Below are positions 1 to 64,000 of a stretch of DNA of 64,000 bases, in pieces; position 1 is the first letter of the stretch, and each line of letters starts with the position of its first letter. Source of the stretch: Liolophura sinensis (Eukaryota > Mollusca > Polyplacophora > Chitonida > Chitonidae). Below the pieces are notes generated by a model. That model did not search any database. It saw only the letters and a list, made by a program, of their open reading frames with translations, and was not told where the DNA came from. Made by a program: the position numbers and the translations under genes. The stretch spans positions 62,415,249-62,479,248 of the forward strand of contig NC_088295.1 in assembly GCF_032854445.1 (NCBI RefSeq), written 5' to 3'.

Positions 1-1741
1 ATCGATTATTTAAGAAACGTGTTAATTATTTTGTTGTTCGTATTATTATAATTAAAAGACTATACAGACATTTTGTTTAATTAACGAAATTATCCCCGTT
101 ATAACAGCCGCACACAGTATCCTTTAGAACTGTAATATACTACAGTATTCCTGTGGAATAGCTTGTTTTTTCCTGTACTGCCAAATATGCTGGTTTATGA
201 TAATGTGGTATAACCACATCGCTTCCTGCTATTTGGGAACACAGATTTAACAATCCCACGACTTATACACTCCAAACCATACATACAGCGTCTTACAGAC
301 ATCCGTGTGGTCAGTGAGTATGCTAGGTCATAGGCCGAAAAACATTTACCTATGTACATGTACCTAGTATACTTCTATACCGTGTATGGCGACGTTTTAT
401 GCGCCAGTTAACCTTCACTTGTATATCTGTAGACGCCTCAGGGATCTGCTGATGCATTAAGAAGTCATATAAGTAAAACGCTTCGTACACATAGGCCTAT
501 ATGATTCTATGTCGTACATTTAAACAATCTTGTCCTCTGCTTGAAGCGGTTTTGAAGCCTGTTTTTCAACATTTCAAATAGTCAGCCAGGCACATCCACG
601 GTGTGTGTGTGCGATTGTTTTTTACAATCAAGTCTATCCCAAAGGGAGTTCTCTGTTCGGCTTTTTTTAAACGCTGCGCAAAAAGACGGAATACATCCTC
701 GCAGGCTTACTTTTAAGTAAGTGATATAATTATACATGTATATACACTTGACATTAAGATGTCATTTATTATTATAAAAGTAATTAAAAAAGGTCATAAA
801 ATATTCATATACACATTATGTTATAACAAAAACAACTAAAAGATACAGACCTATAGTGCCCTGAAAGACTCTTTGCGTAGAGTTCACGGAGAAAAAAAAA
901 GATAAATGCCTTGTATTTTAATTATCAACATTAAACAGAGCTAGCTGCATTATACCGATTCAATATATTTGAGGATTCCTATAGGTTTTGTGGATATCCA
1001 GAAAACTATTCAGTAACTTTCTCGTTTTGTTGCAGTGTTATAGTGACGACCTTGCAAACATAGTGCAGTGGTGATTTTTTGTTGTTGTTGTTGTTGTTGA
1101 GTGACCGTTGTGATTTTTTTATTGCAAACCAAGGTATCACATATAGTCCGGCAATAAAGGTAGTATAACGGTAATTCATGTGTTCAGTCGTGTTGGGAAA
1201 CAAGTGTACATATAAATACGCACCACCAAATGTTAGTATAAATTAGCAAAACAAACCCACCCGGATTTTAACTGGTTTGTACATGTAAACCATTAACCCA
1301 GTTAAGCTGCACGGGGGTAAGCCAAGCGTGACACTATTCGAATGAGAGCCTTGTCATATAAACAGCGTTATGTATGTAAAACAAAAGACAAATCAACTGG
1401 ATTGCATAACGAAAGTCATTCCCAGCTAAACAGGACATGGTTAGAATGAATTATAGACTCAAAACAATTGCCCATGCATTGAGAAATCAATCTTGGTTTC
1501 TTTTTGCCTTATTTTCTGCATACAAATCTGCGCGATTATATACTTGCCTCGTTACGGTGTTAATTTAATCCTAATTAATTCCTCAATGGGACTGAATCAA
1601 ATGTGCAATTATTTAGTATTTGATTTAATTAGCGATGTGTAATGATTGGTTTATAATGATTATCCCCGTCACAAGTTTATCAGAATCATGCGGCGCAGTA
1701 TATCTATATAAGCATGTACAAATATATATACGCATCTACAC
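1..1741. other. intergenic sequence, no gene recognised
   Basis: AT-rich sequence with stops in all frames and no recognisable coding exon. The only simple structure is a short (GTT)n run near 1078-1099. Small open frames here have no family signature. Confidence 0.6.
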
Positions 1742-1754
1742 ATATATTAAGTGT

Positions 1755-1998
1755 GTGGGCCTCCGTGGCTCAGTCGGTTAGCGCGCTAGCTCGGCGTAAT
1801 GACCCAGAAGCCTCTCACCAATGCGGTCGCTGTGAGTTCAAGTCCAGCTCATGCTGGCTTCCTCTCCGTAAGTGGGAAGGTCTGCCAGCAACCTGGTCGT
1901 GGGTTTCCCCCCCGGGCTGTGCCCGGTTTCCACCCACCATAATGCTGGCCGCCGTCGTATAAGTGAAATATTCTTGAGTACGGCGTAAAACACCAATC

Positions 1999-2029
<31 letters not shown>

Positions 2030-2036
2030 TACATAT
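1755..2036 (+). mobile_element. tRNA-derived SINE, family A, full length with target-site duplication
   Basis: The head has an RNA polymerase III A-box-like segment (TGGCTCAGTCGG, near 1766) and a B-box-like segment (GAGTTCAAGTCC, near 1834). A body follows, then a tail containing CTTGAGTACGGCG and CACCAATCAAA, and finally A and TA runs. The 13-bp direct repeat ATATATTAAGTGT at 1742-1754 and 2037-2049 flanks it, as expected for insertion by target-primed reverse transcription. It is the best-preserved family A copy here and the reference for the other calls. It is not a functional tRNA, because the acceptor stem is not closed. Confidence 0.85.
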
Positions 2037-2049
2037 ATATATTAAGTGT

Positions 2050-4154
2050 ATGTGGAAACAATCCAGGTTTAAATATCTTTCGCACAAAACTGATAAATAA
2101 ATTTTCAAAAAATACATTGGGCACGTGTGAATACAGTATTGTTACCTGTGCTATTTGAGCAGAGCTATTAAACATTCATATTCTAATCTCCAAGAAAACC
2201 AATTCGCAAAGCAGATGATCATTTACCACCTATCATATGCACAGTTGCCTCTGCTCTGGATTTAATCTCTGTGCTGTAATCCTTTACATGAGATTTAGAA
2301 ATTGCAAAAAATATAGCTCTATATCTTTGACTCGAGAAATAATAACCAATAAATACAAATGTCTGTCTGTTTAAGTAATAATTTCATTGTTTGATGATTT
2401 TTTTACGCACAGATGGAGCTCATGGGGAGTCCTTGTATTATGAGAGGAAAAAATACATGTATCGATTGCGAAAAATACATATCATTCACAGTAGTTCATT
2501 GTTTTGTGACAGATATAGTTATGTATATACGCGTGAACAGAACTCGCATTCCGAAAATTCCGGTTATGAAGCGTATAGTGTAGTTAAATGGTGTGTAGCC
2601 CAAAAGCACTCTCCTATAGTTATCACGCAAAGCAACAATCGCTGTTTTCTTCGTGTACACCTATGTACTCCTATGATAACTTATATCGCAATTTATTAGA
2701 GCTAAATCAGATGGACAGAAAACAAGATGACCTTTTATCCATATTAATTTGAAAAGTGTAAGGGACAGACAGGCTTTGAAAAGGGTTCTGAAGCCAAGGC
2801 AGTGACAAGCCGTACTGCTGGGTCGGACAAAAGCCAACTGGTTCCCAGTATTGGCATGTCGGACCTTGCCAAACGCTGAGAACAAAAGAGTAGTGTCAAG
2901 GCATGTCGCTCCGTCCGCCTGAATGCTCGAATTACAATGGGGGGTTTTCGCTTTTCGGCCGGACAAGGGAGGGACCTTCGTTAATAAATCATGAAGTGCC
3001 CGGCCCTGGTGAACCTGGGCACGGTTTGTGCATCCTCTGGAACGCTGGTTAAGTTTGTTAGCAGTCCTGCTGCCACGCCAGTTTTATTTAAGTACCCAGC
3101 ACAACCCCTTCGTGTGACACCACGACGCGCCACGCAGGGCAACGCTGTTGACTCACCTTCAAATGTAGGCAGTTTAGCAAGGTGTTAATTATGTGTACCT
3201 GTCTCATGTATTCCAGACCCTACTTGCTTAATGTGGGAATCGGAAAGTCTTGCTATTCCAGGAGGGATGGGTGACATTGTTATCGTCGACTTAACATGGC
3301 ATTGCGCATGCATCTTATGCAAACTATAGCATATTTAAAACTATCCGATTGGTAGGATACAATTGTATATACGTGTACTATACAGACACTCGATTTTAAG
3401 TTCATATTTAATCTGCAGATGACGAACAGATAAGAGTACTATTTAAAACAAAAAAAAAACAGTGACAAAAACAATAATATTCAACAGTTGTTTATTAGTT
3501 TCAATATCACACATTGAAATATGGTTTTGGTTGAATTTTGGTGATAAATCCACGTGCAAATCCACGAATTTTAGAAAAATGACCCTTGTACGATATTCCC
3601 AATGGACATATAGATTATGTATGCAAATCACCCTGCCACGCCTGTAATGTGGACGTGCATGTATAGACAGCTGTGAATGGGGGAAGTGATCAGAGTATAT
3701 ATATAGCCCACAGGTATATTCTTGTCAAGATCACTGCATGGATCAACGTAAGTTATGATAAAATGTGAACGACCATCTAGACACGCAAGGAATATACTGC
3801 ATGGCGAACAAATTGTCTAATAAAGCTCTCATTAATTGCAAATGTTAAATTTATATAGTATAAATGAGGTCAAGTAAATCACAAGTGTGATGTTTTTTGT
3901 TTTTTCGATTCATTTAACTGAATGCACTGTTAGAATAGTGTGCAAATCCATACATAATAATATCTCCAAAAGAGCACATGTAAATATAAAAAAGGAGGAA
4001 AAACACAAAACAATAAGCAGTGTGAATATGTTACTCGTCGTGAGAAAATGTGCTTTCTGTAATTACAATAATCATAGACTGTGCATAGACTGGGTGATGG
4101 TTCTTGCCATTCTACGTTTCTGAACTTTGTACAATATTATACCAGCCAAACTTA
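2050..4154. other. intergenic sequence, no gene recognised
   Basis: No exon with family similarity is seen. 2760-3190 is somewhat richer in G+C and open in two frames, but neither frame resembles a known protein or has splice signals that would extend it. Confidence 0.5.
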
Positions 4155-4382
4155 TTGCTCACGCTCGTTGGCTGCGTTTGTCACGTCCTCCACCAGTGGG
4201 ATTGTGCGTTCGAATCCGTCGTGGATCGTTCCAGTGCGACTTTAAGTGAGTAGGTTTGTCAGGTACCGAATGCTATACTCCGGGTACGCCAGCTCCACCT
4301 AACCATAAACCTGACCGACATTATATATGTGACAAATTCTCGAGCTCGGCGTCATACACCAATCAAATAAACAAATAAATGA
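4155..4382 (+). mobile_element. tRNA-derived SINE, family A-like, diverged
   Basis: A clear B-box (GCGTTCGAATCC near 4207) is followed by a diverged body. The 3' end carries the family A tail words (CTCGAGCTCGGCGTCAT, CACCAATCAAATAAA). The A-box is eroded. The head differs from the copy at 1755, so this may be a separate subfamily using the same tail. Confidence 0.65.
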
Positions 4383-5227
4383 GAAAAAAAAGGAAATTGA
4401 CGGTTAACGTTGTCCTAATTGTCCAAATTGTAGCCCATTGCATTTTGTATCACATAAGCGTTCTCAGTGGTAAAAAACAAACACGTACTGATGTGCACTT
4501 GTAACCGCAATCAAAGTGCACCATTCATTTGATGATGCCGCAGCACAAAGCTCAATAGTAAAACTTCAACACAATATACGTGTGGTTTGTGCCATATACA
4601 CACATACAGTTTTATAGCATCTTCATCGCATTAAGGTGGGCTGCCATCGAGAGTGCGTATTTGACCAACAGACCATCTCGTTAAGGGGCTGAACTGGGAT
4701 TTTATCAGCTGAGTGCAGCACCCAACATAAGAAATGACTTGTCACTGACAGCAAAGTCAATACCGGCCGATGGTCTTTCCCATTTCGATCGACACGACGT
4801 TTGCTTTCTCAAAAACCGGAATAGGCCCTGTCTTTAATCTACATGTCAAGAATCTAACACAATATGATGATATTTTCTATGCAGAAAATACGATGACCAT
4901 GACATGTTTTCAAACTGATGGTGGTTAATATAGGTAGCGCGTTTTCAGACAGACGTTTCCATTGATACATGTATGTAAACTAGTCTGTGGACAGATGGAT
5001 TAGTTACCCCTTTATACATGCATGTCAACTCGGATAGAATTATTAGTTTCCATTTCCGGACAAACGTATACGGACACTTTCATGTAACATCCGCTAGACG
5101 TATTTGTTTCCATTAACATATACATGTACAAACGTACTATATAGTTTCCAATGACACTTGCTTGTATAGTCGGACAAACGTACGTTGTACTTCCTAATAT
5201 CACATACATGTATATACACAGCGTAGC

Positions 5228-5300
5228 ACTGATTCTAGTGCTGGAAGGTGTATGAGACATTTCCGGGTTTCGAGCCTGCGACCTTGGGGGTCAATCAATA
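5228..5300 (-). mobile_element. short tRNA-like SINE, family C
   Basis: The reverse strand has a B-box-like GGCTCGAAACCC followed by a tail containing CAGCACTAGAATC. The same order of words recurs at 38009-38095. The tail can form a small hairpin (AGCAC/GTGCT). Two copies support a dispersed repeat, but its boundaries are uncertain. Confidence 0.45.
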
Positions 5301-5883
5301 CATCAACCATCAAGACCATTCGCCCAACAGGTCTTGTTCAACACTATGAGGCCTGAGAGCCTTGGTTCGAAACCAGGGTTGGTCTAGAATATGTACTATG
5401 CCCGTTCTAATTGACATCCAAAAATTGGCATGTTGCCAAAAGCCTACCGGTCAGCTACCACACATTTTTGTGGAAAACAGGTGTGGTATCAGCCAACATA
5501 TTTTCAGCACTTGAATCGGTGGTATACACGGAAAGTTGAGGTCCGATATAACGATAATACTCTTTCATACATGTAATGTTCAGAGCGTATTTGGTTCCAG
5601 TGGTACACACTGTTCCTTGACTGAATAACTGTAAAAATATCATAGTAAATACTTTGTGCTCAGTGTGTGTCTGGTTAAGTTTTTATCAGTTTTTGAACAG
5701 TATGCTGACTAAAGAGTACCTGCATCGAAGAATACTTCGCTTTGCACTCTTGAAAAAAATACTGAAATATGTCACTTAAAATGCAAAGTTAACATCCTTA
5801 ATTATACTCTGTGAGAGTGCAATGCTCATCAGACGCATTGTATATAACCTGTTTATTTGATCGGTGCTTGACGTCGTATCCGA

Positions 5884-6197
5884 ACCGCTTCGGTGGCCTA
5901 ATGGCTGGAGAGTCCGCCTAGAAGTCGGCAGACCCCTGGATCAAATCCGGGCCGGGTCATATCAGACTTTAAAAATGGCACTTGTTGCTGCCTCGCTTGG
6001 CGCTCAGCACTGAGAGACTAGATCAAGGAAACATGACTGGGTGTGGTGTCTTCGGCATGACGCCTTAGTGGCGGCAGCTCTATGGCGGCATGGACTCGCC
6101 CTGCCACAGGAAGACACAATATATATGTACATACACCTAATGACTCCTCGTCGTCATATGACTGAAAAATTAGTAAGTGCGACTTAAACCCCAATCA
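5884..6197 (+). mobile_element. tRNA-derived SINE, family B
   Basis: The head has an A-box-like GTGGCCTAATGGCTGGAG and a B-box-like TGGATCAAATCC. The body contains CTGCCTCGCTTGGCGCTCAG and TGGTGTCTTCGGCATG. The tail has CGTCGTCATATGACTG and a decayed TTGAGTACGACGTTAAACCCC core. Related copies are at 38997, 39658 and 45978. Confidence 0.8.
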
Positions 6198-6205
6198 TAC
6201 GTACG

Positions 6206-6285
6206 CCGTACGCAGGAATATCGCACTAAATACGACGACAACCAACATTACGGTTGGGGGAAACCGCGCAGAGTACGCGGCGAAA
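6206..6285 (-). mobile_element. SINE family A fragment
   Basis: Read on the reverse strand this matches the 3' part of family A, with words such as GGTTTCC-like, CATTATGG-like and GAATATTTCAC-like remnants in order. It directly abuts the family B copy. It is strongly diverged. Confidence 0.45.
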
Positions 6286-7218
6286 CTAGTGCAATGTGTA
6301 TACAGCATATACATGATGAGGCAATACACTACAGTACACACGAGCAGACATGTAGATACTCAGGGCCTCCTGTTCAGGAACAACATCATGACGCTTCTTC
6401 ACACCCCATGTCTTTAATCTCATGCCAAGCACGATAGAATCTAGAAATTGCCATATTTCATCAAGCATTTCTTTGACTACATGTCAGTTTTTACACTAAG
6501 TAACAGATGTGTGTAACAGACCACTTGAATTAAGAGAACCTTTGATCGCATTGACTAGCCTAGTGAATCTAGACACCCTCCCAGCATGATCATTTACTCT
6601 ATAAATCTGTTCCAAGACATTTTATAACTTTAGCTGGTTAATTCTGATAAATGAGCATTTTTGAATATCAACTATAAACATATGAACTAATTACTTAATG
6701 AAAAACATGATTTTTTTAAAATTTCAGTGTTCATCTTCTCAAAGACTGCAACGATGACATGATATGGGATGGGGTTTTATGTTCATCGCCGCTGAATTCA
6801 ACGAGGAAAGAAGCGAAAAGGGCCAAAAACTCAACCCCTCTCCACCCCACTCCCCACTTCGGTACAACAAACTGAAGTAGGCTTTAGTAGGGTTTAGTAG
6901 GCTAACAGTTGTTTTATATACTGGAACTAATATATCAGTCCCAGTTTTATATGACCGTCTTAGACTTAATTATTTTCTTGTGTAAAAAATTGTCCATAGC
7001 ATTTGCATGTGATATTTCTCCTGATCTATCAAATCAGGATGACTCGTTTAGTCTATATACAGAAAACAACACGTATGATATGATTGGATGCTGTTGGGCC
7101 GTGAAGCAGTGAATTACTCAAGCGGAACCCTTATCTTGACTTACCAGGTACATGTGTTTGTCGGCTTATACTAGATTGTCAGAAGTTAAAGAATGGAAAC
7201 AGGTTCAAAGTAGTGTGT

Positions 7219-7277
7219 CGTCGTCATATGACTGAACAATTGTTGAGTACGACGTTAAACCCCAAGCACTCACTCAC
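7219..7277 (+). mobile_element. SINE family B tail, extreme 5' truncation, with target-site duplication
   Basis: Only the last 59 bp of family B is present (CGTCGTCATATGACTG, TTGAGTACGACG, CACTCACTCAC). It is flanked by a perfect 14-bp direct repeat, TCAAAGTAGTGTGT, at 7205-7218 and 7278-7291. The duplication shows it inserted as a truncated copy and did not decay from a longer one. Confidence 0.85.
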
Positions 7278-7504
7278 TCAAAGTAGTGTGTGCTGGATTT
7301 GAACTCCAGACGCTTTATTCTTGAAGTCTTGCAACAGAAGCCACAAATGTCATAGGCTTGCCCGAAGTGGCGTTAAGCCACAATCATTCATTCATTCATT
7401 CATTCATAAACTTGTTCTGTATGCATATTAAAGGAGATACCTTAATTAATAGGTGTACTGGTCAGCATGCCACAGGTATACAGACACCATCGAGATACGA
7501 CAAG

Positions 7505-7550
7505 ATCATGTTGAAAGCGGTGTTAAACACCAAAAAAGTAAACAAATAAA
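7505..7550 (+). mobile_element. SINE family A tail fragment
   Basis: Contains a diverged tail ending GTGTTAAACACC and then an A-rich AAACAAATAAAC stretch. A neighbouring stretch at 7355-7405, with (ATTC)n, may be a similar remnant. Confidence 0.4.
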
Positions 7551-7602
7551 CATTGGCATGCGCATTTAGTTGTAGTGTAAAGAGTTACACTGCTAAAGAG
7601 CG

Positions 7603-7660
7603 AGGGTGTTGGTGGGGGGGGGGGGGGGGGACTGTGAGGGAGTGGCGGGTGGGGGGAGCG
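7603..7660 (+). repeat. G-rich low-complexity tract
   Basis: A run of about 17 G (7614-7630) is followed by further GGG runs, giving possible G-quadruplex character on the + strand. Polymorphism or assembly error is likely in such a run. Confidence 0.6.
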
Positions 7661-8159
7661 AGGGGCGTCATGGGCATTTCAATGCATGGATAAAATACAA
7701 TCCAAATCAGAGTTCCAATTCGGCTGATGATATGTTGGCAATTTTTTAAATTTATTTCGTTTGATATTGTAAATTTTATGCCATTATATAAACGTTTTAC
7801 TTCTAGTGAAGACATTTATTTATATTAAATACGCGCCACCCTTCTTGAATACACTTCATGTCAACTGCATTTTGTTTTGTCAAACAACTCGTAATTAATT
7901 CAGATGTTGTGAATTGGGGGATTTTGATTAATCTTGACCTAAATACACTGTACATATAGACTAATTTCTCTTAGCTTGGCTGAATACATTAGGGTTGTTC
8001 CAATAACCGTATGGCGTTGACAGGTAAATGTGCCGGTATTTTGCTATGTATCGGTACTGTACGCCTATACGCCTGCCTGTGTTTTACACCCAAGTTTCTT
8101 CACACTAAGAAACAGCAACTTCCCCGTAGAGAGTGAAGGAATTTTGAGTTTTCTGTAAA

Positions 8160-8673
8160 TGAGATTTGGCATGCACTGATGCGCGGCTCGGTTCCCCCAT
8201 TTATTATGAGCCCACGGGGGGGGTACAGACAGCCAGGCTATTCGTCAACTTCTTGCCTGTCATTGCTCCCGTCTCTACGCTTCTCCTGTTACCCGAGGCG
8301 CACAAGACTGTGCCCTTCTCTGGGGGTGTGAGGTCGTGAAAGCTCGCCAGTTAAACTCTTCGCGAACATCGCTGGATGGAGAATTCGCTCTCTATTATAC
8401 TGGCATATCGAGCTATCCGCGCCAGGCGGTCAATATTATGTGCAATCACGTATTCGGCTCTTGTTCGGACATGAGGCTTGTTTAGAACAGGCTATCCCCC
8501 CTACAAGTCGGAACGTCTCCCGAGGCGCCCTCAGCGACATGCGCAGAGAGTCGCACGTGTTCATAAACAAATTTTCATGAGAGCGGAGGGGCAAACTTAG
8601 TCGGGGGTTGTAGTTGGATCTAACTCTTCTTAACTCCAGTAGTCTTACTGCTGAGCTCAAAACGCTTTTTAAC
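8160..8673 (+). promoter_or_regulatory. probable promoter and 5' UTR region of the quaking gene
   Basis: This stretch is richer in G+C and CpG than its surroundings and directly precedes the quaking start codon. It has short upstream ATGs in other frames. An in-frame TAG at 8611-8613 closes the coding frame upstream. No TATA box was identified and the transcription start was not located. Confidence 0.4.
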
Positions 8674-8800
8674 ATGGGAACTGAAACTAACAAAGATGAT
8701 CGTAACTCACCCGAGTATTTACAACAGCTACTAAAAGACAAGAAGCAAATCCAAGCATTTCCAAATGTGTTTGTTCACTTGGAACGACTGTTGGACGATG
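8674..8800 (+). CDS. quaking exon 1 (start codon, QUA1)
   Basis: ATG at 8674 lies in a good context (AACATGG) and is the first ATG after the in-frame TAG at 8611. It encodes 42 codons plus one base, including [12 protein letters not shown] and HLERLLDD of the QUA1 homodimer helix-turn-helix. Donor GTAAGT at 8801, phase 1. Confidence 0.92.
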
Positions 8801-11800
8801 GTAAGTTTACCGCACCGCATGCTTGAAAAAGACGGGTGTAAAGCACGATTTTAGCTCTTATAACCTTGTGTGCCTGCTTCCTTCTAAAACTGACATTCTG
8901 GTGGATAGTGGGGTGGCTCTTCCATCACTGTGTGCTGTGTTTGTGTCGATAAAACTGGGGGTTAGACGCCGAGAAGTTGGTCCGTGTACGCTATGGCGGA
9001 GAGTCGGACCGTAGTTGTTGGGGTGTAAGTTTCGACACTTCCCGGTTTGCTAATCAATCGATTTTAGAATCAGCTGTTCAGGGAATCGGCCTGATTTCAA
9101 CCATGTTTCACTGATTAGCCTGTGTGCAACAAGTCTGATGTCTCTGTGCGTTAGTTTTGTATGGAGGAATGCGTGACGTACTAGCGATTCGTGGGACTCA
9201 GTCGAGTTTGTGCATTCCTTAGCTGGTCAGCCATTTTGAAAACTTACACCCTTGAGTGAGCACAGAGTCGCAGCTAAACTTAGCAAACCAGTTATATACT
9301 TCAGGCTGTAACCTGCTTACAGGTCTGTTGCCACAGCACACCAACCTATGTACATGGCAAGTCAAGTAGACCAGCTTTTACTAAGTATGGCTGATAGAAA
9401 ATTTGCCAGCCTCCTGATGTGTAGTGCCTGCGTGAAGACAGAAGTTTGACAGGACAGCTGGTTGAAAACTTAGTACTTAGACCCCCAGTAAACAGACCAT
9501 CCTTACTCACAGGGATAGCATCTTTTTTACGTGCTCTGCTGTAAGGTTCATTACTGAAGCTCAGAAAGAAAAACTTAAGTAATTGAATATTAACAATAAT
9601 CTTACATTCTGTTTAATGATAATACTGCTGTAGTATGTATTATATACATTCCAAACTTGGCAATAAAATCTAAAATGATTGATCCAAAAAGTAAAGATGA
9701 TCTTTAGCCTACAAATGAATTTTACATTTGAAGTGTTAAGTTTCTATTTAAGTAATGAGGGAATTGTTGTGATGAAGTTAAAAATTGAAATGGTTTTCTA
9801 AGTGGCAAAGGGGGACTTGTTAACAATCTGTCTGTTATGTTCTCGGATTCTTTGATCTAATGTATCATTTTATATTTATTTAACTGTTTTTTTGAGAGTG
9901 ATACATCGTTCCAGGTTAAACTCCTGCCCGATTCATATATGCTGACATCAGCTGTAAGCTGTATTACTGTTTACCCCTGGAGCTATCTTGGTGCATTGTA
10001 GCGTATCAAAGAAACAAAAATTCTACCTCCCATGGAGTTTTTTTATTGGTTTTGCACTGAAACTAACAAAATGCCGTTAGTTGTCAAATATTTTGGATAT
10101 CTTAGGATTAGTGAGAGGGAAGGGTAATTATAAAATCTGTTGGCTTTTAGTAGTACAAAACAGTTCCAACATGATAAATATGCTAATCAGTAACATTGTT
10201 GGTAATAATAGATAATAGATGTAAGCTAAGAGAGTATAAAATTACGATTAAAATTGTCTTATACATATCCTGAGGCTAAGAAGATTTAATTTAGGCGATG
10301 AGAATATCTGGGTGAGCTGGATATGCACATGTAATTGTGGAGGAGTGAGGAAATAAAAAGTTAGCTAGTATACTTGTACTACAGCAGTGTCGCATGTCAG
10401 TTGATGCTTCACCTGAACAAATAGATAAGTTACTGTTAATCTTCAACCTTTTCAGCCTCTAAAGCACCTTTTTTCAGTGGAATTTATGCTTAAAATTACT
10501 ATGAAAATAATGCTAAAATAATTTGGGGCATTGAATGAATATTTTGGTAAGCGCTTGCACCAGTTGTTTACCATCATGAATGAGAGTGACAAGAAATCAA
10601 GTTATATTTTGCAAGAGAACTGCTCAAGTACATTCCAAAGCTAGGGGGTTAGATTGAAGTCTGACACTGATAAAAAGTTTCCTGTTAATTATTGGAAAGA
10701 AAGATGGAGTAAAGTATTGATCATTGTGGACATGTGTTTTGAGTGTAACTCAAACTCGTGTAATCAGTGTAACACCTGATGACGTGTATCAGAGGAGTGC
10801 TTGTTCTACAGATTGAATTAAACTCAAGTGTTATCTCGCGGTCAGTTGATAACATGCAATGGAATACTCCTAGGCTCTCCATGGACTAGGTGTCAAAATC
10901 ACTTGTCTGATAAGCCGGATTTGCTGATAACGTGTCCACAGCAAAACTGTCATTTGTCAGTTATATGCAGTCTGCNNNNNNNNNNNNNNNNNNNNNNNNN
11001 NNNNNNNNNNNNNNNNNNNNNNNNNNNNNNNNNNNNNNNNNNNNNNNNNNNNNNNNNNNNNNNNNNNNNNNNNNNNNNNNNNNNNNNNNNNNNNNNNNNN
11101 NNNNNNNNNNNNNNNNNNNNNNNNNNNNNNNNNNNNNNNNNNNNNNNNNNNNNNNNNNNNNNNNNNNNNNNNNNNAGTTATATGCAGTCTGCCCATTAAT
11201 TGTTTTTGAAATAATTTGTGTTGCTTACTTCCATTGGCAACGCCTTTTGTGAGACATTTGCCTGCAGAATGGCTCAATGATTCTATCTGTTTAAGCACCA
11301 TAAACTTGCAGATTAATGATTTGAAAATAGTGTGCTTTTAATTCTAACTTTGTCACACGATAAAGAGGTTTGAATGTGTACTTTGATATGTGTTTCATTT
11401 CTGCCAAGTTGGTTTACCTGTACATGTGCAATTGCAAGTATTATAGCTGTCTAAATTTTAGTGCTCTTTTATACGCAAAGTACCGTAACACTGCAGTCAC
11501 CGTTAAGAACGCTAATACTTTTACATTTTTTTAACTTAAGTGACAGTTATCAAATACATGTACATACAGCAGAGGGCTGAGTTCCTAAACCTACATGTAC
11601 TGTGTAATGGAACTTGAACAGTTTTAAACTACATTCAGCATAGTGACTAGTGTTACTGGTGTAGTACTTATTCCCCCTCCCACTGTGGAATTATAAGCAT
11701 AAGCCTCTTTGTCATATAAACTTGTACCAGCTTAAGGATTACTACATGTGAAATGGGTTATGTTCCCAGCGATTAGAGGAGCCAGTCAAGCTTTGCATAT

Positions 11801-14800
11801 ATACTAGCTGAATAGATCCTTTTCTAAAAGTCCTTCTGGATTTCAGCCTTGTTGTCTTTGTCTGGCTGTAACATAACCTTGAGGCACTCAGCTTTCCCAG
11901 CAGCGTGGAATAAAAAACTGTACCCCAGGGGGGATATGGTGACCATGAGGTGGAGACAGGACCAGGGCTGCCTTGAATTCCCTGCAGTGTGCAGCCAACT
12001 GGAGCTAGTTCATCTGGCTACCTGTAGGGATGGCTTTATGAATGCAAGCAAGGATTTGCCCCACCTACTTTTATGCAAACCAGCTGGATACATGTAGAGT
12101 ATCTGAACCGCTAAAAACTTCATGGCCCACATAATTTTGAAAGAGCATAAAGTGTACATGTACCACTGAGAATATAAGTTTTTGCATCTTTGTTAGGTAA
12201 CATCAACGTTGCAAATATAATACCCCCCAATATTTATAGCTCAGTGAGTTTTAATAAAGCATCAAATTGTAAAAGCAGTGGTAAAATTTTGGGGCATCTT
12301 TGCTTGGCAACATGCAGATACATGTAAGAAGCCTTACAGATCCTTTGCGGGGCATCTAAACCCATCACGTTACACTGTAGGTACAAGCTAAATGTTGCGA
12401 TATACCAACTTTGCAAGTAAATTTATACATGTAACATAGAAAGTCTGCATAATTTACACTTGCTGGATTGACTGTGTTTTGAAGTTCTTTCCAAGCCAGC
12501 AAAATCATATCCAGTAAATATGAATAACTATGTAATGTTGTATATCTTGCAGTGTAACTTATCTTATTGGCATGTTGGCATGTCTACTTCATCCAAGTTA
12601 AAACAATATAGCGGTATGTTAAATCAAAACGCATCACATACATGTATTTGCATAAAAGTGGAAGTGGGTGAATTAAATATTACACGCATATATACTAGAG
12701 TGTCGCCCGAATTTAAATCATTGATTAGCACAGCCTGATTGGGTTATTTTTTATATCCTGCATACTTGGAAGATTCTCTTTGTCAGTATACTCAAGTCAG
12801 GAGCCTCTTTGTTCCTGCTGCTTCTGCTTTATCAGCTCAGCAAAATTAGATAAATGGTGAAAAGGAGTGTTTTGTCAGCTGAGACTGGTATGGATTACCT
12901 ACCCACAGTTTACAGTTGCAATTAGAGCTCATAGGAAACAGATGTGCCGACCAAGGCTCTCCTTATCTTCAGCCCATTGCTGGTGGGACACACTATACCC
13001 AGGCCAGACTTTGTTAACATATTCTGCACACACCAAATTGACAGCCCATGGCTGCAGTTACCCAGTCGATGGAGGAGGAGCAAGACGTTGTGTGCTTCAT
13101 AACAGCCAGAGTTGTTAGTTCTCTTTTGCTCTGATGTATGTACATGTACCTCAGTAGAATTGAACTGCTTGCTGGATTATGTGCTTTAGATTCATGAAAT
13201 TCCCAAATACTAGTTTGTCAAACCAAGAAGGTGTGATACTTAAAATCCCCCAAAAAGTGGTCTCCACAGTACATGCATCTTAGAAAAAAAAACATAAACG
13301 ACAGTGTACCTTTTGGTCTTGTGATAGCATTGGAATGGTTTCCTGGTTAAAGGGAGGTAATCAAAGCTGTTGGTGGATGGAATTTACTTTATTGCACAAT
13401 ATGCCAGTTAATCTATGTACAACCTTATCTACCTTATCTACATTTTAAAAAAAAAACATTACATGTATGATAGACCAGTAAATGATGTATACACAAGGCT
13501 ATTAAAGAATGTTAGAACGGAGTACTTAGTGGAGAATTAAATGTATGTTGAAGCTAATCTTCTGTGTAAACATGAACTGTGGAGCAGGAGGTTACAACAG
13601 TACTTGAGTAAACCGGAAATTCCTGTAACAGTACAAAGGAAATGACAAACTTCAGTTCAGTTATCGTCAAACACCAGATGTACATACGTACAGGTTACCT
13701 ACCGGGACTTCTGCCATGTATGTTTGCTTAGACAAGTTAAAGGGTTAAATCATTTGCTGCGTACATGTCCACTAATTAAAGTTGTATAATGGAGAGGAAA
13801 CGTACCTCTTTGTGAAAGTTTAAATACATAAGCTGTTCTAATGGCTACAAATTAAGATAGCAGGTGATAAGAACTTCAGTAAAAAAAATTAGTTATAATT
13901 TACATACATGTGCTTGTGTACAGTTGGGGAAGCAAGATACCAGTCAGATGGGTTTTGGTTGGTCTATTGCCGAGGGCACATTGTTCTGGGAGCATTATAC
14001 TGTATATGGGCATTTTATTAATAGTGTTCAAAGCTGGCAGATACAGTAGATGTATAACTTCATTTTTGCATCCTTGTATGAAATGTAATAAAACAAAAAC
14101 AACAGAACAATTTCATGAACCTCCAAACATTAAACACACATGGTTACATCAACCTTTTGATGTCATAAGTAGAGTAGTTTTGGCATATGTAGATAGAACC
14201 TGCTGATCAAGATAATCGTTATATTGTATCCCTTATAAGTACATGTAGATCTTCCACAAAATAAAAATGAGGAAGATGCTGTTAATGTTGCGTGAATCCT
14301 GCTATTGATACATGGCTGCATGTTTCGCCATCATTGTAACAACAATCATGTTCATCTAACCGGTTGTAATCAAATCACTGCATTTACATAAATTTAAGCT
14401 GATAAATCCCATTTCACATATTTCTGGGCATGGATCATGTGGAAAACAATACTGTGTTTAAAATGTCTACCATCAAATGTACTCTTTGCACCTGGCTGTG
14501 ATTTTCTGCTCAGTTGTGGCAATATGGTTTGCGCTACAAGTGTACTTTTAGTGTAATGTAATTTAATGATTGGGTACAGGAAAAGACTCTTGCACAAAAA
14601 GAACAAATGTATGCCTGGCATACAATCTCATACAGTAGTTCTTGTATGCAAAAGAACAGACTTATGTTTTGCATACAACCTCTTACAGTTTTTGTACATT
14701 TTGCAAATGAAATATCCACGAGAGTCTCATTTTACAAAGCATTTGCAGTAAGCACATTTAGCATGGTGAGTGACCTGTGTCTTCTCTATGCTTTATCATA

Positions 14801-17800
14801 GACATTACGCCATGCAAAGACCTATACTGCTTCGTTAAATGGGACCCTGAACCCTTTAAAAAAAAATTGTGCAATGGTCGTCTCTTTTGAATTTACAACT
14901 ATCCTGATCATACCCATTGTGTAACCCATTGTAAGGATGTCTTAACGTTGGTATTGCCTGCATCAGTAGCATCATAATTAGCATGTTTTATCCCAATTAG
15001 TCCCATTCTTTAACAGTATGTTGTGTTTTTAGTACTTCCTGTGCACACTTTCATTGTATTTGCTTATGAGCACATGCGTTGTGTTAACATTGTTCAATCC
15101 CTCCCTTCAAACACTTCTCTTCGGTCTTGTTTGACAGAATTAAGTGGTGGGGGTGAGGCCTGTAGGGTAAATTTTGAGAACGGTTGACAAGGTTTTGTAC
15201 CAACAGAGGAACTTTGCTGGTTGAGAGGAATGCTGTAGATGCACTGTGAATATGCAGGGCAACTAAATACGTATAGTTAGAAGCTGCTAAAGCTGCAGGT
15301 AATTTGGAAGAGATGTTCAGTCTGCAGTGGACCTGGCAAAGGTAGGTATTCTTCACAATTTGGTGCTTGGTACATGTATTTCTGATACAGAAGCACAGTA
15401 TGTGTTTCACTCTTCAGATTTCAGGCTAGATGCCAACATATTAGCAGGACAGCCAGTTTTCTGAAAAGTTAATAAATCCATTATCCATGGAAAATTAAAA
15501 TTTTCTGAAATTCCTTTCTGTAGTCACTGCTTCAGCCATTTGATGTACATATGATGCGCACATAACATGTTTGGTTTTTGATTCTTAAGACATGTAAGAT
15601 AGTATAAAGATATTGGTTATATTAAACGTATAAACTGACAGCCAAAAGAAACTTTACAAAGACTTCAAATCAATTTATTTTGCTGAAGTTTAATATATTG
15701 AAAAGACTAATGACTTTAGATATTGAAAGCCTTGAGTAAGAACATACAAAGCAGCCCTCAAATCATTTTTCAAGAAAACAGAGCAGGGGTAGAAAAATAG
15801 CCATTCCATCTTGTCATCACATGAACAAATTCGTGTGGGCGTATATGACGCTTGCCGCACATGGGAATATGCTTGGTACAGTGTTTTCTACAATAGTTTG
15901 GTAATAATTTGCTGAAAAGGCTGGTTAAATTTAACTCACGGAGTTCTTTTTTTTTTTTTTTTTTTCTCAATTTTCTTTTGTCTGTCAGTTTATTATTGAA
16001 TTCGTCATGAACACAGAATTCATGCTCCACTTCTGAACAGAATGTAAACATTTGCTGACGGCAATAGGAAAAGTTAAATTCTTCAGTATTTATTATTGAA
16101 CATGTACATTTGATTTGCACTTCATAAAAAAAGTCATGTGGAAATTTCTACCAGCATCCTGCTAATGGTTGTGGGGTTTCTTCCCATGTATTCCTCCAGT
16201 CTCTATGCTCGCCACCATCATGGAGGTACAAGTGAAATATTGTTGAACAGGGTGTTAAACCCCAACCAAATAAATATGAAAATAACAGTTTTTAATACAG
16301 TGATATTATATAATTTTCATACGTCCTTCATCCTGTTTTAACTGATGCAGCACTGTAAATATGTTGCCATTTGGACCAGCCTGTTTGCAAGGAACTTTTG
16401 TGATAGGACTGAAATAATGTTAAAAATAGCATTGAAGCAATTTTTTATGAAGAATTTTTCATTAACATCCACCTGGTTTTGTTTAAATCATCAACCTTTT
16501 TTCTTTATGTAGAGATAACATGAATGAGTTTTTACTAATTTACCACATAGATAATGAAGTTCAGGGTTTCAAATCTTTTTTTTTCTTTTTTTTTAAATAT
16601 AGCTCAATATGTATTTGTCTGTGTTACAGTTTAAAAAAATCTTAATTTTCTGTTTTCTGTTTTCAGTTCTTTCTTGTATTATCTGAATTCATATTGGGGC
16701 ATATACACATGTACATTGGGTAACCTGGTTTCCTTAAAAACTGACTAATGAGTAACCAGGTGAAATTATCAATTATATAGTTATATGTTACTACCATGCA
16801 GTTACTTGTGCACAGTATTCGCGTTAAGTGGGTTCAGTACTGCAGTAGACTGCCTTCTGCGGCTTATTATGTGTACATGGCCATTATGAAATCCCTGAGC
16901 GATCTCTGTGTAGGAAAATCTTGCAGGTGGTCATGAGTGTACATGTACACACACAAGTCATTGGGTGGTAATCAGTGTTGATGGTTGGTAAAGAGAAGTG
17001 CCCAGAGCTCAGGAAGTTACATGTGCTTAATCTTGATCTGAGAAAACTGGATGCAGGCTTTGTACCTTGTCCTTGTGAAGACTCCCACTGAGAGGGGGGC
17101 AAGAAAATTTTCCCTGATGGGTAAGCCAAGGACCATTTGGGGTTAACAGGGTGGGTGTGTGTGTGTGGGGGGGGGGGGGTGCAGAAGAGAGGCTGCTCCC
17201 TGATGGGCAAGGACTTTCCTTGGACCAGTAGGGGTTAAGAAGGGGAGGGCCAAGATACATGTAGGGAAGCTGGTCCCTTGGCCATGTGCTGGAATACAGC
17301 ACTCTTGTTAGCACTGTACCTGTGTAACAGGACCCTGTACCCATTTTACACCCAGCCCAACATCCTACCCTGTGTGCCTGCTGGGCAGTTGGCTTTCAGT
17401 TTATGGTTTTCACATATGGTGTGAGCATTCATTCTTATACATGCATTTGCATGTTAAACATGGTGATACCATTGATGTGTTTTTGTTTTTTGTTTTTTTC
17501 ACCTACCGAAATGAATAAGTTTCTGATGTACAGTATATTGTTTTTACTTATTACTTGATTGCGCTGCAGAAGCTGTGAATGTTGTGTTACAATAACATGG
17601 AATGGATGTCAGTTTTCTGTTTTGTTTTTTTGTTTTTTTATTCAGAAGAATGCAGATAAATTTATTCTTAATGATTTTGGCCAGGAAAATAATACTAATG
17701 TATTTGTAAAAAAGGAATACATGATTGCTTGAGCAGGAACACAAGGTATGGGGTTCAGTCGCAGCCTTCCACAGGAAATTTTTATCAGTAGCAATAATGC

Positions 17801-20800
17801 TAAAGATCACTTCCTATGTGTGAAAGTGCCATTGTATTTATATAAGTGAGGTAAGGAGTGTGGCATTACAACAGTGAAGTAAACAAAAATGTGACTGATC
17901 ACTTTTATTTGCTTTCAGAAATCAACAGAGTACGCATCACACTATTTCACAACAAAGGCTCTGATCGACCCTTGTTAAGTTTACCAGACCCAGTAGGACC
18001 CACGATAACCCTGTCAGAAAAAGTCTTCGTTCCTGTGAAAGAATTTCCTGATGTAAGTACAGCTACATTTAAGTATGAGACTGCTTTAGCTTCGAAGTAA
18101 TTAATTCTTAAATCCAAGAAAGAAGTTCTTTTCTGGAATTTTGGAGGCTTGATACCTTTTTTACAAACCTTTTCCTTGTTTCTGTTTTTAAACATTTTTT
18201 TTGCTCGGTTTCTGTTTTTGGAATGGGCAAACCTGTATCTGACAGGATCTCTACTGTCTTAACATTGATACACTTGGATGTGTTGGCATTTGGCCGGTAA
18301 ATGGAGATGTGAACACCTGCTTTGTACTCTGGCCCGCTTTTCTCTCTGAATATCAACACGTAATGGTGGAACCGTGGAGTTCAGGGTTTGGAAAATGAGT
18401 CACCGCTGGCGTAACACTGTGTACATAAATGTATATATGAACAAGTGTATCCAATGAGGAGTGTCCTGTTACCAGGATAGTTGAAGGGGTTTAGACCCAG
18501 AGATTTCATGACTTTCGAGATACAAGATCCGTTGAAGAGGTGTAAAACCTGGAAACATTTGGGTGCGATACGGTATGTCGAGGACCAGACTGAAGTTTCC
18601 TGGAATATATCTCCTGTTAAGTGCTAAATGTTTTGGTTCTGTTAAATTATTATAACTTATAATATCGGTTATTAATACAATTGCATAGGGAATTTTTTTT
18701 TCTTCACTTCATTCAAAGTTTTCACATTGGAGATTGAATAAATGAATGGCTTCTGAAAACATTTTCCTGTTGTTCCTGGACTGTGTGAACCGTACTGTAC
18801 ACAAAGTGGATGATGTACCTGTTGTTGAAATGTGAAGATTTGATGTGAGCATAATGAGAAAGCCGAATGTTGAGCATTGGAGTGAGCGGCGCAGAAACGG
18901 GGGTTAGGGGCGTCTGACCTTTTGATGTACATGTTTTGTGTAGCCAAAGCACTATGTGGTATCAACACATTGTCAAAATGGCCTCCCTGAAGAGTGATTA
19001 CAACGATATTAATGTCTGTGTAAACAACCACCCAGCCACTTGATGAAAGTTTCAAGAGACAAAGGAGCTGTTGGATACCCATAAAGTGTAGGCTGTGCTG
19101 TCAGGAAACCCTTGTCTGTCTTCAGGAAGCAGTTTGTGCTCTGGAACACGGCTCAAGGGTAAAAGTTAACCAGAAACGGATACGATCCTAACCATTGAAG
19201 CTGGAATGTTGCACCATGTGCAATCAGCATTATGCCATTGCTGAAACTGTTTAAAACTTGCCACCACCATCTGGATTACCCATGCTCTCCTGATGTATGT
19301 CCTTCCAGTCTCTAGGATGTATGGTCTGGAAGCGGGGTTGTAGTCACCTACAGACAAATTTGTTACGATTTCAACCCGTCAGGCCAGCTGTGGAGTTTTA
19401 ACTTCGCCATGACAAGTAGTACCTGTGGATAGTGTGTATGCCACATAACTGTGGATCTTCTCTTAGGCAGCGGTTACTTTACCCCATCGAGCACTGCAGT
19501 TCTAGTATTAAGGGATGGGATAATGAACCTGGGGCTTCCCACGCAGAGAAGTAATCTTGGCCAGAATCTCCAAACCGTCTCCTCTGATTAGTGTAAGAGC
19601 TGTCAGCTGGGCAGCCCCGCTTACTTCTCATTTTGAAATAATTAGAACAAAAACAAGGGATCTGGAAGCTGGGAGATGCCTCTCCCTTTGGTTCAGGTTT
19701 TAACTTTGTTCTGGTATTCAGTGATGACAATGATGGATCCAACAAACTTCCATACTATACGTGTCTGGCATGCTGCCAGTTTTAAGGGAAATTGTATCGT
19801 TATACGTTGAAGACAAGTTGTGCCTACCTCCAGTCACACAGTTGGGTCTGTTTGTGTACTTCAGTGTGAAATGTGGGGATAGGGTATATAGTGGGGATGT
19901 GTTACATAATGCTAAAAATGACATCTGCAAATAGTGTGTAATATTTGAGCAAATATTGTGTATGGCTGCATTATTTGTTACAGTAAAATTGATGTAGACT
20001 AAATTCCTCCTGGTCGAATTTGTTATCTGAACACTACTTTTGACTGTCAGTGAAAAGCATGTAGGAAGAAAAGTTTTTGAGGCATCTACATATGTATTAT
20101 GCTTTTGTCTGAAATTTTATTTAAACATTTTGGTCTAACATTTACCTAAATATATTTAGTCCAGACATCTTGTTCTACTTGATTCTTTAAGTACTGTAAT
20201 GTTTTTATACATGTATTTCCGGCTTCATCACTCAAACCTGTTAACCGTTAACACTAGGAAGTATATGTGCTATTCCATTTGGGCTATTCTGACAGTACAC
20301 ATATGGTACTGCTGCTTTTTTTATCATACATTTAGATGTATTAGGTTCCGCATCATAGCCCAGGTGGCTGCGCTTACGTGCACATGTATATGTGCCCCTG
20401 TATCTTAATGTAATGTAATCCGTGTTGTTTAGCCGCTTTGTATATGTTTAGGGCATATGAATTGGATAAGACATGTCTATGGTATCCAGATAGTATGTCG
20501 ATTAATATGCATCTTGATTTTTTTCTTGCAGTTTAATTTTGTCGGACGAATATTGGGTCCTCGTGGCATGACAGCTAAAGACTTGGAACACTACACTGGT
20601 TGTAAAGTTATGGTTAGAGGGAAAGGCTCAATGAGAGACAAGAAGAAGGTAAAGAGTTGTCTACCCTGATGGGAACTTGATACATGTAGATGTTGCATAC
20701 TCTTAAATTATTCTTTAATCCTGATCATGAAATAGTTACAATTTTGCGTTATTTGTTCATGGGAACCTTGATATGAGAACCAGTATTCTGCGTGATGATT

Positions 20801-23800
20801 TTGATCCACGTTAAGCCTGGCATACACATTAAGACTAGACACCTCAACCCAACTCATCTGGTCATACGGAGTTGGTCTCAGACTCTGATGGCGGGCAAAT
20901 GTGGCCGATCGGGTTGGCACGCCAGCACAGCGCAACGCAACCACACAGGAGCCTCTCACAAATGCAGTTGTTGTGGGTTAAAATCCAGCTCGCGCTGGCT
21001 TCCTCTAGAGCAGTATGTGAGATCAGCCCGCAACCTGTGGATGGTTGTGGGTTTGCCCAGTTTCCTCCCACCTTAATGCTGGCCCGTGCCATAAAAGTGA
21101 AATATTCTTGAGCACGGTGTTAAACACCAATCAAACAAATAAGTCAGATGCTGATGACCATACATCTTTGAATTGAACTGGCACACACATAACAGCTGGA
21201 GTAGAACTCCACTTGAGTTGCGTCATTTCACATTAATGAGGGCTTACAACCAAAGTCAGCTGTTGGATTGAGTTCAGTTAAGTTGGACCTTAAGCTTTGG
21301 TGTATACCAAGCTTAATGTGTGATGTGCAAGTTGGTTGTCTGGACTCCTCTGAACCTCCTTTTGGTGCATGTGTGTTTTACAGGAGGAACTAAACCGTGA
21401 CAAACCTAACTGGGGGCATTTGAATGAAGAACTGCATGTATTGATCACAGTGGAGGACACGCGCAATAGGGCAGAGGTGAAATTACAGAAAGCCCTGGAA
21501 GAAATCAAAAAGTTACTGGTACCAGCTGTAAGTATTGGGGATATAGCTACAGACTCCACCAAATTCCGACTGTTGTGAACATTGTAAATATGTCTGAAGC
21601 ATTGTTAGAATTTGTCTTATATACTCAGATATGTCCCATTGGTTCCCTCTGCATTTATATGCAAGTTGTCCAGTTATGAAGAGTTTTTGCAGATTTCCTA
21701 ATGAGTAAAAATCCGAGATAAAAACCATGGTGCCAGATATGTGTAGTTTCTTTTAACTATTTTAACATTTTGCTGCTCATCAAGGAGCCATATTCGTAAA
21801 CCTGCAGATTTTGTTGCGATTTTTGCTTCCTCAGTGTTCAGTAATCTGTACCTGACTGATGTTGAATTGATGTAGGTAGTTTTTTTGCGTAAGACTGACT
21901 GTACAACCCTATAGGTACATATATGGAGGAGAGCTTGTGTGGAAATGTACAGGTAGTCCCGTTTTGGCTTACGCTCTTTAGATTTGAAGATACTCAAGCC
22001 ATTGTTCTGCACTTGTTCTACTCAGATAGTCTTCCTTACTCAGGCCTAATCTTGTCCTCTAGTTTCAGTGCTATTCACAGGTTTTATGGCCCACTGTCAG
22101 CCAATGGTGAACTCCTAGCTTTAGGTGTGCTCAGGGGATATCCAGCTAGGGAACCTTTTGATCCTGCTATTGAGTATATGGTCACATTGGGATATTAGTG
22201 TCATTAATTTGTTGTGATCGGGGCATGTTTTGGTAGAACATTAGATTCTTAGGTATCTCATTACCTTGCGTCTAGTGCAACAGGTGTTTTGATATACAGG
22301 GCTATTATTTGTTTTTTTTTTTCAAATAAATCCAAGTGATACAAACTAAAGAATAGGATTGACCTTTGTTAGCTTTTCAATTGAAATTTGAAAGTATTGT
22401 TTTAATTTACTTGAAGATATTTACAGTGAGCGCTCATTTGGATCATTGATCACTGAAAAACCAGTGGGCGTTATGGTATACTTGTATTCATGTGAGGAAA
22501 GTATGCAGTCTGCAGGATTGCCTTCAGTTGGCTGTCAGGGCACCCCTGTTTTGGTCAAGTTTATTAGACAAGTGAAACCATTTTCATTTAAATGAATGTG
22601 TTCATTACAGGCTGAAGGGGAAGATAATTTGAAGAAGCAACAGTTGATGGAGTTAGCAATTCTTAATGGAACCTACAGGGATGGCAAAGTTCAGCCAATG
22701 CTTCAACCAGCAGCTTTTCATGCTTTTCGTAAGTGTTTCGAACCTCGGAAGGGTTTTTCTCTCGCTCCTCTACCTTGAAATGTACTAACCTTTTTGTGTA
22801 TAATGCTTTCTTGCAGCCTGAAGGGGAGGACGATTTAAAGAAGCGTCAGCTTATGGAGCTAGCTATCATAAACGGTACATACCGTGACACAAAAGCGTCC
22901 ACCACTTCAACGCCCCCCACCACAACGAATCGTAAGTTGCTGCGTTCAGTTAGCCTGCCCCTGGGGTCTTGATAGGTTGTGCTGTGGCCTGTGGGTCTGC
23001 TGACTGGACATGGAGTTTGAGCTGTGGCCAGTGCTGTTGATGTTAGCAAGAGACTTGCATGCTGCATGCTGTTGTTTCTGACACTTCCATTCTTGTTTAT
23101 TCATGCTTTCATTTCTTTCCTATGTAAGTTATTCTTTTTTCATAGCTCAGTTTTTCATTGGCTTTGTTCATTGGACATAATTTACAACCACATGCTGTTT
23201 AATAAACATCACTGGCATTGACGTAGCTTAGATGGGTTCTCTTATTCCACAATCTTAGATGGGTTCTCTTACTCCACAATCTTAGATGGGTTCTCTTACT
23301 CCACAATCTTAGACTTACACTAGAACAGATTTACAATGCTCATAGATGGAATCCCGTCTTTTCGCCGATAATTCTTTTTCTTCTCTTTAGCTACTTTTTG
23401 CTCACAGTTATCTGGTTTAGGAAGTGTTTGAACTTTCACAGGTATTCATTTGTGTGCTTTTGTTTCATCAGACATCAAGTCTATTTCCGCCTTGTTTACC
23501 CCCATCACGGGCTGGTGTTTTATTATCCATCCTCTCCCCTGTCATGGTTCTTGTGTAAATTTCTCTAGCCCTTGTCTCTGTCTTTCTGGTTGAATATACC
23601 CACACTTTGCAGTCTTATCATTATTTTTGGCTGTATTTATTTGGGTTTGTAGGTGCCTTACCCTTGTATGTATTTGTATCCATAACCTTAGCGTTTCAGT
23701 TGTGTCCTCCCCTCGCATGGCCGCAGTGTGATCATGGCAGCTGGTTATATAATCGTCACTGTGACAGATCATGTGTCACCATTCACACGCTGGATACTCA

Positions 23801-26800
23801 TCTACAGATGTCTTTTATATTTAGTCTTGTTAACTATTCACCGTGTATAATCAACTTTTTACAGGTATTATCTTGCTATATAATAATAATACATTTGTGT
23901 ATATTCTTACTAACACAGCTAATTTATGCAACATTTTCATGATTTGAATCCTCGTACACAGCAGAATCATCAAATAACTCGAAAATCGCATCCTTTCAAG
24001 CTCCAAATTACATTTACTTATTTCTTTTTTTACGATTAACAAAAATATTTTGAACTTGTGACTTTTTGATGGTTTTGCTGTGTTTTTTTTTACTCTGTTG
24101 TATTTGCAGTAATTATTCTAGAAGATATTTCTTTATTTGATCATAATTTCCATCCATCAGCTTGTAAGAAGCAACTTTTCAAATGAAGTCTTGTAAAATT
24201 TCATGTGCTTTTCCAGTTTCCTATGGATCTAAGTATCTTAGCTTTGAATTTCTGTGTGTTGTGAGATCGTTTGATAGAAATATTGGAGGATTTTTTGCTG
24301 CAAATTGACCACAAGTTTCCTCCTACCTGAGGATGCCATTGATTTAATGCTCACTGTTCATTGTGTACTACTTTCTAATTGTTGCCATGCTCACATACTC
24401 GGATTGTGTGCTGACTCGGTCAGCAGTTCGAGCTGTGACATTTCACCAGGTAAGCTGGGTTGCTTGCACAGTTACACATAATACATAATACATGTAACAG
24501 AAATGCTCTCCTAGTATTATATATAGGTGTTCACTTTAAGTTAATCTGCAACTGAAGTGAGGTTTGCCCGTTTCTAATTTAAAAAAAAAAAAAGGTCTGT
24601 AGAAGTTGACAGACACTTTATATTTCAAAGTAAACTGTGTTCAGCCATAATATGACCAATTTGATGTCATAATGTTCACTTTACCCACATGGATAAAGTA
24701 CATATATCTTAATCTATTTTGGAGAGGACAACAATTAAAATTATTTTAAAAATTTAAGCCAGAGATTCAACAAAAGTTTATAATTTTGAAAAATTGGCCA
24801 GTTTGCTGAAGATTTCATTTTGTTGGTAACTTTTTCTTGTTGATTCTTTATTCATGAATTGAATCACCTGTAAATGAAATTTTGTGACAGAATACTGAAC
24901 TTGTTTCATAAACATTAACATTGATATATTCTCAACCCTGCCATCGTGTGAAAGTAAACGTTTTCAAAGGGAATTAAAAGGCGTAAATATGTTTAAAACT
25001 TTTTTAAGCACACATTTTATGGAGCATAAAAGTTAACGCATGTTAATAGCGTGACCTTCTCTGAGTAAAGACGCGTTATCTGTGTGATACTGTGTTGATG
25101 ATCTGCTGCCTTTCTCTTCCACAGAATCGCCTCGAATGATTCCTGCTCATGCAATGACCATTCCACAGATGCGCTCACCAACGCCAGCGGGGCACCCGAT
25201 CATCCTGACCCCACGAATACCCACGGCAACACCTCAACATGGGGGAATTCTGAGTGGAGGTCCACCACCGCTAGTCTCCCCTTCGGAAGCCGCTGCTGGG
25301 TTGATATATACCAATCCATTTGAGTACCCGTATGCGGCGTTCACCTCGCCTGCGGCCACCACTCTCCTGGAGTACCCCACCCTCGATCAAGCTGCTGCTG
25401 GTATGTCTGTTTTCATGGTTCATCACCACCACCATATGGCCCAAAATGGCACCGCTGCTGACCCCCATAACCTAGACCAACAGCACAACGGACACGGGGG
25501 CCACATGGACCCCACGATACATAACCATTTACATAGCCATAAAGAAGGGGTCTGGCTCTCTGCCTAAGTCACATTGGTCCAGGCTCTTGTGCAAGTTTAA
25601 ACTGTGCCCGTGGGACATATACTGGCTGTGATGTGAAACTTAATGTGTAGTTAGAATTTTACATGGTATGCATGTATGGATTTGTTTTTTTTTGTTTGTT
25701 TTTTTTTTGTTTTTTTTTTAGTAAATTGTCCCTTTATGTCAAACATTGAGGATTGAAAAGAGAACACATTGTATTAATAAATGTATTGAGTATTACACAT
25801 TGCTCTTGCCAACCATGACATTATCAAACAGTAGTAAGAAACAAGATGTATTAGTAAAACAATAGCCAAAAAGGTGAGCATTTGAAACTGGTAGCAAGGC
25901 CAACAAACTTTAAAGATAATGCTATTAGCTTAAAAACTGATCCAAATCTGAACACTGCTATCTGGTGGAAATTGAACTTTTGCGCGTCACTCTTATTATT
26001 GCTGGAGTAAGCAGGGGAAGATTTATCAGGTGGCCAGACCCATATCATTTTGTTAAAAAAAGAATCTTCACTCACAGAAAGTGGGTATATATTCTTTATT
26101 TCACCTAAAATTGGTATGCAAAATGCACTTTCAGGATCACATAAAGGCCTTAAAATGAAATGAAAATCTAAATTTTTCTGACAAGAAAAATCAAACTTCC
26201 CAAGAAACTTCAAGCCCTAGAAATTGGATGAATCAATCAGAATCGAGCAAAATGTTGCTTGAAAGGTGCTAAACTTCAGGTGAAATACAGAATATAAAGT
26301 ATGTAGCAGTTCATGGAGGCCAGATAGGACGTAACTGTAAAGTGCAACGTATTGTTGTAATGTTTGGGAGTGTTGATTCTCAGCACTGTCATTGGTACTT
26401 TCTATTTGTCACAGGAGTGAGATAGCACAAGTCTTCACAGGTGATTTTTTTAATTAAGACAAAGAAGGTGATTATCTTGGTGTAGTTTCACCGGGCTGAT
26501 CTCACAATAACCCGTCGAGTTGCCGTCTCTTTCCTAGCTCTGTTCCCTGTGGACATGTTCGTTGCATTTGTCTAATATCTGATCACCCTCGGTGTTTTAA
26601 GCAAAAAACAAAAATGACACTGGCTTGGTGATGGTCACCTATTGACTGAACTACGGTTAACTCATTGTTGTCACGACAGTATTATTAGACTTATAATAAC
26701 AATAAGGCTTAAACTAGACCTGAAGGTCGGTGTTTTATTAATGTCTATTATACGTAACTATGTTGCTTGTTTGTTTTCCTGTGCATATGGTCCATTACCC

Positions 26801-27708
26801 ACATTATACATCTCATTATTTTAGACATGTCAGCACTATTTCTACGCATGCATACAATCTAGGGTTTGTCACTAACTCTTGGTTTTAAACCTCTAAACTT
26901 GCAATAAAGTAACCAAAAACCTTTAAACACCTGTTAACATGTGTAACCAAGCAGTTCAAGCTGTTACTTTGTTACAATTGTAACTTGAACTGTTCCCACA
27001 GAAAAAATGTAATGTATCTAAACAAACCTGATAATGCAGGTTAAAAATATAAGATACTGCCACGATGCATTTATTTGTGTTAAATGTTGAAAGAGCCCTC
27101 CAAGATGTACTTTCAGATTTGTGGTATACTAATATCTGATAAAATTTTTGGTGTAAATCTGATCAGTTGATTGAACTGTGCTAAGCACGGTAAAATAACC
27201 ATTAACCACTAATTAATCTGGACAGACATTCCACTTTTGTAGTGCCTAGGAGTGCCATTCCAACATTTCTTCCTTATCAAGGTAACAGATACTAGGCAAT
27301 AAACCGTGCCAAATTGTTATTTGCAATTAAAGTAGACAGAATATAGCAAAACTCTTGTGACATAATGTAGAACTGTATCAGGGATTAGAGGAGTCTTTGT
27401 TCATGTAGTTCTCAACAGTTAAAACAGTGCTTTCTAGTGTGTGAAAATTCTAATATGTACAGTGCAATCAATCATGGCAGATTTACCAGTAGATACTGGT
27501 ACATGTAGTTTATATCTTCACTTCTATGAAAATTTGATAAAGCGGAAAGACCCGCATCTGTAAATTATGGTGCTGTACAACACTGATATACATGTACGTT
27601 GTATAAGAAGGGTTTTATTGTTGTAGTTCAGCAAAGGTACCACTTACATGCTATACAGGTATATACATGTACATTTATATATGTAACTACATCGTAATAC
27701 AGACATGT

Positions 27709-27750
<42 letters not shown>

Positions 27751-29054
27751 TGTGCAATGGAATAAGATGTTAACAATCTGACTACCCAGATTATTTTCAG
27801 TTTTTACATCAGTGTAGGTTTTTAAACTGGAGAGCTAGTACCCTCATTCACAGCGTGAGACACCCTGCACGCCGATGTAGTGAAAGCTTGCTTGTTCACA
27901 AAATGTTTTGTGAAGAGTTGATCGGAACTTTTGCTTGAACTGTCAATAATAGGCATGTTATATTGGTTTAAAAGAGTTATTTTACTTTTTGGGAAACCAT
28001 GTTAATTGCAACGTTATTTCATCCATATGTCTTACAGCTGCTATCTAAATGCAGTATTTTTGCATAAGACAAATAGATTTAAGCCAAAAAAAATAAATTC
28101 CTGATTCAGGGTTTAACTGAATAGTTATCCAAATGTCTTCTGTGAACACAACTACATCTGATTGCAGGCTTTCAAGCTGTGTTGTTGTTGCACAATGTAT
28201 ACTCATTGCCTGCCAGTTGTTGTGTAAGACCTTGTTCTCATGGCCTTCCACTGTTGTATTAGACCTTGTTCTCATAGTCCTTGGCTGTTGCAGGTGGAGT
28301 GCCTAAGTTACGGCGGTCATTAGCTGGAGTCAGAGAGCACCCTTACACCAGGGTAACCACTCTTCCATAACCTTTTATTATGGGAGGTTAGTCTTCTAAT
28401 CTGTCCTAATCCATATCTGTTAAGTTTATCATTTCATTAATCATTAAAGCTAGCAGCTGTGCCTTTTCAGCTGTTTTTTCTCGGCTAGAAAATACCTTTG
28501 CATTTGGACTTTGGGAAAGTCAGTGGTCAGTGTTCCAAGGTGTTTGCTTCTGAGCAGTAGCATACAAACACTTTCAGGGACAGCTTTTTGGAACTTTTCG
28601 CTTTAAGTACTGGTCACTTTTTCACACAGTTTTTCAGTTCTCAAAGATATTTTCTGGCCTGTCTCTACATCTTTACTTTCACCTCAAATATTTTGGCATG
28701 TGTTCTATCATGGCAGACATTCCTTTGCAACAAACATTTCGACACTTTTTTTCCCCAAGGAAGATACTTCATTAACTTCAAATGTGCAGTTTTTCAAACT
28801 GTCAAGAATGCTGTTTTCCCAAACTGACAAAAAATAATATGCAATGGAAAGTCTGCTATGAGCAAATTATACCTAGAAGATCAAAAGAAGAAAACCAAAG
28901 GGAATTTGTTGATAAATTTAGTTTTTCAAATGTACTTAATGTACATATTTCCCAGGTTACTTCTTCTGATTTTTGGTATCTTGACTGAATTATTGTTGAA
29001 TTTGTTTTCTTTTTTTCAGTGTTATGCAGAAATGTATAAATGTAATGAAATGTT

Positions 29055-29089
<35 letters not shown>

Positions 29090-30968
29090 TATTAATTAGT
29101 CATCTATTTAAGGATAGTTAATGTGTATTGTGAAGCTTACGTGTATTTGGGGGTGCATCAGATGACAAAAACATTTTATACAGTGAGATGTAAACAATTG
29201 ATGTAGAGGATGGGTGTTTTTTGCGTCCTCGGACGGTTGACTTTAGGAGACAGAAACTTTGCTCAATCTTTGCAAGTGAATTTGCAGATATATTTTGTGA
29301 TGACAATGAAATTTTGTAGTGGAATTAGCTTAGAGTAGGACAAGATATGTACCAAATACACATACCACGTCGCATAAACAAAGTCCCATTTAAATAGATG
29401 GTTATGCATAGGTGAGCTTTAAGGGCAATCATTTATATTTTAAATATATACGCGTCTTACATAAGTTTTTTATACAGTTGGTGTATGGTATTGCCTTAAT
29501 TTTTTTTTTTCATGACTAGTTTCATTGTTGTTAATTGAATCAGTATTTGTTTTAGATGATTGCCTTTTTATTTCAAAGATTTCTCAAAGACAATTTTCTA
29601 CGCATAGCGAATGCCTTGTTTTTGTCACGAATTGGAATATTTCCCCGAGTGCATTGGTAATGGGAGTGTGATGCAAGTAAAGAGCTACTGCAAGAAAAGC
29701 TCAAATTTTCACTACAAGCTTCCATTACGCTTTTTAGTCGATTTACATTTACACTGTTGAACCTATTTTTACAGACCCATTTTATTTTATCGATATTGGT
29801 TGTGTGAGATGTTGAAATTTAAGATGAAATATATTATATATGTGGAAACTATAGATTTATATGAATGAATTATTCTTGATTGTAGTGATAAGGCTTTGTT
29901 CTTTTAAAAACGACGCCAGATGTTGTAGAGATGGAATGAGCCGTTAATGTTGAGAATGATTTGCAGCTATATTTTGTGGAAAGTCTCAAAATGTTATGTG
30001 CAATTGTCAACAAATTTGATTTGTTTAGGAATAAAAATAAGCTAAAAAAATCGCCAAACAGTTGTCTGGTTTCATTTGCATGATCATTCTTATCCTGGCA
30101 GGAGCATTATTTATCGTGCAGAAAATAACACTAAAAGCTTATTTGAGAAGGCTTGGTGGTAGGAAGTAAGAAAAAGTGAACTGATCAGGGAAATATTTTT
30201 ATTGTCATTATGACAGAAAATTTTAAAAGCACTTTTTAAAGTTTTTTTGGTTGGTTTTCGGAGGCCATTGAAATTCACTTGGTTCTGAGACCCACGCTTT
30301 TTATTTGCAGTGTAAGAAAACCCCTACAGAAATGGCATTAACCAAATCTAAATATTGCTGCTTAAATTAGGTGTAATAATAAAAAAAAAAACAACTGTTT
30401 ACATGTAGGTGGTCTTTTTCTTAGTACATGGTGTGATATTATATGTGTTACTAATAGGCATTACTAATCAATTTTTGTGATTAAAGATGTGCAACCAGAG
30501 TTGACATTCTCTACTGATTCCAAACTTAATATGTGTTTTATCTTTTGGTGTTCGTAAGGAAATTGGTAGGCCTCGTAACTCACAGCAAGGCAGCTTTTTG
30601 AGTCACTTTAACCAGGGGACTGAATCCTTGTCTATTTGTCCATATATTTGTAGCATGGGCTTACATTGCATGACTTGGTTTAACGTGCACTCTTTAATCA
30701 TAATAAGAAAACTTAGTAATGTCTTCATAATAATGGTATTAATTTTTTTATTATGGCTAAAACAGTATTTTTTGTTTTAATAATAATAATTAATAATAAT
30801 GGTATGCCTTTTTCATGTATGTAGCATTATTTTATTATTAACTAACCTCTGTTTTTATTTTTTTTTTTCGTCTCCTCCTAACATCAGCTGGCCACTAACA
30901 TACTCCCGAATACTCAGATCTCCCCAGTCACCTCCGCCGGGCAATGGGAGCAAAAACCGTGGGTTTGA
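8674..30968 (+). CDS. quaking / held-out-wings STAR-family RNA-binding protein (multi-exon gene)
   Basis: STAR proteins bind bipartite ACUAAY plus UAAY sites in pre-mRNA and mRNA and control splicing, export, stability and translation, notably in muscle and glia. Exons: 8674-8800, 17919-18052, 20532-20648, 21384-21527, 22611-22728 (5a) or 22817-22931 (5b), 25125-25400, 28294-28352, then 28353-28370 by read-through or 30888-30968 (exon 8). All junctions are GT-AG and all phases agree. Domains in order: QUA1 dimerisation ([22 protein letters not shown]), KH with the GPRG loop ([30 protein letters not shown]), and QUA2 (QLMELAI, NGTYRD). A Pro-rich linker (MRSPTPAG) and a C-terminal REHPYTR follow. 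Computed lengths are 329-330 residues with the exon 7 ending, about 351 with exon 8 and 360 with the exon 6 read-through. Family identity is seen directly; isoform use is inferred. Confidence 0.93.
10976..11175. other. assembly gap (200 N)
   Basis: Exactly 200 N. The 17 bases before the gap (10959-10975) are repeated as the 17 bases just after it (11176-11192), so the contig ends may overlap. Confidence 0.95.
16138..16279 (+). mobile_element. SINE family A, 3' half
   Basis: Matches family A from the CATCCTGCTAATGG region through GTACAAGTGAAATATTG to the tail GGTGTTAAACCCC and an AAATAAA end. It lacks the tRNA-like head and lies in quaking intron 1. Confidence 0.65.
16744..16756 (+). promoter_or_regulatory. 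Quaking-response-element-like site (ACUAAU N3 UAAC)
   Basis: ACTAAT at 16744-16749 is followed by TAAC at 16753-16756, the known core plus half-site arrangement for STAR proteins. It lies in intron 1 of the quaking gene. A match this short can occur by chance. Confidence 0.3.
17919..18052 (+). CDS. quaking exon 2 (QUA1 end and linker to KH)
   Basis: The acceptor GCTTTCAG precedes 17919. The exon supplies the conserved EINRVR after LLDD, then LPDPVG and [12 protein letters not shown] leading into the KH domain. Donor GTAAGT at 18053, phase 0. Confidence 0.92.
18053..20531 (+). other. quaking intron 2
   Basis: No coding exon recognised. A 136-codon open frame on the reverse strand (18672-19082) has no family signature and is treated as chance. 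Confidence 0.7.
20532..20648 (+). CDS. quaking exon 3 (KH domain core)
   Basis: Thirty-nine codons, phase 0 to 0. Encodes [34 protein letters not shown]: the GXXG-type loop (GPRG) and the RNA-contacting strand of the KH domain. Donor GTAAAG at 20649 is slightly weak. Confidence 0.93.
20891..21144 (+). mobile_element. SINE family A in quaking intron 3
   Basis: Full-length but diverged copy. It has head remnants, GAGCCTCTCAC, GGTTGTGGGTTTGCCC, GAAATATTCTTGAGCACGG and CACCAATCAAACAAAT in order. A 12-bp imperfect direct repeat (CAGACTCTGATG at 20879, CAGATGCTGATG at 21145) probably marks the target-site duplication. Confidence 0.8.
21384..21527 (+). CDS. quaking exon 4 (KH domain, C-terminal half)
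   Basis: Forty-eight codons, phase 0 to 0. Encodes [19 protein letters not shown] and the final KH helix ending KKLLVPA. Acceptor TTTTACAG, donor GTAAGT at 21528. Confidence 0.93.
21528..22610 (+). other. quaking intron 4
   Basis: No further exon recognised. The 3' end before exon 5a has no ACTAAY motif in the last 50 bases, unlike the acceptor of exon 5b. Confidence 0.7.
22611..22728 (+). CDS. quaking exon 5a (alternative QUA2 exon)
   Basis: Acceptor TTCATTACAG, donor GTAAGT at 22729; begins in phase 0 and ends with one extra base (C). Encodes [20 protein letters not shown] and TYRD, the QUA2 helix, then a 15-residue tail beginning GKVQPML. It is paralogous to exon 5b, with 20 of the first 24 residues identical. 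The ILNG form resembles the vertebrate sequence. Confidence 0.88.
22784..22789 (+). promoter_or_regulatory. ACUAAC branch-site / Quaking-core motif in the 88-nt intron between exons 5a and 5b
   Basis: The intron (22729-22816) holds ACTAAC 28 nt from the acceptor AG, the expected branch-point position, and TAAT 12 nt downstream. ACUAAC is both the optimal SF1 branch site and the Quaking core. The presumed branch A (22788) is 59 nt from the exon 5a donor. Confidence 0.6.
22817..22931 (+). CDS. quaking exon 5b (alternative QUA2 exon)
   Basis: Acceptor TTTCTTGCAG, donor GTAAGT at 22932; the same phases as exon 5a. Encodes [20 protein letters not shown] and TYRD, closest to the form I recall for fly held-out-wings, then a Thr-rich 14-residue tail beginning TKASTTS. 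Splicing 5a directly to 5b gives CCC then TGA, an immediate stop. Confidence 0.9.
22932..25124 (+). other. quaking intron 5
   Basis: About 2.2 kb. Includes the 27-bp tandem repeat at 23227-23313. No other exon recognised. Confidence 0.7.
23227..23313 (+). repeat. 27-bp tandem repeat, three copies
   Basis: The unit is built on CTTAGATGGGTTCTCTTA plus a CTCCACAAT end. Three near-identical copies lie about 300 nt downstream of exon 5b. Confidence 0.9.
25125..25400 (+). CDS. quaking exon 6 (Pro-rich linker)
   Basis: Acceptor CTTCCACAG, phase 1 to 1. Encodes a Pro/Thr/Ala-rich segment with [25 protein letters not shown] and [12 protein letters not shown], which match the GLIY-PYEYPY and EYP motifs of Quaking. 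Donor GTATGT at 25401. Skipping both exon 5 copies would shift this exon out of frame and give a stop after four codons. Confidence 0.9.
25401..25567 (+). CDS. quaking alternative C-terminus by read-through of the exon 6 donor (His-rich)
   Basis: The reading frame stays open for 54 codons past the exon 6 donor, to TAA at 25565. The peptide is rich in His ([25 protein letters not shown]). An AATAAA lies about 210 nt downstream, so a short mRNA ending here is possible. This needs transcript support; it may be only intron sequence. Confidence 0.4.
25776..25781 (+). promoter_or_regulatory. candidate poly(A) signal AATAAA for the exon 6 read-through isoform
   Basis: Canonical AATAAA in the right place to end the His-rich isoform. 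T-rich runs lie upstream at 25685-25720. Confidence 0.35.
27196..27217 (+). promoter_or_regulatory. clustered Quaking-type motifs in intron 6
   Basis: TAAC (27196), TAAC (27203), ACTAAT (27208) and TAAT (27214) lie within 22 bases: one core with half-sites on both sides. Confidence 0.35.
27711..27746 (+). repeat. (AC)18 microsatellite
   Basis: Perfect dinucleotide run in quaking intron 6. Confidence 0.95.
28294..28352 (+). CDS. quaking exon 7 (conserved C-terminal REHPYTR)
   Basis: Acceptor CTGTTGCAG, phase 1 to 0. Encodes [19 protein letters not shown], equivalent to the vertebrate segment ending HPYQR, where QKI isoforms diverge. Donor GTAACC at 28353. Confidence 0.85.
28353..28370 (+). 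CDS. quaking C-terminus 1, read-through of exon 7 (VTTLP, stop)
   Basis: If the GTAACC donor is not used the frame continues five codons to TAA at 28368. The resulting protein is about 330 residues. Confidence 0.55.
   Translation, partial: VTTLP
29057..29087 (+). repeat. (AT)n microsatellite
   Basis: Perfect AT dinucleotide run. Confidence 0.95.
30030..30035 (+). promoter_or_regulatory. candidate poly(A) signal AATAAA
   Basis: Could end the exon 7 read-through transcript, giving a 3' UTR of about 1.7 kb. The hexamer is common in AT-rich DNA, so support is weak. Confidence 0.25.
30841..30899 (+). promoter_or_regulatory. Quaking-motif cluster spanning the exon 8 acceptor
   Basis: ACTAAC at 30841 lies about 42 nt from the acceptor AG and is a good branch site. 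TAAC lies at 30879 and a second ACTAAC at 30894, just inside exon 8. The acceptor is therefore bracketed by core motifs. Confidence 0.45.
30888..30968 (+). CDS. quaking exon 8, alternative C-terminal exon (putative)
   Basis: A T-rich tract and acceptor (CATCAG) precede 30888. In phase with the exon 7 donor the exon encodes 26 residues (starting [10 protein letters not shown], ending EQKPWV) and TGA at 30966. It fits the known Quaking design of swapping short tails after HPYxR. The tail matches no QKI tail I recall. Confidence 0.6.
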   Translation: MATNILPNTQISPVTSAGQWEQKPWV

Positions 30969-31486
30969 GGCTCCGCTGTGCACCTACTACAACGTCTGCG
31001 TAACCTTGTCCTGCTCCTCATCATGTACCTCAGTATTACAACATACAACATGTGGATGGCCCGATGACTGCTGCACCGCTGCCACTAATGAATGCCCGCC
31101 CAGTCTTGATGGAACGTTCTCCTAATAACCATGCCTTTGTCCAGGAATTGCCTTCATCAGTAGCTGGCTCCAACTAACTCCACTGTGGGCCTATAGGTAT
31201 TTTGGCAGGGGGTCGCTCACATCCACAACAAAAGTGCCTGTTATTGGTTTTGTTCTTTCTTTTTTTTCCTCTCACGGTATTCGTTTTTATATACACATAT
31301 ATATCTATATATATGAAGCAGAGAATTAACATGTTGTACTAATTCATGTTATGATGTATAGTCTACATGTATTATCATATTAACTGGTCTGTGTATTTAC
31401 AGACCACCTATTGTATTGTTTGATTTCTTGTGGCTGGCTCTGTAGGTTCTTTTCTTAAAAATTTGATGACATATATTATTGTTTTG

Positions 31487-31495
31487 ACTAATAAC
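31487..31495 (+). promoter_or_regulatory. Quaking-type site ACUAAU overlapping UAAC in the 3' UTR
   Basis: Core and half-site directly adjoin in a T-rich context, in the probable 3' UTR. Confidence 0.35.
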
Positions 31496-34042
31496 TTACC
31501 TAGCAGCTCTGTATGTTTCGGCTAAATTTCAAAATAACTTATGTCCTTTGCAAGACAATAATTGTAGTAATTTGCCAAAATTAGGCAGCATCGGCTTTTG
31601 TCATAATGAGGTTACAAAACCAGTTGTCTCCCCTCTGTTGTATCGGGGGAGTCTCTGGGCTGGCTGTTTTGGGTGAGGCTTTTGCCTTGTTAGAATAACA
31701 TGTACTGAGTGCCCTATAACCCTGTACAAAACTGGTAATACTGGACTGAGTGGTACATGGTAGTATACTGACCTGTGGGACCCATCTGTGATGTGGGGTA
31801 TGTTTGTTTTTAGTGGGGGTTTTCTTTTGTCTTATTTTCCCCGTAGCCAGCCAAAACCAACCATCGAAAACTAAAACCTATTTTTTTTTTTTGACATATC
31901 CCACCTTCTTAAGGTTTTTATTTTCCTAAGTTTTCCGAAGCATAATGCTCAATTATTGTTTGTGTTTATCATGTAAAGTTTTCTATTCATTGGTGCATAC
32001 TTCGCAAATAATACTCGCAAGGGTATCTTTGTACTGATCAGTTTGCCCTAGCCTTCTTAGTAAGGGTACCGCACTTAACTTTGTCCCATCAGAGCCCATA
32101 GCTGGTCTCCTGGGAGGCCAGCGGTGGAAACCAGAGACATAATTCATTATTTGTATAGTTTTGTAGTTGTTGCATATCACAATCATGTTTGTATCAATTT
32201 TTATGTAGAAGAATTCATGTAAAATACAGTTGATTTATGAACACATGCATACATATAAGGTGTACATAGATGTAGAGTAGGTACCATTATCTACAGACCA
32301 GTCCATGGACAATGACCTGTAGTGAGGCAGTACTAGTTATTCCATGAGCATCATTCATGAGATTGAACATGGCACTATTACAGTTGCTCCTTTGTACTTG
32401 CATGCACTACCGTTGCTAGTGCTAGTCGGTCAGTATATTGTATTACATGGCGCTGTGCTTAGTCAGGGTTTCAAGTAAATGATTATTGGCAGTTCCAGGT
32501 TTCTTTTAGCACTGGCAGTTCCGGTGTTTTACTGGCACTCGAGAGTCTACCATTGCCACTTGAAACTTTAGTGTTGGTAGCGGAACTCTGTTGATAATTG
32601 TGTCGTGCCACACTATTGCCACTGGATACGATAGTAACGTTAAAGGTTGGCTTAAGACCGTGTCAGTATGGGTTATTGGCTTATGCGAGAAGTGTGCTTG
32701 GAATTCTTAACCATCGATGTTGCCTGTCTCGAAAATGTATGTGTATTCTGATGATTTGGACACCTGTGTGTGACTTTTTTGACATCTTGTTTCGGATGTT
32801 AATTTTTCCATCTAGCAAAACTTAATTAAAAGATCTGTCTCTTGATATGTGTTAATGTGATCTTCTGTTAGTGCTGATATTATCCTGCGAAATCTCCACA
32901 GAGTACACATCCATTTTCTGGCTAACTTCTGTGACAGCAGACTTGTCCTGTTTGTACTGTAAATACGTATGTATAATCAGATAGATATTCATGTTAGAGT
33001 TCATTTAAATAATTACCATATCGGTCTTCCAAGAGTTGAATGGAAGACGAACCCAGATATCAATGCTCATAGCTATATGCATATCGGCGAAAGCTGTTGA
33101 ATTTTTTGCCTTTTTTTTTTTGTTGTTGATTTTGTGTAAAACTTGATAATTTTTGGACAAGTTTATGGATATTTGTGGGTCTCGGCCACTCCTTAAGCCT
33201 TGTGTGGGTGACGGTCAGACCTTGATATGCATTGCTTTTTTTTTCTTCCACAGTAGAGGTGATAATGAGGTAACCTTACAGTGCCTTAACAACTGCATGA
33301 CCTTCCCCCATTAATACATAATGCTGCTTGGCCGCAGCGCGTTGGCGTATTTTTGTACGTTTGAATACAGAGAGCATTATTTTGGTACTGACCTATTTAG
33401 ATTAATCAGAGTTTTGCATATCACTAGTTAACACATGCATAATAACCTAACAGAACTAACGTTCTATATTATATATACATATATATTATATACACATAAT
33501 ACGACCCACCGGACACTGTTGGAGTATTTATGCGTGTTGAGAATCTCGTTGAAGTGTTTGTACTAATGGAGGCCATTACTTACAAGTTTTTCTCTACCGA
33601 CTTGTTCGACATTTCTTGATGGTAGTTCCCTTCAGTGGATATCATGGTTGTAAATGGACAACGCTCGCACAAAAGCGACGTGCCCTGGTGTATCTGTGGT
33701 TTACAAGGAAAATATTTGAAAACCTAACAATTATCCAATGTTAAGACCAAGCATATCCATGCGCCAATAAGCAACTACCAGTTTCAAGTTACGGGTCGAT
33801 GCTTAAACTTGTTGGTAAAGGTCCCTTGTATCTTCGTTATACTTATACTCTTTGGTTTGTTGTCATACTACATGAACTGTACTTGCAGTACAGCGGGGCG
33901 GAGGCCGGGTGGGGGCACGGGAATACGATCCTCAACCCCCCCACAAGGTTCCTGCTCTCCTTGGGCACCAACTGCATCCTGGCAATAACTTCATAACCTC
34001 CAGGGGTCTGTGTGTAACTGATGATATACAGAGCAGAGTGAA

Positions 34043-34048
34043 ATAAAC
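34043..34048 (+). promoter_or_regulatory. candidate distal poly(A) signal AATAAA for quaking
   Basis: Canonical hexamer; another lies at 34844. Either could end the long 3' UTR. Confidence 0.3.
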
Positions 34049-35280
34049 TGATGGTGTTTGTCGACTATTTTTGATTGTCTATCCTTTTCTATCAGTTTAC
34101 TACTAACCCTTCTCTATGACACGCTCACTCCTATACTCTGCTTGGGCTTGGAACACGGTGTGACGGTGTGTACCGGAGTGAAGCAGGTGATACGCACCTG
34201 ACAAGCGGTTTGCAACAACAACCTTTCCCCAATATTAACTACAATTTACAACAACTGCCTCACCCAGTACTAATTCTCCTTTACTTGTTATAGCTTGGTT
34301 GAAACATAACGTGCTTTTTTGTATTGTTAATGCCTTCATCGGCGCCTTGTTGAAAATCTCATTAACCCGGATAAACTTGTCCAAATATCACCTCGATTCA
34401 GAGAAAACATCCCTTTCTTGCCAAAACAAGTTGTTCGTTGAAAATGTTTGATATACTCATGATCTTTGTATTGCTCAATATTGTATGGTTTGTCAAATAT
34501 GATGCGGTTTTTCTTTACGAGGTATATTATAACTCAGGGGAAAGTTTTCCCCAGTATTTATATTAAATCCATGACAGATTATACAAAAGCCATTAACGGT
34601 TTGGCGGTGCTTGTGAGAATTTGCTCAGAGGATTTTTTTTTCTTTCCACTGTGTGATTGTTGGTTTCAGATTTCGGTGGAAGCTCAACAAAAAAGGCTCC
34701 ACTTATATAGGCTACCCGAGCAAATATTTTAGATGGTTACCGTTTGTAAAGTAGCCAGGGACAAAAACCATCACGCCACGCGTAGATGTATGGGTACTTT
34801 TTAAGATGTGGGCAGCTTTTTGCTATCACCTTATTTTTTTTTTAATAAAATATGTATTGGAAAAAAATATTAGAGGAACATATGTTCTAAAGACTTGGTG
34901 AGCTCTTTGTGTACATATTTTTCACAAGGATCTCTGCATGACAAACAAAAAAAAAACAATTCAACTTGTTCTTGTATTTTGTGTGGGCTGCAGAAAATTG
35001 AGGGTGTGGAGTTGAACCCTGTATAGCGCCAACTTGTGAGTTCACTTCGACAATAACGACAAATCAGTGTTGGAATAAGCTACGAGATTGCTTTCGGACT
35101 CTAGCCTACACATTCACTCATGTCCTATCCCCACGAAAGGAAATATGCTCCCCCCCCCCCCCCGGGTTTTCATTGTTTTAGCATTTGGAAATAACAAAAT
35201 TGAGAAAAAATATTGTTGTGGAAGATACAGTATACATGCATACTCACAGACGTAGGTAAAGGTAAGTTTTTGTGGACACA

Positions 35281-35340
35281 GTGATGACTGTCGTCGTATA
35301 AGTGAAACATAGATTGTTGGATCCGGCGTAAAACTCCAGC
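35281..35340 (+). mobile_element. SINE family A tail fragment
   Basis: Contains GTCGTCGTATAAGTGAAAC and a diverged GGCGTAAAACTCC tail. Confidence 0.5.
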
Positions 35341-38008
35341 CTATACTATACCGTGTTTTCGCCGTGATGGATTTCTCGCCAAAATGCTATTCATTCATGT
35401 CGTTTGGTGGGAGTGGCCGTTTTGCGAGTCCGTGCAATAACTAGCCCTAGTATTGTCATACCAGAAATAGCAAATTTAAGTTGAACACCACCAGGGTGCC
35501 TTTGACACCCTACATTTTTAAATATGAACAACAAATCGCGTGAAGGGATACAGGATCGGTGTTTATTGGCGGAATAGGCTTTCCTGGGTTAAATCTTGCG
35601 GCCATAATGTGGTCACCCTTGAATAAAAGTACCGTACCTAAAGCTCAGCGTAGGCAAGGCATAGCCTGGACTTGCCTATCTGTCACATCAGCAGTCAGAA
35701 TCGATTCTTGATGCGTTTTGAGTTGGCTGAGAATTCACTTGGCATATCAGTTCCTGTCTGAATACGCGTATTTTTCACATGGTCCGTGGTTAAGGCATCT
35801 TAGTGGCAGATATGTGGAATGTGAAATATTTTTGCAAAATGCCTTCATTAAAGTACTACATGTAGGCATATTACACTATTATATTGCAAATTTGCAAACC
35901 TTACAATAGTTACCATTCAGTAGTTGATGTGTCAATTAAGCAAATTTCGCTTATTTGGCGACGGATTAGCTACATGTAAAGGTAGTATTTTTAATCAGTG
36001 TCCCGTAAGGTGTCTGACATATACATTGAATGACCGGCCCATAACCGTGGGTTCACGTGCACAGATTCGACACCGAACTTAACCGTAGTAGCCAGTGTAT
36101 TTCTTCCATGGACAAACCTCTATAACCTATATTGCGCTGGTACCCAGGCCAGGTGCTGCGCGTGCATAGGAAAGATCAGGTGCCTGAATGCCAAAGATGA
36201 TTGAAATAGCCTAGAAAAGGAACAGTTATAACATAGTTCTGCGGACGAAATCATAAGCAAATCTTGGATGACATGGCGAGCTCACTATATGGTTTCAAGG
36301 TGGTATGCAGAAAGATTGTGTACCGATAGTTCAGTCTTTGATACATGTCACTTGAAACTCTGATTTACCATTCCCTTTCCGATGTTAACACTAGTCTAAG
36401 TGAACTTTGCAAACCAACCGACAGTAGGTGGCCTACATGATATATGTATATAGTTATATATGTCGTGGATTTGCGCTCGTGGCCATGTTGGAACTGTGAC
36501 AACAGAATTTCGAAGTCCAGAACACGTTGTTAAAGGAGAAGACCTCTTAAAAATCAAAGTAGGCATCACTAAATAGACCATATAACAATATGCATAAATA
36601 TATTTTCATGTAAATTTTTGTAAAGAGAGTTAAAGGCGTACATAAGATTTCTAAAGCGGGCATTATGGACCATACTGTCCATAGAACTCTAACATCACAG
36701 GTTAATCCATCTCATAATTACGATACTGAATGTTGGAATAATCGTTTTCACCCATCTGTAAAGGAATACTGATAAGATTGAAAAACAAAATTCGTTCCTT
36801 CTGGTGACAAGATAAAAAGGTTATGTGACGTCAGAGTTCCTGGATACCGTCAATATGGCTCGTAAAGCCCACCTTACTATACAAATGTTTGCATTTTAAC
36901 ACTTAAACAAAATCTGAAAAAAATATTTTTACGCATAGTTTTCAGTTGTTCATATGATGAATCTTACTTCACGTTTGAGCGTTCAAGGCACACTCCATCT
37001 GTAGGGGGAGACCTGTGGCTCTTTCAGTTTGACATAGAGATCCCAACATGGCTGCGAATGCAAGTCTTACCTAATATATATTGCACATCTACATGTAGAG
37101 TAGGCCTACAATCTTTATTTTACACTCTGTTGAAATAGACTCTGCCCACATGCCCTTCATCCTGGAGTCGCTACCATCACTGTCCCAGTGTGTGGTTAAA
37201 AAAAATTAAAGCAAAAAAAAAAAGATTCCCTTGAATCCTCTATTTGTCAAAACAAGGACACAAACTTGGCGCTTCTCGTTTCCACACGCGGTGTTAATGA
37301 CTTCAGAAAGCAGTTAATTTCCCTTGGCTACCCCGTCCATCATGATGGTTAATGTGTGCCATCTGTGCAGACTGAAGACTACCCAGGGAGAGACTGGTCA
37401 TGCATAGTCTTCAGGGGATACGTTGCCCCGAAAACTAACATAACTTCAGCCACTCCCTATAGAGCATTGTATAGGCACTTAACAGCGTGAAAAATTAAGA
37501 GGGCGTGCAAGAGTATGACGGTTCTTATGCAGTCCATCTTTGTGAAGGCCGTTTAAAAGAAAGGGCAACAAATAATATATCCTTGGTTGTTCGGAATAAT
37601 GAGTGGAAACACCTAATGGCCGAAGGCATTTTGTTTAGATGTGCTTAGTATCTTAACAAATCAACATAACTATACGTACAACCTTGGAAAGATTATAAGG
37701 CATATGCTTCTCAAACTCGTCTGGGATAATTTATCGATGTGTAAGTACTGTACATTTGATCTAGGAGTTTCTTTACTCCTTGATAAGAAAACACAAATGA
37801 AGAATGTATCCGATGAAAAACTACCAAAAACTGTCAAAGAAGTTAGTTTCATTTATTTTTCCGAACTGAGCAAAATAGTGTAACACTCGTCATATCCAAC
37901 GGTCGTCCATATTGGACCAGAGGTTACTAGTGATTAGACGGGTACAGATGTTTAGAAATTGGATTAAGCAAAAGTATTATCGCTAATAGGGATTACACTT
38001 TCTGAATA

Positions 38009-38095
38009 TAGCACAGATTCTAGTGCTGAAAATTAGCTGACAGCACCGCGGATTTCGAACCACCGACCTCAGAGTCAGGTACCAAATCACCAGCA
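38009..38095 (-). mobile_element. short tRNA-like SINE, family C
   Basis: On the reverse strand, a B-box-like GGTTCGAAATCC is followed by CAGCACTAGAATCTGTGCTA. It shares this order with 5228-5300. Confidence 0.45.
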
Positions 38096-38996
38096 ATATA
38101 ATTCAACAGTCTAAACTACTCGGAAAAAAGGCATTCCACAAAAGTAGAAGGTAGTTGACCGGCTGACTTTACCCCGCTGATGATCATAAATGATCCCGAT
38201 TCCTTGGGTGAATATCAGACAGGTTTAGATGTCGTTTAGAAAGTGGGTTAAGTCAGCGTATTGTTAATGATGAACTCGAGCAGACCTATGTATGTTCTGG
38301 GGCAAAAACGTGATGTGACGTCACTGGTCCCAATATTGCCAGGAAAGACAACCGTATATTCTAAACTTTCAAATGCACTTTAGTAAGTTTTAAAAAATTC
38401 TAAAAAAAAATAAAAATAAATCGAACCATTGTTTGTGGCCATTTTTTAATAGTCTTTCCTCTGACCTATATATTAGTGTTTTCTTTGCCTTTAAAGAAGA
38501 CTCCTATGAAGTCCAACCTGAACCAACTCAGCAGAGGGTGTCCAATAAATTGGAGTTCAAATCCCGTTCCTGTACTAGCAACGGTATTTACCGTGGTACG
38601 CTGGTCAGTCATTGCATGATATTTACCAGATTCTGTGCGAGTGGACGTGTAAGCCTGAAGGCCGATTTTCACCAAGATTAGTCTGGACACGCATTGAGTA
38701 GAATAGGGGGATTTCCTTTCAGATTATTTTCGGGCGTAGCCCTATGCATGTGACCGTTTCCTTCACATTATTATTCGGGTGTATGGGTGAGACTGGTTTC
38801 CTTCAGATTCAGATGCGGGCCTGTAAATCAGACATATGGTATATCGGATTATACATAAGAAAGATGAGGTTTAACATGCTGAAATGCTGACATCTACTAA
38901 TTTTATATCTCGCCAAGAATTGAACACAAATACCTTGAAAAGCACGAAACCATGGGGAAAATCCATAAAACTTAAAATGATATTCAGGATGCATTA

Positions 38997-39251
38997 CTCG
39001 CTTGGCGTTCAGCATGAAGGGGATAGTGCAACGACTGGTTGACCCGTATCAGTATAATGGCTCGGGTGGGGCCGATTACTTGCCTTCGGTAAGTCGTCTC
39101 AGTGAAGCAGCACTAAATAAAAGAGCGGTGGAAATCCGTCCTGCAACAAGGAGGCACATTACACGTGCGTGCACCCTAATGATTCCTTCGTCGTCATATA
39201 ACTGAAAAATTGTTGAGTACGACGTTAAACCCCAAGCACTCACTCACTCAC
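38997..39251 (+). mobile_element. SINE family B, 5'-truncated, with target-site duplication
   Basis: Begins inside the family B body (CTCGCTTGGCGTTCAGC) and runs to the tail TTGAGTACGACGTTAAACCC and (CACT)n. A perfect 13-bp repeat, TCAGGATGCATTA, flanks it at 38984-38996 and 39252-39264. It is nearly identical to the body of the reverse-strand copy at 45978. A 67-codon open frame shared by both copies is part of the SINE, not a gene. Confidence 0.9.
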
Positions 39252-39657
39252 TCAGGATGCATTATTATTGGCGATTTACACGCGCACATGCAAATGCTCC
39301 TCTTCAGCTGACAACTGTTGCATGGGACACTACTCCCACAACTAATCTGATTTTTTACATATAGATATCCGAGTAGCCTCCCCCTGTATTATCAACTGTC
39401 GAAATAGTTCTTGTGGAAAGAGATTATGGATTTGGAATTTCAGATTGTGATTTTAGTCTTTACTGGACACATGTAGGATATATACTTTAATGGTGTCAAC
39501 ATTTTGACCTGAAATATGATTTCAGATACCGGTATATGATATATCAGATGATATGAAAAAGTTTGAACTTTTGACAGGAGTTTATGATGGGTGTGCAGAA
39601 ACAATTAATTCTTGTAACTTCACACTTTCACACGTTTGGTGTCCATACACATGATTG

Positions 39658-39957
39658 GGGACCGCTTCGGTGGCCTGATGGCTGGAACGTCCGCCTCGAA
39701 TCCGGAGAACCCGAGTCGAACACTTTTCGGCTCATACAAAAGACTTTTAAAAAGGTAGGCCTACTTGCTGCTGCCTCGATAATTGGCGCCCAGGACTGAG
39801 AGGTTACAGCAAGCAAACATGACTGGTGGGATGTCATGTCTGGTGTCTTCGGTATGGTGCTTCAGTGGAGGCAGCACTTTTGCGGCATGGACTCGGACTG
39901 GAGCAAGAAGACAATATATGTAGGCGTACACATACCTAATGACCTCTCGTCGTCATA
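39658..39957 (+). mobile_element. SINE family B with tRNA-like head
   Basis: Head CGCTTCGGTGGCCTGATGG, CTGCTGCCTCG body, GGTGTCTTCGGTATGG and CTCGTCGTCATAC near the end. The tail core is missing, so it is truncated at its 3' end. Confidence 0.75.
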
Positions 39958-40121
39958 CTTCCTTTGGGCAAAATGATAAGCAGATTACATGTATACGCCT
40001 ATATGTTCCAAAGAAGACCAATACATTCACCTATAAAAACAGGGCTTACAGTTCATCAAACTTTTCAAAAGGTTTTAATAACGAGTCGGAAAATTTATCG
40101 GAAAGTGATACAGGTCAACCT

Positions 40122-40212
40122 ACTGAACACCAAGCGAGGACGTTACAACTTCTTCTTATAAGGTCTTAGGTGTGAGTTGACCCAAGATTGACCCTGGATC
40201 TGCCGCTCCCAT
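40122..40212 (-). mobile_element. SINE family B head fragment
   Basis: Reverse-strand match to the head and start of body of the copy at 45978 (AAGTCTTAGGTG-like and GATCCTGG-like words). It ends at the GCTTGGxGTTCAG point where the copy at 38997 begins. Confidence 0.6.
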
Positions 40213-40434
40213 TTATAACGAATACTTACCCTTATTGTTGTTAACACTATATTTAATGCTGAGAGAAACTGTATGAAATTGCTTAATGCCTTTATATTTT
40301 CTTGTTGAGTATATATATAAAGCGTCGTTATTCATGAGCGATGACTGCGGTACACCTAAGCATTCGTCCTGAACGACGGCTGTTTTAAATCTTTTAAAGC
40401 ATTCGCCACTCGCCTTGGTGTTAAGACTTGCCAT

Positions 40435-40667
40435 GTGGATGTGTATCGCCCCAGTACAGAAGCTGAAGACTTGCCATGTGGATATGTATCGCACCAGTAC
40501 AGAAGCTGAAGGCTTGTCATGTGGATGTGTATCGCACCAGTACGGAAGCTGAAGACTTGCCATGTGGATGTGTATCGCACCAGTACAGAAACTGAAAGCT
40601 TGCCATGTGGATGTGTATCGCACCAGTACAGAAGCTGAAGGCTTGTCGTGTGGATGTATGGAAGGCC
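40435..40667 (+). repeat. 43-bp minisatellite, five copies plus a partial
   Basis: The unit begins GACTTGCCATGTGGATGTGT and ends GTACAGAAGCTGAA. Copies differ by a few substitutions. Because 43 is not a multiple of 3, open frames across it change frame from unit to unit, so a 168-codon reverse frame here is not taken as a gene. Confidence 0.95.
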
Positions 40668-40842
40668 AGCAACCCCGCGTCATTAACGAAGCCCAGCCCA
40701 AATATACAGTTGCCTGCATAGTTTCTAAACCTACCTACATAGTACCACTGTTCAGCTTAGGTGTACTATTCCGGGGAAGAACTAGGAATTAAAGGAAATT
40801 TTTTCTCAGTTGTCGTTGAGATACGAGGCCTATGTCTCAGAT

Positions 40843-41087
40843 ATTTATTTACTTATTTATTTATTTGATTGGCGTTTTACACCGTTCTCAAGAGTATTTC
40901 ACTTATACGACGGCGGCCAGCATTACGGTGGAAGGAAACCAGACAGAGCAAGGGGAAACTCACGACCACCCACAGGTTGCTGCAGACCTTCCCACATACG
41001 GCCTGAGAGGAAGTCAGCATTAGCTGGACGAACTCACATTGACCACATTGGTGAGAGGCTCATGGGTCATTACGCTGCGCTAGCGCG
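40843..41087 (-). mobile_element. SINE family A
   Basis: Reverse-strand copy: an (AAAT)n end, CGTAAAACGCC-type tail, GAAATACTCTTGAG, CCGCCGTCGTATAAGTG, and a head reaching GCGCTAGCG. Confidence 0.8.
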
Positions 41088-41280
41088 ATAACAGCGATGT
41101 TTCTTTGAGAAAAAGCAGATAAAATGCTTTTAGGCCTACATGGTTTTTGTCTAAGATGGCAGAACTAGATGTAAGGGTAATTACATGTCTCACAATGAAT
41201 GAATAATAAAGCGTTAACGCCACAAGAATAAATTTTCTAGCAATTTCTTTTCCAGCGGCACTATTCATATACTTAACTGG

Positions 41281-41418
41281 CGGCACGTGGGAAGGTCTGT
41301 CATTAACCTGCGAATGGTCGTAGGTTTCCCCCGGACTCTCCCAGTATAATGCTGGCCGCGTCGTACAAGGGAAATATTTTCTGAGTACGGCATAAAACAC
41401 CAGTCAAATCAATAAACA
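41281..41418 (+). mobile_element. SINE family A, 3' half
   Basis: Starts at CGTGGGAAGGTCTG and continues through AATGCTGGCCGCGTCGTA, GAGTACGGCATAAAACACC and an A-rich end. No tRNA-like head. Confidence 0.75.
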
Positions 41419-41964
41419 TATACTTAATTATCCACAAATGTTCAGGTGGGCTTGCTTTGTCCATCACTGAGAACAACCGAAACAAGTACTCTGACAATTA
41501 ACTTTGTACCTGTGGTCTAACACCTCTAACTTTGATTCAGATCGAATGATACATTAAACGTCAAAAGGTAAAATAAATAGACTGCATACTTGAATAATAC
41601 TAATAATACTAATAATAAAACTAATGCAAGATCATGCTTTCTGACGAATTGATGTCACTCTGAAACATTCTTGCGGGACTACACACTTTCCTTATGCTTA
41701 GATGAGAATGAATAACGAAGGCGTCCGGTGCAAAATATTATTGGTGTTCTACAGTGTAAGGGACAGAACTCTAATATACATTGGCAATTACAAGCTTCGC
41801 GGGGTTACTTCCCATAGACTAGCAATAACTAACTCCATGAGTAGGCTCGTGCAACTCTGCTTTGGTCTACCGCATAACTTCAAAAACGTAAAATGATAGC
41901 CGAATATTGTCAAGGAATTTATAAACCTGCTCCTTAGCATACATGCACTTCTTGTAGAATTAGC

Positions 41965-43313
41965 CTCTGTTACAACCAGTGTTGACATAAGACCAGTAAT
42001 GAGGTAGCTCACCAAAATAACCAGTAGTGAACAAATAAAACACCCAGTGGTGACATAAAACAATTAGTGAAATAAAAAATGACCAGTACTGACATACCAG
42101 TTACAAAACAAAAATCCACAAGTATTGATATAAAACGTGTTTCTTTCATTACTGGTTGATTTTTATTTCACTGCTGGTTCCGATTCATAACAAGTCCCTT
42201 GCAGTTCATCATCTTACACAGCGGGGCACAACAACACACATGTACAATCGTTTGGATTTCTATACTCCACTATAAGAAACATTGTTTCGACATTGTTCGT
42301 CCATCATCAGTTTTGCTTAGATTGCCTCATGATAACCATCCACGTTATGTATACATTTATAACGCATAGAATATGGAACTACTCAGGCTAAATTGAAGTA
42401 TAACTTATCATTCCTTGCAAATATTTTATTCTGTTATTGCCAAGTTGTCGACAACGTGAAGCTAAAAGCTCGGGAAGTCATTTTTCTGCCCAATGGAGTC
42501 ATCACAATTACAATGTGAGCCAACAGCTCTTCAAGGTGCCGATCTAAACAAACACAACTTTGTCCTAAACGCAAAAGTCGTTGATAGCACCTTTTCCAGG
42601 CGCAGTGTGTATTATAAACATTTCGATTTCTAGGCGCAGTTTGTATTATAAACATTTCGATTTTTTGCTGGAACATACAATTCTATTTAACCTATTCGGA
42701 TGATAGTCAAAACTTTATATACCCTGCCTGGCCAACAGTTTCATGTCGCGTTACACAAATGGCCACATCTAAGGATAATAGATGTGACAAAAGACAATCT
42801 TCATAGTCTTCACGTTCCCACAAACTTAAGCGGCGTAGTTGGGAGTGGGTGGGAGGTCGTTGGAGGGGATGTGGGAAATGATTGAACTTACCACCTGGCT
42901 CTCTAAAAATGTCCATTTCAACAGCTACTATAATCGACTCGGTACAAGCTCAATCGATCGTAAAAGGGTAACTAAGGTAACTCGTGGCTGTTATGTGAAT
43001 TACTTTTAGAAAAGTTTCTCATCAGTGTGTATTACGCCCATCGCGATTGGTTGCTTCGCGTTTTCACCCTTCATTTCATAGCCCATGAACGCAGCAACGG
43101 ATATAGAAGCAGCTTTCCTGTGATCTCTCTTTGAAATACGTGGGACCAAATACACTCTGACAAACCTCTCAGTGTCATCGCGTGCTTGAACGCGGGCGCA
43201 CTAGTGGTTTTATTTCATTACTAAGTGTCTTTTCTTTTTTATTGTATTACCAGTTGTTTTTTGTGAGTTATTTCATTACTAGAGTTTTGTATAGCCACTG
43301 GTTGTTACCGCGT
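41965..43313. mobile_element. foldback-like element with long inverted subterminal arrays (candidate)
   Basis: The left arm (41965-42115) repeats ACCAGTAGTGA/AATAAAA-type units. The right arms (42150-42185 and 43198-43313) carry the same words reversed (TTTTATTTCATTACTA, CCACTGGTTGTTAC). The outer ends pair as GTTACAACCAGTG with CACTGGTTGTTAC. The interior has no recognised transposase. No clear target-site duplication was found, so the borders are tentative. Confidence 0.45.
42598..42665 (+). repeat. 34-bp direct duplication
   Basis: Two near-identical copies in tandem, built on AGGCGCAGTGTGTATTATAA and ACATTTCGATTT, inside the candidate foldback element. Confidence 0.9.
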
Positions 43314-43914
43314 CACCGGTAAGCCGGTAAAACTCGGTAAGTTTTTGGGAAAAGGAATCTATACTTGCTAAATGTACAATAAAAAGATTTAACCTTGATT
43401 ATGTTGAAAAATGATAGAGGTAAATCATTTTCGGCCTTTCTGCAGGTCAATTCTGTGGTGATATTCATGTATATCGATCCCCTCGCTTTACGATGGTGGT
43501 CAGTTTTATGAGTAAAGAAAACCGGATTTCCCGCGATAAACTACCAATTTTTGGCCAGTTTGTGATGAATTTTCCTTGGTGTAAGTATACTCTTGGTGGT
43601 CTTCAATGAGCGTAGCCATAGTGCGCACAGGGTTATACTTGCAGTATCTCAACATGGTCAACGAGGCACCCGCGCATACACTGAGAGCGGCTGGGAGACC
43701 GTATAGGCGTATATACCTACATGTACAAGTCCCGTGTTCAAGACCGGGGTTGAACCTCGTGTGCCTCGCTCCTGATTATCCTGGTGGTTTACATTTGTTA
43801 TTGAGCTAGGCCTGCTTACATGCATCTCTGAGGCAAACAGATGAAGTGTCAACTGATATATGTACCCTGCATGTACTCGGCGCATATAAGTCTAAGTGAG
43901 ATGCAGTTTTAGCG

Positions 43915-43916
<2 letters not shown>

Positions 43917-43948
<32 letters not shown>
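43917..43948 (+). repeat. (AT)n microsatellite
   Basis: Perfect AT run about 130 bp before the transposase relic. Confidence 0.95.
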
Positions 43949-43950
<2 letters not shown>

Positions 43951-44075
43951 TTGTGAATTGTTTGCTAGTTGAGTTGAATGTGCTTTTCTTTTCACGAGAT
44001 TCTTGGTCTCAGAATGCAGCTTAAGGAACATAAATCGCAGAACTGTTGCATTCGCATTTAGATGCAACAGAGACC

Positions 44076-45117
44076 ATGTCACATCTGAGTGCTGATGAAC
44101 GTCAAAGAGTCATGGGCAACATTGAGGCAGGTTGGAACGTCTTGTGTCGCCAGGCATTATGGTACTCATCAGTCCACCATATACAGACTCACTGAACGCT
44201 ACCAGGAGACAAACACCATTAATGACTGTGCTGAGAACGGACGACCTCGTGTGACGTCAAACCGTCAACACCGCTTGGTTGTCAATTCCCATCGTCGGAA
44301 TCGGTTCCTGTAAGCAGCCACTACAGCTCGAAACACACTTGGAACAACGAACAGATCCCATTAGCGCCAATACTGTACGTTGCCGACTCAACGACGCGGG
44401 TTTGCGTTGTCGTCGACCTTATGTTTGTTCACGTTTGATTCCGCGTCACAGACGCGCTCGACTTAACTGGACCGCGGAACTGGCCTAAAGGGCAATGGGA
44501 GAATATCGATTCTTTTCGATTTTGCATCGACGCAGTGGACGGCCAAGTGAGAGTATGGCGACATAGAGGGGGAAAGTTCAGTAATCCATGTGTATTGGAG
44601 AATGGCCTTTGGGGAGGGCCTTCCGTCACGCTTTGGGGGGGGGGGGGGGAGGGGGGGGGAGCGCAATCAGCTGGGGACGTCAGGTTCCGCCTGTGATCTC
44701 CCAAAACAATGGACAGAGACGTGGAAGAGATGTCACAGCGCAGCGCTACGTCGATGAAGTGTTGAGGCCTGTAGTCGTTCCATTTTTTGCTCGAAGACGC
44801 AATCTTGTTCTACAGCAAAATAATGCAAGAGCACATACTGCAAGATTGACGCAGACATTTCTACTGAACAACGGCATCCTGACGATGGATTGGCCAGGTT
44901 TAAGTCCGGATTTAACTCCTATCGAGCACCTCTGGAATGAAATTGAACGCCGCATTTGCCATCAACTTATGCAGCCAGTTGCCTTGCAACAACTGCAACA
45001 AAGCGTCGTTGACACTTACAATAACATTCTTCGGAGGTTCATCCAAGTCTCTTCACCAGCACGGGTAGAAGATGTGCTGCTGTTGTTGACGCTAATGGGG
45101 GTCACACTCGTTATTGA
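44076..45117 (+). pseudogene. broken Tc1/mariner-type transposase
   Basis: Tc1-family DDE transposases cut and paste DNA at TA sites. Recognisable parts in order: an N-terminal SADERQRVMG segment; the helix-turn-helix (ARHYGTHQSTIYRL, ENGRPRVTS); ISANTVRCRLNDAGLRCRRP; the catalytic-core VDGQVRVWRHRG; VLQQNNARAHTA; and SPDLTPIEHLWNEIERR with the final acidic residue. It ends near a GGHTRY-like terminus at 45117. The frame changes near 44130, 44355, 44475, 44640 (within a long G-run) and 45050, and a stop lies at 44311. The second catalytic Asp of the usual QQDNARPH motif is Asn here. Terminal inverted repeats were not found. It is inactive. Confidence 0.88.
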
Positions 45118-45334
45118 CGTTAATTTTTATTCCATCGGAAATACAATCCCCAAAAGGCGTGGCTGTTGAGGCAGATTAAATGAGTTCTCCCATTTCCATT
45201 TATTCAGAAGAATCAGTACGATATGAGTTTTTATTCTCTTGTTGTGTAAGAAAAATATGATTTAATCAAGTCAACCGGCTCTCACTCGTTTGCAATTTAT
45301 ACTATTTCTTCCATTCGCGTTTCTTTCGGAATTT

Positions 45335-45398
45335 AGTATATTTGAAATACTGTTGAGTATGGGGCAAAACTCCAATCAAATAAGTAAATAAGTAGAGG
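45335..45398 (+). mobile_element. SINE family A tail fragment
   Basis: Contains GAAATACTGTTGAGTATGG, a CAAAACTCCAATCAAAT tail and an AAGTAAAT repeat. Confidence 0.5.
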
Positions 45399-45977
45399 GA
45401 AGTGGACTGTCCATATTCAAGTGCATGGCAACGAAATATCAGATTTTATAGTTTCATTATCACTGAAGTTTTCGTGAAGAGCATTTCACTTATGCTAAAC
45501 ACGACAGCGGCCAGGCTTATGTGTGGAGAACTCTGCACTCGTCATACCAGACACACGCACATGTACCTGACTGAAACCTTTTCACATCAGGTAGAAGACG
45601 AACCTTACATATGCAGCTAAGCTTGAGATCTAAATGTGACGGCGTAGTATAAAATAGCCAGACAGCGACCCCTTCTTCATCAGATTTATGTAATTATTTT
45701 TAAAATTTTTCTTAAGAATATTTCGGGCATGTCAGGCATTCGGCACATCATATGTGCAGTAAAATAAAACAGAAATGCCCAGAGTAAACCACAGACTATT
45801 TTTTAAGCTTTGCCACCTTTTCAACGTTTGACTCAAGTCATACGGGTGGAAGATAAACCAGCTCGAGAGAGTAGCTTATTGTCACCGAGGTTTGGAGTAC
45901 ACGGGAAGCACAGGAGTCTTAACCATTCCGCATACGAATCGTATTGGACATACGTCTCCACGTGACCTAACATTTGA

Positions 45978-46338
45978 GTGAGTGAGTGCTTGGGGTTTAA
46001 CGTCGTACTCAACAATTTTTCAGTCATATGACGACGAAGGAATCATTAGGGTGCATGTACGTATAATGTGCCTCCTTGTTGCAGGACGGATTTCCACCGC
46101 TCTTTTATTTAGTGCTGCTTCACTGAGACGACTTACCGAAGGCAAGTAAGCCGCCCCGCCCGAGCCATTATACTGATACGGGTCAACCAGTCGTTGCACT
46201 ATCCCCTTCATGCTGAACGCCAAGCGAGGAAGTTACAACTTCCTCTTTTAAAGTCTTAGGTGCGACTCGATCAAGGATTGATCCTGGATCTACCGGTCCC
46301 GAAGCGGACGCTCTACCAACTGTGCTATCCGGGCCGGT
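45978..46338 (-). mobile_element. SINE family B, full length with target-site duplication
   Basis: Read on the reverse strand: head with A-box-like TAGCACAGTTGGTAGAGCG and B-box-like GGATCAATCC, body CTCGCTTGGCGTTCAGC, tail TTGAGTACGACGTTAAACCC and (CACT)n. A perfect 13-bp repeat, ACCTAACATTTGA, flanks it at 45965-45977 and 46339-46351. It is about 361 bp and is the best family B reference in the window. Confidence 0.92.
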
Positions 46339-46463
46339 ACCTAACATTTGAAAGGCCAGCATATTATCCACTGTGCCACAAAACCGTCTAAGAAACCATT
46401 ACTACATGTACGTTTTCACACAAGTATTCAGCAACACTCGTTAGTTTGGTGTAAAAAAAATAT

Positions 46464-46530
46464 TTTATTTTAAAAATTCTTCCTGAAGAGACACGACACT
46501 GATGCATTTACAACTACACTTTCATTTATT
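46464..46530 (-). promoter_or_regulatory. candidate poly(A) signals of the cathepsin L gene
   Basis: AATAAA on the reverse strand lies at 46525-46530 and again at 46464-46469. Use of either gives a 3' UTR of about 1.6 kb. Confidence 0.35.
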
Positions 46531-48122
46531 AAATATAAAATACCAGCCGTGACGCATCAGATCAGGTAACACAATGGCTGTTAATGTGATAAAATGAGCC
46601 TGTTTGCATTGACCAATTCTTTTTAAGATGCAAATGTAAAAATGTTTGTATGGAATACGGACATCGGTAAACATGCAAGTTCATTTTCTGATTATCTCAT
46701 CGTTCACCATACCACAACATAAGTAGATATGGAGAAAATCTCCGCTCAGACTGCAGGGACTTTTACATTTTATCGTTAAAAGGTATCGTCAAGGTTAATT
46801 GATATTTTACAGGAAAGAAATTGGATAAAAACATATACGAATACAGTAAGAAAAATAATCCCAACCAGGACTATTAAGACATGCAGTGAAAACACAATAT
46901 AAATTCCTACATTTGCAACACCAAGAAAAAAAAAAGGGAGGGGAGGGGGGAGGGGGTAATGTTGAAGGTATAAGCACCAACATCAGAATCTTAACTTACA
47001 TACTGGTAAAAACAGATTACATTTTAGGGAATGTTTTCAAATCTTGGGGTAAAACTGTATAACAAGAAGTCACAAATCACCAAATTCAATCACGTATCAC
47101 TTATAAAAATTATCTTAGCTGCGATGGTGAGATTGATATTTACAAAGGACAAATCATCTGGAAATATACGACTGTATCAACACACACTCAAAGGCTTGTT
47201 TTGGTTTTTCTTGGTTTTTGGATTATTATTATTTTTTCTTTAATAATATTAAATATCTTATTCTTATTTGCTCACTGATTTAATATTTTTTAATTCATAC
47301 CTGTACATTCAATCACACAGAATATACTTTAGGCAGTCTTTCATGTTGGCACACATGCAAATTACACCACACTCACTTCTTGATGGATTATGTCATTGTA
47401 AATATTTAGACAACTGGTAAAAACCAAGCAGGACAAGACAAACCCAAAGACAGCTTAAAACTACCACGGAGTCCATCATGTTTCTTTGATAGGAATCCCA
47501 TTTACAATGGAAAGTTGTGTAAAAACAGGTTTTGAGGCTTTGTAACGTCCTAGAAAGACATTCTTGTTCAGAAGTGAGATCCTTGTCATCAGATCTTTGC
47601 TGAGGAGAACTCTCTCACAACATATCTCGTCATGAGTCCATATCTGTGGAAAAGGCAAAAAAATAGTAAATAACTCAAATGAGGTTTCATGTGTTTTATT
47701 ATCAGAATGTGAATAAAATTTTATGATCAAAAGGTAACCCAAGAAATGGTATGTACATGTAGTAATACACTTTACACTTTGGAAATTGGTAGATTGCCAA
47801 ACAAAGACTAGAATGTACACTCCAGAACGTTTCACTTTGTATGATTGTAACCAAGTTAATGGGTGGGGGAAACCAGACAAAGCTCTAAGGAAACTACCAC
47901 AGTTAATAAGGCAAATGATAAACTTCCTAAGCTAGGTAAGTCTGCAGCGGATCCATTGGGGGGGCTAGCCACCTGAATATTTAGATTCAAGTCTACATAG
48001 GATAATAATGCTAATGCTAACATCATTTCTACAATACTAAGACAGTACACAAGCACAAAATGTGCGCATGGTTTCAGAGAAAAACAATGTCACTTTATCC
48101 TTACCATGTATCCAATTTTCGT
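46531..48122 (-). other. probable 3' UTR of the cathepsin L gene
   Basis: Follows the TAA with no further homologous exon. It has a reverse-strand C-rich tract (46935-46955) and a possible acceptor (CCTTTTCCACAG) near 47645, so an intron in the 3' UTR or an alternative last exon cannot be excluded. A 134-codon open frame (47476-47880) matches no family. Confidence 0.5.
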
Positions 48123-54108
<5,986 letters not shown>

Positions 54109-54117
54109 GATGACAAA

Positions 54118-57100
54118 CTGAAAGTTAAAAACAAAACCATGGTTTAGTTCAACTAAGATTTCTGCATGTCTCCTATAGTCTGTATTGCCAGAGAATAAAA
54201 CGAAAGCTTTACAGGATTTATCTGGAATTTAGGATTTTTAATAATAATACGCAACAAAATTTTTATGCTGGAAATTTATATGAAGTTCACAAAAATTTTG
54301 CAGAAAATTTGGCAAATCAAGTTTTGTTTTTAGTTCTCAGCTTTGAGATGGTGTGCCTTCACTTCTTGTGCTTGTGCAGACATTTTGTTCCTTCCTCAAT
54401 ATGTAACATATTGGATACATTGTTGAAACTGTATGGATTTCCTAACAGAATTCATACAATAAATGAGTTTTAGTCTCCCTCAATTTAACTTGAAATGATC
54501 TCTACATATAGAAGTACATGTACCTAGACCTATAAAACTTCAGGCTATTTACCTAATGTAAACATGCACACATGTACAATTTCATTCTACATCACAGGAT
54601 ACAGATGTGCTTGTATTTGGAGCTAATGGCCAGAGGCCACATCTCTGGGTATAGTGATCCGCCTACCAAGTACATACTGGTAACATCTCTCACAACAAAG
54701 CTGTCACACCTCACTAACTGCTCATCTGTAGACTGTTTGCTTCAGGAACTTGAGAAGTCAGTCAGTGACAGGCACTGATGGATGGAGAAATCTCTGACAG
54801 TGAGTGACATGGCCGTATTAGTGTACAGTTATATAAGATGGCGGAGGTCAGACTATCCTCCTTCAGTTTTGAGTTAATTTCACACCAATGACCACTGACA
54901 GAACTTTACATGTAGACCTACATTCTACAGACTCTGATCTGTCAATATGATCATTTGAAGTCTTGAAGACAGTTGCAGTGAAACGAAAACATAGAGATGT
55001 CTATCACTTTAAGGGCATATTTTAGCTAACGCTCTCAACAAATACAAAGGCTAAAGAATGTAAGATGTGTTAAATTTCTGATTCTAGATTTTGACTCATT
55101 ACAGCCATGTTAACACTTACCAATTATGAAAAATACCAGTCCAAATTCATGAATTTTTCCCTGGAGCTGAGTTTTCTCTTTACATAAACAGTAAAACAAA
55201 ATGTCTATCGTCCCCTATGGTGTTAAAAAAACCGTAAGCCTGAACTGTGTTCTGTTTGAACACACTTTCCTGCTCTTTTGTTAACCATGGACAAAGCCAT
55301 ATGCAAGTTTTTCTGGTAAATACATGTAGGTCAGGTAACTGAGCTTGGTTATCTTATTTTTAAAGTAGGTTACTGTGGAGACTTTTCATACATATATAAA
55401 TTTTTCCTGCCACTGAGTCAACTTAAGAAAGCATAAACCTAGTACACCTGTACTTAGTAAATCTAAGAGACCTCGTGGATGACCACAAACAAACTGGACT
55501 ATACACACCTATCCCCAGATTTCCAGTTTAAACTATGCCAAACCCTAGGAGACACACATTTATAAACCTGTAGGGAGGGAGCCTGTATGCAGACAAGTCA
55601 TATGACTGACCCAGATACCATGGGGAGACACAGCACTGTCATGTGACAGTCTTCAATAATGGAACAGGATGCTAAACAGCAGATGATGGAAGCTCAGCAT
55701 GACATCAGAGCTCTGGAATCTATTACCATATTGAGTAGCAGATGTTCTTTCAATTTCCACATAACCCCATACGTTATCTTATACTCATAGTTATTTGTCC
55801 TTGTTTCATATCAATGTTAAATGGGTCAGCAGAGAGTGAGCTTATACATAATGAGTAATACCTGCATTTCTGTTGACTCATTCAAGTTAAAAAAAAAAAC
55901 ATGCATAAATCTGGGGGTGGAAAGCCATTCTTTGATAGGCTATTAGTTTCTTTTTGGATGTTTAATTCATGTGCACAACAAGCACATGTTTGATGCATTT
56001 TATATTTACAAGTTATTATAACTGCCTTCTTGAACATTTCAACGTGACCATGTTTCTGCTTCTGCTAAATCTTTACAAACATTTAACTTTTTAAATGTAA
56101 AACTTACAAGGTGATATACTGTTTAAGTAACAGAATTATTGTGCTTTATAACGATAAAGAGAAATTTGATCAGGACACTCTTGATACAAGTGGGTGAATT
56201 AATAATTCCCATATGCATTAATTATACTTAAAAAATTCTAGCTAAAAATATACCTTTTCCACTTTTAGCAGCAAAAAAATCTGTTTAACTGACAGAGATA
56301 TAACAATTTAATTTAAATACAGTAGCAAACCTACGAAAAAGCTCCCCTGTAGGAGACTTAAGCCCAATTCATCTACTTTTCACTACTCAAAAGTACTCAA
56401 AATTGTAAATTCTGTCATACATGGCAATTACATGTAATATGTCCACAAAGTATCAATAATTGAACACCCCCTTGTGCTATTGTGCTCTGCATGTATTCCC
56501 CCCGAGATCAATTCTGGCAGTACCGGGGTACATTTTTTAAAATACCCTACTATTGGATGCCAATGCCGATGCCAATGCCAATGTTGATGCACAACAGAGT
56601 ACAGACTCACTACAAGTGTTCACAAAAATTAATGCCGATTATCTATTGTGTCAATTTCTTTTTTCTGCCATTTGCTGGACTTTCACCTATCTGCACAAAC
56701 CCAAAACTGTCTGTGTTCAAATGTAGTGGCTGGTATTGCCACATTTGCTTTGGTTGCAGTCAGTGAATTACATGAAATAATGTTCATTTTAGTCAAATGC
56801 AACTGTTCCAAGAGTGTGTGTTACTTATACATATCTGTTTAAGTAAACCAAATATCTTTAGGGACGATGCGAAAGCCAGTTAAGGACTTCTGAGAAATAC
56901 TTTTTCTGTATTCGGAAATTTTTGAAGAAGAAAGAAGGGTCACAAAACATAAATTAGGTCCCTATCCTTTGTTAACACTTCAAGCTCTGATTTAAAAAGA
57001 GCCCTACAGCATCTGCAGTGCACACACCCAGTTTCAGTCACACGAACAGTGTATCATGAAGGGAAATATCTAGTTCAGCTTTTCACCACACTTTCAGAAA

Positions 57101-57206
57101 GTATGTAGAAGTTTCGAATGTTTGAATGGAACATTCGGAACTTCGCTGTGCTGCCGCTAAGAGCGACCAGCAAATTTACTCATTTCTTGACAGAAAAATA
57201 ACTCAC
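54118..57206 (-). other. cathepsin L first intron
   Basis: About 3 kb between the non-coding first exon and the coding start. No exon or repeat family was recognised. A short (CCAATG)n-like run lies near 56558-56583. Confidence 0.6.
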
Positions 57207-57355
57207 CAAGGTTTAAACCGAATTTATGAACTTGCATAAACGATTGAAGACATGGACGTCTGTGTGACTTATATGCTCGCACAATACTTACCAAATGAGA
57301 AGCTTTAAAGTACGTCTTTTCTTCTCCAAATCCCAATTCGAAGTAACAGCTCACT
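57207..57355 (-). other. probable non-coding first exon of cathepsin L with two donors
   Basis: Inferred from the splice acceptor just before the start codon. Two good reverse-strand donors occur: GTAAGTATT after 57292 and GTGAGT after 57207. The transcription start was not located. Confidence 0.45.
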
Positions 57356-57358
57356 CAC

Positions 57359-57530
57359 TCATGTGACCCGAAGTCATATGACTGCGCTTCCTGGTTACGT
57401 CAGCTTAACGCCAGGAACGATAACTCTGAATGACCAGTAATCGTCACATGTTCAGACTGAGCGGACCTTCCCACGTGTGCTACGTTGTATATGATTGTCC
57501 CCACGTTGCTCTCGTGATAGCACGTGACAA
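57359..57530 (-). promoter_or_regulatory. probable cathepsin L promoter with E-boxes and a CRE-like site
   Basis: TCATGTGACC (57359), TTACGTCA (57395, CREB/ATF-like), GTCACATG (57443), CACGTG (57472) and GCACGTGAC (57520) lie in about 170 bp. The last is close to the CLEAR motif (GTCACGTGAC) bound by TFEB/MITF factors at lysosomal genes. Factor binding is inferred. Confidence 0.45.
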
Positions 57531-60500
57531 CAATTTAAATATTCATATTTAAAATAGTTTATATTCAGTAAGCATGTTATAATTGTACCATTGTGTTTAA
57601 AAGCAAACAAGAACTGTACATGATATAATTGAACTACATTTTCTTTTCTCCACACATGCCGCACGGTACGGTATGTATATGGTGTCGTATAGGGCTAGAT
57701 ACAAAGTCAAATAAAGTACACGTATGACACTTCGTTGATGATTATCATTAAGAAATTTTGCAATAACAAATATGTATGTGTTCAAACTTCGCAAAATATG
57801 AAGTACCCCTGCGTTTAATTTGCAAACACACTTGAATGAACACACATTTACATGTTTAGGCCAATCATGAATATTTTTTTTATAATTACTGACACAATAC
57901 TTTTACAGGATTATAGGATTGTCCTACGTGTGTAGTCGGCCTATATATCAACATTAAACTGTGTTAAAATAAGAAAATTTAAATTGGATTAACAGCATCA
58001 TCATGAGAATAAATCCCGCTGATAACACGTTCTATACCCGACAAGCCCAGCTCACGTCACCCAAAGTGGCATGGGATTAAAAAGTTTCTTAATTGCCATT
58101 ACAAGTTCAGGCAAGCCCCCATGCTGTTGAGCAAGATGTTCATTTCCTTACTTAAAAGCTCACCAAGGGGGCGCCTGTAATTGATAGCTATGACGACAGG
58201 AGTGTCAGAAGTATAGGTTCTCGGCTTTTATGCAGTGGTAACCGAACACCTAAGTTCTGTTGGTAACCCAATCGAAAAGGAATCTGTGTATTGTATATTT
58301 TGCTGACGTTAATGATCAGGGAAATTGTTATATAATAATAATTGTTGCACGTGGCTATCCTTTAAACCTGGTCATCTGACTCCATTTATGTTCTACATGT
58401 AGACTTGCAGATATATAGCTCTATATATGAATTGAGCTACAAAAAAAGCATGAAACTATCAACAGCTAAGAATGAGCCATTAACATATATATTCTTAATG
58501 GCTCTATATATAACAGTGGCCGAACGTTCTAAATTGTTGGGGGGCTGGCACTAGCATCCCAGCTCATCAGGCAACGGTCCAGAAGCCGCCTAGGCCTCGG
58601 AAGTTCTCGCCATTTATAGGCTGGAGACGCAATTTAGGCGATTTCTGGTGAAAAACATTGTTATAAATCCGGTATAAACGGCACGTTATCCTTTATTTAT
58701 TAAGCATTGTTATTCAAACCGCTCTGCCTATGTATTATGGTCTTAAGAAAAAAACATTATATCAGGGCAGGGGCGCTTAGCTCAACTTTAATCCTCCCAC
58801 TATTATTTCTTTGACGGGAATGGGACTTCAGCCGCTCTGTCCCCACATCTGCCCCCACTTAAATAGTTTTATTTCCCTTTTAATACATATATGTGTATAC
58901 ATAGGCCTATATACGGATATACTCTGTTCCACTAAACACAATTAAAGGCAGGTAGAGTTTTTTGCTGCATATTCCTTGCGTCAGCATTTCCTATAAAGCA
59001 TGCAGATTATTGCACAATAATTTGTTTCAATACAACATCGATAAATCAGCAAAATCTATAACGGTAAATTTCCATCAAATTGGCAAACGAGAATTTATTT
59101 ATATGTTAATGTATTTAATTGTTTGCTATCATTTTATACTTGCGTATACTAAGACATTCATGCTTATTTCTGAAAGCTGGCATACACTACAGAAGATTCA
59201 AGTTCTACGTGTAACAGTATACGCCGTGAACATATAACGTATATTGTAGTACAACAATTACGGTCCAGATATAGTTGGCGGTAGCGATATGGGTGTATAC
59301 ATGAACAACAGAAGGTTGAACGGATGTCTTTTAGAGGTATAGGAAACGAATCAATTACACGCACACCAGTACATGCATGGTCGGTCATCTGCCAGTGTTG
59401 TAGGGCATTCACTTCAGAAAGGATTTCATAGTGTCGGGGTGGGGTGGGGGGGGTGGGGGCTACATGTAAGCATTTTACCTCCCAAAAAGGGGTAATGCAA
59501 CTGCTGATCAGTGGGAAGTGTCACTTGACTTTTCTGCTTTATTTATTGGGGTAACGAGTATATCGTTACGGAGGTATATTAAGAGGGCCTGCCTCAATGC
59601 CATTGTTCAGCCTTACTTTACGCAAGAACAAAACCTACTTCACATTATGGTAGCAACCGTAAAACGGTATTGTCAAAGAAAAGCTCAACAATACCAAATT
59701 TCGATGCAAAGGTTAATTGAATCTTCATGCATTCCCACACATTTCTTGCTGCACACTGACTATATATGTATGCACGACTTTGTATATGCAATCCGACTGA
59801 TTATATACATACCCAGGAGTTTTGTTATATACAGGATACCTGACACTGTTTTCTTCCTTTTTCTCCGTCCATCAACCTTATACAATTGGCAAATAGGCGT
59901 TAAACACCACACAAAAAGATTTTGACGCAATGAATCTACACATGTGCATTCAACAACTGCGTCTGTCCGGTATTTAGGGAATATTTTCAAGAAGAGTGAC
60001 AAAATATAAAGGGAATATAAATAAAGTCAGCAAATATGAAGGCGGTGAAGTGCCAACCGGGCCACCCCTATGTACAGGCCTAGACTTGAGGCTAAGTACA
60101 CCAACGTCGTTCCACACGGGCCTACAACCATATTTCACGTCTAGAAATGATTCCATGGTACATGTAAGTCTGTTTATAATTACAATAACAACTTTGCCTC
60201 CGATTGCTTTGTAGAGGAGAACATGCATGTGTATTAAAAAATCAAAAACTGCCTTAACCATTGCATATTTTTCTAAGCAAACGGTCACGGTGCTGAGGGC
60301 GTGCAAGTTGCTAGAAGTACTTATAAATCTATTACATAGACATAACAAAATCCTGACGTAAACTGACAAGAACAATTCGGATTTCACCAGGTCTGACCAT
60401 TTGCCAACTATCACATTCTCGTTGCTGCTCTAGTTTTACACTCCATGCCGTAGTCTTTTGTACCATACTGAGAAATGGATTGGTGTTTTCCAGTAATTAG

Positions 60501-60769
60501 GTGCTTTAGGCTTTGCTCCTCCTACAATTACCGCAGCGATATACATGTATAAAGGATTGGTTCGGTAACTTTAACCAACCACCTGTCCCATCCAAAGACA
60601 TGCAATAAAACATTACGGGATTAAGGAAACTGGGTATGGGTTTCCATAAGGCAGAATGAAGACAACCCTAAGTGTGAAACAATGTAACAGAAATTCAAAT
60701 GTTTCCAAAATAACAAGCTTTTCCATACATGGCTGCTTCACAGATTAAGGCAAAAATCATCAACACCAA
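57531..60769. other. intergenic sequence between cathepsin L and PACRG
   Basis: No recognised exon. Contains a G-rich tract (59438-59460). Open frames of 135 codons (59518-59925, +) and 146 codons (59974-60414, -) have no family signature and AT-driven composition. Confidence 0.55.
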
Positions 60770-60785
60770 TGTCAGGTTTTTTGTA

Positions 60786-60791
60786 TTTATT
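60786..60791 (-). promoter_or_regulatory. candidate poly(A) signal of PACRG
   Basis: AATAAA on the reverse strand about 560 nt after the PACRG stop codon, giving a plausible 3' UTR (60770-61352). Confidence 0.4.
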
Positions 60792-61352
60792 TGGCAATCC
60801 ATAACATTACATATATCTACATCATAAATAATTTACATCAAGACAGATTAATGAGATATAAAGTTAAATGGTTGGTATGTTTCTCATTAACAGCTACATG
60901 GAATGAAGGAATGTCAATAGCTGGCCCTTATATTACACATTACAGTACATGAAATTTAAAAGGTAAAGTACTGTTATTGAAAAACAGGTTGTCCTGCAGC
61001 ACTGTGAAAATAGACATTAATGCTGGTAGCAGAAAGAATAAAGTCTAAAAAAAAACCTAACCTTTTGAATCATGGACAGAAAACTGTAACATGTTTAAAA
61101 ACCTTACAACTCACGGTATCCTAAAAAAACATCCAGCTGAATGAACTTTTATGATGGAGAACCAGCCATCTATTTTCAATTCACCATTACAAAAGATACA
61201 CTTTAAGTGGATTGCTTCACAATGACATTTAGTTTCAAATGACCTTCATATTTATAATATCAGTATTTACAATTTTTAAAAACTTAATAAAGGTCATTGT
61301 ATACTGCTTAGGTAACATGTGAAAGTTGTAATTCTGGATGTTGGGGAGGAAG

Positions 61353-61513
61353 TTAGTTCAGCATGCAAGACTCGTATGTGGGAATCATGTATTTGATGTT
61401 GATAAAGGCATCTTCTCCACCTCGTTTCTCAAATGTCTCCAATGTTTCCTGAATCAAATCTCCAACATTCTCTCGTTTCTGTTGACTGTAGTCAATGCCA
61501 TCTCCAGAATTCA
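61353..61513 (-). CDS. PACRG last exon
   Basis: Begins in phase 1. Encodes [36 protein letters not shown] and YESCMLN, with TAA at 61353-61355. Acceptor ATTTCAG. Confidence 0.95.
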
Positions 61514-64000
61514 CTGAAATGTAATTATGACAAACATTTTTTCCTCATTAGCACTTAATTCCCCTTGTACTAAAAGGAACAACAGTTGAATAGTGAATAA
61601 TCCCCTTGTACTAAAAGCAAACAACAGTTGAAGAGTGAATAATTCCCTTTGTACTAAAAGGAAACAATAGTTGAAGAGTGAATAAAAGGAAACAACAGTT
61701 GAAGAAAGTTGGAGAGTTAGTGTTCACATTGAAACATATTGCCTGAGTGCTTGACTAAGCCAGTTACTTGCATTTCTATATTTTCCACCTACAGGACTGC
61801 CGTTCTACATGTAGTTTGATAAATGAAATAAAATAGAACAAAATACTGATATTTAAAGTCTGAAGAGTCTAATATCAGTCAAGTGTAAATGAAAATCTAA
61901 CAAAACAATGTGATAATATGTTTTTTTTGTTCTACTTTTTCCTTGTAACTTTCCCCTATTATTATACTGTACTAAAACCACATGAAAACCAGAAATAGGT
62001 CAAACCATGTGCAATTTCTTGATTAATTATGGCTAAAATATCCCAAATGACCTAAAAATTTGACCACAAAACAGCATTTTTGAGATATTACTTCTGGTGC
62101 TAAAATTTACATTTTTCCAGTAGGATATCATCCTACCTTCCAAACACCTTTAAAAGCACCTTTCTAAAATCAATAGATCTGCCAGAATCTAGAAAATGAG
62201 CAAAATTTTGGGTCATTTAGGGTACTGACCAACTTGAAATAGTGAAAATATGTATATATATATATACATTGCTTACCATTTTTGCTTTTGAATAAGTTCA
62301 ATATTGGCAGAATCTGTCTGTAGTATGGTACTAGGGCTTCTCCTACCAGCTCACCAGAGACCACTAAATGTTGTAATACTTTCAATGTAGTACAAACTAC
62401 CTGGGGGTCTTTTGTATTGAGTGCATCTGAAAGACAAAAAATATAACACATAAGTAAACATAGCTTTCCTCACACAAAAAATATAAATCCTGTGTTATTA
62501 TTGATGTGTTTGTTAGGGGTGAGTAAAATAATCCTGTACAACAGTTATCTGTAGGTACAATATTAGCATATAAGAGATATCAATTAACAAATTAGTAATG
62601 AGTTCTCTTCAATTATGTATTAACATAAGCATCCATCCTGATTATGGATTGTGATTATGACAGGAATATTGAAAATCTTACTTTTAATTGGAATGATCAG
62701 TTGTGGGATGACAGGAATGATTTTAGAGCCTCCATGTTCCAACATGTCATGGACACCTTGTCTGGCAAAGAATTCATATGGGTGTTTGGTTTCTCGGAGT
62801 CCGTCAAACAACAATGGGAGGTAATGGTGGTAATCAAGCTTCTCAATTTCAACCTGTAGTAAATCAAAAATAAGATTTAATCATTATCTATCACAAAAGC
62901 ATGAAACATGAAAAAATTTCAGAAACAATATTAACTATCTGACTATCTCCATGCATATTCATGCTGGAAATGTCAAATGCAGAAAAAACAATGTTTAACT
63001 GTAAATTACAGCAAGATTTCTACAGTTTATTTATGTACTTCAGTATATTTCAGTTCTTTGGCAGTGGCCAGCATTCTGGGGGGAGGAAACTGGGTTGAGG
63101 TAGTGCTTACAGACCTTCTCACATATGACTGGAGAGGAAGACAGCATAAGCTGGACTCACAGCAAGCATGTGCTTACGCTTTTGAAGACTGTAAGTCATT
63201 TGCTATTGCAGTTTCACGTGCAAATCATTCTGTAACAAAGTTGTTTAGACAGAACTCCTTACCTTCCATGCGATTTTGTTTCCTTTTGTGTCGTGTTCTA
63301 GAGCAATTGGGAAATCTCCTCTCTCATAAAACTTTCTGAATGCTGTGGGTCTGGAGGGTTTGACTTTAAAAGCTCCAGCCGAAGGAGGTGGTCCAACCTA
63401 GGAAAGTATGAATCAATTTAGGAAAGAACATTAACAAAGATCAAGTTCCCTGTCGACAAAGTTTGTTAAACAAATCCCATAAGCAGTTAAGGAGAGTAGA
63501 CGTTTAACTATAGTCATTAAGCTTAAGAATAACACTGCAGATTGCAACATTACACAACACATCGAATTAAGTTTGGAAGCAATTGAGTTCACAAGTAAAC
63601 ACTCTGCCCAAATAGTGACATATTTCATTTCATTTTTTTGTAGATTCTCGCCGTTACTGCATCGTTTACTAAGCAAATACAAACTCTTGCCATACTAAAT
63701 GTAAAACTAGATTTTGTCTTCTTCAGATTTATATTAAAACAGCATGCAAACAGTCATTTAAAATAATACTATCTGCAAGTCAGTAACCATGACAGTAAAG
63801 CAATAAATAACTAAGCCGATAGTCCCAACCAAGAGTCATAAAAAAAATACCGACACTCGCTGCACACTGTAAACGTTATGAACGTGAATTGAATGCACCC
63901 CAATAAATTGAAAAGAATGCTTAAATGTACTCACCACTGCGTTCGGTTGTAGTGACTTAGGAGTGAAAGCAATGCTTTCGTAGTTGCATATTTTTGCAGA
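61353..64000 (-). CDS. PACRG (parkin co-regulated gene protein), 5' end beyond the window
   Basis: PACRG is a microtubule inner protein of cilia and flagella that helps join the A and B tubules at the inner junction. Exons, 5' to 3': 64000-63935 (partial), 63397-63263, 62853-62682, 62426-62277, 61513-61353. 684 nt are visible, 227 residues plus stop, with phases agreeing. Highly conserved segments: [113 protein letters not shown] and the end [10 protein letters not shown]. It is made of helical armadillo-like repeats. No defect is seen. The start codon was not found in the visible first exon, which stays open to the window edge. Confidence 0.96.
61514..62276 (-). other. PACRG intron
   Basis: Holds a diverged 41-42-bp tandem repeat and a (TA)n run near the upstream donor. 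No exon. Confidence 0.85.
61559..61705. repeat. 41-42-bp tandem repeat, about three and a half copies
   Basis: The unit is built on CCCCTTGTACTAAAAGGAA plus ACAACAGTTGAAGAGTGAAT. Spacings are 41 and 42 bp; the last copy is partial. Confidence 0.85.
62277..62426 (-). CDS. PACRG exon
   Basis: Encodes [33 protein letters not shown] and [16 protein letters not shown]. Acceptor TCTTTCAG, donor GTAAGC; phase 1 to 1. Confidence 0.95.
62682..62853 (-). CDS. PACRG exon
   Basis: Encodes [38 protein letters not shown] and [14 protein letters not shown]. Donor GTAAGA; phase 0 to 1. Confidence 0.95.
63055..63165 (-). mobile_element. SINE family A fragment in a PACRG intron
   Basis: Reverse-strand words GTCCAGCTTATGCTGTCTTC, AGTTTCCTCCCCCC and AGAATGCTGGCCACTGCC match the family A body. 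The tail is eroded. Confidence 0.55.
63263..63397 (-). CDS. PACRG exon
   Basis: Forty-five codons, phase 0 to 0. Encodes [40 protein letters not shown] and KIAWK. Acceptor TTTCCTAG, donor GTAAGG. Confidence 0.95.
63398..63934 (-). other. PACRG intron
   Basis: About 0.54 kb, no recognised feature. Confidence 0.85.
63935..64000 (-). CDS. PACRG upstream exon, truncated by the window edge
   Basis: Encodes an open segment ending [15 protein letters not shown], which aligns with the region before the conserved GPP-AGAFK of PACRG. Donor GTGAGT at 63934. No in-frame ATG is visible. Confidence 0.85.

Follow-up and report, generated by a model that had tools for sequence, protein, structure and literature searches.

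Tandem alternative exons are a familiar type of gene structure, and QKI isoforms with alternative C-termini are likewise known. To our knowledge, the isoforms of quaking vary at the ends of the protein and not in the RNA-binding domain, the last part of which, in STAR proteins, is QUA2. Two exon pairs in other genes come close to the case presented here: in U2AF1, the isoform U2AF35c holds both tandem exons, and the pair in let-2 of C. elegans was reportedly described by Ohno in 2008 as mutually exclusive. According to published reports, exons Ab and 3 of U2AF1 (U2AF35) are tandem one-of-two exons in a factor of the branch point and 3′ splice site (PMC5224494, PMC6821156), the choice between them depends on the layout of the branch point and the pyrimidine tract, and U2AF35c is mentioned as a third isoform (PMC5224494). 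The let-2 pair is controlled by the quaking orthologue ASD-2 (PMC3469465, PMC2905418).

The way in which quaking proteins act on exons has been studied in mammalian cells. It was reported that SF1 activates and QKI represses exons with an ACUAA branch site, that occupancy by QKI blocks the binding of SF1, and that repression is strongest with two elements (PMC13004596). For example, both ACUAAC elements of RAI14 exon 11 are needed for efficient skipping (PMC13004596). Competition between SF1 and QKI was also found for NUMB exon 12 and a reporter RNA (PMC3983035). Moreover, UACUAAY in the downstream intron was tied to inclusion in muscle and to the opposite in brain (PMC13004596). Here, we describe a quaking gene that, on balance, probably combines two tandem, alternatively used QUA2 exons with a feedback of quaking and SF1 on the choice between them.

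Gene structure and the tandem QUA2 exons

The window, i.e., the whole 64-kb stretch of DNA analysed, carries, on the plus strand of contig C1 of a 609-Mb genome, the 5′ portion and the middle of a quaking/HOW gene (Table 1). The upstream part of the gene model (exons 1 to 4) reads open across the joins. AG precedes every exon except exon 1, which was taken from the start codon, and GT follows each of them, including a possible 5′ splice site at 25401 directly after exon 6. If this site is not used, exon 6 would extend through 25401-25567 and end in a stop after a His-rich tail, which might serve as an alternative C-terminus. HPYQR/PYQR is the C-terminal stretch of vertebrate-type quaking; it was sought on the plus strand of the window and none was found, nor was the 3′ end of the gene beyond 25400. 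Further along the window, reading frames at about 44030-45170 resemble in translation a broken transposase, which we take to be of the Tc1/mariner type.

Table 1. Positions in the window of the quaking exons and of the elements around exons A and B
Feature	Position	Strand	Content	Basis
Quaking exon 1	8674..8800	+	Start codon, most of QUA1 (dimerisation)	Gene model and PF16544
Quaking exon 2	17919..18052	+	End of QUA1, start of KH	Open across joins, GT-AG borders
Quaking exon 3	20532..20648	+	KH core	PF22675, 61.4 bits
Quaking exon 4	21384..21527	+	KH end, as far as the border with QUA2	Gene model
Alternative exon A	22611..22728	+	118 nt; QUA2 closer to vertebrate QKI and 15-residue tail, no Ser/Thr	
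A-B intron	22729..22816	+	88 nt; no unusual fold	
Candidate branch point of B and bipartite Quaking-type site	22783..22804	+	TACTAACctttttgtgtaTAAT / TACTAACCTTTTTGTGTATAAT	Motif scan
Alternative exon B	22817..22931	+	115 nt; QUA2 relatively closer to GLD-1 and 14-residue tail, 9 Ser/Thr	
Second bipartite Quaking-type site	23908..23923	+	TACTAACACAGCTAAT; intron after exon B	Motif scan
Quaking exon 6	25125..25400	+	Start of the C-terminal region	Frame kept only if A or B alone precedes

In the Pfam search of the spliced protein, the QUA1 dimerisation region (PF16544, 85.4 bits against a cut-off of 26.3) and the STAR-type KH domain (PF22675, with a cut-off of 30 bits) were both present, and they exceeded the cut-offs in the A version as well as in the B version. 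Exon 4 joined to A scored 123.3 bits against QKI (4jvh), 93.6 against GLD-1 (4jvy), 41.6 against T-STAR (5elr) and 25.8 against SF1 (1k1g); the corresponding scores for exon 4 joined to B were 118.6, 101.4, 39.3 and 29.7 bits. The gene belongs to the Quaking/HOW/GLD-1 branch of the STAR proteins, its KH end and QUA2 being nearest to QKI and GLD-1 and not to T-STAR or SF1.

The profile of the STAR dimerisation family matched a single place in the whole genome. The protein search of the genome with E up to 10 gave seven matches, four of which are exons of the quaking gene itself. Another (L006, E 0.018) belongs to what we take, from its QUA2 sequence, to be an SF1-like gene, in whose 3.1 kb the motif scan found one QUA2 exon. 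The remaining two are weak, i.e., L007 (E 0.068), to which the motif scan gave no identity, and C5:4842205 (E 1.58). A paralogous second quaking gene was not found in the genome searches, which gave one locus and with which matches may be missed. Similarly, no relative of the quaking protein was confirmed among the 40 + 186 pattern matches in viral and prokaryote contigs.

Exons A and B are each preceded by AG and followed by GTAAGT, and both are entered in phase 0 and left in phase 1. Their QUA2 parts are identical at 20 of 24 residues and 52 of 72 nucleotides, and the tails are unalike. The resemblance is not due to chance, since a direct repeat of 77 nt, 74% identical between the copies, extends from the splice site across the exon. 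No third copy was found among repeats of at least 30 nt in 21300-25400, nor in the genome search. The intron after exon B contains, at 23227-23313, three copies of another repeat at a spacing of 27 bp.

The joins of exon 4 to A to exon 6 and of exon 4 to B to exon 6 are both open. When A and B are joined, the reading ends in ...HAFP-stop, with a TGA at the A-B junction, and when both are skipped it ends after four codons in ...NRLE-stop. The gist of this had been put forward in an earlier note on this DNA, and recomputation from the sequence bears it out: the positions of the two exons, the 20 shared residues followed by unrelated tails, the matching phases and both stops are correct, and the conclusion that only one-of-two splicing would be productive holds for the predicted transcripts. 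Adjacent homologous exons with the same phases, predicted to be non-productive when both or neither is included, are the hallmarks of mutually exclusive tandem duplicated exons, and regulated use of one of the two, A or B, is highly probable. As a general rule, an early stop well before the next junction leads to RNA decay. In the A+B RNA, the stop would come as soon as B begins, with about 110 nt left to the next junction, and therefore decay of this RNA is to be expected; decay of the double-skip RNA depends on the exons beyond 25400.

Divergence between exons A and B

Within the QUA2 parts, 12 codons differ silently between A and B, four differ with a change of residue and eight are identical. 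The Nei-Gojobori method gave a pS of 0.95 (13.5 of 14.2 sites) and a pN of 0.11, with dS beyond estimation. When 20 changes were placed at random in A without producing stops, the number of residue changes averaged 12.8 with a minimum of 7, and none of the 20,000 placements had as few as the four observed. Both copies look alive, because 12 of the 20 codons for the same residue differ silently and none of the random trials was as conservative. Both exons look functional, with purifying selection acting between the copies. The decay of one exon, an objection that the earlier note had raised against its own reading, is rejected in view of the substitution pattern; the frames are intact and no sign of decay was seen in either exon.

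The QUA2 of A shares 22 of 24 residues with vertebrate QKI and 17 of 24 with nematode GLD-1, and that of B shares 20 and 19 of 24, respectively. The description of the two copies as vertebrate-like and fly-like in the earlier note is supported in its first half, A being nearer to vertebrate QKI than B is; B was compared with the nematode protein. As A and B share 20 of 24 residues, the same number as B and vertebrate QKI, the protein distances point to an old duplication, with 24 residues being too few for dating.

The variable QUA2 positions (A/B) are 1 (A/P), 6 (N/D), 10 (Q/R) and 18 (L/I). In QKI, K190 and Q193 contact RNA, and the double mutant of both residues bound RNA in vitro with about two-fold lower affinity and gave a cross-linking signal that was reduced five-fold (PMC5626755). 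Counting from G185 and D187, which are named in that report (PMC5626755), the equivalents of K190 and Q193 are by position residues 8 and 11 of the exon, and they are the same in A and B. For this reason, RNA binding may hardly differ between the two versions. By the same count, the Q (A) versus R (B) difference would fall on residue 192, between the two contact residues. As to the putative binding of ACUAA RNA by the predicted protein, K190 and Q193 are kept by position in both exons.

The tails are different in another respect. That of A has no Ser or Thr among 15 residues, whereas that of B has nine among 14, with one Thr-Pro, and a difference in phosphorylation is the natural guess. That the A and B versions would differ in RNA binding or in its control, through residue 192 and the Ser/Thr-rich tail found in B only, is the weakest part of our interpretation.

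The branch point of exon B and models of exon choice

At the 3′ splice site of exon B, UACUAAC is followed after a gap of 11 nt by a UAAU half-site. The presumed branch A at 22788 lies 28 nt before exon B and 60 nt past the end of exon A. From its sequence, this element is likely the branch point and at once a bipartite Quaking-type site. The reading of the locus in the earlier note, i.e., tandem exons of which one at a time is productive, stands as far as it goes, and the Quaking-type branch point is absent from it. In the 100 nt upstream of each of the six modelled 3′ splice sites, TACTAAC or ACTAAY was seen for exon B only, and the last 100 nt upstream of exon A contain no UACUAAC/UAAU element. 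Exon B has 11 pyrimidines in the 17 positions before its AG; exon A has 8 of 17, the fewest of the six sites (9 to 14 in the others).

Control 3′ splice sites were taken from myosin and chaperonin loci. Of 55 loci, 23 were dropped by a simple scoring rule before counting (no clear 3′ splice site or a duplicate one), which left 14 of 30 myosin and 18 of 25 chaperonin loci. In the last 100 nt upstream, TACTAAC was found at 1 of these 32 sites, ACTAAY at 2 and ACTAAY..TAAY at none. The sole control site with TACTAAC (L034) lies upstream of a myosin exon match and has its TAAY half-site upstream, a possible quaking-regulated myosin exon. Elsewhere on C1, 26642195-26642299 and 26643291-26643386 are neighbouring myosin-head exons whose profile matches almost coincide (positions 118-152 and 121-152); they are likely alternative exons of a muscle myosin heavy chain gene. 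One muscle-myosin exon had its highest score against PDB entry 3i5f (155.5 bits), followed by 1dfk and related entries (139.4 bits); as these proteins come from squid and scallop, the animal is likely a mollusc.

The strict motif, TACTAACN1-20TAAY, was fixed after inspection of the sequence. It occurs twice in the window, the two strands taken together, both times on the sense strand and on either side of exon B, and the two matches fall within 3.6 kb around exons A and B. The count for the whole window is not above chance (mean of 2.49 in shuffled sequences, with at least two in 64 of 100 shuffles); what stands out is only the placement of the matches, an observation made post hoc. Shuffling of the intronic sequence that surrounds the exons (3,364 nt) gave two strict matches in none of 2,000 trials (mean 0.04), and shuffling of the 88-nt intron gave one match in 5 of 5,000. 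The looser motif ACTAAY..TAAY has 13 matches on the plus strand of the window and four on the minus strand, and when those 3,364 intronic nt were shuffled 2,000 times, two such matches were reached in 97 cases. A further bipartite quaking-type element, ACTAACAAAGATGATCGTAAC (ACTAAC..TAAC), is found in coding sequence at 8686-8706, just past the quaking start codon; quaking might control its own translation through it, or it may have arisen by chance.

If the process known from mammalian cells is transferred to this gene, SF1 would bind UACUAAC and bring about the use of exon B, and a quaking dimer would bind the bipartite element and displace SF1. With scarce nuclear quaking, SF1 would sit on the branch point of B and exon B would be the default; with plentiful quaking, this branch point would be covered and exon A would be used. 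Double inclusion and double skipping would be removed by the frame, as both lead to stops and hence to no full protein, and the site downstream of B (23908) may assist B or act by looping it out. The role of B as default at low quaking is suggested by its better branch point and by its richer pyrimidine tract (11 versus 8 of 17). Because the layout of exon B is like that of QKI-repressed exons and an SF1-like gene is present in the genome, such a feedback of quaking and SF1 on the exon choice would be the simplest model, and we consider that it could equally well be right or wrong.

The feedback may be extended to a self-referential toggle, in which quaking would pick its own RNA-binding domain at one branch point of its own pre-mRNA and A and B would stand for cell states. 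The loop could hold an A state or a B state if the two domains differ in strength or phosphorylation. Sex-lethal holds a cell state by a different route. The same extension takes the pair as possibly very old, in keeping with A being nearest to vertebrate QKI and B relatively nearer to GLD-1; the A type would have persisted in vertebrates and the B type in ecdysozoans. Both parts together are improbable.

The arguments for quaking as the regulator have to be weighed against control by other factors. A and B could be tissue-specific mutually exclusive exons under PTB-, CELF- or Fox-like proteins, with UACUAAC simply a strong branch point and no self-regulation involved, which is possible but somewhat doubtful. 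As UACUAAC is also an ideal branch-point sequence, and as such found at one of the 32 control sites, its regulatory meaning may be nil, and tandem duplicated exon events have been reported to be enriched for tissue specificity (PMC9741552). However, the spacing of the half-site, the second site past B and the lack of such elements at the other five 3′ splice sites fit quaking better.

A switch of quantity would make use of the same branch point. Quaking would mask B and, A being weak, mostly double skipping or joining would follow, with stops and less quaking as the result, the two exons being otherwise equivalent. The early stops produced by both double skipping and double inclusion, and the pyrimidine-poor 3′ splice site of exon A, are in line with this, but equivalent exons would leave no clear reason for the full divergence of the tails (Ser/Thr 9 of 14 versus 0 of 15) beside conserved helices, and we regard such a switch as quite unlikely.

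In Dscam and tropomyosin, exclusion is achieved by RNA docking sites or branch-point crowding. Paired docking sites or crowding of this kind are very unlikely to be the cause here, although the A-B intron is short (88 nt) and two inverted repeats lie around or in the exons: 21576-21593 with 23325-23342 (18 nt, 89%) brackets both exons, and 21595-21613 with 22687-22705 (19 nt, 79%) reaches into exon A. These are two of the five inverted repeats of at least 14 nt in 21384-25400, a number counted without a chance estimate; the other three consist of A/T runs, and no alternation of one docking site with two selectors was recognised among the five. The fold of the 88-nt intron is no better than that of shuffled sequences (z -0.24, with 72 of 200 shuffles as good), and the 60 nt between the end of exon A and the branch A are not clearly too short for splicing of A to B. 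Lastly, that one exon is a relic or hardly ever used is most improbable, given the intact frames, the GTAAGT 5′ splice sites and matching phases of both, and the strong protein conservation with near-saturated synonymous change.

Comparison with described systems

A choice of RNA-binding exon in quaking, HOW, GLD-1 or ASD-2 was not found among the matches listed for open-access titles and abstracts, with subscription journals and database annotations outside this search, which agrees with the opinion of the earlier note that no quaking gene with a choice inside the RNA-binding domain has been described. Both isoforms may well be present already, without having been noticed, in automatically generated mollusc gene annotations. 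The natural QUA2 pair is a ready-made experiment on the contribution of QUA2 to the choice of RNA, and the branch-point site allows a direct test of whether quaking uses the SF1/QKI competition on itself. If relatives share the arrangement, this would tell whether the feedback is ancient.

Compared with the described members of the family, the locus differs in the place of the choice. The report on HOW gives isoforms with alternative C-termini and a STAR domain common to all (PMC12868882), and that on asd-2 gives alternative first exons (PMC3469465), whereas here the choice would lie inside the STAR domain. The let-2 pair is likewise connected with a quaking orthologue, but it sits in a collagen gene and not in the regulator's own gene. 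In RAI14 exon 11 and NUMB exon 12, as predicted here for exon B, a two-part quaking element sits on the branch point of the exon that is regulated (PMC13004596, PMC3983035); those are exons of other genes for which the competition was shown, whereas here it is quaking's own RNA-binding exon and we infer the competition. U2AF1 is similar in that the tandem one-of-two exons lie in the gene of a factor acting at the branch point and 3′ splice site. It belongs to another protein family, however, and its factor helps the recognition of the site, whereas the product of the present gene would be expected to block one of its own branch points.
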